DNA of 64,000 nucleotides from NCBI RefSeq assembly GCF_011068285.1, contig NZ_CP049616.1, positions 3,244,001-3,308,000 of the forward strand, read 5' to 3'. This document shows, piece after piece, positions 1 to 64,000 of this stretch. Numbering within the stretch: the first letter of the stretch is position 1; every line of letters begins with the position of its first letter. Position numbers and translations under genes: made by a program. Under the pieces are notes generated by a model that saw only the letters and a program-made list of their open reading frames with translations, was not told the origin of the DNA and made no database searches. The DNA comes from Flagellimonas oceani. GTDB lineage: Bacteria; Bacteroidota; Bacteroidia; Flavobacteriales; Flavobacteriaceae.

Positions 1-389
1 ACAATGCCATTATAAACATTGGGAACATTAAAAAGGACTTGGACTATTTAATGCAAAAGACCAAGGGCAATCCCGAAATCCAGAAAATGGCCAAGGATTT
101 TGAAAAGGAACTTTCCGTTATCGAGAACAACATCCACATGACGAAAAACCAAAGTAGGCAGGATCCTTTGAACTATGGTATCCGAATAAATAATAGGATG
201 GCATTTTTAATGGTAGACTCGCAACGCGGAGATCAAAAACCCACCCAACAGGCCCAAGAGTTTTTTGTAGAACTCACCAAGGAATTGGACAAAGAGATCA
301 ATGATCTAAATTCTCTGGTTGAGAAGCAAGCCAACATGATCAACCAAAAAGTGGAGCAAAACCAGATTAAATTGATCTCCACGCAGTAA
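1..389 (+). CDS. C-terminal end of a VPS10/sortilin-type beta-propeller protein (partial)
   Basis: The frame is open from the first bases of the window, so this is the last ~128 residues of a longer gene; the TTG at 39 is not a convincing start. The tail is helical and charged, with the segment KPTQQAQEFFVELTKELD followed by a probable coiled coil. That layout (a short 'DPLNYGIRINNRMA' core, 'PTQQA', then a helical end) is what I know from the C-terminus of secreted VPS10/BNR glycosyl-hydrolase-like proteins of Bacteroidota. The propeller itself is outside the window, so the family call rests on the tail only. A strong terminator follows. Confidence 0.6.
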   Translation, partial: NAIINIGNIKKDLDYLMQKTKGNPEIQKMAKDFEKELSVIENNIHMTKNQSRQDPLNYGIRINNRMAFLMVDSQRGDQKPTQQAQEFFVELTKELDKEINDLNSLVEKQANMINQKVEQNQIKLISTQ

Positions 390-410
390 AACGGATGGTT
401 TAAAAATAGA

Positions 411-437
411 AGCGCCCTCAAAAAAGGGCGCTTTTTT
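411..437. terminator. Bidirectional rho-independent terminator
   Basis: AGCGCCCT (411-418) pairs perfectly with AGGGCGCT (425-432) across a six-base loop. A T-run follows on the plus strand and an A-rich stretch precedes it, so it can end both the plus-strand gene before it and the minus-strand LVIVD gene, whose out-of-frame tail stops at 440. Confidence 0.85.
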
Positions 438-439
438 AT

Positions 440-575
440 TTAATCAAGACCTATCTGACTCATTAATTTTATTCCATCATTCTGATACTCATATTGGTAG
501 AGTATGCCATCACCGACCATGATCAGATGATTTTCCATAGGAATCACATCATAGGTGGACGATGTCTTCAAAATG
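440..575 (-). other. Out-of-frame C-terminal remnant of the LVIVD protein
   Basis: On the minus strand, downstream of the stop of the 549-1694 gene, another frame reads KTSSTYDVIPMENHLIMVGD and continues to a TAA at 440-442 just before the terminator. A TYDVIP...GLYQY-type ending is the usual C-terminus of LVIVD-repeat proteins. Removing one base near 568-574 joins it as HF-KTSS-TYDVIP. Either the gene carries a one-base insertion or the assembly does. Confidence 0.75.
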
Positions 576-1694
576 GTTCAGTTCAATTAAATCATTTATA
601 TCGGTCTTATCATAAACCTTTAGGCCCGATTCCCCATCGCAGATAAATATTTTTTCATCCTTGATTCCCAAACCATAAGGTCCGTCCATCGGGTAGGAAA
701 TGGCCAACTCCGGGTTTTCAATATCTGAAATATCCACAATGAACAAGCCGCTCTCGGTAGCACCGCACATATTTCCGCCCCTTAAGGTTACGTAGGCATA
801 ATCACCATCTACCACAACAGGGTCGCAGGCCGTGCCATGTTCAAATTCCGAGACCAATGTAGGCGTGGCAGGAGATGAAATATCATAAATGTACATACCC
901 CTCATGCTGCCCAAAAACAGATAATTGTCGCGATTAAAAATGGTCTCAATATCAAAACCTGCATAAACATCATCCAAAACCTGTGGATTGTCCAAATCAG
1001 AAATGTTAAAGATGTTGATGTTGTGACTATCTACAGCGTACAAATAATCTTCCACAATTTTGAACCTTGCCAACGAACCGCCCTGACCAGTTCCCCCACT
1101 GGCATCGTTCGCTGCTTCGGCAAAAGCAATCCCAAAATCCCCGAAACGTGATTGGTACTGTTCCGATGTCAATCGCTCTGAAACCATTTCCCATCCGATC
1201 AAAATTTCCTCATCATTGTAACCGTAGTCGCCATAATCCACCAAATCGGCCTCAAATGGAGCGGCCACATAGCTTTGCAGTACATCTTCCAATCTATTTA
1301 CTATGGTGATGTTCTCCAGGTCGGAAATATCCAGCACCACCAAATCCATTAAACTGTCGGCAAATAGATAATCGTTCTTGACGGAAATATCCACATTCCC
1401 GGGAATCTGAATAAAGGCCACCTTAACGGGTTGGTTCGGATTGCTATTGTCTATGACATGCACCCCTTTATACTTATCATTGATGAAGATATAATCTTGA
1501 TACGTATAAACTTTGCCCGATTCCTCTACGGGGCGAGGAGCGATAATATCAACACTGTTGGCAAACTCGGCCCGGCTCATTGTCAAAGGACGGGCCACTA
1601 AATATTCCTCAAATTTGCCGTTGGCATCATCATCGGAGCAAGAGGTGAACAACAAAAAATTGATGCATAAAAGTAAGAGGACCTTGGTTTTCAT
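549..1694 (-). CDS. LVIVD-repeat surface lipoprotein, probably frameshifted near its 3' end
   Basis: The 381-residue product starts with a lipoprotein signal (hydrophobic stretch then FTSC, modified Cys about residue 19). It then carries repeated beta-propeller-like units of the type 'VVLDISDLENI', 'IFNISDLDNPQV', 'MYIYDISSPATP' and 'LFIVDISDIENPEL', the LVIVD repeat. Such proteins are cell-surface lipoproteins of unknown ligand. The frame ends abruptly with 'DIVHL', and the expected family C-terminus continues in another frame down to 440, so one indel near 568-574 is likely. The N-terminal ~370 residues look intact. It converges on the VPS10-type gene. Confidence 0.8.
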   Translation of the reverse strand: MKTKVLLLLCINFLLFTSCSDDDANGKFEEYLVARPLTMSRAEFANSVDIIAPRPVEESGKVYTYQDYIFINDKYKGVHVIDNSNPNQPVKVAFIQIPGNVDISVKNDYLFADSLMDLVVLDISDLENITIVNRLEDVLQSYVAAPFEADLVDYGDYGYNDEEILIGWEMVSERLTSEQYQSRFGDFGIAFAEAANDASGGTGQGGSLARFKIVEDYLYAVDSHNINIFNISDLDNPQVLDDVYAGFDIETIFNRDNYLFLGSMRGMYIYDISSPATPTLVSEFEHGTACDPVVVDGDYAYVTLRGGNMCGATESGLFIVDISDIENPELAISYPMDGPYGLGIKDEKIFICDGESGLKVYDKTDINDLIELNHFEDIVHL

Positions 1695-1761
1695 AGCGGT
1701 TTGTGTTTTACTTACCTAGATGCAAACCAAGGCATTACGTTGCGCGGTTACGCAAAAAAAA

Positions 1762-2490
1762 TTATACATCCATCGAAATGCCCACGGTATCTTTATGAAT
1801 AAAGTAAATTGGTATTTTACTGAACATGGCCGTGAACAATATCCCGACCAAGCACAGGATCGCTCCAAGTTGACCGACCAATCCGGCCACAACTATTAAA
1901 AGAAAAATCATCAACCAGTTTTTGTTGCCAAGGGCAAATCCAGCTTTCACGATTTCCAAAGCGGTAAGTTCCTTGTCAAAAGCAAAAAATGCGGGAAACA
2001 AGGACATGGGCACCATTAAATAGATGATTCCCAAACCACAGGCCAAAACACCCAAAAAGGTAAGACCTACCATGATCAAGGAAAGAACCAAGGCCTTTGC
2101 CAAATAATCCTTTTTAAAATAATAAAAGTAGTCGTCCTTCCCGGATTCGTTCAGGTCATATTTTCTACAAATCCGTAAAAAAGCAGCGTTCAAACAAATG
2201 GCCACCGTCATTACCCCGATCATAAAAATTGGCATTATCAAAATCATCAATCCCCCTATAGCCGGTGGCATTTCCTGTTGGTCGAACACATCGGGGTCGC
2301 TAATGCCCATGGCAATCATCGGCAAGTAAATCAAGAGATATAAAGGGAGTATCCCTGCAAATGTCAAAACAAGTGTGATAAAACCTTGCAACCATACCTT
2401 TTTAAAGAGCTCAAAAGAGTCATTAAAAACAGACCCGAACTCTATAGGTGCACTTTGTTTGATTCTTTCGGACAGGTTAGTGAAATTCAT
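1762..2490 (-). CDS. Polytopic inner-membrane protein of unknown function
   Basis: I chose the ATG at 2490 (MNFTNLSERIKQ, 242 aa); an upstream extension would run into the divergent miaB promoter region. About five or six hydrophobic segments are visible, beginning with the stretch around 'LTFAGILPLYLLIYLP' and ending with 'GILFTAMFSKIPIYFI', separated by short charged loops. It resembles the flavobacterial membrane proteins often mislabelled beta-carotene monooxygenase and DUF4013-like proteins, but no catalytic motif is visible. It is divergent from miaB. Confidence 0.75.
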   Translation of the reverse strand: MNFTNLSERIKQSAPIEFGSVFNDSFELFKKVWLQGFITLVLTFAGILPLYLLIYLPMIAMGISDPDVFDQQEMPPAIGGLMILIMPIFMIGVMTVAICLNAAFLRICRKYDLNESGKDDYFYYFKKDYLAKALVLSLIMVGLTFLGVLACGLGIIYLMVPMSLFPAFFAFDKELTALEIVKAGFALGNKNWLMIFLLIVVAGLVGQLGAILCLVGILFTAMFSKIPIYFIHKDTVGISMDV

Positions 2491-2572
2491 TATAATAGTT
2501 TGAGTTATATTTTGGTTTGAAGGTAATACTAACAGGGGATATCGCAATATATTATTAAAAAATACTGCCAAA

Positions 2573-2604
2573 TTGTCACTAAACTGTAATAAGCATTATC
2601 TTTG
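2573..2604 (+). promoter_or_regulatory. Bacteroidota-type promoter of miaB
   Basis: TTG at 2573-2575 and TATCTTTG at 2597-2604 (consensus TAnnTTTG) with 21 bp between them. The miaB ATG lies 19 bp downstream. The TTG inside the -7 element is therefore not the translation start. Confidence 0.7.
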
Positions 2605-2622
2605 CACCCCATTGAAACATTT

Positions 2623-4086
2623 ATGATAGAGGAAAATAGCGTGGAAAAGATAATAGACGAAAGCCAACAGGGAAGCACCCTATCGCTGGAAAGCAACGAA
2701 AAGAACGGCCGAAAGCTCTACATAGAAAGCTACGGTTGCCAAATGAACTTTTCGGATAGCGAAATCGTTGCATCGATTTTGGCAAAAGAGGGTTTCAATA
2801 CCACCCAGGACCTGAACGATGCAGATTTGGTTTTGGTGAACACCTGTTCCATTCGGGAAAAGGCCGAACAAACGGTGCGCAAACGTTTGGAAAAGTTCAA
2901 TGCCGTAAAGCGAACCAAGCCCAACATGAAAGTAGGTGTTCTGGGGTGCATGGCCGAACGTTTGAAAAGCAAGTTCCTGGAAGAAGAGAAAATCGTGGAC
3001 ATGGTCGTAGGACCCGATGCCTACAAGGACCTGCCCAACCTTATCCAAGAAATTGACGAAGGTAGGAACGCCGTGAACGTTATTCTCTCCAAAGATGAAA
3101 CCTATGGCGATGTGGCCCCCGTTCGATTGAACACCAACGGAGTCTCCGCATTTGTCTCCATTACCCGAGGCTGCGACAATATGTGCACGTTCTGCGTGGT
3201 TCCATTTACAAGAGGAAGGGAACGTAGCCGCGACCCACAATCCATTTTGGAAGAAGTGAACGATTTATGGGAAAGAGGCTTCAAAGAAATCACCTTATTG
3301 GGACAGAATGTGGACAGTTACCTTTGGTACGGTGGCGGATTGAAAAAGGATTTTGACAAAGCTTCGGACATGCAAAAAGCAACTTCCGTGAACTTTGCCG
3401 GACTGTTGGAACTGGTAGCACAGGCACAGCCAAAAATGCGCATCCGTTTCTCCACATCCAACCCCCAGGATATGACCTTGGACGTCATCGAGGCCATGGC
3501 CAAGTACAGAAATATTTGCAAGTACATTCACCTGCCCGTACAAAGCGGAAGCAACCGTATTTTAAAGGCAATGAACCGTTTGCACACCCGTGAGGAATAT
3601 TTTGAATTGATCGATAACATCAAAAAAATAATTCCCGATTGTGCCATCAGTCAGGATATGATAACCGGCTTCCCTACGGAAACCGAAGAAGACCATCAGG
3701 ATACCCTAAGTTTGATGGAATATGTGAAGTACGATTTTGGATTCATGTTTGCCTATTCCGAACGTCCCGGCACATTGGCAGAGCGTAAAATGGATGACGA
3801 CGTTCCCGAAGCGATCAAAAAAAGGAGGCTGACAGAAATCATCGACCTACAGCAAAAACACAGTCATTACCGTACACAACAACATGTCGGAAAAACGGAG
3901 GAAATCTTGATTGAGGGAACATCCAAAAAATCGGACGCCCATTGGATGGGACGAAATTCACAGAACACAGTAGCCGTTTTCCCCAAAGAACACTACAAAG
4001 TGGGCGATTTTGTCAATGTAAAAATCAACGAATGCACCTCGGCCACCCTTATCGGAGAAGCAGTCGGGTATTCAGAAAACAATTAG
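2623..4086 (+). CDS. miaB: tRNA-2-methylthio-N6-dimethylallyladenosine synthase MiaB
   Basis: A radical-SAM methylthiotransferase that adds the 2-methylthio group to i6A37 of tRNAs reading UNN codons. The 487-aa length is normal. The N-terminal UPF0004 domain has its three cluster cysteines ([30 protein letters not shown]). The radical-SAM CxxxCxxC is in [18 protein letters not shown] near residue 190, and a C-terminal TRAM domain follows. The start at 2623 is set by the promoter just upstream. It is the first gene of a run continuing into the sigma54-type regulator and lptE. Confidence 0.97.
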
Positions 4087-4095
4087 TAATCTTTT

Positions 4096-4159
4096 GCATT
4101 GTGTTCGGATGCCGAAGCACAATGCCGAATTAAAAAAAGATTCCTGTATTCGCAGGAAT
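4096..4159. repeat. Double-hairpin, REP-like element in the miaB-regulator gap
   Basis: The first hairpin pairs GCATTGTGTTCGG (4096-4108) with CCGAAGCACAATGC (4112-4125): 13 pairs, one bulged G and a three-base loop. The second pairs ATTCCTG (4140-4146) with CAGGAAT (4153-4159) and ends 8 bp before the next ATG. TTCCTG...TTCGCAGGAAT resembles dispersed palindromes common between bacterial genes. Neither hairpin has a T-run, so this is not a terminator. Confidence 0.6.
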
Positions 4160-4167
4160 AACAATAT

Positions 4168-5448
4168 ATGGAAAGTGTACAATCCATAAAACAACGGTTC
4201 GAGCTTATCGGAAACGATGTAAAGCTCAACCGGGCAATAGAAAAAGCGATTCAGGTAGCCCCCACCGATATTTCGGTATTGGTGACGGGAGAAAGTGGTG
4301 TGGGAAAGGAATCCATCCCAAAGATCATCCACTCGCTCTCGCACCGAAAACATGCCAAATACATTGCGGTAAACTGCGGTGCCATTCCCGAGGGAACCAT
4401 AGACAGTGAATTGTTCGGGCACGAAAAAGGTGCCTTTACAGGTGCCACACAGACCAGAAGCGGTTACTTTGAGGTTGCCGATGGCGGGACCATCTTCTTG
4501 GACGAGGTAGGGGAACTTCCGTTGACCACACAAGTACGTTTGCTAAGGGTACTCGAAAATGGAGAATTCCTAAAAGTTGGGTCATCCCAAGTACAAAAAA
4601 CCAATGTTCGGATCGTGGCCGCTACCAATGTGAACATGTTCGAGGCCATTGAAAAAGAAAAATTTCGTGAAGACCTTTATTACCGTTTGAGCACGGTCGA
4701 AATCAATTTGCCCCCGCTCCGCGATAGAAGGGACGATATCCATCTGCTGTTCAGAAAGTTTGCTTCGGATTTTGGTCAGAAGTACAAAATGCCCACCATT
4801 CGGTTGGAGGACGATGCGGTAAACCTGTTGTTGAAATACCGTTGGCCCGGAAATATCCGTCAGCTAAGAAACATAGCGGAACAAGTATCTGTTCTGGAAG
4901 AAAATAGGAACATCACCGCTTCAACGTTGAACAGCTACCTTCCCAATTCCACCGGTTCCAATTTACCTGCCGTTGTGGGCCAGTCCAAAAAAGAAGGGGA
5001 TTTTAGCAACGAGCGGGAGATTTTGTACAAAGTGCTCTTTGATATGAAAGGAGACCTGAACGACCTCAAAAAACTCACTTTGGAACTGTTGAAGGACAAT
5101 GATTCCAATAAAGTGCAACGGGAAAACGAAGGACTGATCCGTAAAATTTATGGCAATCAAGAGCAAGAAGAAGAAATAGAGCACGAAGAAACACCTGCCG
5201 AATTGCTGCATTTGCCAGAACCAGTTTTGGAACCAACACCTCCGGCCCCGTCCCAGTTGCCCCCGGAAGATAGATATCATTTCGCAGAAGAAATCGAAGA
5301 AGAAGAAACCCTATCTTTACAGGAAAAGGAAATCGAATTGATCAAAAAATCGTTGGAGCGCAACAAAGGAAAACGCAAAGCGGCAGCAGCCGAACTCGGT
5401 ATTTCGGAAAGAACGCTCTACAGAAAAATAAAGCAGTACGATCTTTAA
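4168..5448 (+). CDS. Sigma54-interacting AAA+ transcription activator without receiver domain
   Basis: This 426-aa protein starts directly with an AAA+ domain. Walker A is GESGVGKE near residue 43, the sigma54 contact loop is GAFTGA, Walker B is GGTIFLDEVGELP, and the arginine-finger region lies in FREDLYYRLS. An acidic, Pro-rich linker follows, then a Fis-type helix-turn-helix at the C-terminus (RKAAAAELGISERTLYRKI). No response-regulator, GAF or PAS input domain is present, so its activity must be set by expression, by partners or by the linker. In Bacteroidota it sits reproducibly beside lptE and secG, hinting at envelope control; targets are unknown. Confidence 0.9.
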   Translation: MESVQSIKQRFELIGNDVKLNRAIEKAIQVAPTDISVLVTGESGVGKESIPKIIHSLSHRKHAKYIAVNCGAIPEGTIDSELFGHEKGAFTGATQTRSGYFEVADGGTIFLDEVGELPLTTQVRLLRVLENGEFLKVGSSQVQKTNVRIVAATNVNMFEAIEKEKFREDLYYRLSTVEINLPPLRDRRDDIHLLFRKFASDFGQKYKMPTIRLEDDAVNLLLKYRWPGNIRQLRNIAEQVSVLEENRNITASTLNSYLPNSTGSNLPAVVGQSKKEGDFSNEREILYKVLFDMKGDLNDLKKLTLELLKDNDSNKVQRENEGLIRKIYGNQEQEEEIEHEETPAELLHLPEPVLEPTPPAPSQLPPEDRYHFAEEIEEEETLSLQEKEIELIKKSLERNKGKRKAAAAELGISERTLYRKIKQYDL

Positions 5449-5475
5449 TTTATACATAAACGCTTGATGACAATA

Positions 5476-5994
5476 ATGAAAAAAAATAGGACAAAGATCG
5501 GATTGCTGGGGATAGCACTCTTTCTACAAAGTTGTGGAGCCTATAACTTTTCCGGCGCCGATATCGGTACCGCACAAAGTTTTCAGGTCAATTTTTTCCA
5601 GAACTATGCCGATCAAACGCCGGGCTCGGTAATTGTACCGGGGTTGGGTAGGGATTTTACCTTGGCGCTCCAGGATATGATCAACAACCTTACCAGCCTT
5701 TCCCTTACTGGAAGCAACGGTGATCTGGTGTACGAAGGCGAAATTGTAGAATACAAAGTGATTCCCATGACGGCCACTGCCGACCAACGTACAGCACAAA
5801 ACCGACTTACGATAAGCGTAAATGTTAGGTTCTTTAATACAACAAAAGAGGATTCCGATTTTGAAAAACGGTTTTCCTTCTTTTACGATTTTGATGCCGC
5901 CGCCCCTCTACCATCTGTACAGGCCGCTGCGCACGAGGAAATTTTTGAACGACTTACCCAGGACATTTTTAATGCCTCCTTGGGGAACTGGTAA
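5476..5994 (+). CDS. lptE: LPS assembly lipoprotein LptE (LptE/RlpB family)
   Basis: Lipoprotein with signal ending FLQSC, so Cys about residue 20 is lipidated; LptE plugs the LptD barrel that inserts LPS into the outer membrane. The family pattern is visible: 'GAYNFSGADIG', a PGSVIVPGLGRDFTLALQD segment, and VYEGEIVEYKVIPM. It is 172 aa from the ATG at 5476. An ATG at 5467 and a TTG at 5464 are also in frame, so the exact start is uncertain. It lies 27 bp after the AAA+ regulator and 6 bp before the next gene, consistent with one operon. Confidence 0.88.
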   Translation: MKKNRTKIGLLGIALFLQSCGAYNFSGADIGTAQSFQVNFFQNYADQTPGSVIVPGLGRDFTLALQDMINNLTSLSLTGSNGDLVYEGEIVEYKVIPMTATADQRTAQNRLTISVNVRFFNTTKEDSDFEKRFSFFYDFDAAAPLPSVQAAAHEEIFERLTQDIFNASLGNW

Positions 5995-6000
5995 TAATTT

Positions 6001-6918
6001 ATGAACGTTTCAGATTTTATACATATTCTACAAAACTCAAATACCATTCTGTCTCCCAAACAAACGAGGGAGCTGGAGGATATTATTGAGGAATACCCCT
6101 ATTTTCAGGCTGCACGTGCCTTGCATTTAAAGGGACTAAAAAATCTGGACAGCTATAAATACAACAACGCCTTAAAAGTGACCGCCGCACACACCGCGGA
6201 CAGGGACGTACTTTTCGATTACATCACCTCCAAAGAGTTTGTTCAGAACAATATTGCGGACGCTATTGCCGGTAGGGGCTCCAAGCTCGAGGACCAAGAA
6301 GCTGTTTCGGAAGAGATCAAGCCCAATCCAAATACGGCAAGCATGCTCACCGAATCCAATGAGCCCGCCCTGCCCCAAAATTTGACCGATGCCGAGCAGA
6401 TTTTAAACCCAAAACTTTTTGAATCCAAGGTCCCTCAAAAAGAAGCCGATAAAATTGAAGAGCCCAAAAACCGACCGGATGGCAATTTAAACTTGGGCAA
6501 ACCCATTCCGTTCACAAAAAAAGAAAAACACTCCTTTACCGAGTGGCTCCAGTTGACAACCGCCCACGATGAAACCGTTGAGCAGCAAGATACGGTCAAT
6601 GAGAATCGGGACGAAGATGTACTGGATGAATTGGAGCGGAAGAAGAAATTTGACCTCTTGGACAAGTTCATCGAGAACAACCCCAAGATAGTTCCAAAGG
6701 AATCCAACCCAAAAATCAATATAAAAGAGTCGACAAAAATCGACAAAAATGAATTGATGACGGAGACTTTGGCCAAGGTTTATTTGGAACAGAAAAAGTA
6801 TAAAAAAGCCATACAAGCGTTTAAAATATTGAGTTTGAAATATCCAGAAAAAAGTGGTTTCTTTGCAGATCAAATTCAGGCGGTGAAGAAGCTGCAGAAA
6901 GAAAAAGATAAGAAATGA
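6001..6918 (+). CDS. TPR-like protein between lptE and secG
   Basis: A 305-aa cytoplasmic protein without a signal peptide. The N-terminal ~80 residues are helical (EEYPYFQAARALHLKGL), the middle is Glu/Asn/Pro-rich low complexity, and the C-terminus has one TPR-like unit (ETLAKVYLEQKKYKKAIQAF). It is a regular neighbour of lptE and secG in Flavobacteriia. No enzymatic motif is visible, so a scaffold role is the most that can be inferred. Its stop overlaps the secG start (ATGA), indicating translational coupling. Confidence 0.85.
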   Translation: MNVSDFIHILQNSNTILSPKQTRELEDIIEEYPYFQAARALHLKGLKNLDSYKYNNALKVTAAHTADRDVLFDYITSKEFVQNNIADAIAGRGSKLEDQEAVSEEIKPNPNTASMLTESNEPALPQNLTDAEQILNPKLFESKVPQKEADKIEEPKNRPDGNLNLGKPIPFTKKEKHSFTEWLQLTTAHDETVEQQDTVNENRDEDVLDELERKKKFDLLDKFIENNPKIVPKESNPKINIKESTKIDKNELMTETLAKVYLEQKKYKKAIQAFKILSLKYPEKSGFFADQIQAVKKLQKEKDKK

Positions 6919-7277
6919 GCACGTTTACAATTTTTTTGGTACTGATCATTATCGTGTGCCTTTTGTTGGTCTTGGTCATTATGGTCCAGAATCCTAAAGG
7001 AGGTGGATTGTCCTCTTCCTTCGGAGGAAGTGGCAACCAAGTTGTTGGTGGTGTAAAGAAAACCGGGGACTTTTTGGATAAGAGTACTTGGACCCTTGCC
7101 ACCTTATTGATTGTTTTGATATTGCTTTCCAATGTTTCACTTAAAGGAAACTACAGTCAAGCAGATTCCAAAATACTCCAAGGCGACGATACCGAAATAC
7201 CAGAAACGGTTCCAGAGGAAGTACCAGAGCAACTTCCACCGGCCAACACTACAAGTCCAGTAGACACTATTGGATAA
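6915..7277 (+). CDS. secG: Preprotein translocase subunit SecG
   Basis: 120 aa with two membrane segments (FLVLIIIVCLLLVLVIMVQ and ATLLIVLILLSNVSL) flanking the conserved MVQNPKGGGLSSSFGG loop. That is the SecG layout, the small accessory subunit of the SecYEG channel. The C-terminal tail after residue ~90 is acidic and Pro-rich, longer than in E. coli but usual in Bacteroidota. Its ATG overlaps the preceding stop; a terminator follows, so this closes the miaB-lptE run. Confidence 0.95.
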   Translation: MSTFTIFLVLIIIVCLLLVLVIMVQNPKGGGLSSSFGGSGNQVVGGVKKTGDFLDKSTWTLATLLIVLILLSNVSLKGNYSQADSKILQGDDTEIPETVPEEVPEQLPPANTTSPVDTIG

Positions 7278-7297
7278 TACGAAGTGACAAAGCATAG

Positions 7298-7338
7298 AAA
7301 AATGCCAGTTTGAAATGACAAGCTGGCATTTTTGTTTT
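7298..7338 (+). terminator. Rho-independent terminator after secG
   Basis: AAAAATGCCAG (7298-7308) pairs with CTGGCATTTTT (7323-7333) over a 14-base loop and ends in a T-run. It separates the secG unit from groES. Confidence 0.8.
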
Positions 7339-7360
7339 ACAGAATGTCAGTTTTTGTGCA

Positions 7361-7388
7361 TTGGCACAATTTCTGTCACTTATCTTCA
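7361..7388 (+). promoter_or_regulatory. Probable groES promoter
   Basis: TTG at 7361-7363 and TATCTTCA at 7381-7388, 17 bp apart, close to TTG/TAnnTTTG with one mismatch in the downstream element. The groES ATG is 34 bp further on. No CIRCE inverted repeat (TTAGCACTC-N9-GAGTGCTAA) is present between secG and groES. Confidence 0.5.
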
Positions 7389-7422
7389 AGAATTTTTAAA
7401 ACAAACACCTAAAAATTAAAAT

Positions 7423-7701
7423 ATGGCTAAAATTAATATCAAACCATTGGCAGACAGGGTTTTGATCGAGCCGCTACAGGCCGAGACCAAAACTGCCTCC
7501 GGTATCATCATCCCGGACAACGCAAAAGAAAAACCGCAAAAAGGAACCGTTGTGGCCGTTGGACCTGGAACCAAGGACGAAAAAGTGACCGTTAAAGTAG
7601 GTGATACCGTTCTTTATGGAAAATATGCCGGTACCGAGCTTAAGTTCGATGGCACCGACTATTTGATGATGCGCGAAAGCGATATTTTGGCAATTGTATA
7701 A
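7423..7701 (+). CDS. groES: Co-chaperonin GroES
   Basis: 92 aa, the standard GroES length. It has the conserved start ([13 protein letters not shown]), the mobile-loop region ([19 protein letters not shown]) and the roof/wall motif [13 protein letters not shown]. The heptameric lid closes the GroEL cavity. It has its own promoter after the secG terminator and is followed 21 bp later by groEL, forming the usual two-gene operon. Confidence 0.98.
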
Positions 7702-7716
7702 CTAAAAATCAACTAG

Positions 7717-9357
<1,641 letters not shown>

Positions 9358-9386
9358 CAAACAATCTTATTCGGATTAAAAATAGG

Positions 9387-9418
9387 AACGCCCCGATTTG
9401 CATCGGGGCGTTTTCTTT
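9387..9418 (+). terminator. Rho-independent terminator after groEL
   Basis: AACGCCCCGAT (9387-9397) and ATCGGGGCGTT (9402-9412) form a perfect 11-bp stem with a four-base loop, followed by TTTCTTTTC. Confidence 0.9.
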
Positions 9419-9462
9419 TCTCTTAAGTTTGTAAGGCTCTCCGTGAGAACCAAGACCACAAG

Positions 9463-9558
9463 TTACTTCTTCTTACCAGTAGCTTGGGCAGTCTTCTTTG
9501 CAGCTGGTTTTACAGCTTTTGCAGGAGATGACTTTCCGTTTGACTTTGCTTGTTTCAT
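9463..9558 (-). CDS. 31-residue Lys/Ala-rich basic peptide
   Basis: ATG at 9556-9558 opens a 31-codon frame ending TAA at 9463-9465. The product begins MKQAKSNGKSSPAKA and ends in a run of Ala/Lys and GKKK, with about a third of residues lysine and no acidic residue. This composition is like histone-H1-type tails or DNA/RNA-coating peptides. It converges on groEL, from which it is separated by the terminator at 9387. Codon content is coherent and an AT-rich leader precedes it. Too short for a confident family; coding status is inferred. Confidence 0.5.
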   Translation of the reverse strand: MKQAKSNGKSSPAKAVKPAAKKTAQATGKKK

Positions 9559-9653
9559 CAGTCAATAAATTAAAAACTGAAGTAAATGTATTTCAGATTT
9601 GAATCCGTAGATTTTATTTGGCTAAAAATTAACTAAAATAAAAAACGTTCATC

Positions 9654-10367
9654 TCAAAACAGAAAAAGCATAAGCAGCGCCATCACCAACATAATGGCAT
9701 TTTCGATAAAAGTAGCCTCGGTCATGGGCAGGTTCAGAGCTGTCCCCAAACAGGCACAACGGATGCTCTTTTTATCCAGCAGGGACTTGGTGACCCCATA
9801 CGTGGTAATACCCAAAATAACAATGGTTAAAATCAAAGCCAAGGGTATTTGGAACCTCATCAAAAAAAGCAAGCCCAGGGCAAGTTCCAAAAATGGATAG
9901 ATCTTACCATAAACTGGAACTGCTTTGGCCAATGGATCGTACATGCTAAAACTTTGCGGAAAACCTTTCAAATCCAAAAATTTAAAAAAGCTGAACACGA
10001 TATAAAAAAGCCCCATAAAATCCAGCATTGCACTGGCATAATCCCAGTCACGGTAATTCAACAGCAAAGCTGCGGCAAATAAATACCCGAATATCAAAAA
10101 AAGAGGTTTCAACTGTTCAAATTTTGATTTTTCAGCAGGTACGTTTGCCTGCACACGATGCTCTTCCTTGGTCCCGATGGTATATTTTTCGGAAAGCGCT
10201 GCTTTTAATTTTTCCAAGGAGATGTGCTGGGACATGGTTATGTTTGCTTCCGCCTTTTCCAAGTTTACCTGCACATCTTGCACTCCATCCACTTTGGCCA
10301 GTTGCTCCTCCACTGAAGAAGCACAACCGCCACAAGTCATTCCCTCTATGGAATATGTATGTTGCAT
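9654..10367 (-). CDS. Heavy-metal-binding (HMA) domain fused to a MauE/DoxX-like membrane protein
   Basis: 237 aa. The first ~70 residues are a ferredoxin-fold HMA domain with metal-binding GMTCGGC (Cys about residues 12 and 15), the fold used by copper chaperones and CopA/ZntA N-termini. The rest holds four to five membrane segments of the MauE/DoxX redox-associated type, including a Cys pair in 'KSIRCACLGTALNLPM'. Its start codon overlaps the stop of the upstream HMA protein gene by one base, so the two are co-translated. Likely inner-membrane metal sensing, delivery or thiol chemistry; the precise role is unknown. Confidence 0.85.
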   Translation of the reverse strand: MQHTYSIEGMTCGGCASSVEEQLAKVDGVQDVQVNLEKAEANITMSQHISLEKLKAALSEKYTIGTKEEHRVQANVPAEKSKFEQLKPLFLIFGYLFAAALLLNYRDWDYASAMLDFMGLFYIVFSFFKFLDLKGFPQSFSMYDPLAKAVPVYGKIYPFLELALGLLFLMRFQIPLALILTIVILGITTYGVTKSLLDKKSIRCACLGTALNLPMTEATFIENAIMLVMALLMLFLF

Positions 10368-10738
10368 TAGCGATTGTCCTTTTTGTGGTTGGCGCTATCA
10401 TCTGTATTGTCCTCTCTGTATTTACAACACGGATGCACGGCATCGTAGGCTTCTTGGGTAGCTTTTAGCTCTTTGGTATCATGTCCTACTGCTGCAATGG
10501 CCGATTTAATTTCCATTGAATTGGTCTTCCCTTCATCCATAACCAAGGACAATTGATGGGTAGGAATGTCCCAAGTCGCATATTTAACGCCCGTTACACC
10601 CAAAGCGGCTTTCTCGATGCGCATTTTGCACATTTCGCATTTGCCATCCACCTCAAAGGTCATTTTTTTGTTTTTGTCCTGTGCCATTCCCACTACGGAA
10701 ACGAACATAACTGCGAGTATTGCTATTCTTTTTATCAT
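10367..10738 (-). CDS. Secreted HMA (metal-binding) protein
   Basis: About 123 aa from ATG 10738 (an ATG at 10741 is equally possible). A signal peptide (IAILAVMFVSVVGMAQ) precedes an HMA-like domain whose metal site is KCEMC, so it should act in the periplasm. The C-terminus carries a second cysteine pair (AVHPCCKYRED) and a hydrophilic tail, giving an alternative or additional metal site. It sits between the TonB receptor and the HMA-MauE gene and probably passes metal, most likely copper, between them. Confidence 0.88.
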   Translation of the reverse strand: MIKRIAILAVMFVSVVGMAQDKNKKMTFEVDGKCEMCKMRIEKAALGVTGVKYATWDIPTHQLSLVMDEGKTNSMEIKSAIAAVGHDTKELKATQEAYDAVHPCCKYREDNTDDSANHKKDNR

Positions 10739-10757
10739 CATATGAATTTTTAATAAG

Positions 10758-12992
10758 TTAAATTTTAAATCTAAAGCCCATATAGAGCATTCTTCCGAAA
10801 ATTGGTGCGTATACAATGGTCGTATCAAAATAATCGCCAAACGGGTCATCCGCGCCCAAAACGGCGTTATATTGTCTAAAATTAGTCAAATTCTCCCCTC
10901 CAACATAAACTTCGAACTTGTTGGAGAACACTTTGGTAATCTGGGTGTTCATCAAACTATAGCCATCTGCAAAGTCCCCCAATCGATATTCGGCAGGGTT
11001 GGCAGCAGTGCTCGGCAATCGCTGTTCCCCCAATAGATTGAAGGTATAATCGAATCGCCATTGGGCACCATTTTCTTTGGGCTCCGTATTGTACCCGATG
11101 TTGGTGAAAAAACGATGCTTGGCCTGCAAAGGCTTTTGGAGCAATCCGGTTTGATATTCCGTTTTTACATCGTAAAATTTATAGGCGGTGCGTACTTCCA
11201 CATTGGGCAGGACCCTATGATTCAGTTCCACCTGCAAGCTGTTGGCATAACTATCCCCATCCAAATTGGAAAACACAACTTCCCGAGGATTTTCCCAATC
11301 CACCACAATTTGATTTTCGAAATCGGTGCGGTAAAAATCAACACTGAAATCACCAGGTCTATCAAACAACTTAAACTTTTGAATAAAACTGACCCCATAA
11401 TTTACCGCTTTTTCTGCATCGAAACCATAAATGTTTCCTCCGTTGCCATTTAATTGTATGGTCCTGGAAGAAGCAAACATCCGTTGGTTTTCAGCAAAAA
11501 TATTGGCCGCTCTCCTACCCAATCCAAAAGAGCCACGGAAACTTCCGTTTTCCCAAGGGGTATAGCGAAGGTGCAATCGAGGAGTGAAGAAATTACCCAA
11601 ACGATTGTGGGTATCGAAACGGGCACCTGCGGTAAGACTCAACTTCTCCAAATTGGTGTAACTATATTCAAAAAATGCTCCTGCCGACCTGTCCGACCTC
11701 GTAAAGATGGTTCCATTGACCAACTCATCGTAACCGTCATAGGCAAAGGATATCCCTGTCTTGAACTTATGTTTGGTATTCCCTATGATCGAATTGAACA
11801 AAAGGTTGGAATAGACGCTTTCGTGATCAATATCATAGGTGTTGAACCCAAAGTACGAATCTTGCGCATGATGACTGTAGGATGCCTGAAAACCAAAACT
11901 CTGGAACGGTAAATCGGGGAATACATAGCCAAGTTTCACAGAACCATCAAACCGTTCCGTGTCGATTTCACTCCCCCAAGCATTGGTGGTAAATTTATCT
12001 GTTTCCGGGTTGAAGCCTGTCTCTCCCACTTGCTTTTCATCATTCAAATAGCGTACGTTGAAAAAACTGACCCATCCGGTTTCAGGGTTTTGATATTGCC
12101 AACGGTTCATTATATTTACCTGATTGGACAAAGGCATATCCAAAAAATTGTCGTCGTTGTTGTCCACTTCGGAATCCCTGCGGTTCCCGTGAACAAATAG
12201 ACCCGTGCTCCATTTATCGGACAGCTTAGTATTTAAATGGGTGTTCAACTCCAACCTCCCGTTGAGATTTGCGTAACCATTCACAAAAATGGGCGCATCG
12301 GTGAGCGGCTTTTGAAGCTCCGTATTGATTTGTCCCGAGATACTTTCGTAGCCATTAACGACACTCCCGGCCCCTTTTGTAATCTGAATGCTCTCCACCC
12401 AAGTGCCCGGGGTAAACGTAAGCCCAAAGGCCTGCGATGCCCCACGCACCATAGGAATGTTCTCTTGTGTGATCAACAGATAGGGACTGGTAAGCCCGAG
12501 CATTTCGATTTGCTTGGTCCCCGTTAAAGCATCATTGAAATTAACGTCGATGGCCGGGTTGGTCTCAAAACTTTCCGAAAGGTTGCAGCAAGCCGCCTTC
12601 AAAAGTTCGGCACTATTTACGGTAACCACGTTTTGAGCGGAAAAAAAGGTTTTTTGAACCGCTTCTTTTTTCTGTTCCACCACGACCTCATCCAACTCGT
12701 TGGAAGGCTTTAACCAATGATGGACCATCTTGGGTTCATCAATGGTCAAGGTGTCCGATTTAAAACCAACAAAGCTGATGATCAACTTGTTGTATTCTTT
12801 GGAATAAGGTATGGAAAAAGTCCCGTCTTCTTTGGTCATGGTGCCAATTGGGGAACCTTCCCAATAAACGTTTGCTCCCGGAAGACCCAAATGTTTATTG
12901 TCGGGGTTGGATTCCATCACCATACCTTCAACGGTATCTTGGGCACTCGCCAAAAACGGAAGGCAAAATAATATGATTAAAAAATTTCGCAT
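10758..12992 (-). CDS. TonB-dependent outer-membrane receptor, probable metal/copper type
   Basis: 744 aa: signal peptide (IILFCLPFLASAQ), a carboxypeptidase-regulatory-like domain (about 20-105), a plug with 'ELDEVVVEQKKEAVQKT', and a long beta-barrel ending in an aromatic/hydrophobic strand (GRMLYMGFRFKI). The plug contains the dicysteine motif KAACCNLSESF seen in Bacteroidota receptors that sit with HMA proteins. It lies 16 bp upstream of the secreted HMA gene and downstream of the HYC_CC_PP gene. Substrate is inferred from context; copper is most likely, but zinc or nickel cannot be excluded. Confidence 0.9.
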   Translation of the reverse strand: MRNFLIILFCLPFLASAQDTVEGMVMESNPDNKHLGLPGANVYWEGSPIGTMTKEDGTFSIPYSKEYNKLIISFVGFKSDTLTIDEPKMVHHWLKPSNELDEVVVEQKKEAVQKTFFSAQNVVTVNSAELLKAACCNLSESFETNPAIDVNFNDALTGTKQIEMLGLTSPYLLITQENIPMVRGASQAFGLTFTPGTWVESIQITKGAGSVVNGYESISGQINTELQKPLTDAPIFVNGYANLNGRLELNTHLNTKLSDKWSTGLFVHGNRRDSEVDNNDDNFLDMPLSNQVNIMNRWQYQNPETGWVSFFNVRYLNDEKQVGETGFNPETDKFTTNAWGSEIDTERFDGSVKLGYVFPDLPFQSFGFQASYSHHAQDSYFGFNTYDIDHESVYSNLLFNSIIGNTKHKFKTGISFAYDGYDELVNGTIFTRSDRSAGAFFEYSYTNLEKLSLTAGARFDTHNRLGNFFTPRLHLRYTPWENGSFRGSFGLGRRAANIFAENQRMFASSRTIQLNGNGGNIYGFDAEKAVNYGVSFIQKFKLFDRPGDFSVDFYRTDFENQIVVDWENPREVVFSNLDGDSYANSLQVELNHRVLPNVEVRTAYKFYDVKTEYQTGLLQKPLQAKHRFFTNIGYNTEPKENGAQWRFDYTFNLLGEQRLPSTAANPAEYRLGDFADGYSLMNTQITKVFSNKFEVYVGGENLTNFRQYNAVLGADDPFGDYFDTTIVYAPIFGRMLYMGFRFKI

Positions 12993-13080
12993 TGAAATGA
13001 TAATTTGAATTAGAATTATTTAAATAAAAGGTGTTGCCCGAATCAAACTTGAGACGGGTTTACGGTTCTAATCCAAAAAA

Positions 13081-13491
13081 TCAAATTAAAAAGACTTGGT
13101 CCAGAATTTGAATGTCCTTGACCAATTTGGGTGGTGGATATTGTTCGTGCGGAACAGGAAGTTCATCCAACGGAACAAAAAGCTCAACATAGGATTTGGT
13201 AAAAGCCACCAAAAACAGTTGATGCTCCAAATCCAAATCAGACCAGCTAAGATTGAGTTCATCCTGCCCTTGCATTGTAAAGGATTCATCCTCACAGCAA
13301 CTTTTCCTCAAATCTTCATTTTCCATCAATGCCAATCCTGCTTTCATACCACAATCTTCGGCATGGGCAAAAAAGGAGATATCCATTACGCGACCCATAC
13401 AAAAATGCTTGTCAACCGTCCACGAAACTGTGGAGGCCAGGACCAAAAGGGCCATCAAAAAGGATAGTATTTGATGAAAAATCCGTTTCAT
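13081..13491 (-). CDS. HYC_CC_PP family small secreted protein
   Basis: 136 aa with an N-terminal signal/anchor (ILSFLMALLVLASTVSWTV). It carries the three hallmarks of the Bacteroidota HYC_CC_PP family: DKHFCMG (here HFC rather than HYC), a KSCCEDE dicysteine, and EQYPPPKL near the C-terminus. The family is of unknown function but typically precedes a TonB receptor and HMA proteins, as here, so metal binding outside the cytoplasm is a fair inference. First gene of the four-gene minus-strand metal module. Confidence 0.85.
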   Translation of the reverse strand: MKRIFHQILSFLMALLVLASTVSWTVDKHFCMGRVMDISFFAHAEDCGMKAGLALMENEDLRKSCCEDESFTMQGQDELNLSWSDLDLEHQLFLVAFTKSYVELFVPLDELPVPHEQYPPPKLVKDIQILDQVFLI

Positions 13492-13575
13492 TGAACAGCA
13501 AAATTACAAAATATCAAGTTGAAGGGCCGGGCTTAACATAAATTTATTCTTTTCGTGCTGTAAGTTTGATTTCTT

Positions 13576-13607
13576 TTGTCGAACAAAATCCCGATTCAAT
13601 ACCTTTG
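13576..13607 (+). promoter_or_regulatory. Bacteroidota-type promoter of the fRMsr gene
   Basis: TTG (13576-13578) and TACCTTTG (13600-13607) with 21 bp between; the ATG at 13624 follows 16 bp later. This argues against any upstream translation start. Confidence 0.7.
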
Positions 13608-13623
13608 CAAAAAAAATTATCTC

Positions 13624-14076
13624 ATGTTAAAATCATTGGAACCCAAGATACTTGAAATCGTAGAAAACGACCGCAAATCAGTGGACACCCGTTTGGGCGA
13701 AATCTGCGAGCTTTTGCGAAGCAATGTCGAATATTACGATTGGGTCGGGTTTTATTTTAAAAATGGTGACAAGGAAGAGTTGAAATTGGGGCCCTACGCC
13801 GGTGCTCCCACCGACCATACCATTATCCCATTCGGCAAAGGTATTTGCGGTCAGGTTGCCGTAAGCAATCAGAATTTTGTGGTGCCCGATGTGGCCGCCC
13901 AGGACAATTACATTGCTTGCAGCATTACCGTAAAAGCAGAGATCGTGGTTCCTTTGTTCATCAATGGGGAAAATGTGGGTCAAATCGATATCGATTCCAA
14001 TACGCCCGATCCATTTACCGAAGAGGATGAACGTTTTTTGGAATTCATCAACCAAAAAGTGGCGGAGATCCTGTAA
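13624..14076 (+). CDS. Free methionine-(R)-sulfoxide reductase (GAF-domain fRMsr)
   Basis: 150 aa, the whole protein being one GAF domain. It reduces free L-methionine-(R)-sulfoxide with thioredoxin. The family cysteines are present in GKGICGQVA and NYIACSITVKAEIVVP. The conserved WVGFYF and QIDIDS strands, with a Glu/Asp-rich end (PDPFTEEDERFLE), complete the fold. It lies alone between the metal module and purH, with its own promoter; oxidative-stress repair of the methionine pool is its role. Confidence 0.93.
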   Translation: MLKSLEPKILEIVENDRKSVDTRLGEICELLRSNVEYYDWVGFYFKNGDKEELKLGPYAGAPTDHTIIPFGKGICGQVAVSNQNFVVPDVAAQDNYIACSITVKAEIVVPLFINGENVGQIDIDSNTPDPFTEEDERFLEFINQKVAEIL

Positions 14077-14128
14077 AACTTCTCCCATTTTGTTGATAAC
14101 CCGTACTGCTTTTTAGTCACAAATAAAG

Positions 14129-14136
14129 TACTTTTG
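14129..14136 (+). promoter_or_regulatory. -7 element upstream of purH
   Basis: TACTTTTG matches TAnnTTTG and lies 33 bp before the purH ATG. No clear TTG is found about 20 bp upstream, so only the downstream element is supported. Confidence 0.45.
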
Positions 14137-14169
14137 TGCCCTTAATAAATTGATTTTAAGACACAGAAG

Positions 14170-15699
14170 ATGACTGCTAAAAAAGCCTCTGCCGCGTTAA
14201 TTTCCGTATTTCATAAAGATGGACTGGAACCCATCGTGAAAAAATTAGACGAACTAGGTGTAACCCTCTATTCCACAGGGGGAACCGAAAAATTTATCCG
14301 TGATTTGGGCATCGATGTCGTCCCCGTGGAAGATGTGACCAGCTACCCATCTATTTTGGGCGGCCGCGTAAAAACATTGCACCCCAAGGTTTTTGGAGGA
14401 ATTTTGAACAGGCAGGACAATGATAGCGATGTGTCCCAAATGAAGGAATTCGATATTCCGCAGTTGGACATTGTGATCGTGGACCTATATCCATTTGAAA
14501 AAACCGTTGCCAGCGGCGCATCGGAACAAGATATTATCGAGAAAATCGATATCGGCGGCATTTCCCTGATCAGGGCTGCTGCCAAAAACTTCAAGGATGT
14601 GCTCTGTGTATCGTCCATGGAAGATTACGAGGACTTTTTGAACGTGATTTCGGAAGGAAACGGAACCACGACCATGGAAGACCGCAAACGTTTTGCCACA
14701 AAAGCCTTCAATATTTCATCACATTACGATACGGCCATCTTCAACTACTTCAATCAGAACCATGAAGAAGCTGTTTTAAAAATCAGCGAGACCAAAGGTC
14801 AGGTGTTGCGCTACGGGGAAAACCCACACCAAAGAGGATTCTTCTTCGGCGATTTTGATGCGATGTTCTCCAAATTGCACGGGAAAGAGCTATCATACAA
14901 TAACCTTTTGGATGTGGATGCTGCCGTAAATTTGATGGGTGAATTTAAAAACGACGACCCAACCTTTGCCATATTAAAACACAATAATGCTTGTGGTTTG
15001 GCCACCCGAAGCACTATCCATCAAGCGTATGTGGATGCTTTGGCGGGTGACCCCGTTTCGGCATTTGGCGGTATTTTGATTTCCAATGTTGAAATCGACA
15101 AGCCTACGGCAGAAGAAATTCACAAACTGTTCTGCGAAGTGGTCATTGCTCCGAGCTATTCCGATGAAGCGTTGGAAATCCTGAAAGGCAAAAAGAACAG
15201 AATCATTTTGATCCAAAACGAAACCGCTTTGCCGGATACTTTGGTCAGAACTTGCTTGAACGGTGTTTTGGTTCAGGACAAAGATTTTAAAACTGACAGC
15301 AAAGAAGACCTCAACCCCGTAACGGACAAAAAGCCGACTTCAGCGGAAATTGAAGATTTGATTTTTGCCTCCAAATTGTGCAAGCACACCAAAAGCAATA
15401 CCATTGTTTTGGCCAAGAACAAGCAATTGTGCGCCAGTGGAACTGGGCAAACCTCACGTGTGGATGCCTTGAACCAAGCAATTCATAAAGCAAAGTCTTT
15501 CGAATTTGACTTGGAAGGTGCCGTAATGGCCAGCGATGCCTTCTTCCCCTTCCCCGATTGCGTGGAGATTGCGGACAAAGCGGGCATTAAAAGTGTGATT
15601 CAGCCAGGAGGTTCCATCAAGGACCAATTGAGCATTGATTATTGCAATGAAAACGGATTGGCGATGGTGATGACAGGTACTCGACATTTTAAACATTAA
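14170..15699 (+). CDS. purH: Bifunctional AICAR formyltransferase/IMP cyclohydrolase PurH
   Basis: 509 aa, the last two steps of de novo purine synthesis (AICAR to FAICAR with 10-formyl-THF, then ring closure to IMP). The N-terminal MGS-like cyclohydrolase domain is seen in LYSTGGTEKFIRDLG, GGRVKTLHPKVFGGIL and VDLYPFE. The AICARFT domain is seen in LRYGENPHQRG, KHNNACGLA, SAFGGI and, near the end, SDAFFPFPDCVEIADKAG followed by IQPGGSIKDQ. Length and motifs are complete. Monocistronic or the head of the mreB run, whose first gene begins 56 bp later. Confidence 0.98.
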   Translation: MTAKKASAALISVFHKDGLEPIVKKLDELGVTLYSTGGTEKFIRDLGIDVVPVEDVTSYPSILGGRVKTLHPKVFGGILNRQDNDSDVSQMKEFDIPQLDIVIVDLYPFEKTVASGASEQDIIEKIDIGGISLIRAAAKNFKDVLCVSSMEDYEDFLNVISEGNGTTTMEDRKRFATKAFNISSHYDTAIFNYFNQNHEEAVLKISETKGQVLRYGENPHQRGFFFGDFDAMFSKLHGKELSYNNLLDVDAAVNLMGEFKNDDPTFAILKHNNACGLATRSTIHQAYVDALAGDPVSAFGGILISNVEIDKPTAEEIHKLFCEVVIAPSYSDEALEILKGKKNRIILIQNETALPDTLVRTCLNGVLVQDKDFKTDSKEDLNPVTDKKPTSAEIEDLIFASKLCKHTKSNTIVLAKNKQLCASGTGQTSRVDALNQAIHKAKSFEFDLEGAVMASDAFFPFPDCVEIADKAGIKSVIQPGGSIKDQLSIDYCNENGLAMVMTGTRHFKH

Positions 15700-15754
15700 T
15701 TTTAGTACTTTAGCCGTTAAATTTTACCGTTAATCCGAAAAACACACGATTTGT

Positions 15755-16783
15755 ATGGGATTTTTTGATTTCATGACCGAGGAGATAGCCATCGACCTTG
15801 GTACTGCAAACACCCTGATCATCCACTTGGACAAAGTGGTGGTTGACAGTCCTTCCATTGTGGCAAGAGACCGTATATCAGGGAAAATAATCGCGGTGGG
15901 CCGCGAAGCCAATATGATGCAGGGGAAGACCCATGAAAACATCAAAACCATCCGACCGTTGAAAGATGGGGTAATCGCCGATTTTGATGCTTCGGAAAAG
16001 ATGATCAGCATGTTCATCAAAAATATTCCGGCACTCAAGAAAAAGTGGTTCCCACCCGCCCTTCGCATGGTCATTTGTATTCCATCTGGGATCACAGAAG
16101 TGGAAATGCGTGCGGTGCGTGAGTCCGCGGAACGCGTAAACGGCAAAGAAGTATATCTTATTCACGAGCCTATGGCCGCGGCCATTGGTATCGGTTTGGA
16201 TATTATGCAGCCGAAAGGAAACATGATCGTGGACATAGGTGGGGGTACTACGGAGATTGCCGTAATTGCTCTTGGCGGTATTGTTTGTGACAAATCCGTA
16301 AAAATTGCGGGTGATGTGTTCACGAACGACATTATTTATTATATGCGTACCCAGCACAACTTGTACGTGGGCGAGAGTACTGCGGAGGCCATCAAAATAG
16401 AGATTGGTTCGGCCACCGAGGATTTGAAATCCCCTCCAGATGATAAATCCATTCAGGGCCGTGATCTTTTGACGGGAAAACCAAAACAGGTGCAAGTTTC
16501 TTACCGCGAGATCGCAAAAGCTTTGGACAAAAGTATTTTACGGGTGGAAGACGCCGTTATGGAAACCCTATCGCAAACTCCTCCAGAGTTGGCTGCCGAT
16601 ATTTACAACACCGGTATTTATTTGGCCGGTGGTGGTTCCATGCTTCGAGGGTTGGACAGAAGGCTTTCCCAAAAAACCGATTTGCCCGTATATATTGCCG
16701 AAGATCCTTTGAGGGCAGTAGTTCGAGGTACAGGTATTGCGCTTAAAAACTTGGAACGCTATAAAAGTATTTTAATAAAATAG
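15755..16783 (+). CDS. mreB: Rod shape-determining actin-like protein MreB
   Basis: 342 aa actin-fold ATPase that guides lateral wall synthesis. Phosphate-1 motif IDLGTANTLI, the phosphate-2/adenosine region VDIGGGTTEIAVIALGG, and the C-terminal LAGGGSMLRGLD are present. First gene of a complete mreB-mreC-mreD-mrdA-rodA cluster, so the organism is expected to be rod-shaped. Confidence 0.98.
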   Translation: MGFFDFMTEEIAIDLGTANTLIIHLDKVVVDSPSIVARDRISGKIIAVGREANMMQGKTHENIKTIRPLKDGVIADFDASEKMISMFIKNIPALKKKWFPPALRMVICIPSGITEVEMRAVRESAERVNGKEVYLIHEPMAAAIGIGLDIMQPKGNMIVDIGGGTTEIAVIALGGIVCDKSVKIAGDVFTNDIIYYMRTQHNLYVGESTAEAIKIEIGSATEDLKSPPDDKSIQGRDLLTGKPKQVQVSYREIAKALDKSILRVEDAVMETLSQTPPELAADIYNTGIYLAGGGSMLRGLDRRLSQKTDLPVYIAEDPLRAVVRGTGIALKNLERYKSILIK

Positions 16784-16848
16784 TGCTGTAATCCTTGCAG
16801 TTCCATTACCTTCAAGGAGTTGAAAAACCTTCTTAACGTTACGATTGC

Positions 16849-17661
16849 ATGCAACGCATCATCAATTTTGTTTTACGCTATCGAAATGCATTTTTGTATG
16901 TGTTTTTTGCGTTTATCGCCTTGGTGATGACGATTCGGTCGCATTCCTACCACCAATCCAAATTTTTTAACTCCTCCCGATGGGTCTCTGGAAGTATTTA
17001 TGGTGCCGGTTCCGATGTCTCCTCCTATTTTAGCCTGCAAGAAGAAAACCAACGATTGGTGGAGGAAAATCAACGATTACGGAAAATGCTCTTCAACAGC
17101 CAATATGATAGCATTAAGCCCTTGGATTCCACCCTTGCGGTCTACCAAGTTCTGGATGCGAAGCTCATCAAGAACAGTTTTACCTCCCCCAGAAATTATG
17201 TTTTGATCGACAAAGGGGAAAAAGACGGAGTGCATCAAGATATGGGCGTGATCACCACAGATGGTATTTTGGGCATTGTGGAAAATGTTTCCAACAAATT
17301 TGCCACGGTACAGAGCGTACTCAACACCAAATCCAACATAAACGCAAAAATAAAGGGTACCGAATATTTTGGTTCCTTGATCTGGGACACTAAAAATTAT
17401 AAGGTGGTACAGCTCATAGACATACCCCGCTTGGTGCCATTGGTCGTGGGCGATACCATCGTAACGGGAGGCATGTCCAGTATTTTTCCAGAAAACGTGC
17501 CGATTGGAACCATTAAAAAATACGACCTGAACGCATCCAAAAGCTTTTACAATATTGATGTGGAACTTTTTTCGGACATGGCCAACATTAAAAATGTGTA
17601 CTTGATCGAGAACAAGGACAAAGAGGAAATCGAGGAACTAGAATCCAGAACCATAGAATGA
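16849..17661 (+). CDS. mreC: Rod shape-determining protein MreC
   Basis: 270 aa. One N-terminal membrane anchor (AFLYVFFAFIALVMTI) is followed by a coiled coil (LQEENQRLVEENQRLRKML) and the double beta-barrel periplasmic domain (NYVLIDKGEKDGV, VITTDGILGIVE, VVGDTIVTGG). MreC links MreB to PBP2 and RodA. The end overlaps mreD by four bases (ATGA). Confidence 0.96.
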   Translation: MQRIINFVLRYRNAFLYVFFAFIALVMTIRSHSYHQSKFFNSSRWVSGSIYGAGSDVSSYFSLQEENQRLVEENQRLRKMLFNSQYDSIKPLDSTLAVYQVLDAKLIKNSFTSPRNYVLIDKGEKDGVHQDMGVITTDGILGIVENVSNKFATVQSVLNTKSNINAKIKGTEYFGSLIWDTKNYKVVQLIDIPRLVPLVVGDTIVTGGMSSIFPENVPIGTIKKYDLNASKSFYNIDVELFSDMANIKNVYLIENKDKEEIEELESRTIE

Positions 17662-18164
17662 ACAACACCTTGATCATAAATATTTTACGTTTTGTGTTGT
17701 TGGTCATCACACAGGTATTGATCTTCAACAACCTGAATTTTTTAGGTTTTATCAATCCGTTCGTGTATGTCGTTTTCTTTTATTGGTATCCCATCAAAGG
17801 AAACAGGGCCATTTTTATGCTCACGGCTTTTTTATTGGGGTTGGCCATCGATATTTTTTCCGATACACTTGCCCTAAATGCTTTGGCATCGGTGACCATC
17901 GCCTACGCCCGTCCGGCCATTATGCGTTTTTGTTTTGGCGTGAACTACGATTTTCAAAGTTTTAGCTTTAAGAACACCACCAAAGTACAGCGGATTACCT
18001 TTATGGCCATGCTCGTATTTTTTCATCATTTGATATTCTTTTCGTTTGAAATTTTAAGTATCGCCCATATCCTGTTAATTTTGAAAAAAGTTTTTGCCAT
18101 AGGCACCGTAACTTTACTACTTTGTGTATTGTTCAGTTCACTTTTTAGTCCAAAAAGCGAATAA
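17658..18164 (+). CDS. mreD: Rod shape-determining protein MreD
   Basis: 168 aa, five or six membrane segments beginning 'FVLLVITQVLIFNNLNFL', with the family's short 'FYWYPI' loop and 'LLGLAIDIFSDTLALNA' segment. Inner-membrane partner of MreC. It overlaps the mreC stop and precedes mrdA by 54 bp. Confidence 0.93.
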   Translation: MNNTLIINILRFVLLVITQVLIFNNLNFLGFINPFVYVVFFYWYPIKGNRAIFMLTAFLLGLAIDIFSDTLALNALASVTIAYARPAIMRFCFGVNYDFQSFSFKNTTKVQRITFMAMLVFFHHLIFFSFEILSIAHILLILKKVFAIGTVTLLLCVLFSSLFSPKSE

Positions 18165-18218
18165 AAACGTACTTTTTATCGTTGGGATATAAATGAAACC
18201 CAAGAATTTAGGTTGATC

Positions 18219-20087
18219 ATGAAGAAATTATTGCTTTCATCCGTTGTCGTGCTCATAGGGTTTACCTTTATTGGTAGGTTATCCTATTTACAATTGTTCC
18301 GTTTTTCGCCCGATCAAATACTGGATGATCCTGCCATAAAAAAAGTGTACGACTATCCTGAAAGGGGTTACATTTATGATCGCAATGGCAAGCTCTTGGT
18401 GGGCAATCAACCTGCATACGATGTTATGGTGATTCCCCGTGAGGTTAAACCATTGGACACTTTGGAGTTTTGTGGCCTACTGGGCATTGAAAAGGAGGAA
18501 TTCATTTCCAAAATGGAGAAAGCAAGGATCTACTCCCCAAGATTGCCATCTGTTTTGGTGCCCCAGCTTTCCAAAGAGGATTACGCGAAGCTTCAAGAAA
18601 AAATGCGCCACTTTAATGGCTTTTATATTCAAAAACGTTCCTTGCGTTACTACAACACCAAAAGTGCGGCCAATGTGCTTGGCTACATTAGCGAGGTCAA
18701 CGAATGGGACCTTAAGAACAACCCGTATTACGTTGCCGGTGAATTAAAGGGGCGAACAGGAATCGAACAGCAATACGAAGAAATCCTGAGAGGACAAAAA
18801 GGGGTAAAGCATATTCAAAAAGACCGTTTTAACAGGGACATTGGACCTTACAAAGATGGTAAGTTGGATACATTGCCCAAACAAGGGAAGGAAATTCAGA
18901 TTACCTTGGACAAGACCCTCCAAGAGTACGGCGAAAAATTGATGCATGGAAAACGCGGGGGCATTGTGGCCATCGAGCCCAAAACGGGCGAGATACTCAC
19001 CATGATATCCGGACCAACCTACGACCCCGCGCTGTTGGTAGGGAGGGAACGCTCCAAAAATTACAGCAAGTTACATTACGACACCATATCCAAGCCCACT
19101 TGGGACCGTTCCATTTTGGCACAGCCTTCACCAGGGTCTCCTTTCAAAACCCTAAACGCATTGGTGGGTCTTCAAGAAGGCGTGATCAATACCGATACAA
19201 AATTTAAATGCTACCACGGTTTTTATGTAGGCAACACGCTCAGGGGATGTCACTGCGGTGGAGGTGTAAGGGATTTGAACTCCGGGATTTACCAATCCTG
19301 CAACGCCTATTTTGCTGGGGTTTTCAGGCGGATTTTTGATAAATACGAAACCACCGACGAAGGTATGGAGATGTGGGAAAAACATATGAAAAGTTTTGGC
19401 TTGGGTGGTTTTCTGGGCACCGATCTTCCCACAGGGGCCCCGGGCAGAATACCAGATGTAGCTTATTACGACAAATGGTATGGAGACGGTAGATGGGCCG
19501 CTTCTACCATTATTTCCAATTCTATTGGACAAGGTGAAATTGCCGCCACCCCTTTACAATTGGCCAATATGACCGCCGCCATTGCCAACCGCGGATATTT
19601 TTATACCCCGCATGTAATTAAAAGTATCGGGAACAATGGAAAAATTGACCCTAGATACACCGAACCAAGATATACCACTATCGACAGAAAACATTTTGAC
19701 CCGGTAATTGAGGGAATGGCCAATGTATACAACTATGGAACCGCCAGATGGGTAAAAATTCCAGGTATTGATATCGCAGGAAAAACAGGTACAGTGGAAA
19801 ATTATGTCCGGGTCGATGGAGAGCGTATGCAGTTGACGGACCATTCTGTTTTTGTCGCTTTCGCCCCTGTTGAAAATCCACAAATTGCTTTGGCCGTTTA
19901 TATTGAAAATGGATATTACGGAGCACGCTATGCTGGACATATCGCTTCACTTTTGATCGAAAAATATATAAAAGGGGAGATTACAAGAACAGATCTGGAA
20001 AAACGCATGCTGGAAAAAACATTGGAACACGAGTACGCCAAACCATACAGCGGGGAACCATTCAAGATAAACGAGTATGTCTGGTAA
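18219..20087 (+). CDS. mrdA: Penicillin-binding protein 2 (MrdA), class B transpeptidase
   Basis: 622 aa from the ATG at 18219; a TTG two codons upstream is unlikely. N-terminal anchor, PBP dimerization domain (YIYDRNGKLLVGNQPAYDV), then transpeptidase domain with catalytic Ser at residue 307 in SPGSPFKT, SNSIGQGE as the SxN motif and AGKTGTVEN as the KTG motif. It cross-links side-wall peptidoglycan with RodA. The last 11 bases overlap rodA. Confidence 0.97.
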   Translation: MKKLLLSSVVVLIGFTFIGRLSYLQLFRFSPDQILDDPAIKKVYDYPERGYIYDRNGKLLVGNQPAYDVMVIPREVKPLDTLEFCGLLGIEKEEFISKMEKARIYSPRLPSVLVPQLSKEDYAKLQEKMRHFNGFYIQKRSLRYYNTKSAANVLGYISEVNEWDLKNNPYYVAGELKGRTGIEQQYEEILRGQKGVKHIQKDRFNRDIGPYKDGKLDTLPKQGKEIQITLDKTLQEYGEKLMHGKRGGIVAIEPKTGEILTMISGPTYDPALLVGRERSKNYSKLHYDTISKPTWDRSILAQPSPGSPFKTLNALVGLQEGVINTDTKFKCYHGFYVGNTLRGCHCGGGVRDLNSGIYQSCNAYFAGVFRRIFDKYETTDEGMEMWEKHMKSFGLGGFLGTDLPTGAPGRIPDVAYYDKWYGDGRWAASTIISNSIGQGEIAATPLQLANMTAAIANRGYFYTPHVIKSIGNNGKIDPRYTEPRYTTIDRKHFDPVIEGMANVYNYGTARWVKIPGIDIAGKTGTVENYVRVDGERMQLTDHSVFVAFAPVENPQIALAVYIENGYYGARYAGHIASLLIEKYIKGEITRTDLEKRMLEKTLEHEYAKPYSGEPFKINEYVW

Positions 20088-21360
20088 AGGGCCGTTTGGC
20101 AGGTTGGATTGGATTACCGTAATCCTCTATGCGCTTTTGGTTTTTATTGGCTGGGTCAATATTTATTCCACTTCGGTAGGGGAGACCAACACTTCGATAT
20201 TCGATTTTTCTACCCTGTACGGAAAACAGTTTTTTTTTATCGGTCTTGCCGCATTGGGCATCATATTCGTGCTTTTTGTGGAATCCCAGTTTTTTGAACG
20301 ATTTGCCTCTATTTTCTATTTGGTATCCATTGTGCTCTTATTGGGTTTATTTGTATTTGGAAAAACCATTGCAGGTGCAACCTCGTGGTACGACCTTGGT
20401 TTTTTTAACCTTCAGCCCTCGGAACTGGCAAAAGTGGGCGCTGCATTGGCCTTGGCCAAATTTTTGAGCGACATCCAAACCGATATACGCACCCGCAAGC
20501 ACCAATTGTACGCATTGGTCATCATCCTATTGCCCGCTTTATTGATATTGCCACAGCCCGACCCCGGAAGCTCGCTCATTTATTTTTCACTGTTCTTTGT
20601 GCTCTTTAGGGAAGGATTTCCCATATATTATTTGGGAATCCTCATCTTTGCCGTGGTACTGTTTGCCACTACTTTAATGTTTGGTACGGTCTGGGTCGCA
20701 ATTGGATTGATCATCCTCACCTTACTGGTCTATACCTTTAAAAAAGCTTCCGTCAAGATTCCCTTACTTCCGGTTATGGGGGTCATTGCAATTTCCATAC
20801 TGTTTTCCCTATCTGTAAATTTTGTGTTCGAAAACGTTTTTGAACAACGCCACAGAGACCGTTTTGCCCTTTGGTTGAGCCTGGAAAAGGATGAGGATAA
20901 ATTGGACGAGATCCGTAAAACGATCGGTTACAATACTTACCAGTCCGAAAAGGCCATTGAATCCGGTGGATTTACGGGAAAAGGGTTTTTGGAAGGCACA
21001 CGGACCAAGGGAGATTTTGTTCCAGAGCAGCACACCGATTACATTTTTAGTTCGGTTGGCGAAGAATGGGGATTTTTGGGAACTTCGACGGTTATCCTGT
21101 TGTTCTCGCTGTTCTTTTTACGCTTGATTTATATTGCGGAACGGCAAAAAAGCGACTTTAGCCGCATGTACGGCTATGGTGTAATATCCATTTTGGTGTT
21201 CCACTACTTCATCAATATTGGAATGGTGATCGGTCTCTTGCCCACCATTGGCGTTCCCCTGCCCTTTTTTAGTTATGGTGGTTCCGGTTTGATTTTCTTC
21301 ACGATGTTGTTGTTCATCTTCCTAAAACTGGACTCCAACAGATTGAAGGACGGTATTTAG
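20077..21360 (+). CDS. rodA: SEDS-family peptidoglycan glycosyltransferase RodA
   Basis: 427 aa with about ten membrane segments. SEDS motifs are visible: 'GATSWYDLGFFNLQPSELAK' early, QPDPGSSLIYF in the middle, TKGDFVPEQHTDYIFSSVGEEWGF and GVPLPFFSYGGSGL near the end. It polymerises lipid II in complex with MrdA. It overlaps mrdA by 11 bases, and its TAG stop is interleaved with the stop of the convergent nuclease gene (TTAG at 21357-21360). Confidence 0.97.
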   Translation: MSGKGPFGRLDWITVILYALLVFIGWVNIYSTSVGETNTSIFDFSTLYGKQFFFIGLAALGIIFVLFVESQFFERFASIFYLVSIVLLLGLFVFGKTIAGATSWYDLGFFNLQPSELAKVGAALALAKFLSDIQTDIRTRKHQLYALVIILLPALLILPQPDPGSSLIYFSLFFVLFREGFPIYYLGILIFAVVLFATTLMFGTVWVAIGLIILTLLVYTFKKASVKIPLLPVMGVIAISILFSLSVNFVFENVFEQRHRDRFALWLSLEKDEDKLDEIRKTIGYNTYQSEKAIESGGFTGKGFLEGTRTKGDFVPEQHTDYIFSSVGEEWGFLGTSTVILLFSLFFLRLIYIAERQKSDFSRMYGYGVISILVFHYFINIGMVIGLLPTIGVPLPFFSYGGSGLIFFTMLLFIFLKLDSNRLKDGI

Positions 21361-22154
21361 AACTTCCAACCCCCCGCATTCACCTTGGACTCTATCTTTG
21401 ATTGCCAAGCCTTGGACTGTTTTTCAAAAAAATCGATTCCGGTTCTTTCTTCAACCTCATCAACAGGCACTAAAAAATCCTCTAAAGGCTGTTGGCTCTC
21501 CTTGGCCGGAATCAAAAATGCAATCACCTTTGCATTATCGCCAGAGCCTTTCATCACAATTTTATAGTAAGCCCGCGGCACATCCACATCCTCATCCCCT
21601 ATCTCCGGTAGGCCATCTTCCAGAACGCCACCGGTAACAACAAAGAGCTCCCCATTTCTTTTGCACCAATAGCGCACCTGTTGCTCCAAACGGTTCCAGA
21701 TGCCCGCATTGAAATATTTATCCTGTGGACTAATATTGCTCGTGTAAAAGGTCTCGTTATAGGCCTGTTCGGAAAACCGTCGATCACCGGCAGGCAGCAA
21801 ATGTCCCCTGTCATATCCGGACCCGCGATAATTTCTCCAATCGGCAGATTTTGTGCTCACCTTGGGGTCTTCAATAAAATAAGGCCGTTTCCTATCATCA
21901 TAGGTCAAATGTTCCCGTTTTAGAGTGTATGCCACCCATTCGGCCTGCTCGTGGGGTTCGCTATAAGAGAGAACATAATAACTGTGCCCGACTATTTCCC
22001 CTGTCGTGGAACTCGGCAAAAAATTGGCCTCAACCCTCTTACTGTTCGACCCGTCGGGCCCGGAATAGGTTGCTGGGGTATAAAAGTTATTGAACAACCA
22101 AAAGCCAACGATGCAAACAAACATCAGAACTGCATATAGGGTCTTGTTCCTCAT
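21357..22154 (-). CDS. Membrane-anchored or secreted DNA/RNA non-specific endonuclease (NUC1 family)
   Basis: 265 aa. An N-terminal hydrophobic segment (LYAVLMFVCIVGFWLF) directs it outside the cytoplasm. The beta-beta-alpha-metal catalytic motif DRGHL is at residues 115-119 (general-base His118), and the metal-binding Asn falls in the segment ending FNAGIWNRLE. It degrades DNA and RNA, probably for nutrient scavenging or extracellular DNA turnover. The 3' end overlaps rodA by four bases on the opposite strand; a normal length suggests it is intact. Confidence 0.93.
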   Translation of the reverse strand: MRNKTLYAVLMFVCIVGFWLFNNFYTPATYSGPDGSNSKRVEANFLPSSTTGEIVGHSYYVLSYSEPHEQAEWVAYTLKREHLTYDDRKRPYFIEDPKVSTKSADWRNYRGSGYDRGHLLPAGDRRFSEQAYNETFYTSNISPQDKYFNAGIWNRLEQQVRYWCKRNGELFVVTGGVLEDGLPEIGDEDVDVPRAYYKIVMKGSGDNAKVIAFLIPAKESQQPLEDFLVPVDEVEERTGIDFFEKQSKAWQSKIESKVNAGGWKF

Positions 22155-22277
22155 CCATCATACTATTTGATTTGATGGGTCAATTTTGCAAATAATAACC
22201 TCTTAAAAAAATAAAACCCCCATGGAATACATTTTTTATTGGTAAGATAGAAAAACCTTCATTGAAGTGATTTAGTT

Positions 22278-22310
22278 AAAAAAAAAGCCAACCTATTTTA
22301 GGTTGGCTTT
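22278..22310 (-). terminator. Terminator after the C-terminal processing protease gene
   Basis: AAAGCCAACCT (22284-22294) pairs with AGGTTGGCTTT (22300-22310). Read on the minus strand the stem is followed by a long T-run (A-run 22278-22286 on plus), 22 bp downstream of the protease stop. Confidence 0.85.
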
Positions 22311-22331
22311 TATAACTTGTTATGACATTGG

Positions 22332-24500
22332 CTATCCTTTATTTACACTGGCCAATTTATCATCTTCTTTTTTAATATTGTTTTTGTGAAGGTCCTTAAG
22401 AACGTTTACGGCCTCTTCCACATAAATGTCGCGGGCCAGGTCCTTGTGCCATCTGTCTCTTTTTTCGCGAAGCACAGAATCTTGGGTGAACAAATCCTTC
22501 TCATATTGCAAAGAGCTAAACGTAAGTTTGGAATCGTAATCCTTTAGGCTTTTGAACTTTTCCGCACGCTTTTTGGCTTCTTTTTCCTTGCTTACATAAG
22601 CATCGTAGTTGAGCGAAATGGTATTTTCATCCTGTTGTTCCTTCAACCATTTGGCATTTTCCTCAATGAGTTTAATCTGTTCACTGTTGGCCATGCGCTC
22701 CTTGCTCTTTTTCACGGCATCATCAAAATCAATGTAACCGTCCCAAACTTTATAGTCGGCAGCGGTGATCTTATCCCAGCCCAGCGGGTTTTGCTGATCT
22801 CGTTCGCCCAAATCGATATAACTGTACCTGTCCGGAACAACGATATCGCTTTTTACACCTTCCAATTGGGTGGAGCCTCCATTGATTCTGTAAAACTTTT
22901 GCGTGGTCAATTTAATGGCACCCAAGTCGCCATGCTGATTTCCCCTGACTATTCCATCCAAAGGAATTACATTTTGCACGGTTCCTTTTCCGAAAGTTTG
23001 CTTACTACCGATGATTACGGCTCTTTTATAATCTTGCATGGCAGCTGCCAAGATTTCCGATGCGGATGCGGACAGTTCGTTCACCAGGATTACCAATGGC
23101 CCATCCCACTGAATGCGCTCGTCCTTGTCCTCATGTACTTCTTTACGTTCACCGGCAGACCTTACCTGGACAATGGGTCCGTCCTTAATGAACAATCCGG
23201 CCATTTCCACAACCGTTTTCAGGGAACCTCCTCCGTTGTCGCGCAAATCCAGAATAATTCCTTCTGCACCAGCAGCTTTAAGTCGCTCCAGTTCTTTGGC
23301 AACATCCGTTGCTGCATTTCTTTCACTATAATCTTCAAAGTCCACATAGAACTTTGGAAGGTTTATCAATCCAAATTTTTGATTTTGTGCATCAATCGTG
23401 GCCGATTTTGCATAGGACTCTTCCAGTTCCACTACATCTCTGGTGATGGAAACTGTTTCAATGGTACCATCTACTTTCCTAACGGTAAGGTCCACAACAG
23501 TACCTTCGGGGCCTTTGATCAATTTGATGGCATCTTCCAAGCGCATTCCCACAATATTGATGGGCTCTTCACCTTCTTGTCCAACTTTAAGGATTTGATC
23601 GCCGACCTCGAGGCTCTGATCTCTCCAAACGGGTCCACCGGAAATAATTTCCACGATTTTCGCTCCTTCGGGCTTTTTCTGCAACCTGGCGCCGATACCT
23701 TCAAATTTACCGGACATTCCAATATCAAACTTTTCCTTTTCCTCTGGTGCAAAGTAGAATGTGTGGGGATCAAACTCCTCTACAATGGTGTTCAAGTACT
23801 GTACAAACCAATCTTTGCGCTCCAGGTCGTCTACAAAATCAAAAAACTCGTCCAAAGTGTTCTTGGTCACTTCTCTGGCTTCTTCTTCCGTAAGTTGTTT
23901 ATCTATGGAACTCGGGATTTCGTTGAAGGCGTAGGCGACATCGTCATCCAAACCTGCTTCCGAATCGGCAATCTGGTTATCTACTTTATTGTCAAAAACA
24001 TTGAGTGTATTGTATTTTAATTGCTTTCTCCAACGTTCCTTGAGTTCCTTTTTGCTGGAAGCGAATTGTTGTTTGTCATAATCGATTTCAATGGTCTCGT
24101 CGATGCTGTAATCGAAAGGCTGGGAAAGTACTTCGGTGTAAATTTCCTTTGCCTCTTGCATACGTACCATTAATCGCTGGTATACCGTATTGAAAAATTC
24201 AATATCGGTATTCCTCATTTCATCATCGATCATAAAACGGTACTTCTCGAATTCCTTGATGTCGCTTTCCAAAAAGTAACGCTTGGTCGGGTCAATGACT
24301 TCTATAAAATCATCAAAAACATTTGAACTGAAACTATCGTTGATGTCTTTGGGCTCATAATGCCCCCTTTCCAAAACATAGGAAATCAATTCCAATAAAA
24401 ATTTATCCTTGTCATCGTTATCGAAAGACTTATTGGTAAAGCTGCAGGAAGCAACTGCGACAAGAATAACCAAAAGCGCCAAAATAAAATTCTTTTTCAT
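22332..24500 (-). CDS. prc: Carboxy-terminal processing peptidase (Prc/Tsp, S41A), lipoprotein
   Basis: 722 aa. It begins with a lipoprotein signal (LVILVAVASC). An N-terminal helical region precedes a PDZ domain (GIGARLQKKPEGAKIVEI to GPEGTVVDLTVRK), then the S41 protease core with catalytic Ser in NELSASASEI and Lys in the TFGKGTVQ segment, and a C-terminal DUF3340-type helical domain. It trims C-termini of periplasmic proteins, including wall hydrolases. Monocistronic on the minus strand with its own terminator. Confidence 0.95.
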   Translation of the reverse strand: MKKNFILALLVILVAVASCSFTNKSFDNDDKDKFLLELISYVLERGHYEPKDINDSFSSNVFDDFIEVIDPTKRYFLESDIKEFEKYRFMIDDEMRNTDIEFFNTVYQRLMVRMQEAKEIYTEVLSQPFDYSIDETIEIDYDKQQFASSKKELKERWRKQLKYNTLNVFDNKVDNQIADSEAGLDDDVAYAFNEIPSSIDKQLTEEEAREVTKNTLDEFFDFVDDLERKDWFVQYLNTIVEEFDPHTFYFAPEEKEKFDIGMSGKFEGIGARLQKKPEGAKIVEIISGGPVWRDQSLEVGDQILKVGQEGEEPINIVGMRLEDAIKLIKGPEGTVVDLTVRKVDGTIETVSITRDVVELEESYAKSATIDAQNQKFGLINLPKFYVDFEDYSERNAATDVAKELERLKAAGAEGIILDLRDNGGGSLKTVVEMAGLFIKDGPIVQVRSAGERKEVHEDKDERIQWDGPLVILVNELSASASEILAAAMQDYKRAVIIGSKQTFGKGTVQNVIPLDGIVRGNQHGDLGAIKLTTQKFYRINGGSTQLEGVKSDIVVPDRYSYIDLGERDQQNPLGWDKITAADYKVWDGYIDFDDAVKKSKERMANSEQIKLIEENAKWLKEQQDENTISLNYDAYVSKEKEAKKRAEKFKSLKDYDSKLTFSSLQYEKDLFTQDSVLREKRDRWHKDLARDIYVEEAVNVLKDLHKNNIKKEDDKLASVNKG

Positions 24501-24701
24501 AGTGTGATTTTTCTAGAGCGAAACAATCTGACCTCATACTGTCAAATCTTCATTATGTCACCCATCGTTTCTACTTGTATGAATTCTCTAAGATACAGAA
24601 AAAACCGTGCCAGTCCCGACAGCCGGATTTAATTTTTTGTTAAACGGCCAAGTCTCCATATCCTAATGAAAAACGTATTTTTATGCCTAAAATTATCCAC
24701 C

Positions 24702-25481
24702 ATGGAAAAACCGCTTATTTTGGTCACCAATGACGACGGCATAACGGCACCTGGCCTTAGGGCATTGATACGCACCATGAAGGAGCTCGGGGATGTGGTC
24801 GTGGTGGCGCCCGACAGCCCGCAAAGTGGAATGGGACATGCCATTACCGTGGACAGCACCTTGTTTTCCAAGAAGGTAGTGGTGGACCATAAAGAAGGTG
24901 CGCCGAGCGAATATAGTTGTAGCGGAACACCGGTCGATTGTGTAAAATTGGCACTCCGTGTAATTTTGGACCGCAAACCTGACATTTGCGTGAGCGGTAT
25001 CAACCATGGATCCAATTCCTCCATAAACGTGATATATTCGGGAACCATGAGCGCTGCCATCGAGGCAGGAATCGAAGGTATTCCCGCCATCGGTTTTTCA
25101 TTGTGCGACTATTCTTGGGATGCCAATTTTGAGCCAGCTTTGGGTTCCGTAAAAAAAATCGTGTCCGAGGCTTTGGCCAACGGAATACCCAAGGGAACCG
25201 TGCTAAACGTTAATATCCCAAAAACCAAGGAACAGCCCAAGGGCGTAAAAATTTGCAGGCAGGCCAGAGGTAATTGGAAAGAGGAATTCGATAAGCGGAC
25301 CAGTCCTTCCGGAAAAGATTACTACTGGCTTACCGGAGAATTTGAACTTTTGGACAAAGGCGAGGATACCGATGAGTGGGCATTGGCGCAAGGCTATATT
25401 TCGGTAGTTCCCACCCAATTCGACCTTACCGCGCACCACGCCATACCACGAATAAACAACTGGAACTTAAATGAACAATAG
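24702..25481 (+). CDS. surE: 5'/3'-nucleotidase SurE
   Basis: 259 aa from the ATG at 24702 (MEKPLILVTNDDG), the usual family start; an ATG at 24666 would add 12 unusual residues. Metal-binding Asp pair in TNDDGITAPGL, a conserved SGMGHAIT and SGINHGSNSS. It dephosphorylates nucleoside monophosphates under stress. Eleven bases overlap the next small membrane gene, and lpxB follows, a common surE-lpxB pairing in Bacteroidota. Confidence 0.96.
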   Translation: MEKPLILVTNDDGITAPGLRALIRTMKELGDVVVVAPDSPQSGMGHAITVDSTLFSKKVVVDHKEGAPSEYSCSGTPVDCVKLALRVILDRKPDICVSGINHGSNSSINVIYSGTMSAAIEAGIEGIPAIGFSLCDYSWDANFEPALGSVKKIVSEALANGIPKGTVLNVNIPKTKEQPKGVKICRQARGNWKEEFDKRTSPSGKDYYWLTGEFELLDKGEDTDEWALAQGYISVVPTQFDLTAHHAIPRINNWNLNEQ

Positions 25482-25758
25482 AAAAGAAATCATCATCGGT
25501 TTTATAGTGGGGATCATAGCAAACACCTTTGGGACGCTGCTATACATCCTGCTATTTTCCGATCTGGGCATCGTAGAAACATTTAATGCCGCGATAGAAC
25601 AAGGGCATATTGGCAGTTTGCTGGCCTTGGGTGCCATTCTAAATTTGGTGGCCTTTTTTGGTTTTCTACGGATCAAAAGAGACCAACGCGCAAAAGGAGT
25701 AATGTTGGCAACGCTTGTCACTGCATTGGTAATCCTTTTATATAAAGTGATGTCGTAA
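25471..25758 (+). CDS. Small inner-membrane protein between surE and lpxB
   Basis: 95 aa with three predicted membrane segments (around IIGFIVGIIANTFGTLLYI, GSLLALGAILNLVAFFGFL and MLATLVTALVILLYKV). It starts inside surE by 11 bases, so expression is coupled. No catalytic motif; its conserved position next to lpxB suggests an envelope role but no function can be assigned. Confidence 0.82.
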   Translation: MNNRKEIIIGFIVGIIANTFGTLLYILLFSDLGIVETFNAAIEQGHIGSLLALGAILNLVAFFGFLRIKRDQRAKGVMLATLVTALVILLYKVMS

Positions 25759-25855
25759 CATCTAAAACACAAACAAAAGGCAAGTTTAAAATTAAACGGT
25801 TTTCGATAAAATCACTTTTGAACTTGGGTTTTGAGTTAGAACTTGACACTGTAGA

Positions 25856-26968
25856 ATGAAATATTACATCATAGCTGGTGAAGCATCGGGAGACCTGCAC
25901 GGTTCCAATTTGATAAAGGCCCTAAAAAAAGAGGATGCCTCAGCACAAATCCGTTGCTGGGGCGGCGATTTGATGCAGCAAGCCGGCGGCGAATTGGCCA
26001 AACATTACAAGGATATGGCCTTTATGGGTTTTCTGGAGGTGCTGATGAACATTCCCACCATATTTAAGAATATTTCCTATTGTAAAGAGGATATTCAAAA
26101 GTTCAACCCCGATCAGATTATTTTTATCGATTTCTCCGGCTTCAACCTGCGGATTGCCAAATGGGCCAAGGAGCAGGGCTTTAAGACCAACTATTATATT
26201 TCACCTCAAATTTGGGCATCAAGAGAAAGTAGAATCGAAAAAATAAAACGGGATATCGACAACATGTATGTCATCCTGCCTTTTGAAAAGGATTTTTACG
26301 AGAAAAAACACGGTTTTCCTGTACAGTTTGTTGGTCACCCCTTGATTGATGCCATAGAAAACACACCGCTTCAGGATAATGACACGTTCCGAAAAGAAAA
26401 TGGACTGGACCCTGACAAACCCATTATCGCCTTGCTGCCCGGGAGCAGAAAACAAGAGGTTCAAAAAATGTTGGAGGTGATGCTTTCCGTAAAAAAGGAT
26501 TTTTCCGATTACCAATTCGTAATTGCGGGAGCGCCTAGCCTTCCCGATGCGTTTTACGCACCTTTCCTAAAAGGCGACAAAGTGGAGTATGTTTCGAATA
26601 AAACCTACACGCTTTTAAAGCATTCCCATGCCGCCATGGTCACCAGCGGGACGGCAACTTTGGAAACCGCTCTTTTTGGCATCCCCCAAGTGGTGTGCTA
26701 CAAAGGAAATTGGATTTCCTATCAAATCGCGAAGCGCATCATCACGTTGGATTACATTTCCCTGGTGAACCTCATCATGAAAAGGGAAGTTGTAAAAGAG
26801 CTCATCCAAAACGATTTGACCACAAAAAACCTAAAAACCGAGTTATCAAAAATTGTGGCCGGAAGCGAGCGGGAGCGCATGCTATCCGACTATAAATCGT
26901 TGAAAGAAAAATTGGGCGGAAAAGGTGCCAGTGAAATGACTGCTCGATTAATTGTGAAAAATGCGTAG
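25856..26968 (+). CDS. lpxB: Lipid A disaccharide synthase LpxB
   Basis: 370 aa GT19 enzyme joining UDP-2,3-diacylglucosamine and lipid X into the lipid A disaccharide. Conserved N-terminus YIIAGEASGDLHGS, then 'WGGDLMQQAGG', YYISPQIWASRE, VQFVGHPLIDAI, and the donor-site region LLPGSRKQEV with TSGTATLETAL. Membrane-associated by a hydrophobic patch. It starts 97 bp after the small membrane gene. Confidence 0.97.
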   Translation: MKYYIIAGEASGDLHGSNLIKALKKEDASAQIRCWGGDLMQQAGGELAKHYKDMAFMGFLEVLMNIPTIFKNISYCKEDIQKFNPDQIIFIDFSGFNLRIAKWAKEQGFKTNYYISPQIWASRESRIEKIKRDIDNMYVILPFEKDFYEKKHGFPVQFVGHPLIDAIENTPLQDNDTFRKENGLDPDKPIIALLPGSRKQEVQKMLEVMLSVKKDFSDYQFVIAGAPSLPDAFYAPFLKGDKVEYVSNKTYTLLKHSHAAMVTSGTATLETALFGIPQVVCYKGNWISYQIAKRIITLDYISLVNLIMKREVVKELIQNDLTTKNLKTELSKIVAGSERERMLSDYKSLKEKLGGKGASEMTARLIVKNA

Positions 26969-27001
26969 TTTTATCTTCCAAGAATGTAAATCTATTCTTG
27001 G

Positions 27002-27553
27002 ATGTTACGAAAAACCATAATCTTACTATTGTTTTTTGCCATCACCGCATGCGGCCCGGGCAAAAAGCGACGTACCTACAGCAAGACCCGAACCGTTACG
27101 GTAGAGGGGTCCACAAACGACACTTCCCCTGAACGCTTACCCAAACCCAAAAAAGAGGGGCGTAAAAATGACAAGGCCGATGCCATTGTTTCCACTGCAA
27201 TGACCTATTCCGGAACCCGGTACAAGTACGGGGGAACCACCAAAAAAGGAATGGACTGCTCCGGATTGGTCTATGTTTCATTAAAAGAAAACGACATTTT
27301 GTTTCCGCGTACCTCCTACCAAATGGCATTGGAAGGTCAAAAGATAAGGGTGGGCGACATTGAAAAAGGCGATTTGTTGTTTTTTCAGACCAGCAAAACG
27401 GGCAGGCGCATCAATCATGTTGGATTGGTGGTCGATGTCAACGGTCGGGACATTAAGTTTATTCACTCCACAACCTCTAGAGGAGTGCTGGTATCCTCTT
27501 TACGGGAAGGGTATTGGAACAGCGCCTTTGTAAAGGCCATGCGCATCCTATAA
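27002..27553 (+). CDS. C40 family (NlpC/P60) peptidoglycan endopeptidase lipoprotein
   Basis: 183 aa. Lipoprotein signal ending ITACGPG, a short basic linker, then a complete NlpC/P60 domain: catalytic Cys in GMDCSGLVYVSL, His in NHVGLVVD, third residue in FIHSTTSRGV. It cleaves stem peptides in the wall. It lies 33 bp after lpxB and one base before comEC, so all three are probably co-transcribed. Confidence 0.95.
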   Translation: MLRKTIILLLFFAITACGPGKKRRTYSKTRTVTVEGSTNDTSPERLPKPKKEGRKNDKADAIVSTAMTYSGTRYKYGGTTKKGMDCSGLVYVSLKENDILFPRTSYQMALEGQKIRVGDIEKGDLLFFQTSKTGRRINHVGLVVDVNGRDIKFIHSTTSRGVLVSSLREGYWNSAFVKAMRIL

Positions 27554-27554
27554 A

Positions 27555-29573
27555 GTGCGCCAACTTAATTTTGTGTCCATAAAACTCACTTTTTGGGTTG
27601 TTTTGGGCATTGTTATCGGTTTTTATTTTGAAGTTGCTCCGCTTTTGCCCTTAATTGCCATGTTCGTATTGCTGCCCATAATGTATTGGGTCGGTAAAAA
27701 GCAGGATAGAAAAGGGGTCCCGTATTTTGAGATGCTGACTTCACTTATCACACTTTGCTTGGGCATTTTCGTTGTTGGTATTTCCATCAACCGCGATATG
27801 CCACGGCATTATACCAAGCAGGGGCACCTCCAAGAAACGGTATGGCATCTCAAAGTAAGCGAAGCACTTAAACCAAATGCCTTCTCCCACCGATATATCA
27901 CCCAAATTATTGCTGCGGACGGAGATGTAGCCTCCGGAAAATTGCTTTTCAGTCTCTCGGTGGACTCCTCTTTGAAGCGATTACAGGTCGACGATGAATT
28001 TTTGATTTACGCCAAACCTGAAGATATCCATCCGCCATTAAACCCATATCAATTTGATTACCGTAGCTATCTCGAAAAGCAGGGCATTCAGCATCAAATC
28101 AGAACCAATTACGCGGCCATCATAAAAAAGCAAGGTGCTCCCAAAACCTTGTTTGGTGCAGCAAACAACTTTAGGGAACACATTATTTCCAAATTGAAGG
28201 AAAAGAATTTTGGCACAGAAGAATTGGGCGTTATAGAAGCTTTGATTTTGGGGAAACGGGACGATATTTCCGAGAGCACCTACAACAATTACAAAAATGC
28301 AGGTGCCGTTCATATACTGGCCGTTTCCGGACTTCACGTGGGCATTATCCTCTTCTTGCTGGAGTTTATTTTGGCGCCATTGGCTCGTTTACCTAAAGGT
28401 AAAAGCATCAAACTTATATTGGTGGTGCTGTTGCTTTGGAGCTATGCCTTTATTGCGGGGCTCTCCCCTTCCATTGTCCGTGCGGTCACCATGTTTTCCT
28501 TTGTGGCCTATGCGCTTTACCTGAACCGTCCCACCAACTCGTTCAACATTATTGCCCTATCGATGTTGTTCATCCTCCTAGTAAAGCCCTTGTTCGTATT
28601 TCAGGTTGGATTTCAAATGAGCTATGCCGCCGTATTTGCCATTGTTTGGATTTACCCGAAACTGCAAAAGTTTTGGCTTCCCGAGCATATCATTATTCGA
28701 AAAGCGTGGCAATTGTTATCGGTCAGCATTGCAGCACAATTGGGCGTAGTGCCGATTAGTTTGTTCTATTTTCATCAGTTTCCGGCGCTGTTTTTTATTT
28801 CCAATCTACTCATTATTCCATTTTTAGGGTTGATTCTGGGCTTTGGAATCTTGGTCATCATTTTGGCTTTGGTCGACTTCCTACCCCAATTTATGGTGGA
28901 TGGTTTTAATTGGGTGATTCAACTGATGAATTCCGTTGTTGGTTGGGTGGCCCAGCAGGAAGGCTTCATCATCAAAAATATTTCGTTTGATTCGGTTCAG
29001 CTGCTATTGGGGTACCTCATCATCATTACATTGGTGATATTCCTCTCCAAGCCCAAATGGAAAACTGTATTGCCACTGTTTGGAGGAATCATTGTTTTTC
29101 AAGGTTGGATGATTTGGAACCAATTTCAAGTGCGTCAAAAGGAAACCGTTATACTGGCTCACCGTTCCAGAAACACGGTTTTGTTGCATCAATCGGGGAG
29201 CTCACTTTCGGTGATCACTTCGGATAGCACCAATATTGGGACCATTGGCACTGATTATGTCGTAGCGGAACGGATTCAAAAATTGGACACCTTTCGACTT
29301 CAAAATAGCTATCAAATCGGTGAGAAAAAGTTATTTGTTTTGGACAGTTTGGGCATTCTTCCTTTGGAAGGTGATTTGGATTACTTGTTGCTCACCCAAT
29401 CGCCCGAAATCAATCTGGAGCGGGTTCTGGATTCCATCAAACCCAAAAAAATATTTGCTGACAGAAGCAATTACCCCAGCTTGATCAAAAAATGGGAACA
29501 AACATGCATCCAAAAAGAAATCCCCTTCCACTACACCGGTGAAAAGGGATTTTATGTTTTAAGCATAAATTAA
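27555..29573 (+). CDS. comEC: ComEC/Rec2-family DNA-uptake channel with degenerate C-terminal domain
   Basis: 672 aa with a GTG start one base after the preceding stop. An N-terminal DUF4131-like region (membrane then OB-like) is followed by the Competence domain, beginning LIGKRDDISESTYNNYKNAG-like and HILAVSGLHVGI, with about nine membrane segments. The C-terminal ~150 residues keep the outline of the metallo-beta-lactamase domain (DYLLLTQSPE where HxHxDH is expected) but lack the metal ligands. This is frequent in Bacteroidota ComEC. DNA import across the inner membrane is the expected role. Confidence 0.93.
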   Translation: MRQLNFVSIKLTFWVVLGIVIGFYFEVAPLLPLIAMFVLLPIMYWVGKKQDRKGVPYFEMLTSLITLCLGIFVVGISINRDMPRHYTKQGHLQETVWHLKVSEALKPNAFSHRYITQIIAADGDVASGKLLFSLSVDSSLKRLQVDDEFLIYAKPEDIHPPLNPYQFDYRSYLEKQGIQHQIRTNYAAIIKKQGAPKTLFGAANNFREHIISKLKEKNFGTEELGVIEALILGKRDDISESTYNNYKNAGAVHILAVSGLHVGIILFLLEFILAPLARLPKGKSIKLILVVLLLWSYAFIAGLSPSIVRAVTMFSFVAYALYLNRPTNSFNIIALSMLFILLVKPLFVFQVGFQMSYAAVFAIVWIYPKLQKFWLPEHIIIRKAWQLLSVSIAAQLGVVPISLFYFHQFPALFFISNLLIIPFLGLILGFGILVIILALVDFLPQFMVDGFNWVIQLMNSVVGWVAQQEGFIIKNISFDSVQLLLGYLIIITLVIFLSKPKWKTVLPLFGGIIVFQGWMIWNQFQVRQKETVILAHRSRNTVLLHQSGSSLSVITSDSTNIGTIGTDYVVAERIQKLDTFRLQNSYQIGEKKLFVLDSLGILPLEGDLDYLLLTQSPEINLERVLDSIKPKKIFADRSNYPSLIKKWEQTCIQKEIPFHYTGEKGFYVLSIN

Positions 29574-31132
29574 CCCCTTTCGATAGTTTCTACTTTATCT
29601 TCAACAGTAACTTCCGTTTCGTTGTCTTCTGCTCCGTGGGTCAACCGCTTCAGTGGTTTCAAAAGAAACAACACCAATGTTCCAAAAAGCACAGCAAAAA
29701 TGAAGAGCCCTCCAAAGACCTTCAATTCACCTGCTTGCACCGAACTCTCTCCAACGATACCTGCAACTTTGTTTCCCAAACCTGTGGCGGCCCAGTATAC
29801 CCCCATCATCAAGGCCATATACCTTCCTGGTGCCAATTTTGTGAAGAATGACAATGATACCGGTGAAAGGCATAACTCGCCAATGGTGTGAAAGAGATAG
29901 GTCAAAACCAACCAGTACATGGCAGAAGAACCTGAACTTTCGTATTGCAATGAGGCAAAAACCATATAAATAAATCCTACGCCCATGATAATAACACCAG
30001 TTGCCATTTTAAACAAAGAAGTAGCTTCCTTTCCTTTTAATTTTCTTTTGGCCCAAAAATTTGCCACCGCGACGGCAAAAAGGATAATAAAGCCAGCATT
30101 GGCAGCTTGAAACCAAGCAGCGGGCACTTCCCACCCCATAAACATTCTATTGGTTTTTTCTTGGGCATACAAATTCATAAGGCCTCCCATTTGCTCAAAA
30201 CTTCCCCAAAAAACGATCACCATCAAAAGCGATATAAGGAGCACAACGTACCTGTCCTTTTCTACTTTTCCATTCAAGTTTTTGTAAATCATCATCATCA
30301 TTCCTGTAATCAAGGATAAAAAGATGAACAGTATACCATACCCCCAATTGTCGGGACCATCATATGTAAACCCTGCATAAACCGAATAGGCAAGCAAAAC
30401 TCCAACAATGGCCAACTGCAATGGGGATTTAAGCAGTTGCAAAAACAATTGCCCCAAACTTATATCTGTGGCTTTTTCTTCCATTGTAGGCTGATTACCA
30501 ACATGCACTAAAAACCGTTGTCCGTAGAGATACACCAACAATCCCACAAACATCCCGATACCTGCAAGACCAAATCCATAATGCCAACCGTACACTGCCG
30601 CTACGATACCTACCGTAATAGAAGCGAGAAATGACCCAAGATTTATCCCTACATAAAAAATACTAAAGCCCTTGTCCCTTCGAATGTCATTAGGTTTATA
30701 AAGCCCACCTACCATAGTGGAAATGTTGGGCTTCAGCATTCCAACTCCCAAAATAACAAAGCCCAGACCTGTGTAGTAAGCCCAAAGGGAGTCAATTGCC
30801 AAAACTCCATGTCCTATGGTCAAAAGAATGGCTCCTATGGTCACTGCTTTTTTCTGTCCAAGGTACCTATCGGCCAAAAATCCACCAGGTATGCTCATTA
30901 CATAAACTAACATGGTGTACCAGCCGTAGAGTGCCAAAGCTTCGGTAGTGGTCCATCCCAATCCACTCTGGGGATCACTTTTCAACGTTTCCGCTGTCAT
31001 ATACAGGGTAAGCAGAGCCCTCATACCGTAGTAGGAAAATCGTTCCCACATTTCGGTGAAGAACAATACATACAATCCTACCGGATGTCCAAATAATTCT
31101 TTTTTGTGGGCTGGTTTGGTTACTGTTGACAT
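29570..31132 (-). CDS. Proton-dependent oligopeptide (POT/PTR) transporter
   Basis: 520 aa MFS protein of the DtpA/PepT class. The first family signature starts with FFTEMWERFSYYGMRALL near residue 27, the second 'GINLGSFLASITVGIVA' near 165. About 14 membrane segments are visible. It imports di- and tripeptides with protons. Its start lies 15 bp after the DPP IV gene, so a peptidase releasing dipeptides and the importer that takes them up form one unit. The 3' end overlaps comEC by four bases. Confidence 0.95.
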   Translation of the reverse strand: MSTVTKPAHKKELFGHPVGLYVLFFTEMWERFSYYGMRALLTLYMTAETLKSDPQSGLGWTTTEALALYGWYTMLVYVMSIPGGFLADRYLGQKKAVTIGAILLTIGHGVLAIDSLWAYYTGLGFVILGVGMLKPNISTMVGGLYKPNDIRRDKGFSIFYVGINLGSFLASITVGIVAAVYGWHYGFGLAGIGMFVGLLVYLYGQRFLVHVGNQPTMEEKATDISLGQLFLQLLKSPLQLAIVGVLLAYSVYAGFTYDGPDNWGYGILFIFLSLITGMMMMIYKNLNGKVEKDRYVVLLISLLMVIVFWGSFEQMGGLMNLYAQEKTNRMFMGWEVPAAWFQAANAGFIILFAVAVANFWAKRKLKGKEATSLFKMATGVIIMGVGFIYMVFASLQYESSGSSAMYWLVLTYLFHTIGELCLSPVSLSFFTKLAPGRYMALMMGVYWAATGLGNKVAGIVGESSVQAGELKVFGGLFIFAVLFGTLVLFLLKPLKRLTHGAEDNETEVTVEDKVETIERG

Positions 31133-31147
31133 AAGTTTATTGTTTGA

Positions 31148-33307
31148 TTATAAGTTCTCTTTAACGAAGTTGGTCATCTTGGTATAGAGATGCAATCTGG
31201 TATTGCCACCGTATATCCCGTGGTTTTTATCGGGGTAAATGGCCCAATCAAACTGTTTGTTGGCCTGGACCAATGCCTCGATCATTCGCATCGTGTTCTG
31301 TACATGAACATTATCGTCCCCGGAACCGTGCACCAACAGGTATTTTCCTTTCAACAATTCTGGATAGTTGAACGGTGAGTTATCGTCATAGCCGGTCGGA
31401 TTTTCCTGAGGGGTCTGCATATAGCGCTCCGTATAGATGGTGTCATAAAAACGCCATGAGGTAACGGGTGCCACGGCAATGGCCATTTCAAAGGTATCGT
31501 TGCCTTTTAGCAGCGCATTTGTGGACATAAAGCCTCCGTAGCTCCACCCCCAGATTCCGGTTCGGTTTTCATCGATATAGGGGCGCTCGCTCAACTTTTT
31601 GGCAACGTCAATTTGATCTTCAACTTCAAATTTGCCCAACTCTTTTTGGGTCATTTTTTTAAAATCGCGGCCTTTTAGCCCGGTTCCCCTGCCATCCACA
31701 CAGGCCACAATATAGCCTTGTGATGCCAAATGCTGGTGCCAATAATCGTTGCTGCCCATCCATGAATTGGAAACTTGTTGGGAACCCGGTCCACTGTACT
31801 GGAACATGAACAAGGGGTATTTCTTATTTGGGTCAAAATCAGCCGGCTTGATGATGTACATATTGAGGTCGTACCCATTTACATTGATGGTGGAGAACTC
31901 TTTGGGTGCTATCTCATAACCTTCCAATTTGTTCAGCAAAGCCGAGTTGTCCTTGATCTCTTTCAACAATTTACCATCGGATGCATCGTGCAATGTAAAT
32001 TTATATGGGGTGGTCGCGCTGGAATAGGTGTTGATGTAATAGGTGAAATCGCTGCTGAAAGCTGCTGAATTGGTTCCCTCCTCCACGGAAAGTTCCTTTT
32101 TGCGTTTCCCTTTGGTGGATATGCTGTAAACACCTCTATTGATCGAACCATTCTCCACGGACTGATAAAAAATACGGTCGTGCTTTTCATCATAACCGTA
32201 ATATCTTGTGACTTCCCAAGGGCCTTCGGTAATCTGATTCTTTAGTTTTCCGTTGCTTCCGTAGAGATACAGGTGATTGTACCCATCCGCCTCGCTGGTC
32301 CAGATAAAGCTATCATCATCCAAAAAAGTAAGGTCATCATCAATATCCACATAAGCCTTATCGGTTTCTTCCAATAATAGGGTTACTGAATTATCCTCGG
32401 CATCAACATCGTTAAGTTTCAATTCGTTTTGATGCCTGTTCAGGGTCTGGACACTCAAGTGGTTGGGATTGTGCATCCACTTTATTCTTGGAATGTAGTA
32501 GGGGTCGTTTAAATCCACATCGGAAATATTGCCAGAGGCCACATCAAACATATGCAAAGTAACTATGGAATTTTTCTCCCCTGCCTTCGGATATTTGAAT
32601 TCATGCTGATAAGGATACAGTTCAGTTCCGTAAAAATCCATGGAAAAGTGTGGGACTTCTGTCTCGTCAAATCGCAAAAATGCAATTTTGGTCCCATCAC
32701 TGTTCCATTCAAAAGCTCGGACGAACGCAAACTCTTCCTCGTACACCCAATCCGTCACTCCATTGATAATGGTGCCTTTGCTTCCATCGGTGGTCACTTG
32801 TTTGGTGGTTCTGGACGCCAAATCCAATATGTAAATGTTGTTGTCGAGCACATAGGCCACCTTGCTTCCATCAGGAGAAAGCGTGGGTTCTTGAATTTTC
32901 GTCTCGGCGATTTTCACCAATTCTTTGGAGGAAATATCATATACATAATAAATACCCAGACGAGATCGTCTGAAAACGGGCTCCACTTCTGTTGCCAAGA
33001 GCACTTTCGATTCATCATCGCTAAACGTATAGGATGAAAAGTATGGAACGGCATCGGATGATGCCACGATGGTCTCCACCTTTTCCAAAGTTTCATAATC
33101 GTACTTGTCCAAACTGCTGGAACGCGGGGAACGTTCGGTATTTAAAATGGTGTATTGTGTACCGTTGTTCATGGATCGTAGGACATCCATGTATTCTGTC
33201 CTGAACTCTCCTCCCCAAATCTCTTCAAGGGTTATTTTTTGCTTTTGCGCTGTGGAAAAAGTAACAACTCCCAAAAAGAATAGGAATAGAAAAGACTGCT
33301 TGTTCAT
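31148..33307 (-). CDS. S9 family peptidase, dipeptidyl peptidase IV
   Basis: 719 aa from ATG 33307; signal peptide (FLFLFFLGVVTFSTAQ). The N-terminal eight-bladed propeller (DPPIV_N) ends near residue 480, then the alpha/beta hydrolase domain has catalytic Ser in GWSYGGFMS, Asp in GSGDDNVHVQN and His in DKNHGIYGG. It removes X-Pro or X-Ala dipeptides from peptides in the periplasm. It is the first gene of a two-gene unit with the POT transporter. Confidence 0.96.
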   Translation of the reverse strand: MNKQSFLFLFFLGVVTFSTAQKQKITLEEIWGGEFRTEYMDVLRSMNNGTQYTILNTERSPRSSSLDKYDYETLEKVETIVASSDAVPYFSSYTFSDDESKVLLATEVEPVFRRSRLGIYYVYDISSKELVKIAETKIQEPTLSPDGSKVAYVLDNNIYILDLASRTTKQVTTDGSKGTIINGVTDWVYEEEFAFVRAFEWNSDGTKIAFLRFDETEVPHFSMDFYGTELYPYQHEFKYPKAGEKNSIVTLHMFDVASGNISDVDLNDPYYIPRIKWMHNPNHLSVQTLNRHQNELKLNDVDAEDNSVTLLLEETDKAYVDIDDDLTFLDDDSFIWTSEADGYNHLYLYGSNGKLKNQITEGPWEVTRYYGYDEKHDRIFYQSVENGSINRGVYSISTKGKRKKELSVEEGTNSAAFSSDFTYYINTYSSATTPYKFTLHDASDGKLLKEIKDNSALLNKLEGYEIAPKEFSTINVNGYDLNMYIIKPADFDPNKKYPLFMFQYSGPGSQQVSNSWMGSNDYWHQHLASQGYIVACVDGRGTGLKGRDFKKMTQKELGKFEVEDQIDVAKKLSERPYIDENRTGIWGWSYGGFMSTNALLKGNDTFEMAIAVAPVTSWRFYDTIYTERYMQTPQENPTGYDDNSPFNYPELLKGKYLLVHGSGDDNVHVQNTMRMIEALVQANKQFDWAIYPDKNHGIYGGNTRLHLYTKMTNFVKENL

Positions 33308-33457
33308 GAAGTGAAAAAATTGATTAAAAACTCCCAAGTTTACTAATATTTATCGGAAAAATAAATTTTGATGTTGCGTTTGCAACAAATTTTAACCTTT
33401 GAAACACTGTTAAGTTTTCAAAATAACGACAAGGCTCGCCTAAATGGTCAATATCCG

Positions 33458-33465
33458 TATATTTG
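33458..33465 (+). promoter_or_regulatory. -7 element upstream of the HMG-CoA reductase gene
   Basis: TATATTTG matches TAnnTTTG and lies 19 bp before the ATG at 33485. A short inverted repeat (TGTTGC-GTTT-GCAACA, 33372-33387) lies further upstream in the divergent region and could be an operator, though it is small. Confidence 0.5.
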
Positions 33466-33484
33466 ATTGCTTTAAGCCAGCTTT

Positions 33485-34801
33485 ATGAACACGCCCGTTG
33501 AAGGATTTTCCAAACTCACCAAAACCCAAAAAATTGATTGGATAGCCACCCATTGCACCAAGGACCCCAAAAAAACCAAACAGCTATTGCAGCAGTATTG
33601 GAACTCGGACCCAAGGGTACAGCAATTGCACGATGAGTTTATAGAAAATACTGTATCCAACTACTATCTGCCCTTCGCCATTGCCCCCAATTTTTTGATC
33701 AACGGCGAACTATATGCCATCCCCATGGCGATTGAAGAAAGTTCGGTGGTGGCAGCAGCAAGCAAAGCGGCCAAATTTTGGTTGGAGCGCGGTGGTTTTA
33801 AGGCTGAAATTATTGGAACGGAAAAAGTCGGGCAGGTACACTTTATATATAAAGGTGCCAAAGAAAAGCTATCCGATTTCTTTGCTGCGGCCAAACCCGA
33901 ATTATTAAAAAGTGTTGCTTCCATCACAAAAAACATGGAAAAACGGGGCGGTGGCATCAACAATATTGAGTTAAGGGATTTGAGCGATACAATTGAAGGC
34001 TACCATCAGCTCCACTGCACTTTTGAGACTCTGGATGCCATGGGAGCCAATTTCATCAATTCCTGTTTGGAAGAATTTGCCAAAACATTAAAAGAGCAAG
34101 CACTTGCTTTTGATGCTTTTACGGAAGAGGAAAAAGACATTGAAGTGGTGATGAGCATCCTATCCAACTATGTGCCGAATTGTTTGGTGAAAGCTGAAGT
34201 GAGCTGTCCCATTTCGGAATTGGGCAATACGGATATGCCAGCCAAGGCATTTGCCGAAAAGTTTGTACAGGCCGTAAATATTGCCAAAGCGGAACCTTAC
34301 AGGGCGGTTACGCACAATAAGGGCATCATGAACGGTATCGATGCCGTGGTTCTTGCCACAGGAAATGATTTTAGGGCCGTGGAGGCCGGTGTGCATGCCT
34401 ACGCTTCCAAAACGGGGCACTACTCCAGCTTGACACATGCCAAAATCGAAGACGGTATTTTTAAATTTTGGATCGAGGTTCCACTGGCCCTTGGCACCGT
34501 GGGCGGATTGACCACATTGCATCCGTTGGTGAAACTTGCGCTGGAAATACTTCAAAATCCAACTGCAAAAGAGTTGATGCAGGTAGTCGCCGTGGCCGGA
34601 TTGGCCCAAAATTTTGCGGCCGTTCGCAGTTTGGTGACCACGGGGATTCAAAAAGGACATATGAAAATGCACTTGTTGAACATGTTGAATCAACTTGGAG
34701 CCACCGAATCTGAAAAACAACAACTGGTCACTTTTTTTAAGGATCAAACCGTAACCAATGCCGCGGTGAAGGAAGCTTTGGAAAAAATTAAATCAGAATA
34801 A
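33485..34801 (+). CDS. Hydroxymethylglutaryl-CoA reductase, class II type
   Basis: 438 aa. Catalytic Glu in AIEESSVVAAASKAA, the DAMGANFIN motif, NKGIMNGIDAVVLATGNDF (catalytic Lys/Asp region) and the C-terminal His in GHMKMHL identify HMG-CoA reductase. Class II enzymes are often labelled degradative. The one-base overlap (TAATG) with a GHMP kinase of the mevalonate type argues for a biosynthetic role, making mevalonate for isoprenoids. Confidence 0.95.
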   Translation: MNTPVEGFSKLTKTQKIDWIATHCTKDPKKTKQLLQQYWNSDPRVQQLHDEFIENTVSNYYLPFAIAPNFLINGELYAIPMAIEESSVVAAASKAAKFWLERGGFKAEIIGTEKVGQVHFIYKGAKEKLSDFFAAAKPELLKSVASITKNMEKRGGGINNIELRDLSDTIEGYHQLHCTFETLDAMGANFINSCLEEFAKTLKEQALAFDAFTEEEKDIEVVMSILSNYVPNCLVKAEVSCPISELGNTDMPAKAFAEKFVQAVNIAKAEPYRAVTHNKGIMNGIDAVVLATGNDFRAVEAGVHAYASKTGHYSSLTHAKIEDGIFKFWIEVPLALGTVGGLTTLHPLVKLALEILQNPTAKELMQVVAVAGLAQNFAAVRSLVTTGIQKGHMKMHLLNMLNQLGATESEKQQLVTFFKDQTVTNAAVKEALEKIKSE

Positions 34802-35709
34802 TGGAGAAGGAGTTTTACAGCAACGGCAAATTATTGCTTTCCGGCGAGTATGCCATTTTGGATGGCGCCTTGGGGTTGGCCATTCCCACCAGTTATGGGC
34901 AATCGCTTCACATAACCCCAACAACATCCGGTTTTTTGGAGTGGACCAGTTTTGACGAAAACGATAAAATCTGGTTCTCGGCCAGGTTTGACCTTACCAA
35001 TTTAAATGTGGTTTCCTCATCGGATGCCGCAATGGCAAAGACTTTGATGGATTTACTTTTGGAGGCGAATGCCCAAAACCCATTATTATTGACGGATAGT
35101 CAAGGTTTACAGATTGAGACCCATTTAACCTTTCCAAATTCGTGGGGACTCGGAACTTCTTCGACACTAATAAACAATGTGGCGCAATGGGCACGGGTGG
35201 ATGCCTTTCAACTTTTATGGAATGCTTTCGGCGGAAGTGGATACGATATTGCCTGTGCACAATACAATTCACCGCTGACCTATCAATTAAAGGATGGCAA
35301 TCCAGAAGTGGAGCAAATTGATTTTGATCCCATTTTCAAGGACTCGCTTTATTTTGTCCATCTCAACCAAAAACAGAGCAGCAAAGAGGCCATTGCCAAT
35401 TACAGAGAGCAAGAATTTGACCAATCGGAACTAGTTCGGCAGGTGTCCGACATTACCAAAAAAATGATTCACGCTTCTACTCTGGCCGGGTTCGAGACTT
35501 TGATGGATGAGCATGAAAATATCCTTTCCAAAGTTTTGAAAACCCCACCGGTAAAACAGCGTCTTTTCCCCGACTATTTTGGTGCGATAAAAAGTCTTGG
35601 TGCTTGGGGCGGGGATTTTGTTTTGGCCACTGGAGATGACAAAACGCACTCCTATTTTAAGTCAAAAGGTTTTGAAACGGTGATTCCCTACGCTAAAATG
35701 ACATTGTGA
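34801..35709 (+). CDS. GYDIA family GHMP kinase (mevalonate-pathway type)
   Basis: 302 aa. GHMP motif 1 NGKLLLSGEYAIL, motif 2 WGLGTSSTLI (ATP phosphate loop), the name-giving GSGYDIACAQ, and motif 3 LGAWGGDFVLATG. Family members are assigned to the Bacteroidota mevalonate route, probably mevalonate or phosphomevalonate kinase; which step is not resolvable here. Co-translated with HMG-CoA reductase. Confidence 0.9.
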   Translation: MEKEFYSNGKLLLSGEYAILDGALGLAIPTSYGQSLHITPTTSGFLEWTSFDENDKIWFSARFDLTNLNVVSSSDAAMAKTLMDLLLEANAQNPLLLTDSQGLQIETHLTFPNSWGLGTSSTLINNVAQWARVDAFQLLWNAFGGSGYDIACAQYNSPLTYQLKDGNPEVEQIDFDPIFKDSLYFVHLNQKQSSKEAIANYREQEFDQSELVRQVSDITKKMIHASTLAGFETLMDEHENILSKVLKTPPVKQRLFPDYFGAIKSLGAWGGDFVLATGDDKTHSYFKSKGFETVIPYAKMTL

Positions 35710-35748
35710 TTTTTCTTACAAATGAGGGTAATTTTCGTGATTTTCGCT

Positions 35749-35797
35749 CATCCGTAAACTCAAATGGGGCATTCGTCAATTGGCAACCTCCTAAAAC
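35749..35797 (+). promoter_or_regulatory. Tandem half-site regulatory element, copy 1
   Basis: CATCCGTAAA (35749-35758) and CATTCGTCAA (35770-35779) are direct repeats exactly 21 bp apart, followed by CTAAAA at 35791. The same composite occurs at 42186-42230. Two imperfect ~10-bp direct repeats spaced two helical turns apart is the geometry of LytTR-domain binding sites. The second half-site is 72 bp upstream of the AraC-type ATG. Confidence 0.65.
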
Positions 35798-35841
35798 TAT
35801 TCTTTTTTGCATTTTGAAACCAGAAGACAAAATTGATAGCT

Positions 35842-36489
35842 ATGTCGTTCTGGGAAAACACACAATTGTTCACAAAAAGCAAAGTAGGCCTTTTCACAAA
35901 AAAACTATTTTCGCTTTTTTCATTTCTATTTTTTTATACGGTACTCATTACCATATATAGTTGGTCAAATCCCAACAATGGGTTTAATACAATAATTATT
36001 TATGCTCAACTCATACCACTGGTTATATATTTGGCGGTCATGTATCTTTTATTTAAAAATCTAAAAGACTTGAGCAGAAAGGAGTATGCGAAATCTTCTC
36101 TGAACAAAAAAGACAAATACGAAAAAACAGGATTGTCGGAAGCCTTTTCATTAGAGCTCAAAAATAAATTGGAGCACTTGATGAATGAGGAAAAACTTTA
36201 TTTAGATCATGAACTTAGACTTGATAATATCGCCGAACTATTAGGCATTTCGAGGCATCATGCGTCACAGGTAATCAACGAAAATTTCAACCTTAGTTTT
36301 TACGACTTCGTAAATTCATATCGAATTGAGGAGGCTAAAAATAGGTTATGTTCGGACTTTGAGAGCTCTCCGGAATCCATTTCTGATATTGCTTACCAGT
36401 GCGGGTTCAACAACAGGGTTTCTTTTTACAAAGCTTTTAAAAAGATTACCCATATTACTCCAAAAGAATTCATCCAAAGTGCCGCTTAA
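35842..36489 (+). CDS. Membrane-anchored AraC-family transcription regulator
   Basis: 215 aa from ATG 35842 (a TTG three codons earlier is less likely). Two membrane segments at the N-terminus (LFSLFSFLFFYTVLITIY, then LIPLVIYLAVMYLLF) lead through a charged linker to a C-terminal AraC double helix-turn-helix (LRLDNIAELLGISRHHASQV, then ISDIAYQCGFNNRVSFYKAF). The architecture resembles the C-terminal end of larger membrane AraC sensors with the sensory part shortened. It faces the SusC/SusD locus and may regulate it. Confidence 0.88.
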   Translation: MSFWENTQLFTKSKVGLFTKKLFSLFSFLFFYTVLITIYSWSNPNNGFNTIIIYAQLIPLVIYLAVMYLLFKNLKDLSRKEYAKSSLNKKDKYEKTGLSEAFSLELKNKLEHLMNEEKLYLDHELRLDNIAELLGISRHHASQVINENFNLSFYDFVNSYRIEEAKNRLCSDFESSPESISDIAYQCGFNNRVSFYKAFKKITHITPKEFIQSAA

Positions 36490-36728
36490 AACATTTCCCT
36501 ACTTGTTAATGTTAACTTAAATCGGCAAATACGTAAAGGTTAATAAGAGTTTACAGCCTTGACTTTTACTTTCCCTTTTTTTGTTCCGCAATCCACAAGG
36601 TGGGGTCCCTAAATCTTACTTCATATCAATGACAAAGTTTTCATTGTATTGAATTTTTTGAATTAGCCTACAAAAAAGATTTACCCCTGCCTTGCTTGGA
36701 TTCATTAACTAACTCTTAATCAATTTTT
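36490..36728. other. Intergenic leader of the SusC/SusD operon
   Basis: 239 bp without a credible reading frame. It holds a small palindrome GTTAA-TG-TTAAC just after the AraC gene and an AT-rich leader with no clear TAnnTTTG match. The susC-like promoter must lie here but I cannot place it. Confidence 0.4.
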
Positions 36729-39700
36729 ATGAAAACAAAAAAATGTTGGATGGTGCTGATGCTGTTTATATGTGTAATCACAGCATCTTTGGCACAGGAA
36801 AAAAACATTTCAGGTAACGTGACGGACCAGTCTGGTCTTCCGCTCCCTGGTGTTTCCATTGTGGTTGTGGGGACATCCAATGGTACACAAACCGATTTTG
36901 ATGGGAACTATTCCATCACAGCCAGTACTGGACAAACCCTTCGTTTTAGCTACATTGGTCAAAAAACTGTTGATAGAACTGTAGGAGCTTCCTCTACCAT
37001 TAATGTGCAGATGGAGGAGGATGCGCAAGCTTTGGAAGAAGTTGTTGTGACGGGTTATGGTTCTCGTTCAAAGGAGTTGTCGACATCGGCAATTTCAACG
37101 GTATCCACCGAAAAGATTGAGGCATTCGTTCCTTCCACTAGCGTGGATAATATACTTCAAGGTCAGGCTGCTGGTGTTCAGGTAACGGCAGCGAATGGTA
37201 GGCCAGGTCAAACTGCTTTCGTTACCATTAGGGGTGTTGGTTCGCTTAACGCGAGTACAACGCCTTTATATGTGGTAGATGGTGTTCCGGTTAACTCTGA
37301 TTTCATCAACAACCTGAACCCGAATGACATTGAGTCTTTTTCCATTCTTAAAGATGCGGCCACAGTTTCAAAATATGGTTCCCGTGGTTCTAACGGTGTT
37401 GTATTGATTACTACCAAACAAGGTAAGACAGGGGATGCACGCATCACTTTTAGATCTTCCTTTGGCTTTTCGGAAAGAATTCCTGACCCATTTGATTTGA
37501 TGAACACTTCTCAGAAGCTTGAACTTGAAAGACAATTTGCTGAATTGGGTGTCAATGCAGCTCAGTCTTTGCCTGGTGCAACAGCAGATGATGCTGAAAG
37601 AGCAAGGTTGATAGGTCTGGATACCAATTGGGAGGAAGAATTGTTGAGAAAGGGTCAGATACAGTCCAACTCTCTTTCTATTTCCGGGGGTGATGAAAAA
37701 ATGACATATTTCCTTTCTTTGGGTTATGATAAGAACACAGGTATCATTGATAGAATTGATGGTTTTGAAAGGGTAACGGCTCGCTTGAACACAACATACC
37801 AGGCCAAAGAGTGGTTGAATGTAGGTACTAATATATCTCTTTCAAGAAGTACTACTGATTTACCTAGGGACCGTAACAACGTGCAGAACCCATTTAGAGC
37901 GATGTACGATTACAACCCATGGGATCCTTTGTATTTGAGGAATGCTGACGGAAGTATACAACTTGATGAGCAAGGTGATCCAATTTTCAATCCAACAACA
38001 CAAGGGTATTCAATTGCAAGGGCCTTGATTACAGAGCCAGAGGACAATAGAAACTTCCTTATCGTTGGTAGCTTGTTTGCCGATATTAAGTTTTCCGACA
38101 AGTTCTCCAACAGATTCTCGGTTGGTGCTACAAACAATAGATTTAATAGAACAGTGAGATCATTGCCAGGAGGTGTTTTGGATGGTATTGTAGGGGATGC
38201 TAATTTCCCTGGAACACAGACGGATAATTTTTCCAATACATTGCAATACAATGTGAACAACCTATTTTCCTACAGTGATACCTATGGAGATTATCATAAT
38301 TTATCAGCAAGTTTCCTGTTGGAATACAACGAGAATATCTACACGGATCTTTTTGCCAGTGCAAGAGGGTTTCCTTCTCCAGAAATTCCTTATCAGGATG
38401 TAGCTGCCGAAGCCACTGCATCTGGTTCAGAAGAGGCTAGAAGAGTTCTGTTTTCACAAGGTCTTTTCGTGGATTATGACTATGATGGAAAGTACATCCT
38501 TTCCGGGTCAATTAGACGCGATGGTTCTTCAAGATTTGGACCTGAAAACCAGTACGGATATTTCTACAGTGGTAGTGCCGCTTGGAACATTGCAAGGGAA
38601 TCTTTCTTAGAGGGTACTGCAGTCAACGATTTAAAGCTTAGGGCTTCTTATGGTACTTCTGGTAACCAGAACATAGGGGACTTTAACTTCTTGAACTTGT
38701 TGGAGTTCGGAACATATAATGGTAATACCACTGCTATTCCAATTGGAGTGGGAAACACAAATATCAAATGGGAGTCTCAGGCTATTTTGGATATAGGTCT
38801 TGAGTTTGGGTTGTTCAACAATAGAGTAAATGGTGTAGTTGATTATTTCAAAAAGAATTCAAGGGATTTATTGTTGAACCAACCGTTGTCCCAAACAGTG
38901 GGTGATGAGGACAACTCCATTGTTGCAAATATCGGTGAGGTTGAGAACAGCGGTATCGAAGTTTCCTTGAACGCAGATGTTATTCGAGCCCAAGATTTTG
39001 TTTGGAGAGTTGGAGGTAATATATCTTTTCTAGACAACAAGGTGGTTAGCTTGGTTAATGGTGATGACATCATCAATGGAACTTTTGGTTACAACATTTT
39101 GAGGGAAGGAGAGGAAATCAACTCTTTCTACACAGTTAAATACGCTGGGGTCAATCCGGCCAACGGTGAGCCTTTGTACTATGATCTCGATGGTAATATC
39201 ACCAACGAATATAGCGCTAGCTTTAATACAATTTTGGAAGGCAAATCCCCCTATGCCAATGTTGAGGGCGGATTCTTCACTTCCATCCGATGGGGTGGAT
39301 TTGGAGTGCGTGCCGATTTTGTTGGTAAAGGAGGAAACTATATTATGAACTTCCAGAGACAAGCTGGTATTTCTATCGGAAATATTGATAGTAACCAAAG
39401 AGTTGAAGCTTTCAACTACTGGAAACAGCCTGGTGATACTAACGTGTTGCCTAGTCCAATATTTGGAGGTACGGCAGACCAAGATAGTGACCGATGGTTG
39501 GAAAAAGGAGATTATATACGTTTGAGAACCTTGACAGTTGACTATAATTTAACTGGAAAGATTATTCATGGAACAGGTATTGACAGGCTCCGAGTTTTTG
39601 CCACAGGTCAGAACTTATTTACCATTACTGAATACAACGGAGATCCAGAAATAGGAATTGGTTCGGGTGAAAGCTCTGCAGCAGGTAGTGCTGGATTTAT

Positions 39701-39773
39701 TCCTGGAGCTTTCTCTTTGTTCAGTTATCCACAGACTAGGTCTTATACATTCGGAGTAGAAATCGGATTTTAA
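36729..39773 (+). CDS. SusC/RagA-type TonB-linked outer-membrane transporter
   Basis: 1014 aa. Signal peptide (LMLFICVITASLAQ), carboxypeptidase-regulatory-like domain (NVTDQSGLPLPGVSIVVVGT), the SusC signature region VVVTGYGSRSKELSTSAIS, a plug with PLYVVDGVPVNSDF and DAATVSKYGSRGSNGVVLIT, then a 22-strand-type barrel ending TRSYTFGVEIGF. It imports a bound oligomer with its SusD partner 14 bp downstream. No glycosidase or protease is nearby, so the substrate is unknown. Confidence 0.97.
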   Translation: MKTKKCWMVLMLFICVITASLAQEKNISGNVTDQSGLPLPGVSIVVVGTSNGTQTDFDGNYSITASTGQTLRFSYIGQKTVDRTVGASSTINVQMEEDAQALEEVVVTGYGSRSKELSTSAISTVSTEKIEAFVPSTSVDNILQGQAAGVQVTAANGRPGQTAFVTIRGVGSLNASTTPLYVVDGVPVNSDFINNLNPNDIESFSILKDAATVSKYGSRGSNGVVLITTKQGKTGDARITFRSSFGFSERIPDPFDLMNTSQKLELERQFAELGVNAAQSLPGATADDAERARLIGLDTNWEEELLRKGQIQSNSLSISGGDEKMTYFLSLGYDKNTGIIDRIDGFERVTARLNTTYQAKEWLNVGTNISLSRSTTDLPRDRNNVQNPFRAMYDYNPWDPLYLRNADGSIQLDEQGDPIFNPTTQGYSIARALITEPEDNRNFLIVGSLFADIKFSDKFSNRFSVGATNNRFNRTVRSLPGGVLDGIVGDANFPGTQTDNFSNTLQYNVNNLFSYSDTYGDYHNLSASFLLEYNENIYTDLFASARGFPSPEIPYQDVAAEATASGSEEARRVLFSQGLFVDYDYDGKYILSGSIRRDGSSRFGPENQYGYFYSGSAAWNIARESFLEGTAVNDLKLRASYGTSGNQNIGDFNFLNLLEFGTYNGNTTAIPIGVGNTNIKWESQAILDIGLEFGLFNNRVNGVVDYFKKNSRDLLLNQPLSQTVGDEDNSIVANIGEVENSGIEVSLNADVIRAQDFVWRVGGNISFLDNKVVSLVNGDDIINGTFGYNILREGEEINSFYTVKYAGVNPANGEPLYYDLDGNITNEYSASFNTILEGKSPYANVEGGFFTSIRWGGFGVRADFVGKGGNYIMNFQRQAGISIGNIDSNQRVEAFNYWKQPGDTNVLPSPIFGGTADQDSDRWLEKGDYIRLRTLTVDYNLTGKIIHGTGIDRLRVFATGQNLFTITEYNGDPEIGIGSGESSAAGSAGFIPGAFSLFSYPQTRSYTFGVEIGF

Positions 39774-39787
39774 AAAAAGAAATTAAC

Positions 39788-41245
39788 ATGAAAAATAGAT
39801 TATATAAATATTGTTTAGCATCATTTGTAGCAGCAACCTTGTTGGTGTCTTGTGATGACGAACTGGACGTCGATCCATTTACAGAAGGTAATCCAGAAAC
39901 ATTTTTTAATACGGTTTCCAGTTTCCAGAATGGAGTGGATGGTATATATAGCCAGTTTTGGAATTATTATTCTGCGCCGGGCTCCGGTCTGCAAGGTATT
40001 CCCGATATCTTATCGGACAATGTAATTCTTGCACAGACTGGTCGTAGGTCTAACGAGGTTTATTACGACTACAGATATAATCCAAATACGTTAGGGGCAA
40101 TTCCACTTTATTGGAGTGAAGCTTATGAAGCAGTAAATGCCGCTAACTTGATAATTGGGCAGATAGATAACTTGGCCAGTGGTCCTGAAAAGGACAATAT
40201 TCTTGGTCAGGCCCTTGCTGCTCGTGCTATTGCACATTTTGACCTTGCAAGAATATATGCCATGATTCCAACGCAAAGTACCGATGCGGCCAACTCGCCC
40301 GGTATTGTTTATATTAAAGTAGAAGATGGTGATACTGATGATCCTTTGGCTCAGCCTTCCAGAGAAACTGTTGCAAGCAATTATAGTGAGATAATTGGAG
40401 ATTTGGAGCAGGCTGCCCAGTTGATCGGGACTTCCAACGGCGAAGGACGATTGAATAGAAATGCTGTGTACGCCATGTTGTCAAGGGTTTATCTTTACAA
40501 TGGTGATTATCAATTGGCGATAAATGCCGCAGATCAGGTGACAACTGACATAATTGATGCCAAAGTTGAAGGAGCTCTAATGGCTGTCTATGAGGACACT
40601 ACTAATAAAGGCGTTATTATAGAGTGGTCTGTAAATACTTCTTCGGAATCAAGATTTAACAATGTTGGCGTACTTTACAGTCAAACTACGCCTCCCAATA
40701 CCGTGCTTGAATATGCAGTTGAATATGAATTCTTCAATAATTTAGATCCAAACGATTTAAGGAGAGAAGTGATTCAATATGATGCCACTAACCAAGGTAA
40801 CAATTACAATGCTATAAGAAAGTTCTTGGGTGAACCTAATCAGGTAAACGGACGTGTGGACATTAAAGTTCTTAGGGCCGCAGAGGTTTTGCTGAACAAG
40901 GCTGAGGCTCAATTTGAAATCGACCCAGCAGCTGCACTTACAACTTTGAACATATTGAGGGATGCTAGATATACCTCTTACACAGGTGGAGAAACAGGTC
41001 AGGCATTGGAAGATGCCATTCAATATGAAAGAAGGGTGGAACTTAGTTTTGAGGGTCACAGATTTTTCGACCTAAAACGTAGAGGAGAGGCTGTACAACG
41101 TTCAAATAATGGAGATTTAGCCGATGGATCAGGAACACCTCCTGAGATTTTGACATTGCCTGTTGGGGACCACAGATTCCAGTTTCCTATACCTATTGAT
41201 GAGATCAATGCCAACCCGAATATGGCACAAAATCCAGATTATTAA
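39788..41245 (+). CDS. SusD/RagB-family substrate-binding lipoprotein
   Basis: 485 aa. Lipoprotein signal ending LLVSCDDELD, helical TPR-like scaffold (ALAARAIAHFDLARIYAM), and the C-terminal family block RRVELSFEGHRFFDLKRRG with the FPIP(I)DEINANPNMAQNPDY ending. It forms the lid over the SusC barrel. Adjacent and co-oriented with susC-like and the next lipoprotein gene. Confidence 0.97.
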   Translation: MKNRLYKYCLASFVAATLLVSCDDELDVDPFTEGNPETFFNTVSSFQNGVDGIYSQFWNYYSAPGSGLQGIPDILSDNVILAQTGRRSNEVYYDYRYNPNTLGAIPLYWSEAYEAVNAANLIIGQIDNLASGPEKDNILGQALAARAIAHFDLARIYAMIPTQSTDAANSPGIVYIKVEDGDTDDPLAQPSRETVASNYSEIIGDLEQAAQLIGTSNGEGRLNRNAVYAMLSRVYLYNGDYQLAINAADQVTTDIIDAKVEGALMAVYEDTTNKGVIIEWSVNTSSESRFNNVGVLYSQTTPPNTVLEYAVEYEFFNNLDPNDLRREVIQYDATNQGNNYNAIRKFLGEPNQVNGRVDIKVLRAAEVLLNKAEAQFEIDPAAALTTLNILRDARYTSYTGGETGQALEDAIQYERRVELSFEGHRFFDLKRRGEAVQRSNNGDLADGSGTPPEILTLPVGDHRFQFPIPIDEINANPNMAQNPDY

Positions 41246-41263
41246 TTTGTAACTGCTTAAAAG

Positions 41264-42100
41264 ATGAAAAATATATTTAAAGCATTTGGAGTTCTTTTTG
41301 TGGGTCTTACGTTGTTTTTCTCATCATGTGAAGAAGAACAGATTGTTTACAATCCAGTATCCGGTCAGACGCTTGCATCGTTCAGTACTTCAGCCAAAAA
41401 CTTGCCAGTACCTGCGGAGGGTAATTCAGTAAATATCGATATAACTGCTAGTACTGAATCTGATGTAGCAAGAACTATTTCGGTCGAAGTGGACCCCACT
41501 TCGACAGCTACCCCTGATCAATACACAATCAGTAACCCTGGTATCGCTGCAGGTAAATTTGTAGGAACAATAACAGTTGAGGGCAACTTTGACGCTTTAC
41601 CAGAAGAAGGCGCTACTATGTTAGTTCTTAACCTTAAAGATGTGTCCGATTCAAATGATTTGACTTTTGGTAATGAAACCGTAACCATTACTTTGTTCAG
41701 AAAGTGTGATGAGGCTCCGACCCCTGGTGAATGGATCATTAATATGGAGGATATCTATGGAGATGGATGGCAAACAACCACTGGAAACGGAGGGCCAGGT
41801 ATCTCTATTACATTGAGTGACGGCACCGTATTTGAGGTAGGTCTCTGCACTCCATATGAGGAAAATAGCTATGATTGTACTGGTTTCGATACCGTATTCG
41901 ATTCTGATGCTCCTGATTGGACCAGTGGTTCAGCTACGATTGAAATCCCTGATGGTATCGAGTCTGCGGAATGGTATTTCCCTGGAGACAATTGGGAAGA
42001 GATATCTTTCAGTATAGTGGCTCCAAATGGAAACATAGTCGCTCAGGGAAATCCAGGCACACCAGCTGGCCCGATAGAAATCGATTTTTGCGCTCAGTAA
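41264..42100 (+). CDS. Accessory surface lipoprotein of the SusC/SusD locus
   Basis: 278 aa. Lipoprotein signal ending LFFSSCEEE. Residues ~25-145 look like a DUF4843/Calx-beta-type beta-sandwich (VARTISVEVDPTSTATPDQY). The C-terminal half begins NMEDIYGDGWQTTTGNGGPG and has paired cysteines, resembling the 'GDGW' beta-domains of secreted flavobacterial proteins. Third gene of the locus, 18 bp after SusD, so probably a surface glycan- or protein-binding accessory. Ligand unknown. Confidence 0.8.
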   Translation: MKNIFKAFGVLFVGLTLFFSSCEEEQIVYNPVSGQTLASFSTSAKNLPVPAEGNSVNIDITASTESDVARTISVEVDPTSTATPDQYTISNPGIAAGKFVGTITVEGNFDALPEEGATMLVLNLKDVSDSNDLTFGNETVTITLFRKCDEAPTPGEWIINMEDIYGDGWQTTTGNGGPGISITLSDGTVFEVGLCTPYEENSYDCTGFDTVFDSDAPDWTSGSATIEIPDGIESAEWYFPGDNWEEISFSIVAPNGNIVAQGNPGTPAGPIEIDFCAQ

Positions 42101-42133
42101 TATCATTGGAGTAAATAACTAATAACCTAAGAT

Positions 42134-42173
42134 ATAAAAGCATCCTGATTACCAATCAGGATGCTTTTATTTC
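42134..42173 (+). terminator. Terminator of the SusC/SusD operon
   Basis: ATAAAAGCATCCTGATT (42134-42150) and AATCAGGATGCTTTTAT (42154-42170) form a perfect 17-bp stem with a three-base loop and a T-rich 3' side. Confidence 0.9.
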
Positions 42174-42185
42174 AACCAACCACCT

Positions 42186-42230
42186 CATCCATCAACCCAA
42201 ACAGGCCATCCGTCAATTGGTGCCCTAAAA
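42186..42230 (+). promoter_or_regulatory. Tandem half-site regulatory element, copy 2
   Basis: CATCCATCAA (42186-42195) and CATCCGTCAA (42207-42216), again exactly 21 bp apart, with TTGG directly after and CTAAAA at 42225. It aligns with 35749-35797 nearly base by base. The second half-site is 75 bp before the ATG of the secreted unknown protein. Confidence 0.65.
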
Positions 42231-42281
42231 TTTAATCAATTGCTCTTATGTTTGACACATATTCATCAAATTATTGATAAT

Positions 42282-42863
42282 ATGGCCCGAATCAACAATA
42301 AAACAATTGGCAATCTATTGGCTGGATTACTCTTTCAATCCACTACAATTTTGTTCAGTCAAAATGACACGGAAACAATCCTGAGACTTGATAACTTCAT
42401 CAACAAAAGCTGCACCACCAGCTACAATCAAATCACCTCGGAAATAGTTCAGAACATTCTAAAACACGATGTGTACTATATCACTCAGGAGACTATGAAT
42501 ATCTATGGTGAAAAGGAAAAAGAGGTCCATGAGTTTATTGTGGTGGACAATGGTGCGGAAGTAAAACGGTTTGAAAGGATAAAAACCGACACTCCCCTTC
42601 CAGAACTCACCAGTTACATTCGTGAAGACTTTGTACTCAACGAAGAATCCGCTCCAAATTTTCAAGCGCTCTTGGACTACATATACCCCATTGCCGATTG
42701 GAAACCGGATAAACGGGAATTCTTTTTTAAAAACGGCAAATGGTATTTCCTTCGGGATGCATATTTCCGTACCAAACAAGGTTTTGAGATCACTGTAAGC
42801 CCAAAAGGAAAAATAACCCATATCTGCTACAAGATGAAATGGGACGAATACGAAAGTAAATAG
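42282..42863 (+). CDS. Secreted protein of unknown function
   Basis: 193 aa from the ATG at 42282 (a TTG 14 codons upstream overlaps the probable promoter). The N-terminus (NLLAGLLFQSTTILFSQ) is a plausible signal peptide, then a soluble alpha/beta-looking domain with many aromatic and charged residues (DYIYPIADWKPDKREFFFK, RDAYFRTKQGFEITVSPKG). I recognise no family. It lies alone between two terminators and behind the tandem 21-bp-spaced element, so it is a monocistronic, specifically regulated gene. Confidence 0.75.
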   Translation: MARINNKTIGNLLAGLLFQSTTILFSQNDTETILRLDNFINKSCTTSYNQITSEIVQNILKHDVYYITQETMNIYGEKEKEVHEFIVVDNGAEVKRFERIKTDTPLPELTSYIREDFVLNEESAPNFQALLDYIYPIADWKPDKREFFFKNGKWYFLRDAYFRTKQGFEITVSPKGKITHICYKMKWDEYESK

Positions 42864-42865
42864 GC

Positions 42866-42900
42866 AACAAAAAAGCCTCCCGATCGGGAGGCTTTTTGTT
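42866..42900. terminator. Bidirectional terminator between convergent genes
   Basis: AAAAAGCCTCCCGATC is self-complementary with GATCGGGAGGCTTTTT: a nearly uninterrupted palindrome with A- and T-runs on both sides. It serves the secreted unknown gene on plus and the ppiD operon on minus. Confidence 0.9.
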
Positions 42901-42916
42901 ATCTTTTTGGCCAATC

Positions 42917-45037
42917 CTAGTAGAATGTAGCCCTCTTGTCTTCTATTTCTGCCTTATCTTTTAAAGCATTGTACACTGACCCATTTACTCTGGCAGCAGC
43001 ACTTGTTTGTAGGTTTTGTGCATAGGTGCTATAGTTCTCCACATCGGCAGCTTCCGTTTTATTGGTTACTTTGATCATGTAAACACCGGTACTTCCCTCG
43101 AGCAAATCAGAAGTCTGATCCTTTTCCATGGCAAACGCTTTTCCAACAACAAATGGCTCTCTCCCTGCCCCTGGCAATGTTGGAGAGGACAATGTAACCG
43201 CAGAAGCAGTGCTTACGCTTACGCCATTATCCGAAGCAATCGCATCCATCGCCTTGCCTTTGTTGGCAGCAATAATTTGTTCTGCTTTGCGCTCCTTTCT
43301 GATGGCCGGCAACGCGGTTGCCGAGGCATCTTCGGGTGCCATTAGCCCTTTTTTGTACTTCTTGGTCAACTGCACCACGGCGTAACCGTTGTTTACATTA
43401 AAACGTCGGATGTCACCAACATTGGTATCCTCGTTAAATGCCCACTGTACAATGCTACGCTGGGAACCAAGGCCCGGAAGGTTCTCTTCCATTTCCTTGA
43501 TTTTGTTCACTGGACGAACGGTGTAGCTACTTTCTCTTGCAATGTCGCCAAAGTCTTCCGGCTCTGCATCCATAACTGCCATTTCGTACTTGGTGGCATC
43601 GGTGAACAAGGTATTGATTGTTTCTTCCGATGGCTCAATTTCTCTCGACAATGTTGCTACCTGAATCACATCTTGCTTGTCATCAACCTTGATTACGTGG
43701 TATCCAAATTGGGTTTCCACCAAACCAACTGTCCCTGTTGGGTTTCCAAAACAGAAATCATTGAATTCATCGGCCATTACGCCTTCTTGGAAATACCCTA
43801 GGTCACCTCCACGTGGAGCGGATGGTCCGTCTGAATTATCCCGTGCAAGTGCCGTAAAAACAGCATCTTCTTTCTTGGCTTCGGCCAATAATCTTTTTGC
43901 TTCGGCTTCGGCTTCCTCCTTGGTTCTGGTAATGGATGGGTTGGCACGTTCTGCACCTTCCCAAGTAATCAAAATATGGCTTGCTTTTACGGTTCCATTT
44001 TCTTTTCTGTCCATTACTTTGGATACTTTGTAAGCATCTCCATCTTTATAGGGGCCGTATATCTCCCCAACGCTCATCGCCATCAATGTATCGGCAACTA
44101 CGGAAGGAAGGTCTTTTTTGGCCTTATAAATGGTATCGAACTTGGTATCGGAATGTCTGTCCAAGAAAGCGGCCATGTCCGTAGTGTTCCTAAATCCTAG
44201 GATGGTATCGTTGGCATCTTTTGCCTCTGAATACTCCACAGAGCTGTCCATTAGCGAAGTTATTGCGGTTTTTACACTGTTCTCATCTTCGGCTGATGGC
44301 TTTTCTTCAAAATAAACGAAACGGATATCACGCGCTTTATCTTGCTTGAACAAGGCTTTGTGATTGTTGATATAGGCTTGGATATCACTTTTGGAAACTT
44401 CGATAGTGCTATCTGGAATTGAGGTGTAAGGAATACGAACATATTGCATGTCCACCTTGTTGTTGGCCATGTCGTAGTTCAACTCACCTTCGGTCAGGGT
44501 AGCAGTAACCCCTCCTTTAACCAAATTGAAATACATGCGCTCCTTAGCGGCCTGAATGATGGATTCCTCATCCTGCAACCATGCATCGTAACGCAAAGGG
44601 TCGTTGGCCTTCCAGTCGGCAATGGCACTTTTAAAGACTTGTTCGTTGAACACACCGTTCTCATCCTGGAAATCTGGAATCTGCGCATAACCTGAAGTTC
44701 TGACAAAATCAACGATTTGATCGCTTTCCACATCAATGCCCAAATCCTCGAACTGTTGGTTCAAGATGGCCCTTCTCACTTCTTGATCGTAAACCATGTT
44801 CACCAACTGGGTGGAGGTAACGGACGGACCGTATCTTCGGGAGGCCGTTTCCACCTGAGCTCTAAACTCGTCAATTGGAATATTTTCCCCATTTACTTCT
44901 GCAACCGAGGAGCCTACTTTTCCACCAGAAAAATTATTGCTGCTGAATACTCCCGATATTACGAATGCGAACAACGCCAAACCAATAATTAGAATAAGAA
45001 CTGTTGTCCGTTTTCTAATATTCTCTAATATTGCCAT
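42917..45037 (-). CDS. ppiD: Periplasmic peptidyl-prolyl isomerase PpiD/SurA type
   Basis: 706 aa from ATG 45037 (MAILENIRKRTT), the family start. One membrane anchor (VLILIIGLALFAFVISGVF), a SurA-N helical chaperone domain, a parvulin rotamase domain (VKASHILITWEG to TQFGYHVIKVDD) and a C-terminal SurA-like part. It folds outer-membrane proteins leaving the Sec channel. Last gene of the coaX-led envelope operon. Confidence 0.93.
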   Translation of the reverse strand: MAILENIRKRTTVLILIIGLALFAFVISGVFSSNNFSGGKVGSSVAEVNGENIPIDEFRAQVETASRRYGPSVTSTQLVNMVYDQEVRRAILNQQFEDLGIDVESDQIVDFVRTSGYAQIPDFQDENGVFNEQVFKSAIADWKANDPLRYDAWLQDEESIIQAAKERMYFNLVKGGVTATLTEGELNYDMANNKVDMQYVRIPYTSIPDSTIEVSKSDIQAYINNHKALFKQDKARDIRFVYFEEKPSAEDENSVKTAITSLMDSSVEYSEAKDANDTILGFRNTTDMAAFLDRHSDTKFDTIYKAKKDLPSVVADTLMAMSVGEIYGPYKDGDAYKVSKVMDRKENGTVKASHILITWEGAERANPSITRTKEEAEAEAKRLLAEAKKEDAVFTALARDNSDGPSAPRGGDLGYFQEGVMADEFNDFCFGNPTGTVGLVETQFGYHVIKVDDKQDVIQVATLSREIEPSEETINTLFTDATKYEMAVMDAEPEDFGDIARESSYTVRPVNKIKEMEENLPGLGSQRSIVQWAFNEDTNVGDIRRFNVNNGYAVVQLTKKYKKGLMAPEDASATALPAIRKERKAEQIIAANKGKAMDAIASDNGVSVSTASAVTLSSPTLPGAGREPFVVGKAFAMEKDQTSDLLEGSTGVYMIKVTNKTEAADVENYSTYAQNLQTSAAARVNGSVYNALKDKAEIEDKRATFY

Positions 45038-45121
45038 TTTACTGCTTGTTTTTTTTGAATTCAGTGGGCGAAAATACCACTTTCTTTTCAAATAGGAAAG
45101 CTAAAAACAGGGTGGAAATTA

Positions 45122-46411
45122 TTAATCTTCAGTATGAACGCGCACACTTACCAGGTCTATTTTGGTGTTGGACACCTCCAAAATTTTGAAGGTGAAGTTG
45201 TCCACGGTCACCTCTGAATCCTGTTCCGGGATTTCTCCTGTCTGATTTACGATGAGACCGCCCAATGTTTCGTATTCTTCTCCTTCAGGAAGCTCTAATT
45301 TGTACTGCTCGTTGATGTAGTCCACCTCCATCCGGGCAGAGAACTTGTACTCGTTCTCGCCGATTTGCTCTTCATGCAGGTCTGTGGAATCGTGCTCGTC
45401 CTCAATTTCACCAAAAAGTTCCTCGATAATGTCCTCGACGGTCAAAATACCGGAGGTACCACCATATTCATCGAGAACAACCGCCATACTCTTACGCTTT
45501 TTGGTCAATACGTTCAAGATGTCCTGAATGAGCATGGTTTCCGGAACAAACTCCACAGGAAGCAATATACTCTTGATGGTCTTTGGTTTTTTGAACAGTT
45601 CGTAAGAGTGTACATAACCTATAATTTCGTCGATGCTATCCTTAAAAATCAGAATTTTTGAATAGCCTGTTTCAGTAAAGAGTTTTGTTAGGTTTTTAGG
45701 GGTTTCATTGAGTTCCACCGCCGTAATTTCGGTTCTGGGCACCATTACTTCCCTCGCTTTTACGGTCGAGAATTCCAATGCATTCTGAAATATCTGTATT
45801 TCGGAATCCACGTCGTCCTCTTCCTGTACGGTTTCCATCTGTTCGTTGATATAGTCTCCCAATTCCAGCTTGGTAAAGGACAACTGCACCTCATCCCCTT
45901 CCGTTTTGAAGAATATCCTTAGTATAAAGTCGGATACCTTGATAACGAACCAAGAGATTACGGAGAACAAGAGATAGAAGATATAGGCCGGCACCGCAAA
46001 CACCTTGATCAGCACATTGGCATATATCTGAAAAAAAACCTTTGGCAAAAACTCGGCCGTCAATAAAATAACCAGGGTGGAGATTATGGTCTGTGCCAAC
46101 AAGCTAAAATCCGTTAGCAGTATATTAATGAACTGCAAATTGGTGGGGACCAAGCTCTGGAACCATTCCATGAGCATATCTCCCATAAATAGCCCATAAA
46201 TTACCAGTGCGATATTGTTGCCGATAAGCATGGTGGCAATAAATTTTGAAGGCTTATCGGTAAGTAAGGTGAGTACCTTCGCCAAAAATCCTTCTTGCTT
46301 TTTTTCAATCTCAATATGGATCTTATTGGCGGAAACGAAGGCTATCTCCATTCCCGAAAAAAACGCCGAAAACAGCAGAGAAAGAATTATGATGATCACG
46401 GAGGAATCCAA
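45122..46411 (-). CDS. CorB/CorC-type hemolysin-family membrane protein (CNNM + CBS)
   Basis: 429 aa. An N-terminal CNNM/DUF21 domain with three to four membrane segments (FSAFFSGMEIAFVSANK), a pair of CBS domains (TKLFTETGYSKILIF; KRKSMAVVLDEYGGTSGILTVEDI) and a C-terminal CorC_HlyC domain. The class is linked to Mg2+/Co2+ efflux; in Flavobacteriia a paralogue is GldE. Three bases separate it from the next gene upstream. Confidence 0.9.
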   Translation of the reverse strand: MDSSVIIIILSLLFSAFFSGMEIAFVSANKIHIEIEKKQEGFLAKVLTLLTDKPSKFIATMLIGNNIALVIYGLFMGDMLMEWFQSLVPTNLQFINILLTDFSLLAQTIISTLVILLTAEFLPKVFFQIYANVLIKVFAVPAYIFYLLFSVISWFVIKVSDFILRIFFKTEGDEVQLSFTKLELGDYINEQMETVQEEDDVDSEIQIFQNALEFSTVKAREVMVPRTEITAVELNETPKNLTKLFTETGYSKILIFKDSIDEIIGYVHSYELFKKPKTIKSILLPVEFVPETMLIQDILNVLTKKRKSMAVVLDEYGGTSGILTVEDIIEELFGEIEDEHDSTDLHEEQIGENEYKFSARMEVDYINEQYKLELPEGEEYETLGGLIVNQTGEIPEQDSEVTVDNFTFKILEVSNTKIDLVSVRVHTED

Positions 46412-46413
46412 TG

Positions 46414-46617
46414 TTATTGTTGATTATCCTTGTTTCGTTGCTCAAAGCGCTTCCGATATCTTCTCCTAAAAACGAACATGGCTATGGATACCACGGCAAA
46501 GAAGATAAATATGTAGGTTTCCTTTGGATCAATGCTCCAAAGTGTTGCAATCTTGTAAACGGATATGGCGGCCACTGCCAAATAAAGGTATTCCGTGTAT
46601 CTTAAAATTTTGATCAT
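46414..46617 (-). CDS. Small two-segment membrane protein
   Basis: 67 aa with two membrane segments (EYLYLAVAAISVYKIATLW and TYIFIFFAVVSIAMFVF) and a basic tail (RRRYRKRFEQRNKD). It is tightly packed between lptC (one base) and the CorC-type gene (two bases), so it belongs to the operon. No family recognised beyond conserved position. Confidence 0.8.
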   Translation of the reverse strand: MIKILRYTEYLYLAVAAISVYKIATLWSIDPKETYIFIFFAVVSIAMFVFRRRYRKRFEQRNKDNQQ

Positions 46618-46618
46618 C

Positions 46619-47221
46619 CTATTCTTCTTCTTTAATCGTCATTAACCCGTAGGTTTTATGGGCCTTAAAAAAGGTAAAATCCTTATTAAAATCCATACCC
46701 TCACCATCCATTACGGTGCCGTCCTCTGGGTTTGTATATTTAAAGGAGGCTTCGGTAAATATCCAATTGTTCTTTCGGTCGAAATATAACTGATCGGTCT
46801 CCAATTTTTTACCATCATGACTATTGATCACCACATTTCCCCGCAAATCTATCAAATTGGTCTGTGAATATACGATACCATAATCGGCAACGATCACACT
46901 TTTGTTGTTTTTTTCATCGTAAAAATCAACCTGTAATCCTTCCGGGAAGGTACGGAATTTAAAGGTTTGGTTGTCAAAGTCCTCGGACAGTGGGCTGGTC
47001 AACACTGCAATTACCCTGGTATTTGCCGAGTCTTGGGAACTCATCGCTTCCACTGTCTCTGTGTAGGTAAGGGTAAAGTTTTGGGCAATGCCTTGCGGAA
47101 ATAGTGGTTTTACGGCTTCTTCGCCCACTCTTTCGTAATCGTCACCACAGGACATAAAAAGGATTGCCACGGTAAAAACCGTGGCAAAGCTCTTTAAAAT
47201 ATGTTTTAATTTTTGTTTCAC
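46619..47221 (-). CDS. lptC: LPS export protein LptC
   Basis: 200 aa. The N-terminus ends LFMSCGDD, so it is a lipoprotein form rather than the transmembrane LptC of E. coli, as usual in Bacteroidota. The beta-jellyroll region (DFYDEKNNKSVIVADYGIVY, NLIDLRGNVVINSHDGKKLE, QLYFDRKNNWIFTE) is typical. It carries LPS from the LptBFG transporter to LptA. Together with lptE at 5.5 kb, two parts of the Lpt bridge are in this window. Confidence 0.92.
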   Translation of the reverse strand: MKQKLKHILKSFATVFTVAILFMSCGDDYERVGEEAVKPLFPQGIAQNFTLTYTETVEAMSSQDSANTRVIAVLTSPLSEDFDNQTFKFRTFPEGLQVDFYDEKNNKSVIVADYGIVYSQTNLIDLRGNVVINSHDGKKLETDQLYFDRKNNWIFTEASFKYTNPEDGTVMDGEGMDFNKDFTFFKAHKTYGLMTIKEEE

Positions 47222-47222
47222 C

Positions 47223-48593
47223 TTATAGATTAGGTACGGTAACGCTACCTCCTACCCAACAGCTGAAAGAAATGGTCTGACCTGCTTTTCCTGAGCTAAA
47301 GATCATTTCTTTAGAAGGGGCTTTGGCATCATAATTGGCTGCTAGTTGGCTTGCGCGACCACTCAAAGCAGGATCCACGGTTGCCGCTTTTCTTGCCATG
47401 GCGGCTGCCTTCCAATAAATTGCCCTTTTCTCAAATGGGGTATCCCCACAGGCATTGGCACTGTTTCCGTAAAGTGTGGCTATCAACAAGTATGCTTTCC
47501 CGTTGGCAGGGTTGGCATCGATAGCTTTCATCGCATAGCTCCTTGCTTGTGAAGAACTACTGTTCCTAACGGTTGTTGCGATCTTGTATAGGATTTCAGA
47601 TTTTTTGTAGGAGTCGGTTTCCAACTCTACTGCTTTGTTGAAATCTGCAAGGGCCCCGTTCATATCACCGGACTTTTGCTTGAGCACACCACCGTACATA
47701 TATGCATCGGCAGATGGATCCAAAGCCAATTGGGCCTCGAACAATTTTCTGAACATTGGGTCGTCCGTACATTCTTTGGAGAACATTCTTCCCACGGCAC
47801 GTTTTACCCATTTAACATCGCCTTTCTTTTCTTCGAAACTTTTTTCGTACAATGGGATAAGGTTATCACAATCGGCAAGTGCTCCCAATTTGGAATCCAC
47901 ACTGCTGGCCACTTTACCGTAGGACTCGGAGTTTACGGTTGCTGCCCTAAGTGTACTTTTTTCTTTGGAAGTCAAGGTTCCCAATGAATCCTTTGGCAAC
48001 AATTTGGTCACAACACCCGTCAATTGCTTGTTCTCTTCCTCGATTTTTCCCGTTACGTCATCGTATGTGTTGAATACATCCTGAAGATCTTTTTTACCAG
48101 CTCCGTGCAAGTCTACCAAACTTGAGAAGTATAGGTACAATGCCCTCGGGTTTTTAAAGTTTTCTTGGTCTTCTTGGAAAGCTTTGTCCAACATATTGAA
48201 CAATTCTTCATCGGAAGCCATTTTATTCTCGTACATCAACAATGCTTTGTCGATGGCCACTCCCGCTTTGGTGTATTTGGTGGGGAAATACTTTAGACTA
48301 TTATCGTACAAGGACAACAAATCTTGTAAATATGCATCTTTGTCGGCTCCTGTGGAACTCTCTATCTTTGCCTTCAGGATTCTTTCCCCATAAGAGAAGT
48401 TTGCCTTGTTGATGTCCGGGCAACTTTCGTACACCATTTTCCATGGTTCGTAAGCTGCATCATAGTTTTTCACCTTTACGTGTTCTGCGTAAATCGACAG
48501 ATTGGTCATACACTCGGGGTTCTGTGCTTGGGCCATACTTAATCCCGTCAACATAGTGACCATTATCATTGTTAAGTAGTGTCTCTTTTTCAT
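47223..48593 (-). CDS. Secreted tetratricopeptide-repeat protein
   Basis: 456 aa from ATG 48593; signal peptide (LTMIMVTMLTGLSMAQAQ). TPR-like helices are clear in YMYGGVLKQKSGDMNGALAD and the following repeats, ending in a beta-rich tail (KAGQTISFSCWVGGSVTV). Conserved between coaX and lptC in Flavobacteriia. A periplasmic scaffold role is inferred. Confidence 0.87.
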   Translation of the reverse strand: MKKRHYLTMIMVTMLTGLSMAQAQNPECMTNLSIYAEHVKVKNYDAAYEPWKMVYESCPDINKANFSYGERILKAKIESSTGADKDAYLQDLLSLYDNSLKYFPTKYTKAGVAIDKALLMYENKMASDEELFNMLDKAFQEDQENFKNPRALYLYFSSLVDLHGAGKKDLQDVFNTYDDVTGKIEEENKQLTGVVTKLLPKDSLGTLTSKEKSTLRAATVNSESYGKVASSVDSKLGALADCDNLIPLYEKSFEEKKGDVKWVKRAVGRMFSKECTDDPMFRKLFEAQLALDPSADAYMYGGVLKQKSGDMNGALADFNKAVELETDSYKKSEILYKIATTVRNSSSSQARSYAMKAIDANPANGKAYLLIATLYGNSANACGDTPFEKRAIYWKAAAMARKAATVDPALSGRASQLAANYDAKAPSKEMIFSSGKAGQTISFSCWVGGSVTVPNL

Positions 48594-48695
48594 CTTTCTA
48601 ATTTTAAAGCTGTTAAAGTACAAATTTTCATTAAAAAATCCTTTTTAAGGACCTTATATGGGTGGTTATTTATCAAATTTTTAAAAAAAGGCCTA

Positions 48696-49952
48696 TCAAT
48701 TTATTTTTGTTTTAACAAACCATCTAGCATTTAGCGATAAACCAAGGTTAATTTTAAAATAACTCTCTTCAATAAGGTTTGCATCTGTTGTTCCGCGCCT
48801 TCCCAGTTCAAAACCTACGTTTAGGTTAGAGAAGTCCGCACCCAACGGTAAACCCAATCCAAAAGTTATGCCAAAGTTGTTTATTTCTTTATTGTTCACG
48901 ACCATTCCGGTTACGTCATATCGTAATCCGGCCCTATATGTGATTCGGTTAAGATAGCCTGTAAGGGCACGGTAGTCGGGTATCCAGTACCCTCCTAACG
49001 CATAGGTACTGGCATCGGAATAGTCTACATTGTCCAACCCAAGGAAGGTGTTTTCAAAATCGCTCATTTTTTGAAAACTGTACTCTGCCCCTAAAAACCA
49101 TTTTTTGTTCTCACCAAAACCAAGCCCCATGGTGGTCCTTGTAGGTATCTTTAATTCGGTGTTTCTGAGATTGGATGCATCCAAGTCCACATCCACTACT
49201 TCAACATTATTACCGTTCGAGAGTGAAAACGACCCCAAAGTCTGGTTATTCTTGGAAACAAGGTTTCCCTGTGTATTGATGAGTACGGATGTGTATAGTG
49301 TATATTTATCCTTGATCGTGGGGGTATAGTTCAGGGCATAATTAAAATCGTAGCCATTAACGCTGGATTCACGATTATCCAGGGTCCCGAACTGCACTCC
49401 TTCCACACTTTGCACTCTTTGATATTCCAAGTTTCCAAAGTTAAAGTTTGCGGTGACCCCGAGGCTGAGGTTTTTAATAGGTTCAAACCCTATGGAGGCA
49501 TACACACGGTTAAGCCCTCCTTCCCCTTCAAAAACATTGGTGATCTCTCCGTTTGCGGAGGTGGATGTCAAACTGTAACCAACCGATGAAAAGGGCATTA
49601 AACCAAACCCAAACCCAACGTTTCTGGCCAATGGAAAACCTATGGAGAGGTAATCCAAATTTGTGACGGAGGCATTTTGTTGCTCGTCCCAGCTTTTAAG
49701 CCTGTACTCTTTATGGGATATTCCTGCCGTGTAAGCGGTTAATCTAAGTTTGGAATATGCGGCCGGATTTGAAAGGTTGATATGGATACTATCCCCATAC
49801 ATACTCACGCCACCCATCATTTGGGTATCCACTGCCCCGTTGTCCCTGTGGTCGCCTATACCAAAGTAGGAATATGGCGAAATGGTTCCATTTTGTGCAA
49901 ACACTCCATGTGCAACCACGCAGAGAAAAGCAATCAGAATCTTTTTAATCAT
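48696..49952 (-). CDS. Outer-membrane beta-barrel protein (FadL-like fold)
   Basis: 418 aa; signal peptide (ILIAFLCVVAHGVFAQ). The sequence 'GTISPYSYFGIGDHRDNG' and repeated alternating beta strands to a C-terminal LSLNARWFVKTKIN look like a FadL/OmpP1-type barrel. Its start abuts coaX (no gap). Substrate unknown. It is always near coaX in related genomes as far as I recall. Confidence 0.85.
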   Translation of the reverse strand: MIKKILIAFLCVVAHGVFAQNGTISPYSYFGIGDHRDNGAVDTQMMGGVSMYGDSIHINLSNPAAYSKLRLTAYTAGISHKEYRLKSWDEQQNASVTNLDYLSIGFPLARNVGFGFGLMPFSSVGYSLTSTSANGEITNVFEGEGGLNRVYASIGFEPIKNLSLGVTANFNFGNLEYQRVQSVEGVQFGTLDNRESSVNGYDFNYALNYTPTIKDKYTLYTSVLINTQGNLVSKNNQTLGSFSLSNGNNVEVVDVDLDASNLRNTELKIPTRTTMGLGFGENKKWFLGAEYSFQKMSDFENTFLGLDNVDYSDASTYALGGYWIPDYRALTGYLNRITYRAGLRYDVTGMVVNNKEINNFGITFGLGLPLGADFSNLNVGFELGRRGTTDANLIEESYFKINLGLSLNARWFVKTKIN

Positions 49953-50681
49953 TCAATTTGTATTGTATTCCAGTAGGCAATTTAGACCTTCCAAGAGAAA
50001 TTTGGAGTTCGCAAATATGGTGTTTTTTAGCCTTTTGGCAAAAAAATGGGAGTCCCCACCTGTTAAAATAACTGTTAAATGTTGAAAACGAGATCGATAT
50101 TGGCCGATCACCCCATCAACTTCTTGGGCCACTCCGTTTATAACGCCGCTGTGCATGCACGTTTCAGTACTGTTGCCAATAAAATCCAAAAGCTCGTCCG
50201 GCGACAAGAGCGGAAGCCCGGCCGTTTGTTCGTGCATGGCACGGTACCTCATCCGAATGCCGGGAGAAATGGCGCCGCCCACATATTCGCCCGCATTGTT
50301 CACCATATCGTAGGTAATGCAGGTACCGGCATCGATCACCAAGGTGTTGCCCCGAGGATTTTGGTAATACGCTGCGGCAGCGAGCGCCAAGCGGTCCACG
50401 CCCAAGGTCTGCGGAGTGGCATAACTGTTCTTAAAGGGCATTTTGGAATCGCTGGAGAGCACGTGCACCTTGCAAAAAAGGGCCACAACGTCCCGTTCCT
50501 TACGGTCCAATTTACCTACGGAGGACAGTATGGCCTTGTTTATCCTAGGGTATTTCTCGAACAGTTCCTTTATTTTGGATAGGAACAATACGGATTCGAA
50601 ACTATGGTTATAGATCATGCTTCCGTTCTCAAAAACAGCGTATTTGATCAACGTATTGCCTATGTCGATTACCAGATTCAT
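49953..50681 (-). CDS. coaX: Type III pantothenate kinase CoaX
   Basis: 242 aa, first step of coenzyme A synthesis. The ASKHA fold motifs are present: phosphate-1 VIDIGNTLIKYAVFENG at the N-terminus, then SVGKLDRKERD, TLGVDRLALAAAAYY, VIDAGTCITYDMV and GGAISPGIRMR. Needs a monovalent cation and is insensitive to CoA. First gene of the minus-strand envelope operon. Confidence 0.96.
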   Translation of the reverse strand: MNLVIDIGNTLIKYAVFENGSMIYNHSFESVLFLSKIKELFEKYPRINKAILSSVGKLDRKERDVVALFCKVHVLSSDSKMPFKNSYATPQTLGVDRLALAAAAYYQNPRGNTLVIDAGTCITYDMVNNAGEYVGGAISPGIRMRYRAMHEQTAGLPLLSPDELLDFIGNSTETCMHSGVINGVAQEVDGVIGQYRSRFQHLTVILTGGDSHFFAKRLKNTIFANSKFLLEGLNCLLEYNTN

Positions 50682-50734
50682 GCTACAAAGGTCGGGAATT
50701 GAAAAAAATCAAAACCTTTTTTTCGGGTTTTTGT

Positions 50735-50764
50735 TTGTATATCCTAATTTTGAAATTATATTTG
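50735..50764 (+). promoter_or_regulatory. Promoter of the tRNA-Phe gene
   Basis: TTG at 50735-50737 and TATATTTG at 50757-50764, 19 bp apart, a perfect TTG/TAnnTTTG match. The mature tRNA starts 20 bp downstream. Confidence 0.75.
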
Positions 50765-50783
50765 CACCCGCTTAATAAAGCTT

Positions 50784-50856
50784 GGTACCTTAGCTCAGTT
50801 GGTAGAGCAACAGACTGAAAATCCGTGTGTCCCTGGTTCGATTCCTGGAGGTACCA
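50784..50856 (+). tRNA. tRNA-Phe (anticodon GAA)
   Basis: 73 nt cloverleaf: acceptor GGTACCT/AGGTACC, D-stem GCTC/GAGC, anticodon loop CTGAAAA with GAA at 50817-50819, T-loop TTCGATT, discriminator A at 50856, CCA not encoded. Two stems carry a mispair: A50812 with C50824 in the anticodon stem, and T50834 with T50846 in the T-stem. The other pairs are intact. It has its own promoter and terminator. Confidence 0.93.
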
Positions 50857-50857
50857 C

Positions 50858-50894
50858 AAAAAAACCCGCAAACTGTGTTTGCGGGTTTTTTGTT
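50858..50894 (+). terminator. Terminator after tRNA-Phe
   Basis: AAAACCCGCAAAC (50861-50873) pairs with GTTTGCGGGTTTT (50877-50889), 13 bp with a three-base loop and a T-run. Confidence 0.9.
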
Positions 50895-50954
50895 TACACC
50901 CACTTGCTATCTTAAACCGCTATTACTCATAAACCATGTTGTGCGGTAGGCTTT

Positions 50955-51362
50955 TCATTTATTTTCTTCAAACCATTTCACGATTGAGGGCATATTCCGT
51001 TCAAATCCGCCGGGAATAAAAAAGTTCAGAACCCCTGTTTTACGGTCGGTTCTGTTTTTAAAATCATGAATGGTTTTGGCCGGAATTCTTATAAATGTTC
51101 CTTTTATGGCGTCTATCCAGTTTTCTCCGATCAATATGGAAGTCGTACCTTCAAGAACATAAAAAATTTCATCGTTTTCTTCGTGCCGGTGTGCACCTGG
51201 TCCGTCAGAATTCGGTTCCAGCCACCATTCCGAAACGCTGTACTTTTCGTTGGTCTCGTTTTCGTCCGCCTTAAAAATTGCAGTCATTGTACCACAGTTA
51301 TAAACCCGTCCTTGTCCTTCTTCCAATATTAATGGGTCTGCATTATTATTTTTATGTTCCAT
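50955..51362 (-). CDS. Cupin-domain protein
   Basis: 135 aa. Cupin motif 1 GAHRHEENDEIFYVLEG gives two His and one Glu of a metal site; motif 2 (PAKTIHDFKN) adds the third His. Single small cupin; the substrate is not predictable. It sits in the accessory stretch after the tRNA, with related short sequences on either side (50905-50950 and 51468-51520), and has no operon partner. Confidence 0.85.
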   Translation of the reverse strand: MEHKNNNADPLILEEGQGRVYNCGTMTAIFKADENETNEKYSVSEWWLEPNSDGPGAHRHEENDEIFYVLEGTTSILIGENWIDAIKGTFIRIPAKTIHDFKNRTDRKTGVLNFFIPGGFERNMPSIVKWFEENK

Positions 51363-51589
51363 TCTATTCCGTTTCTATCGAGTTCAATAATTTAGTTTGT
51401 TAGTTTAGTTTTTAGCTGACGTAAAATGGTCACACCCAAGATTTCACCACCCAAATTTCATGCGAAGCGAGCATGGCCTATATAAGCCAGTGCTGTTCCA
51501 TTGAGAACTACGTCTCGAAATTGACTTAAAAGAACTTGTTTTTTAACTCAGTTCTTTGTTACGTGTTCGTTTTTTATTAAGTTCTATTT
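51363..51589. other. Gene-free flank of the cupin gene with cassette-like sequence
   Basis: On the minus strand this stretch contains AACAGCACTGGCTTATATAG (51490s) and, further on, TTGGGTGTGACC. The region after the cupin stop (50905-50950) carries ACAACATGGTTTATGAGTAA and GTGGGTGT in the same order and orientation. The two ends look like weak direct repeats bounding the gene. No reading frame is supported here. Confidence 0.35.
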
Positions 51590-52033
51590 TTAATTACAAT
51601 CATTTCTTTCATTCATTATTGCTCTTTCGCTCAGAGAATTTTGGATAAATTCCTTTGATTTTCCTTCCCGATTGTACACTGTGCTTCCAATAAGAAAATG
51701 ATAGTTTTTTGAGCTTCTTTCTATGTAAAGAGTATCAGAACATTTGTTTTTAAGCACTCGGTCGTTCTCTTTTATAAAATCATATAGAAACGCAGGTTCG
51801 TAGTCATAATTCCGACTGTTTTCGATTTTAATTCGGTCATTTCTATTTGTCAGGAATAAATATGTGTTTCCTTTTTCTTCGAAAACATCTATTACTCTCT
51901 CGTCAAATTCTTCACTTAAGTAGATTTCTTCATATTTCCCTTTTTTAATAATTGTATAAATAATAAACCCAATTAGAAAGAGGAATAGGAGAATTACAGG
52001 TAAATATTCTTTTAGAGCATACTTTTTTTTCAT
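51590..52033 (-). CDS. Hypothetical single-pass membrane protein, AT-rich
   Basis: 147 aa. One N-terminal membrane anchor (YLPVILLFLFLIGFIIYTII) and a hydrophilic extracytoplasmic domain with no recognised family. Codon use is far more A/T-rich than the core genes around it. Its ATG overlaps the stop of the 49-residue gene upstream (ATGA), so the two are translated together. Likely horizontally acquired. Confidence 0.72.
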   Translation of the reverse strand: MKKKYALKEYLPVILLFLFLIGFIIYTIIKKGKYEEIYLSEEFDERVIDVFEEKGNTYLFLTNRNDRIKIENSRNYDYEPAFLYDFIKENDRVLKNKCSDTLYIERSSKNYHFLIGSTVYNREGKSKEFIQNSLSERAIMNERNDCN

Positions 52034-52179
52034 CGTATTCTTAACTCAATTTTGAATTCCCGAGATATAGACTCCGAATTTAAAACCTCCTCTTTTTTCG
52101 ATTTTAGAATCCAAGATACAATTCCGCCTACTGTAATTAGAATTGGTGATAGAATTGCCATTAATAACGTTTGATTCAT
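52030..52179 (-). CDS. 49-residue membrane peptide, coupled to the next gene
   Basis: Start ATG at 52177-52179, stop TGA at 52030-52032. One membrane segment (LLMAILSPILITVGGIVSWI) is followed by a charged tail (KSKKEEVLNSES...). The stop overlaps the next start (ATGA), strong support that it is real and co-translated with the 147-aa protein. Short proteins of this form, a single helix plus Lys/Glu tail, are common in Bacteroidota accessory regions but have no known function. Confidence 0.65.
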   Translation of the reverse strand: MNQTLLMAILSPILITVGGIVSWILKSKKEEVLNSESISREFKIELRIR

Positions 52180-52209
52180 ATGGTTAGTCAAAGCACTTTA
52201 CAACTTATT

Positions 52210-52236
52210 TATATGGATGCAAAATACATCCATATA
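52210..52236. repeat. Perfect 10-bp inverted repeat upstream of the coupled pair
   Basis: TATATGGATG (52210-52219) and CATCCATATA (52227-52236) with a seven-base centre. It lies between the XRE stop and the 49-residue gene start, 31 bp before that start on the minus strand. No T-run, so an operator is more likely than a terminator. Confidence 0.6.
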
Positions 52237-52274
52237 CCCCACAAATTAGGAATAAAACTCACAATCAAACTGAT

Positions 52275-52508
52275 TTACCCATCAAAACCCTCAGCAAAAA
52301 ACTCAGTGATGCTCAAGTTAAAATAAGTGGAAATTCTTTTGATGGTACTGAATTTTGGGTCCCATTTGCCAGTTTCAATTCGTCCAAAATGGATTCCAGT
52401 ATCATTGTAGGCGTCTTCTTGGGTAAGATTTTTAGCTTCTCTCAAGCCCTTAATCCGGCTAGCTAAGTCCTTTAAAAAATCAACATTTTGGTCGTCGTTG
52501 TCCATCAT
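52275..52508 (-). CDS. XRE-family helix-turn-helix repressor
   Basis: 77 aa, one HTH_3 domain: RIKGLREAKNLTQEDAYNDT for the first helices, then FGRIETGKWDPKFSTIKRIS for recognition and the rest. No other domain. Faces a perfect palindrome 36 bp upstream (52544-52561) that it or a homologue may bind. It is divergent from the 154-aa unknown gene. Confidence 0.88.
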   Translation of the reverse strand: MMDNDDQNVDFLKDLASRIKGLREAKNLTQEDAYNDTGIHFGRIETGKWDPKFSTIKRISTYFNLSITEFFAEGFDG

Positions 52509-52543
52509 ACGACAGCAATGTCAAAATTTTAGGTATCGAAATT

Positions 52544-52561
52544 AATGACGTAAACGTCATT
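52544..52561. promoter_or_regulatory. Perfect palindrome in the XRE/unknown gene divergent region
   Basis: AATGACGT (52544-52551) and ACGTCATT (52554-52561) separated by AA. Its centre overlaps the position expected for the upstream promoter element of the 52604 gene, whose TAAATTTG element starts at 52567. Typical for a dimeric repressor such as XRE. Confidence 0.65.
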
Positions 52562-52566
52562 TTGTC

Positions 52567-52574
52567 TAAATTTG
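52567..52574 (+). promoter_or_regulatory. -7 element of the unknown 154-aa gene
   Basis: TAAATTTG matches TAnnTTTG, 29 bp before the ATG at 52604 and 5 bp after the palindrome. Confidence 0.55.
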
Positions 52575-52603
52575 AAGATTCCCAATCATTAAAATTACCT
52601 ACC

Positions 52604-53068
52604 ATGCCATCACATCCTATTTCATCCACATTAACCAACCACCTCCACCAAACCTCCCCTGCCCCGTTGCAGATCACTTTTGCAACCCTAGCAATCCACA
52701 ACTCCCAAAACGGGCAGTTCCTAAACCATGTGCATCGCCCGCATAGCCGCATTGTCCTTAAAAAAATGCCTTGCCAAAGTTTGGCGGAACTAACCGTACC
52801 GGACAATCTAGTGTTCAGCTTTTCCTTTCAGTTCCGGATACCCAAAACCCAAAAATTCCATCATGTGGAAATGCTGTCCCTGCCACGCCCCTTGGACCAC
52901 GGCAAACTGTTTATAGATGAAGAAAAATTGGTGCTATCCTTTAGGATAGATGCCCCGGACCCTTCGCTTAGGGTGGAGGTTACGCACACCTACCTAGGCA
53001 TTTGTGACCTAAAAGAGCTCTGTGCGCCCGTTCCAGAAAAATCGTTGAAGCTGCACAACAAAGGCTAG
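52604..53068 (+). CDS. Unknown 154-aa protein divergent from the XRE gene
   Basis: From the ATG at 52604 (MPSHPISSTLTN) since the TTG at 52562 lies in the promoter. No signal peptide and no membrane segment. The middle is beta-rich (LTVPDNLVFSFSFQFRIPKT) and the C-terminus acidic (LRVEVTHTYLGICDLKELC). I recognise no family. Codon use is normal for the genome, unlike the AT-rich pair nearby. Convergent with the AraC gene, stops interleaved (CTAG). Confidence 0.6.
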   Translation: MPSHPISSTLTNHLHQTSPAPLQITFATLAIHNSQNGQFLNHVHRPHSRIVLKKMPCQSLAELTVPDNLVFSFSFQFRIPKTQKFHHVEMLSLPRPLDHGKLFIDEEKLVLSFRIDAPDPSLRVEVTHTYLGICDLKELCAPVPEKSLKLHNKG

Positions 53069-54102
53069 CCCCCCACCTGGGCACTTTTTTTGTTGTTCTT
53101 GAATTCACTGGGGCTCAGCCCAAACTTCTCCTTAAAAATCTTGGAAAAATAACTTCTACTGGTAAACCCAATGGAGTAGACCACTTCGGAGATGTTCATT
53201 TCGGTGGTGGCAATGTAGTTCCTTGCCAGCTCCAAACGGGCATGCCGTATGTATTCCGTTACCGTTTTGTTGTAGAGCAGCTTAAACCCTTCCTGTAGTT
53301 TGGCCTGGGTGAGCCCGGTCTCGGCCGAAATATCCTCCAACGAGAAATCCTTGGCGATGTTCTTCTCTATTTTTTTGGCAAAGTTGCGGACAACCTTTAA
53401 TTCCCTCTTCAACAAACTGGTCTGCGGCCGTTTGTCCAGCACCTCCTTATTGTGCTGTACCATGTGCATGGATAGGATTTGGTACACCAACCCCTCGATC
53501 ATCATAATGCGGATCATGCCCTTGGTCTTTACCTTTTTTATGGCCGTTACCACCTCTGCCATTTTTAGGTTATAGGAGCCGTAGTAGGCAAATACCTTTT
53601 CGTGGTCGGTATCCAAAAAAACCTCGTACAGTTTTTTATTCAGTTCTTCGCCTTGGTTCAACCTTTTGCGCAAAAACGGTTTTCTGCGCACCTGGATCAC
53701 GGTCTGGGAAATTTTTACATCCTTGGGGAAATACCGGTCCATGACCCCACCGTCCCTATTGGTAAGTATAACGGACTGGAACTGTTCCATGATCTTGATC
53801 TTATCCTCGGGCTGGTACCCGAACTTATGGCCGCAATAGCCCTCCAGACAGTAATAAAAGTTTATCGGGTTGTAATCCGATGTGTCCACCTCTATCAAAA
53901 CCTCATCAAAAAAAACAATGTCCAGCTCCAACAGGCTCACGCCCCAGTCAAAAGTTATAAAACGTATGCTGCCCTTTGCCTTGCTGTTGGATACCTTTAG
54001 TGCATGCTGCCCCCACTGCTCCTCTATCTCTCCGCCCAAAACATTTTTGATCTGCTCCACGGACTCGGCAGTATCTTGGGCTTGTACCTTAATTTGTATC
54101 AT
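53065..54102 (-). CDS. AraC-family regulator, cytoplasmic type
   Basis: 345 aa from ATG 54102 (MIQIKVQAQ); an in-frame ATG at 54174 would add 24 residues. The N-terminal ~200 residues are beta-rich (cupin-like sensing part), followed by an AraC double HTH (FSLEDISAETGLTQAKLQ; ISEVVYSIGFTSRSYFSKIF). Two direct GGTGTAAA copies, 29 bp apart (54105-54112, 54134-54141), lie right before its start and could be an autoregulatory site. Divergent from the SRAP-like gene. Confidence 0.88.
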   Translation of the reverse strand: MIQIKVQAQDTAESVEQIKNVLGGEIEEQWGQHALKVSNSKAKGSIRFITFDWGVSLLELDIVFFDEVLIEVDTSDYNPINFYYCLEGYCGHKFGYQPEDKIKIMEQFQSVILTNRDGGVMDRYFPKDVKISQTVIQVRRKPFLRKRLNQGEELNKKLYEVFLDTDHEKVFAYYGSYNLKMAEVVTAIKKVKTKGMIRIMMIEGLVYQILSMHMVQHNKEVLDKRPQTSLLKRELKVVRNFAKKIEKNIAKDFSLEDISAETGLTQAKLQEGFKLLYNKTVTEYIRHARLELARNYIATTEMNISEVVYSIGFTSRSYFSKIFKEKFGLSPSEFKNNKKSAQVGG

Positions 54103-54285
54103 TGGGTGTAAACTGACTTTATGTTCGGTTATCGGTGTAAATCCTATAAATATACTCTTTGTTGGCCTTTGCACAAGAACCGTTGTTCAAGAACGGCCGC
54201 ATTTATCAAAAGCAACACGATTAAAATTGTTTGAGTCAACCATTTTGCGCATCTTTTTTTTACTTGAAGTCATATTCCAGAAGAT
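54103..54285. promoter_or_regulatory. Divergent regulatory region of the AraC and SRAP-like genes
   Basis: 183 bp. It holds the GGTGTAAA direct repeats near the AraC start and TTGAGTCAA at 54231-54239, 46 bp before the SRAP-like ATG. TTGAGTCAA recurs upstream of the DUF1328 gene and, as TTGAATCAA, upstream of the beta-barrel gene. Confidence 0.55.
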
Positions 54286-54966
54286 ATGATCTACAAACTT
54301 TCAAATGAAGCGAGCAAGGATGGGATTGAAAATGAGTTTGAAATCCCCTTCAGATACCCGAACCTCTATACCCCAAACCCGTTGATAAATGGTTTTCACG
54401 AAACCAATATAAGTGTGGTGACCATGGAAAACAAAAATGAGATAACCTTTGCCATATGGGGCCTAATGCCCCAGGATTTTAAAGAGGATTGGCAGATTTT
54501 CCAGGACAATGCCAACACGCTGAACGTTAAAATGGAGGAACTGGAAAGCGTTTCGTGGATGAGGGACTCCTTTACACAACGGCGCTGTTTGATCATTGTT
54601 ACCGGTTTTTACACACACTTGCTGGAGAACGGCAATACCTGCAGTTATTATATCTGCCAGCCATCGGAAAGGCCATTTTATTTGGCGGGCACCTACAACA
54701 TTTTGGACGATGGCTTTTTGTGCACCGCCTTGATCGTCGGCAAAACCGACCCGTTTATTTCCAACTACCACAACATAAGCAATCTGGCCCCGGTTATCGT
54801 TCCCAAGGAAAGAGCCTCCACTTGGTTGGGCGAGGATTCCGATACTGAAAGTCTTTACCGCATCATTAAAGAACCCCATAAAACGCCCTTGAAGGCAAAA
54901 CGTATATCCAATGAGTTCTTTTTAAGGAACCTTGCCTCCAACATGCAGATGGGTTCTTTATTTTAA
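54286..54966 (+). CDS. Degenerate SRAP-like protein (SOS response-associated peptidase family)
   Basis: 226 aa. The fold of SRAP/YedK/HMCES is recognisable: FAIWGLMPQDFKEDW, RRCLIIVTGFYTH in the place of the RCLVPADGFYEW block, and YHNISNLAPVIVPKE in place of the His-containing RMPVIL block. The catalytic Cys2 is absent: the protein starts MIYKLSNEAS, with no Cys near the N-terminus. The Glu of GFYEW is Thr. So the abasic-site cross-linking chemistry cannot be standard. Short motif upstream is shared with two neighbouring units. Confidence 0.82.
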   Translation: MIYKLSNEASKDGIENEFEIPFRYPNLYTPNPLINGFHETNISVVTMENKNEITFAIWGLMPQDFKEDWQIFQDNANTLNVKMEELESVSWMRDSFTQRRCLIIVTGFYTHLLENGNTCSYYICQPSERPFYLAGTYNILDDGFLCTALIVGKTDPFISNYHNISNLAPVIVPKERASTWLGEDSDTESLYRIIKEPHKTPLKAKRISNEFFLRNLASNMQMGSLF

Positions 54967-55025
54967 AACAATTTACGACCGCAGCAAAATCGCCTCTGCA
55001 ACAGCATTTTAACATTTCCACCTTT

Positions 55026-55034
55026 TTGAGTCAA
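55026..55034. promoter_or_regulatory. TTGAnTCAA motif upstream of the DUF1328 gene
   Basis: TTGAGTCAA, a TTGA-N-TCAA palindrome, 109 bp before the DUF1328 ATG. Same motif at 54231-54239 and, with one change at the centre, 57126-57134. Confidence 0.5.
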
Positions 55035-55134
55035 TATATGATCGGAAAGCGGCAAACATGCAACAAAAAGTAAGCGACATTTGTAATGTACTGGTTAAAG
55101 GATAATCGGGCACTAACTTAAAAACACGACTATT

Positions 55135-55296
55135 ATGTTACGTTGGACAATCATCTTTATCATCTTGGCCATTATAGCCGGTGTATTCGGTTTTGGTGGA
55201 ATCGCTGCAGGAGCGGCAAGCATAGCCAAGATTTTATTCTTCATATTCATCGTCCTGTTCATCATTTCGTTGATCACAGGAAGAAAGAGACTATAA
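55135..55296 (+). CDS. DUF1328 (YtjA-type) small membrane protein
   Basis: 53 aa: [20 protein letters not shown], then [20 protein letters not shown] and a basic C-terminus (LITGRKRL). The MLRW start, the central GFGGIA...A.IAK loop and two helices are the DUF1328 pattern. Family members are stress-induced inner-membrane proteins of unknown function. It precedes the acidic lipoprotein by 45 bp and is probably co-transcribed. Confidence 0.9.
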
Positions 55297-55341
55297 AATA
55301 TACACACACAAATAAGATCATTAACCCTTAAATAGAGACCC

Positions 55342-55551
55342 ATGAGAAAATCAATAAGTTTATTCGGAATTTTAATAGCAATGGCACTTACCTTGAGTAT
55401 GACCAGTTGCAGAGAGACCAAAGAAGATAAAGCAGAAGAGGCTATCGAAGAGGTAGAGGATGCCGCTGAAGACGTTGGGGATGGCATAGAAGATGCCGCC
55501 GAAGATGTTGAGGACGAAGTGGAGGATGCTACGGACGACAGCCCTCAATAA
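55342..55551 (+). CDS. Small acidic lipoprotein
   Basis: 69 aa. Lipoprotein signal ending LSMTSCRE, then an almost uninterrupted run of Glu, Asp and Ala (EEVEDAAEDVGDGIEDAAED and onwards) predicted to be one amphipathic helix. This is the layout of YtxH/entericidin-like small envelope stress lipoproteins, though no family can be proven. Follows DUF1328; terminator 24 bp downstream. Confidence 0.82.
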   Translation: MRKSISLFGILIAMALTLSMTSCRETKEDKAEEAIEEVEDAAEDVGDGIEDAAEDVEDEVEDATDDSPQ

Positions 55552-55575
55552 AAATACCATTGACACACACTAAGA

Positions 55576-55608
55576 AAAACTCTGGCAAATATTTGTCAGG
55601 GTTTTTTT
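55576..55608 (+). terminator. Terminator after the acidic lipoprotein
   Basis: AAAACTCTGGCAAAT (55576-55590) pairs with ATTTGTCAGGGTTTT (55591-55605), 15 pairs with two G-T, followed by T-run. Confidence 0.8.
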
Positions 55609-55690
55609 GATTGGGCAAGTTTCCAAAAAAACATGTGAATAATAGGGTAATTCATTCTACCTTAGAAGAAACTAACACCGCCATTTTTCT

Positions 55691-57112
55691 TTGAAAACAA
55701 CCTTCACCATTGTTTATGTGCTATCTTCCATCTGGGCCATAGGCGCAATAATCTACCACGGAAGAAGGCCGTCCAGATCCATTAGTTGGGCGTTGACCAT
55801 AATCGCCCTGCCCATACTTGGCGCAGTACTCTACTACCTCTTTGGGGTCAACCGCCGTAAATTCAAATTCTTCAACCCCAAGGAATTCGAGAAAAGAAAA
55901 AAGTACGGCCTTCCAACAACATCGTCACAAAAAAAGCATACTACAAATTTTGAGGACGATATCCGAAAAAAAAGATTGAGCAGGCTCATCAACACCAGTT
56001 CCAACACCAAGGCAACAACGGGCAACAAGATCACCGCGCTACAAGATGGCGGCGAAACCTTTAACACACTGTTCAAGGCCATGGAAAAGGCCCAAAAATT
56101 TATACATGTCCAATATTATATTTTGGAAAGAGGCACCCTATTGGACAAAATGCTGGAGCTCTTCAAAAGAAAAATCGAGGAAGGTGTGGAGGTGCGCATT
56201 ATCTACGACTCGTTGGGAAGCTACAAATTACGCGGCCGGCCCCGAAAAAAGTTTGAGGACATTGGTGTAAAAATATACCCCATTATGCCCATCCGACTGA
56301 AGAACCTCCTGTTCTCGTTGAATTTTAGGAACCACCGAAAAATCGTAATCATCGACAACGAAATCGCCTTTACCGGGGGCGTGAACGTATCCGACAAATA
56401 CATAACACGGCAGAATGGACTGGGCAAATGGAAAGACATCCACTTAATGCTGCACGGCCCCATTGTGAACGATCTGCACATGGTTTTTCTTAAGGATTAT
56501 TTTTTTGCGAGCAACAAAGAGGACTTCCATATCTCCAATTATCTTTCCGAACAGCAAAGGGCAGGTGATGTGGATGCACAGGTAGTGGCCGGTGGACCGG
56601 ATTCCAAGCACCCGACCATAATGCAGCAATATATTGGGATGATGAACCAGGCCCAAAAATCGATTTACATAGCCAACCCCTATTTTGTTCCGGGCGAGGC
56701 CTTTTTGGAAAGCATGAAAATCGTAGCCATGGAGGGAGTTGAAATTAGCCTTTTGGTGCCCAAAAAATCGGATTCCCAAGCAGCAAAATTCGCCATGTTC
56801 TCCCATTTTGAAGAATTATTGGAAGTAGGGATCAAAATTTATTTACGGGAAGACTTTTCCCATAGCAAGATCATGGTCGTGGACGACGACCTGGTCTCCA
56901 TAGGTTCCGGAAACTTTGATATTCGCAGTTTTGAGCTCAATTACGAGACCAATATTCTTATCTACGACAAAAAAATCACTTCCGAAATGATCAGTGAGTT
57001 CAAAAAACTTTGCGATAGGGCCGACCTGGTCACCTTGGAACGCTATCGCAACAGAACAATATGGCTCAGGTTTCTCGAGGGCCTTTTCAAGTTCTTTAAA
57101 CCGGTCATTTGA
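55691..57112 (+). CDS. cls: Cardiolipin synthase (phospholipase D family)
   Basis: 473 aa with a TTG start: an in-frame TAA at 55673 and no ATG before residue ~120 leave TTG at 55691 as the only sensible start (MKTTFTIVYVLSSIW). Two N-terminal membrane segments, then two HKD motifs: NHRKIVIIDNEIAFTGG and HSKIMVVDDDLVSIGSGN. It condenses phosphatidylglycerol or PG plus PE into cardiolipin. It belongs to the stress-like run after the SRAP-like gene. Confidence 0.95.
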   Translation: MKTTFTIVYVLSSIWAIGAIIYHGRRPSRSISWALTIIALPILGAVLYYLFGVNRRKFKFFNPKEFEKRKKYGLPTTSSQKKHTTNFEDDIRKKRLSRLINTSSNTKATTGNKITALQDGGETFNTLFKAMEKAQKFIHVQYYILERGTLLDKMLELFKRKIEEGVEVRIIYDSLGSYKLRGRPRKKFEDIGVKIYPIMPIRLKNLLFSLNFRNHRKIVIIDNEIAFTGGVNVSDKYITRQNGLGKWKDIHLMLHGPIVNDLHMVFLKDYFFASNKEDFHISNYLSEQQRAGDVDAQVVAGGPDSKHPTIMQQYIGMMNQAQKSIYIANPYFVPGEAFLESMKIVAMEGVEISLLVPKKSDSQAAKFAMFSHFEELLEVGIKIYLREDFSHSKIMVVDDDLVSIGSGNFDIRSFELNYETNILIYDKKITSEMISEFKKLCDRADLVTLERYRNRTIWLRFLEGLFKFFKPVI

Positions 57113-57126
57113 TTTTTCTCTTGATT

Positions 57127-57145
57127 TGAATCAATCATTGATTCA
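57127..57145. promoter_or_regulatory. Perfect 19-bp palindrome upstream of the beta-barrel gene
   Basis: TGAATCAAT (57127-57135) and ATTGATTCA (57137-57145) around one central C. It includes TTGAATCAA (57126-57134), the third copy of the TTGAnTCAA motif. It lies 31 bp upstream of the TACCTTTG element, covering the place of the upstream promoter element, as expected for a repressor or an activator. Confidence 0.7.
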
Positions 57146-57175
57146 TTTGCGCTAAGTAGATTTTTGGGACAAAAC

Positions 57176-57183
57176 TACCTTTG
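57176..57183 (+). promoter_or_regulatory. -7 element of the beta-barrel gene
   Basis: TACCTTTG matches TAnnTTTG, 18 bp before the ATG at 57202. Upstream TTG (57147-57149) is 26 bp away, longer than usual, so the promoter may need an activator. Confidence 0.55.
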
Positions 57184-57201
57184 TATCAAAATAAAACTAT
57201 C

Positions 57202-57666
57202 ATGAAAAACGCAATTTTATTTCTATTTTTTATCGGAGCTACAGCCCTTAGCGCGCAGAGCATATCAAAAAATGCATTGGGTATCAGAGTGGGCGACAAC
57301 GACGGTTTTGGTGGGGAAATCTCCTATCAACGCTACCTGCACGAGAACAACCGATTGGAGTTCGACCTTGGCTGGAGGGATTCCGATAATGTAGAAGCCT
57401 TTAAATTGGTAGGCCTGTACCAATGGGTAATGCCCATAGATGGAGGCTTTAACTGGTACGTAGGTGCCGGTGGTGGAGTAGGATCTTTTGACGCCGGTGA
57501 AAATGATGGGGCATTTGCCCTGATCGCCGGAGATATTGGTATCGAATACGATTTCAATATTCCATTGTTGATTTCGCTGGACATGAGGCCGGAAATCGGT
57601 TTCAACGATAATTATTCCGATGACCTTGACCTAGATATAGCACTTGGGCTCAGGTACCAATTTTAA
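57202..57666 (+). CDS. Small outer-membrane beta-barrel protein
   Basis: 154 aa from ATG 57202; signal peptide (ILFLFFIGATALSAQ). Eight or so short amphipathic strands (GGEISYQRYLHENNRLEFDL through NWYVGAGGGVGSF to LDIALGLRYQF) with a C-terminal Phe suggest a small OmpX/OmpW-type barrel. Function unknown. Behind a perfect palindrome, so tightly regulated. Terminator follows. Confidence 0.85.
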   Translation: MKNAILFLFFIGATALSAQSISKNALGIRVGDNDGFGGEISYQRYLHENNRLEFDLGWRDSDNVEAFKLVGLYQWVMPIDGGFNWYVGAGGGVGSFDAGENDGAFALIAGDIGIEYDFNIPLLISLDMRPEIGFNDNYSDDLDLDIALGLRYQF

Positions 57667-57685
57667 GAAGAACATAACTTACATA

Positions 57686-57717
57686 AAAAGGGCAAATTAT
57701 AATTTGCCCTTTTTTTA
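57686..57717 (+). terminator. Terminator after the beta-barrel gene
   Basis: AAAAGGGCAAATTA pairs with TAATTTGCCCTTTT around 57700, essentially loop-free palindrome ending in seven T. Confidence 0.85.
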
Positions 57718-57728
57718 ACCCTTTAATT

Positions 57729-58358
57729 TTGAAAAGAAAACTAAAATTACTCTTCCTACTATTTATATCGGTATTTTTAGTTGTCATTATTTTGAAAGAA
57801 CCAAAAAATACCATACCAAAAAGCATTGAACAAGAGGTACTGATCGCCATGGGGTACTTTCCCGACCTCGATGGCATTCCCATTGAGTTCAAGTTTAAAA
57901 AGAACATCAAAAAATCGGTGATGCAGGCCCAGCCCACTTGGAGCGGACTTCTTAAGCCCAAGAGCAAGCGCAGCTACGTGATTTTGATCAGCGAAAACTT
58001 TAAGATATCCGGCGAAGAATTCAAGACCGTTGATGTACCAAAAGATGTTTTGATCGGATGGATAGGCCACGAACTTGGGCACGTTATGGACTACCAACAA
58101 CGGGGCAACCTCAACCTGATAGGGTTTGGCATCAGATACGTGCTTTTGAAAGAATTTGTAAAGAAGGCCGAACGCGCCGCCGACTCCTTTGCCGTTTCCA
58201 GAGGCATGTCCGAATACATTCTGAAAACAAAACGGTTTATCCTCGACAACTCGGAAATCGACGAGACCTACAAGGCACGCATCAAGCAATATTACCTTTC
58301 TCCCGATGAGATCATGGAAATGGTCAAGGAACTGGATTCAATACAAGGGAACGGTTAA
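57729..58358 (+). CDS. Secreted HELGH zinc-metallopeptidase-like protein
   Basis: 209 aa with a TTG start (MKRKLKLLFLL): the next ATG is at residue ~41 and would remove the membrane anchor (LFLLFISVFLVVIIL). The zincin motif IGHELGHVMDYQ (residues ~113-118) is followed by AERAADSFAVSRG, where Glu and Asp could be the third metal ligand, like M48-type or DUF-type peptidases. The rest has no known family. Its stop interleaves with that of GH3 (TTAA). Confidence 0.75.
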   Translation: MKRKLKLLFLLFISVFLVVIILKEPKNTIPKSIEQEVLIAMGYFPDLDGIPIEFKFKKNIKKSVMQAQPTWSGLLKPKSKRSYVILISENFKISGEEFKTVDVPKDVLIGWIGHELGHVMDYQQRGNLNLIGFGIRYVLLKEFVKKAERAADSFAVSRGMSEYILKTKRFILDNSEIDETYKARIKQYYLSPDEIMEMVKELDSIQGNG

Positions 58359-59878
58359 GCCTTTTGCGACACAAAATCCTCCCATTCCTTAAAACGTTCC
58401 TCTCCCATAACACGTTCCATTTTTACCTGTCCGCCTTTTTTCTTGTTGGCTCCGTTCCAGTCAGCGAACATTTGCTTGGGCACAAAGTTCACCTTTACCC
58501 CTTCCAGGGCCTTGCTACGGGCCACTTTATAGTTTTTATTCGCTTCCTTGAGGTATTTGTCCAGAACATCTGCCGTTTTCCCTTCATCCAATTTACTGTC
58601 GGAACCCAGATACCATGAGTGGTAAAAGCCATCATCAAAACGTTTGGCGCAGAGCGTGTATTCCGGCACCTTAATATCGAGTTCCTCTTCCAAGTGCTTC
58701 ACGGCATCGTTCAGTTTGTTCACGGAAAGCTGGGAGCCCACCGTGTTCAGGAAAAATTTGGTACGCCCGGTAATCTTTATTTCTGCTCTTTCCACATCCG
58801 TAAAGGCAATCGTATCGCCAATAATGTAACGCCAAGCACCTGAAACGGTAGATATGATCAGAACATAATCCACATCTTCCTCTACATTATCCAAGGTAAT
58901 TGAAGGAGCATCATCTGTCAACGAACCATCTTGGTTAACATATTTGGGCTCAAAGGGAACAAACTCAAAATAGATTCCATTGTCCGTAATCAATTTCATT
59001 GCCGTGGTCTCGGGCCTGTTCTGGCAGGCAAAGAATCCTTCGGAGGCCAAATAGGTATCGATTATTTGAATGGGATGTGCCAACAGGGCATTGAAACTTT
59101 TCTCGTAAGGATCAAATGCAACGCCCCCGGACGTATAGGCCCGCAAATTGGGCCATATTTGATGAATATTGTCCACATTATGATAGTCGATTACTTTTTT
59201 GAGCATCAGCTCCATCCACGATGGGATACCGCTCAAGGCGCCTATGTCCCAATTTTTGGCATTTTTGGCTATGGACAGTACCCGTTCGTCCCAATCGTCT
59301 ATTTTGGCAATTTGGTCTCCGGGCTTGTAGTACTTTTTGAACCAGAACGGAATATTGCTGGCACTGATCCCACTGATCTCCCCTTCCTTTTTGCCATCGC
59401 GTTCCTGCAAGTTGGTGGAACTTCCCAGCATCATGATCTCTTTCTCAAAAAAGTCGGCGGGCATATCAAAATTGCTCATCGCATATACCTGGTGCCTTCC
59501 AGCCCGGGTAATGGAATCGACCATATCTTCGGTAACGGGTATCCTTTTGGATTTCTTGCCCGTGGTTCCGGAGCTGAGGGCAAAAAAATCGGGGCTTCCG
59601 GGCCAAGTCACGTCAGGCTCACCGGCAATCGTCTTGCTCCACCACTCCTCTGTAATTTTTTTGTAATCGTGGTACGGTATGGCCTCGCTAAATGCTTCTT
59701 GAACGTCATCGGACTTTAAAATGGACGCAAACCCATAGTGCTTTCCAAATTGGGTATCCTTGGCGCTCTCCAATAATTCTATGAGCACCTTTTTTTGTTC
59801 TTCAACAGGACTGGGGTCCCCGCTCAAGGCTTCCCTAGCCTCTATAACTCCCTTAATAATGTTCCCAATAATAGCCAT
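58355..59878 (-). CDS. GH3-family acyl-acid-amido synthetase-like protein
   Basis: 507 aa of the GH3 auxin-responsive promoter family, an ANL-superfamily adenylating enzyme. The ATP P-loop-like motif is seen in FFALSSGTTGKKSKRIPVT near residue 105; TYLASEGFFACQ and YIIGDTIAFTDVERAEIKITG follow in order. In plants GH3 joins amino acids to jasmonate or auxin; bacterial substrates are unknown. Monocistronic here, overlapping the HELGH gene 3' to 3' by four bases. Confidence 0.92.
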   Translation of the reverse strand: MAIIGNIIKGVIEAREALSGDPSPVEEQKKVLIELLESAKDTQFGKHYGFASILKSDDVQEAFSEAIPYHDYKKITEEWWSKTIAGEPDVTWPGSPDFFALSSGTTGKKSKRIPVTEDMVDSITRAGRHQVYAMSNFDMPADFFEKEIMMLGSSTNLQERDGKKEGEISGISASNIPFWFKKYYKPGDQIAKIDDWDERVLSIAKNAKNWDIGALSGIPSWMELMLKKVIDYHNVDNIHQIWPNLRAYTSGGVAFDPYEKSFNALLAHPIQIIDTYLASEGFFACQNRPETTAMKLITDNGIYFEFVPFEPKYVNQDGSLTDDAPSITLDNVEEDVDYVLIISTVSGAWRYIIGDTIAFTDVERAEIKITGRTKFFLNTVGSQLSVNKLNDAVKHLEEELDIKVPEYTLCAKRFDDGFYHSWYLGSDSKLDEGKTADVLDKYLKEANKNYKVARSKALEGVKVNFVPKQMFADWNGANKKKGGQVKMERVMGEERFKEWEDFVSQKA

Positions 59879-59962
59879 ATCGAATAATTTTAGTCATGTA
59901 AAATTACCCACATCTGTACATTGGGATTCACTCAATCCATTTTTTGATCGACTTAAATGATC

Positions 59963-60259
59963 TTAAAAATTTACGGCTGCAAGTACGGGTGACGAGGTAT
60001 CGGGGACTTTCTTGCAAGAAGGCTGCTCCAAGTTGATGGCAATTTTGGAATAAAGGGGCTCCGGTGTTTCCTTATGCACCGAAACATTACCGTTGGACGA
60101 GTTTATTTCAATCGTCACCAAAGAAAGATAATTCATGAGGTGTTCGGCCTCTTTTATCAATATCTTTACCACCTGAAGCCGCACCGCATACTCCAAATTG
60201 ATCCTGCGCTGATGGCTCATGCTCCTTTCGGTCCCTGAATTGTTCCAGATTATTTCCAA
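59963..60259 (-). CDS. Small hypothetical protein
   Basis: 98 aa (ATG at 60259; a second ATG at 60220 gives 85 aa). The N-terminal half is helical (YAVRLQVVKILIKEAEHLMN); the rest is irregular. Codon use fits the genome, which supports it as real, but there is no family match. Upstream AT-rich region has a TATTTTTG-like element. Confidence 0.5.
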   Translation of the reverse strand: MEIIWNNSGTERSMSHQRRINLEYAVRLQVVKILIKEAEHLMNYLSLVTIEINSSNGNVSVHKETPEPLYSKIAINLEQPSCKKVPDTSSPVLAAVNF

Positions 60260-60550
60260 GTCAAAATTTTGAACAAAAATAGCACAAACAATGTTTAATT
60301 TACAATTACGAAACGTTAAATTAACATTGAATTTTTTATTCTATAGTATTGAACATTTTAACCAGTGCTTGTTAACACAGGATATCAATAGATTAACACT
60401 CTTATCGCCCTCTCATTTAGATTTTTCCAACACTTCAACAAAAGACTTCTTAATGTTTTCATAAATATGAAAATCAAATGGTTGTATAGGCAAAAAATAT
60501 CAAACTAACTCTTATATTTAGCCGATTGCGAATAATTTTAAAAACAAAAA
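60260..60550. other. Gene-free divergent region
   Basis: 291 bp, about 70% A+T. It includes TATTTTTG-like and GTTAA-rich stretches, presumably the divergent promoters of the 98-aa and 75-aa genes. No supported reading frame, hairpin terminator or repeat seen. Confidence 0.4.
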
Positions 60551-60778
60551 ATGACCCACGAATTACTAGAAAAGGCGGAAGAGTTTGAAAAAAGGCCAAT
60601 GAGCCACATGTCCACCAGCGATAGGGTTAAGGCCTCCAGAGAAGCAAAGAGCTTGATTCTTTCCATCAACGAGATTTATAAAAAGACCAAGGATTCCAAA
60701 TTAATGGAAACCATGAAGAATATTACCGCTAAAAAGCGCAAAATAGAAAAACGGCTCAAAGGTTCGCCTTTGGCATAA
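60551..60778 (+). CDS. Small basic helical protein
   Basis: 75 aa, Lys/Glu-rich and all-helical by sequence (SDRVKASREAKSLILSINEI; ITAKKRKIEKRLKGS). No signal peptide. Basic proteins of this size recur in Bacteroidota next to housekeeping genes without known function; nucleic-acid or ribosome contact is possible from charge alone. ATG directly preceded by an A-rich leader. Confidence 0.72.
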   Translation: MTHELLEKAEEFEKRPMSHMSTSDRVKASREAKSLILSINEIYKKTKDSKLMETMKNITAKKRKIEKRLKGSPLA

Positions 60779-61064
60779 ACCAAATTTTATGGGAGGATGC
60801 ATGGTTCGTCCAGAAGCAAACATCCTTCCATAAACTCTATTTCCCCTCCCTCCAAACACTTATAAACCACTGTATTTCAACGAATAAGATTTTTTAGGCA
60901 GTTTTTCTTATTGCCAAAAAATATACTTTTCCCATTTACATAACTTTTCCGACCAATTATGTCCCAATTACTGCAACCAATAAAAATATGGATTGTAGAG
61001 GCGTTTGTTTTGGATAATTTAGGTGTGTAGTTTTAACTCAGCTAAATAACAAACACTCAAAAAA
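60779..61064. other. Gene-free stretch with a long-loop hairpin
   Basis: TATGGGAGGATG (60788-60799) pairs with CATCCTTCCATA (60821-60832) around a 21-base loop, with no T-run, just downstream of the 75-aa gene. Toward the end, TTTG and TAATTTAG at about 61007-61021 could form the promoter of the 33-residue peptide. Nothing else supported. Confidence 0.4.
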
Positions 61065-61166
61065 ATGAACACAATCGAAGCAAAATTGGGATACCTTTTT
61101 TGGTATGTAGCAATTGCCTTGTCCGTTTACTTTCTTTTAAGCAGTATATACTTCTACATTAATTAG
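61065..61166 (+). CDS. 33-residue membrane peptide
   Basis: ATG at 61065, TAG at 61164. The product is one helix: MNTIEAKLGYLFWYVAIALS continuing VYFLLSSIYFYIN. It has its own leader and a good terminator 59 bp downstream, which supports a real short transcript. No family known. Confidence 0.5.
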   Translation: MNTIEAKLGYLFWYVAIALSVYFLLSSIYFYIN

Positions 61167-61224
61167 CCATACTAAACACCGACCCATCAATCAAAAATCA
61201 TCACCATTGGTAATATGTCTCAGC

Positions 61225-61250
61225 GGGATCCCTTTTTAGGGGTCCTTTTT
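61225..61250 (+). terminator. Terminator after the 33-residue peptide
   Basis: GGATCCC (61226-61232) pairs with GGGGTCC (61239-61245), one G-T, six-base loop, then T-run. It blocks read-through into the arsenosugar genes. Confidence 0.7.
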
Positions 61251-61342
61251 GTTTTGTTCCCCATACTTAAAACACTTGGGCCGGTTGATGCCCCGGATAA
61301 AAAAATCGCCCGGGAAAATACCTTACCCTCAAAATTACTCTC

Positions 61343-61350
61343 TATCTTTA
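61343..61350 (+). promoter_or_regulatory. Possible -7 element of the arsenosugar operon
   Basis: TATCTTTA differs from TAnnTTTG at its last base and lies 36 bp before the TTG start at 61387, after the terminator at 61225. Confidence 0.35.
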
Positions 61351-61386
61351 AACAGCGTTTTTCAATCTTAGCTAAATCCAAAAAAG

Positions 61387-62001
61387 TTGAGCAAAAACCT
61401 ACTTTTAATCCTTACGCGAAATCCCGAACTTGGTAAATGCAAGACCCGATTGGCCGCCAAAGTGGGCGACCGGGCCGCTTTGGACATTTATACATTTTTG
61501 TTGGAGAAGACCCTGTCGTTCACCAAAGATCTAGAAGTTGAAAAATGGGTCTACTATTCGGAAGAGATTTGGGAAGATGACATTTGGACGAGCGATGTGT
61601 ATCAGAAAAAGCTTCAGGTCGGCAATGATCTTGGCGAACGGATGCTGAACGCTTTTAAGGAAGGCTTCGATGCAGGGTTCAAAAACATTATCATTATCGG
61701 GAGCGATATGTATCATTTAAACCAATCTGATTTGGAGGAAGCTTTTTCAAAATTAAAAGACCACAACTATGTTGTAGGGCCAGCAGAAGATGGCGGCTAC
61801 TATCTTTTGGGAATGAAATCTTTAAGGACAGCTTTGTTCCAAAACAAAAAATGGGGCACCGATTCGGTACTAGCGGACACGCTTTCCGATATTAAAGGTG
61901 AAAAAACAGCCCTTCTCCAAGAAAAAAACGACGTTGACCATTACGAAGATATCAAGGACATTAAGGCCTTTGCGCCATTTTTAAAACATATAAGAAAATG
62001 A
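61387..62001 (+). CDS. TIGR04282-family arsenosugar biosynthesis glycosyltransferase
   Basis: 204 aa with a TTG start (MSKNLLLILTRNPELGKCKT). GT-A fold: the N-terminal nucleotide-binding strand, 'TRNPELGKCKTRLAAKVG', and the conserved IIIGSDMYHLNQSDLEEAF and GPAEDGGYYLLGMK. The family occurs with ArsM, ArsS and a nucleoside phosphorylase in arsenosugar clusters, where it would attach a sugar to the arsenic moiety. Overlaps the PNP gene by four bases. Confidence 0.9.
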   Translation: MSKNLLLILTRNPELGKCKTRLAAKVGDRAALDIYTFLLEKTLSFTKDLEVEKWVYYSEEIWEDDIWTSDVYQKKLQVGNDLGERMLNAFKEGFDAGFKNIIIIGSDMYHLNQSDLEEAFSKLKDHNYVVGPAEDGGYYLLGMKSLRTALFQNKKWGTDSVLADTLSDIKGEKTALLQEKNDVDHYEDIKDIKAFAPFLKHIRK

Positions 62002-62813
62002 CAAAAAAACAGATAGCGGAATCCGTTGAATACCTTAAAAAAAGAGGTTTTGAAACCCCCGAAATCGGTATTGTGCTAGGTACTGGGCTGGGGCAACTGG
62101 TGGATGACATTCAAGAGCCCATCGAGGCACATTATAATCACATCCCCTATTTTCCTTTGGCCACGGTGGAATTCCACACGGGCAAACTGATCTACGGCAC
62201 CATCGAGGGCAAAAAGGTGGTCGTAATGCAAGGACGCTTTCACCTTTACGAAGGGTATGATTTTTTGGATATCACCTATCCCATCCGTGTTATGCACGAA
62301 CTCGGCATAAAAAATCTGTTTGTCTCCAATGCTGCCGGGGCGGTGAATCTTGACTTTAAAAAAGGGGATATCATGTTGATCGAGGATCACATCAACCTGC
62401 AAGGAGGTTCACCTTTGGCCTTCAAAAATGTTTCGGAATTCGGTAACCGTTTTGTGGATATGAGCGAGCCCTACGATCCAGAAATGCGCAAAAAAGTCGA
62501 AGCCATTGCCGATCGCGAGCAAATTTCTTTGAAAAAAGGAGTATATGCATCCGTGGTAGGCCCGCAACTGGAAACCAAGGCCGAATACCGGATGCTCAAG
62601 ATCATGGGTGCTGATGCCGTGGGAATGAGCACGGTTCCCGAAGTAATAGTTGCCAATCATTTACGACTACCCATTGTAGCGGTATCCGTGTTGACCGATG
62701 AATGCGACCCAGATAACCTAGAACCCGTTGAAGTTGAGGAGATTTTAAAGATCGCAGGGCAAACGGAGCCAAAAATGATTAAACTATTCAAAGAACTGAT
62801 CAAAGAACTATGA
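61998..62813 (+). CDS. Purine-nucleoside phosphorylase
   Basis: 271 aa. PNP_UDP family: VLGTGLGQLVDDIQ, phosphate-site and base-site motifs in QGRFHLYEGYDF, VSNAAGAVNLDFKKGDIMLI, VVGPQLETKAEYRMLKIMGADAVGMST. It phosphorolyses purine nucleosides to base plus ribose-1-phosphate, or in this operon could act on the nucleoside-arsenic intermediate. ATGA overlap with the glycosyltransferase, then four-base overlap with ArsM. Confidence 0.93.
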   Translation: MTKKQIAESVEYLKKRGFETPEIGIVLGTGLGQLVDDIQEPIEAHYNHIPYFPLATVEFHTGKLIYGTIEGKKVVVMQGRFHLYEGYDFLDITYPIRVMHELGIKNLFVSNAAGAVNLDFKKGDIMLIEDHINLQGGSPLAFKNVSEFGNRFVDMSEPYDPEMRKKVEAIADREQISLKKGVYASVVGPQLETKAEYRMLKIMGADAVGMSTVPEVIVANHLRLPIVAVSVLTDECDPDNLEPVEVEEILKIAGQTEPKMIKLFKELIKEL

Positions 62814-63775
62814 GCTATTTAGATGCCACCCAAAACCTTTACAAAGAGGCTGCATTGACCCCAGATGTTGGACTTTGCTGCACCACCAACCCCATTTGGC
62901 AATTTCCGGGGCTGTCCATTCCCAAGATCATGCAGGAGATGAACTATGGTTGCGGCAGCACCGTTTCCGCACAGGATCTGGTGAACAGTCCAAAAGTATT
63001 GTACGTAGGGGTCGGCGGTGGAATGGAACTGCTTCAGTTCTCCTACTTTTCCAGACAAACAGGGGGTGTTACCGGGGTGGATTCCGTGGATGAAATGCTG
63101 GAAGCTTCCCGAAAAAACTTCAAAATAGCGGAAGAAGAAAACGATTGGTTCAAAAGTGAATATGTCAACTTGGTCAAAGGAGATGCCTTAAACCTACCTG
63201 TTGATGATGAAAGTATGGATGTGGCCGCCCAAAACTGTCTCTTCAATATTTTTAAAATAGAAGATCTGAAGAAAGCCGTTTCCGAAATGTACCGGGTATT
63301 GAAGCCCCATGGTAGATTGGTGATGAGCGACCCCATTTGCGAGCAACCCATGAGCGATGAGCTCCGTAACGATGATAGACTCCGGGCCCAATGCCTGAGC
63401 GGCAGCATCCCATTGAAAGATTACGTGAAAGTCTTGACGGATGCGGGTTTTGGCACCATTGAGATTCGTGGGAAACGATCGTACAGGGTGTTATCTCCAA
63501 ACCATTACCCTACCAAAGAACTCATCCATATCGAATCTATTGAAATTGCGGCCATAAAGGATCCCATGCCCGAAGACGGACCTTGTGTTTTTACAGGCAA
63601 AACGGCCATCTATTTTGGCAACGAAGATTATTTTGATGATAAAAAAGGACACGTGCTACAACAAAACCAACCATTGGCCGTATGCGATAAAACTGCGGCG
63701 GCTTTGGCCAATGCTTCGGATGAAATCTTTATCAGTGAAAGTACCTACCACTATAATGGTGGCGGATGCTGCTAG
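62810..63775 (+). CDS. arsM: Arsenosugar biosynthesis arsenite methyltransferase ArsM
   Basis: 321 aa. SAM-binding core (VLYVGVGGGMELLQF, VDSVDEMLEASRKN, KGDALNLPVDDESMDVA), Cys-containing N-terminus (DVGLCCTTNP) and a second cysteine set (SDPICEQPM, GPCVFTGKTA, and the terminal GGGCC). Methylates arsenite using SAM and thiols; the arsenosugar type has this extended C-terminus. Translationally coupled to PNP. The radical-SAM ArsS partner is not in the window. Confidence 0.93.
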   Translation: MSYLDATQNLYKEAALTPDVGLCCTTNPIWQFPGLSIPKIMQEMNYGCGSTVSAQDLVNSPKVLYVGVGGGMELLQFSYFSRQTGGVTGVDSVDEMLEASRKNFKIAEEENDWFKSEYVNLVKGDALNLPVDDESMDVAAQNCLFNIFKIEDLKKAVSEMYRVLKPHGRLVMSDPICEQPMSDELRNDDRLRAQCLSGSIPLKDYVKVLTDAGFGTIEIRGKRSYRVLSPNHYPTKELIHIESIEIAAIKDPMPEDGPCVFTGKTAIYFGNEDYFDDKKGHVLQQNQPLAVCDKTAAALANASDEIFISESTYHYNGGGCC

Positions 63776-63780
63776 CTGAA

Positions 63781-64000
63781 TTATTTTGAAATTTCCGTCT
63801 TGGAAGATTCATAATCCAACAAAATTCCCTCGGAAATCCATTTGGCCAGTGCCTGTCGGTTATCAGGGTCTAAAATTCTGCGTTGGTCCTTTTTGTTTCT
63901 GATGTTGCCAATTTCGATATAGGCCATGGCCGGCAGCGTGTTTTTGACCACGTACAAACTGCTACGCCCCATAAAAGTGCCATTGTACAATCGGTTGGGC
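63781..64000 (-). CDS. N-acetylmuramoyl-L-alanine amidase (amidase_3), C-terminal part
   Basis: Partial: the frame is open to the window end (PNRLYNGTFMGRSSLYVVKN), so the start lies beyond 64000. Catalytic-type Glu in AYIEIGNIRNKKDQRRILDP and the following ALAKWISEGILLDYE are the amidase_3 C-terminus. It hydrolyses the amide between MurNAc and L-Ala in the wall. Convergent with ArsM, five bases apart. Confidence 0.88.
   Translation of the reverse strand, partial: PNRLYNGTFMGRSSLYVVKNTLPAMAYIEIGNIRNKKDQRRILDPDNRQALAKWISEGILLDYESSKTEISK

Follow-up and report, generated by a model that had tools for sequence, protein, structure and literature searches.

Introduction

Among operators built of direct repeats, those of the LytTR regulators AgrA, VirR, ComE and AlgR have two repeats of 9–11 nt with spacers of 11–13 nt, and the half-sites of AraC form a 21-bp direct repeat that adjoins the promoter at I1-I2. 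As described in PMC4847170, the sites of almost all LytTR regulators consist of two repeats with these dimensions. In the same account YpdB, a LytTR response regulator of E. coli, is a cooperative activator whose operator at yhjX contains a pair of direct repeats, GGCATTTCAT, each about 10 bp long. A known system of another kind is the SusC/SusD shufflon of B. fragilis (Tsr0667), from which, as PMC11852207 describes it, alternative SusC/SusD proteins are produced by one cluster.

We analyzed a stretch of 64,000 nt from Flagellimonas oceani (here referred to as the window), in which one element stands before an AraC-type regulator gene and before the gene of a secreted 193-aa protein (X193). 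The sequence corresponding to the YpdB repeats is GGGGCATTCGTC. The original prediction had taken direct repeats two helical turns apart as LytTR geometry, and the 10-nt units and 11-nt spacer indeed fit the published definition (PMC4847170) and the dimensions of the AgrA, VirR, ComE and AlgR operators. Compared with the YpdB operator, the Flagellimonas element has a longer conserved unit and sometimes a third one, and it is a candidate operator recognized from sequence. Moreover, YpdB is described with a single direct target gene (PMC4847170), while the element has about 40 sites. Our literature search found no published site with its sequence. Like the I1-I2 half-sites of AraC, the element is a 21-bp direct repeat beside a promoter, and the locus resembles the shufflon in having alternative SusC/SusD proteins at one site, here between species.

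Two elements in the window

Both elements were confirmed where they had been predicted, at 35749 and 42186, with 0 and 1 mismatches, respectively, to CATYCGTMAA-N11-CATYCGTCAA. The features of the locus are as follows.

35749..35781 (core 35749–35779), plus strand: element 1, units CATCCGTAAA/CATTCGTCAA-TT at 21-bp spacing, before the AraC gene
35809..35816, plus strand: degenerate -7 box candidate, GCATTTTG, 2 mismatches, at the phasing of the element family
35842..36489, plus strand: AraC-type regulator of 215 aa with HTH_18, membrane part by eye (searched as 35854–36486)
36533..36555, plus strand: conserved motif GTAAAGGTT-NN-TAAG-NNNNN-ACA, unlike the element, in the AraC–susC gap
36729..37055, plus strand: susC leader (signal peptide, CarboxypepD_reg_2, up to LEEVVVTG), kept in the congeners compared
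37056..39773, plus strand: susC plug and barrel, varying between species
39788..41245, plus strand: SusD (SusD_RagB), varying between species
41264..42100, plus strand: lipoprotein-like protein of 278 aa (by eye), no Pfam match
42131..42173, plus strand: terminator-like hairpin with 20-nt arms (95%), preceding element 2
42186..42218 (core 42186–42216), plus strand: element 2, two units at 21-bp spacing, before X193
42247..42254, plus strand: -7 box TATGTTTG, exact TAnnTTTG, +61 from the start of element 2
42282..42863, plus strand: X193, 193 aa, signal-peptide-like start (by eye), no Pfam match
42917..45091, minus strand: downstream anchor gene (presumably with a PpiD-like product)

In 100 shuffled controls, a mean of 0.05 matches was obtained at up to 3 mismatches. 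A further 3-mismatch match at 63413 on the minus strand had a profile E of 0.47 and looks like noise. Elements 1 and 2 form the longest direct repeat listed in 34000–46500 (37 nt, 81%). The ATGs at 35842 and 42282 lie 62 and 65 bp past the 31-bp core, and the distances of 72 and 75 bp first given for them are correct if measured from the start of the second unit. CTAAAA, which had been regarded as part of the element, was dropped, because its spacing differs at the two sites and the columns concerned are barely informative in the family as a whole. Its place as the third conserved part is taken by the -7 box TAnnTTTG at +61.

A family of elements in the genome and the genus

Scanning the 4.61-Mb genome, the check proposed with the original prediction, located head-to-tail CATYCGTCAA pairs 21 bp apart at 40 distinct places with up to 2 mismatches. 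With up to 3 mismatches there were 73 matches versus 17 for the backwards control, and the profile search gave at least 52 matches at E up to 0.01. The copies are not scattered through coding sequence: 33 of the 40 distinct sites end 54–100 bp before an ATG and three lie within a flagged ORF (148–1008 codons). The repeat unit, CATYCGTCAA-YTCAAA-NGGGG, recurs every 21 bp or two helical turns; each element has two strong units, and a weak third unit, more distal, is often present. By eye, 27 of the 37 listed downstream proteins look secreted or like lipoproteins. The two window elements have the appearance of genuine switch sites and belong to a family with about 40 members.

Among the matches listed, the element is essentially limited to Flagellimonas/Allomuricauda/Muricauda, and its exact form is missing from the sampled genomes of 234 other genera. 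Upstream of AraC orthologs (at least 50% identity), it scores at least 28 in 13 of 18 cases and 14–20 in four, with none in the remaining one; before X193 in congeners, it scores at least 26 in eight of ten cases and 14–16 in two. The flanks before both genes diverge while the element stays. The AraC and X193 genes therefore appear to belong to one regulon, as had been predicted, but this regulon is far larger than the two genes first proposed.

Position relative to the promoter

A sigma-A -7 box with at most 1 mismatch occurs at exactly +60/+61 in 22 of the 40 own sites (0.6 expected; Poisson 4e-27) and in 32 of 78 congener sites (1.0 expected; Poisson 5e-37); the search matrix and the profile contained no -7 columns. 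The congener regions were taken from the best-scoring profile matches only, so weak elements are under-represented among the 78, of which two score below 30 and may be chance. A per-site recount left both numbers unchanged (22 and 32), and other adjacent position pairs reached at most 2 in own and 4 in congener sites. T65 and T66 are conserved in 90% and 95% of own sites and in 93% and 87% of congener sites. The phased box is absent from 18 of the 40 own sites, and element 1 has a degenerate one only.

The element ends about 28 bp before the phased box. TTG at positions 34–45 is found in 0–3 sites per position, that is, rarely at the usual -33 place. In F. psychrophilum the published -7 box lies at -12 to -5, and with the box placed likewise the operator would span about -73 to -40. 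Both the -7 phasing and the distance to the ATG put the element just upstream of a promoter, as in LytTR-type operators.

Candidate regulators

We consider it probable that the elements are operators at which one transcription activator serves many promoters; the most likely candidate is a LytTR-domain response regulator. The genome encodes 13 LytTR proteins, and for eight of them a close reciprocal ortholog exists in each of the two element-rich congeners compared; none is cleanly singled out by its presence pattern. Genus-wide profiles were made for two of the 13 (L082 and L080) and for one AraC. L082 adjoins several elements, and its presence against element number gives p 0.84; it was rejected as the regulator, because the element-rich G034, G021 and G002 have no close ortholog among the matches listed (in G034, with 48 elements, the best listed match is 40%). 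Among the matches listed, L080 is present in 25 congeners at least 90% complete, with a median of 21 elements, versus a median of 6 and a maximum of 8 in the six lacking it (p 0.013). When incomplete genomes are added, two without a listed L080 carry 14 and 19 elements, and p is 0.016. G011, G015, G019 and G024 keep L080, again among the matches listed, with 1–3 elements each. A change in the L080 LytTR domain was discarded as the cause of element loss, the domains being similar in G033 (32 elements) and G019 (1). The association with element number is stronger for AraC presence than for L080 (p 0.0007 versus 0.013), all these p values being without kinship correction. G306–G309, which entered the LytTR/AraC ortholog comparison and have no element count, were left out of the statistics, as was G000.

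Since the element count is not cleanly tracked by any of these three profiled proteins, the elements might be bound by an activator from a different family or by another universal regulator, but the close geometric match to LytTR operators makes this unlikely. It is distinctly unlikely that the window AraC or an AraC paralog binds them and regulates its own gene together with the regulon. The 21-bp direct-repeat geometry is also that of AraC half-sites, each unit holds two conserved blocks about 10 bp apart, and the strong element stands before most AraC orthologs (13 of 18). Congeners at least 90% complete have a median of 28 elements with AraC versus 7 without it among the matches listed (p 0.0007), and another AraC-like gene (161–163 aa, by eye) bears the element in G005 and G001. 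However, five element-rich genomes, all 98–99% complete, have no AraC ortholog of at least 50% identity among the matches listed: G033 (32 elements), G012 (21), G030 (19), G021 (17) and G002 (16). This absence sets the element apart from I1-I2, and so does the other, invariant motif in the AraC–susC gap, which is probably AraC's own site. AraC merely as a target would also account for the correlation with element number equally well, and autoregulation through the element is less likely. It is very improbable that the element is mobile or repetitive DNA copied around the genome and no operator: it has many copies, is genus-specific, includes near-duplicate promoters (1851663/1852887, several DUF285 genes) and in G017 keeps 35 identical bases at the two locus elements amid unlike flanks, but most flanks outside the operator and -7 box are mutually unlike, promoter and ATG follow most copies at a constant distance, and orthologous copies persist in drifting flanks.

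The activator, most likely a LytTR response regulator, would occupy neighboring units on the same DNA face, bend the A-rich stretch between them and recruit RNA polymerase, making up for the absent -33 contact. The genes it would activate in the window are those of AraC and X193, and AraC would then probably drive susC via a different conserved site. This is perhaps the motif at 36533..36555; allowing up to 2 mismatches, 1.23 Mb of the own genome contained a single occurrence, in line with a local AraC site.

A framed SusC/SusD block

The AraC and X193 genes frame a site of nutrient-uptake genes, with a block in which SusC past the TonB-box region, SusD and the lipoprotein vary together between species. 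Median SusC identity between species is 24% in the body and 66% in the leader, and among congener loci the 278-aa lipoprotein-like protein occurs in G028 only. Generic conservation of SusC N-termini was rejected as the cause of this break: eight paralogs (one distant 883-aa match omitted) have 38–52% identity there versus 63–84% for the locus proteins, with bodies equally unlike. The Pfam search returned no match for the window or the congener copy of X193, and at E up to 0.001 its predicted model (pLDDT 83.7, fair confidence) resembled no fold in the PDB.

Signs of recombination between the locus block and a second SusCD copy were also seen; the second SusC copy (P0095) was not found in the DNA regions searched.

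In B. fragilis an invertase shuffles cassettes within a strain, whereas the alternative SusC/SusD proteins of Flagellimonas differ from species to species at a fixed junction, with no inverted pair framing the block. In the window, no inverted pair of at least 16 nt was listed with arms at the two ends of 37056–42180. We tentatively suggest that the window contains a SusC/SusD expression site common to the genus, where SusC plug and barrel, SusD and the following genes could be swapped together as one cassette, both from species to species and through gene conversion involving another SusCD copy of the same genome, inside a constant frame that answers to the surface regulon of about 40 promoters. 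The frame would comprise the operator, AraC, the second promoter motif, and SusC as far as the TonB-box region, with its signal peptide and N-terminal domain; in many species it would also include a second operator with the conserved secreted protein. If true, the expression site would be antigenic-variation-like but lack an invertase.

Conclusions

In one marine genus, about 40 promoters, mostly of surface or secreted proteins, share a single operator grammar that is legible in the sequence itself. The operator of YpdB, the nearest comparable one found, is described with one target gene (PMC4847170). With eight candidate proteins and a single DNA fragment, the question of the regulator can be tested. 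The framed SusCD site suggests that exchanges of uptake specificity can take place while promoter, leader peptide and regulator stay constant. If so, this may be relevant to the ways in which marine flavobacteria switch diets or evade phages.

Elements in the locus and in the genome

The two elements are found where the original prediction placed them, with no mismatch and one mismatch, respectively, to CATYCGTMAA-N11-CATYCGTCAA, a pattern whose chance level in the window is a mean of 0.05 matches at three or fewer mismatches. They form the longest direct repeat among those listed for the region, and the ATGs at 35842 and 42282 lie 62 and 65 bp past their ends. The features of the locus are as follows.

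35749-35779, element 1
35842-36489, AraC gene
36533-36555, second motif in the AraC-susC gap
36729-39773, susC
37056-42180, block variable between congeners
42186-42216, element 2
42282-42863, gene of X193, a secreted-looking protein of 193 aa
42917-45091 (-), anchor gene, PpiD-like

The suggested genome scan with the relaxed pattern, run on the single contig of 4,610,330 bases that contains the window (genome G000), gave 73 matches at up to three mismatches (12, 18, 15 and 28 with 0, 1, 2 and 3 mismatches), versus 17 for the backwards pattern, and 40 distinct sites at up to two mismatches after overlapping registers were merged. The predicted repeat unit was recovered, but as part of a longer unit, CATYCGTCAA-YTCAAA-NGGGG, with a 21-bp period, two strong copies and often a third, weaker copy distally. 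CTAAAA, earlier counted as part of the element, is out of register between elements 1 and 2 and unconserved across the family. GGGG is present in 21 of the 40 sites and C-rich tetramers (for example CCAC, CACC or CCCG) replace it in a minority, an alternation that may reflect a requirement for DNA shape, not bases. A sequence-only profile, built from 37 of these sites, had 52 matches in G000 at E <=0.01 among the matches listed.

Promoter geometry and target genes

The chosen downstream ORF starts 54-100 bp past the 31-bp core in 33 of the 40 sites (median 68 bp for the 37 sites with an ORF), and three sites lie inside a flagged ORF. Eighteen sites have a -7 box (TAnnTTTG, at most one mismatch) starting at +61 and four have one starting at +60, together 22 different sites versus 0.6 expected, while any other single position has two or fewer; exact boxes are few (three at +61, one at +60). 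Among 78 congener elements, located by weight matrix in 60 regions picked from the best profile-search rows, 32 have the box at +60/+61 versus 1.0 expected. The usual promoter contact at -33 was not seen, because TTG occurs in only 0-3 sites at each of positions 34-45. In promoters of F. psychrophilum, as far as the consulted part of PMC9723704 describes them, the -7 box covers -12 to -5, and the operator therefore lies at roughly -73 to -40. This would be the place of an activator that replaces the -33 contact.

By eye, 27 of the 37 downstream proteins are lipoprotein-like or secreted-looking. A Pfam scan of 25 of them, plus AraC and X193, showed among others DUF285 repeat lipoproteins that also bear cadherin or TIG domains, lipoproteins with Big_2/TIG, proteins with collagen repeats, a DUF7507/CHU_C protein of 2486 residues, an OmpA/DUF5723 protein, and proteins of the LRR, SH3_3, HEAT and methyltransferase types; no Pfam match was obtained for 12 of the 25, nor for X193. 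Paralogous lipoproteins (L058, L060, L062, L068) carry DUF285, cadherin, TIG or Big_2 domains, and the promoters of several are near-identical. By eye, the targets that recur in congeners comprise the AraC gene, another AraC-like gene, the methyltransferase and small lipoproteins. In G005 and G001 (L167, L189), a protein of 161-163 aa, AraC-like by eye and lacking the membrane part, lies downstream of an element.

Taxonomic range

Among the matches listed, all 35 congeners searched have profile matches (1-48 each, E <=0.01), 21 of 23 other-family genomes have none and two have one at E near 0.008. The strict pattern matched 1 of 249 family genomes (235 genera), namely G000, the misses including one element-poor congener, and at E <=0.001 the profile matched 2 of 149 genomes, the second with a single match. 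In a collection of species genomes that describes itself as covering 84,980 species, a stricter pattern found 31 stretches; 30 lie in records bearing the name Flagellimonas, Allomuricauda or Muricauda, and the remaining one in a MAG whose name goes no further than Bacteroidia. The organism-named among the 93 relatives of X193 (E <=0.001) are nearly all from these three genera, except MAGs named 'Algicola', 'Bacteroidales' and 'Bacteroidota'; X193 had no fold match in the PDB.

Candidate binding proteins

The predicted LytTR geometry agrees with the operators described in the part of PMC4847170 consulted (repeats of 9-11 nt, spacer of 11-13), and the YpdB operator repeat GGCATTTCAT is similar to GGGGCATTCGTC of the element. 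Of the papers matching the motif strings, none is by its title about these bacteria, and searches for LytTR binding motifs and regulons in Flavobacteri, for LytTR direct repeats in Bacteroidetes promoters and regulons, and for LytTR in Muricauda found nothing, in a coverage that excludes most subscription journals.

G000 has 13 LytTR proteins. Eight have close reciprocal orthologs (at least 81%) in element-rich G017 and G034, and all eight also have one in element-poor G019, L080 at just 61%. L080, which adjoins a His_kinase protein, is absent from six near-complete congeners, none of which has more than eight elements, whereas the 25 in which it is present have a median of 21; four of these 25 have only 1-3 elements, and two incomplete genomes lacking L080 have 14 and 19. 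Presence of the AraC gene also tracks element number (p 0.0007), both comparisons ignoring kinship; among the matches listed, this gene is missing from five near-complete genomes with 16-32 elements. The gene of another LytTR protein, L082, has the same orientation as the elements at 4246633 and 4247541, and no close ortholog was listed for G034, G021 and G002. In the surrounding region (L070, 4240500-4260400 of G000), at least five profile matches fall inside 12 kb and adjoin L082 and genes that by eye are CHU_C-like and PorP-like.

A framed and possibly exchangeable SusC/SusD locus

We compared AraC-ortholog regions from 17 congeners. SusC, at least in part, follows AraC in all 17, with contig ends cutting two regions (G307 and G023) soon afterwards, and X193 stands further along in ten, with an element in front. 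X193 was not found in the regions of G013, G020 (a truncated one), G025, G031 and G032, and in the last three the locus runs directly into the anchor gene. The element before AraC scores at least 28 in 13 of 18 genomes and 14-20 in four, with none in G013; that before X193 scores at least 26 in eight of ten congeners and 14-16 in two. In G017 (L316, 475-509 and 7822-7856), both locus elements share 35 identical bases, an odd CAGAT included, between unlike flanks, which may reflect local gene conversion or convergence.

At this fixed site, SusC body, SusD and following genes vary blockwise between congeners, while leader and AraC are retained. Median identities (120 pairs, 16 loci) are 55% for AraC, 66% for SusC residues 1-110, 24% for the remaining SusC and 18% for SusD, and, over fewer genomes, 55% for X193 (11) and 77% for the anchor (12). 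Compared with eight congeners, DNA identity is for the most part 60-88%, with 47% as the minimum, over the gap and the first ~320 nt of susC; it is 28-65% beyond and climbs again near element 2; G028, which bears the window's cassette, keeps 70-85% beyond the junction. Three pairs have a common cassette (SusC rest 84-87%) despite AraC identity of 43-66%. The junction falls after LEEVVVTGYG, a region we take to be the TonB box, between CarboxypepD_reg_2 (27-107) and Plug (118-224). Eight SusC paralogs from 800 kb of G000 are 38-52% identical to the window SusC leader and 26-30% to its body.

P0095, from the protein search, is 94% identical to the window SusC body and has a foreign signal peptide (35%) of the kind seen in further SusCs named Flagellimonas or Allomuricauda; the corresponding SusD is P0215 (92%). 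Two stretches, of 290 residues (116-405) and 154 residues (523-676), show no difference between the two SusCs, and random placement of the 51 body differences never reached so long a run in 5000 rounds. These tracts point to recombination between window SusC and P0095, a putative second copy in G000, whose gene was not found in the G000 DNA read. On SusC exchange, the literature listed includes work on shufflons and otherwise nothing to the point. The framed site contrasts with the alginate loci of Flagellimonas, inherited mostly vertically according to the part of PMC12323373 consulted.

The AraC-susC gap carries the second motif, GTAAAGGTT-NN-TAAG-NNNNN-ACA, whose GTAAAGGTT, TAAG and ACA are invariant in 15 aligned genomes (G013 was dropped prior to alignment). 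In 1.23 Mb of G000, GTAAAGGTT-NN-TAAG-NNN-TTACA has one match at up to two mismatches and two more at three. We take it for AraC's own predicted site, and the simplest reading is therefore a cascade, demonstrated in its DNA parts alone, in which an activator would act on AraC and AraC on susC.
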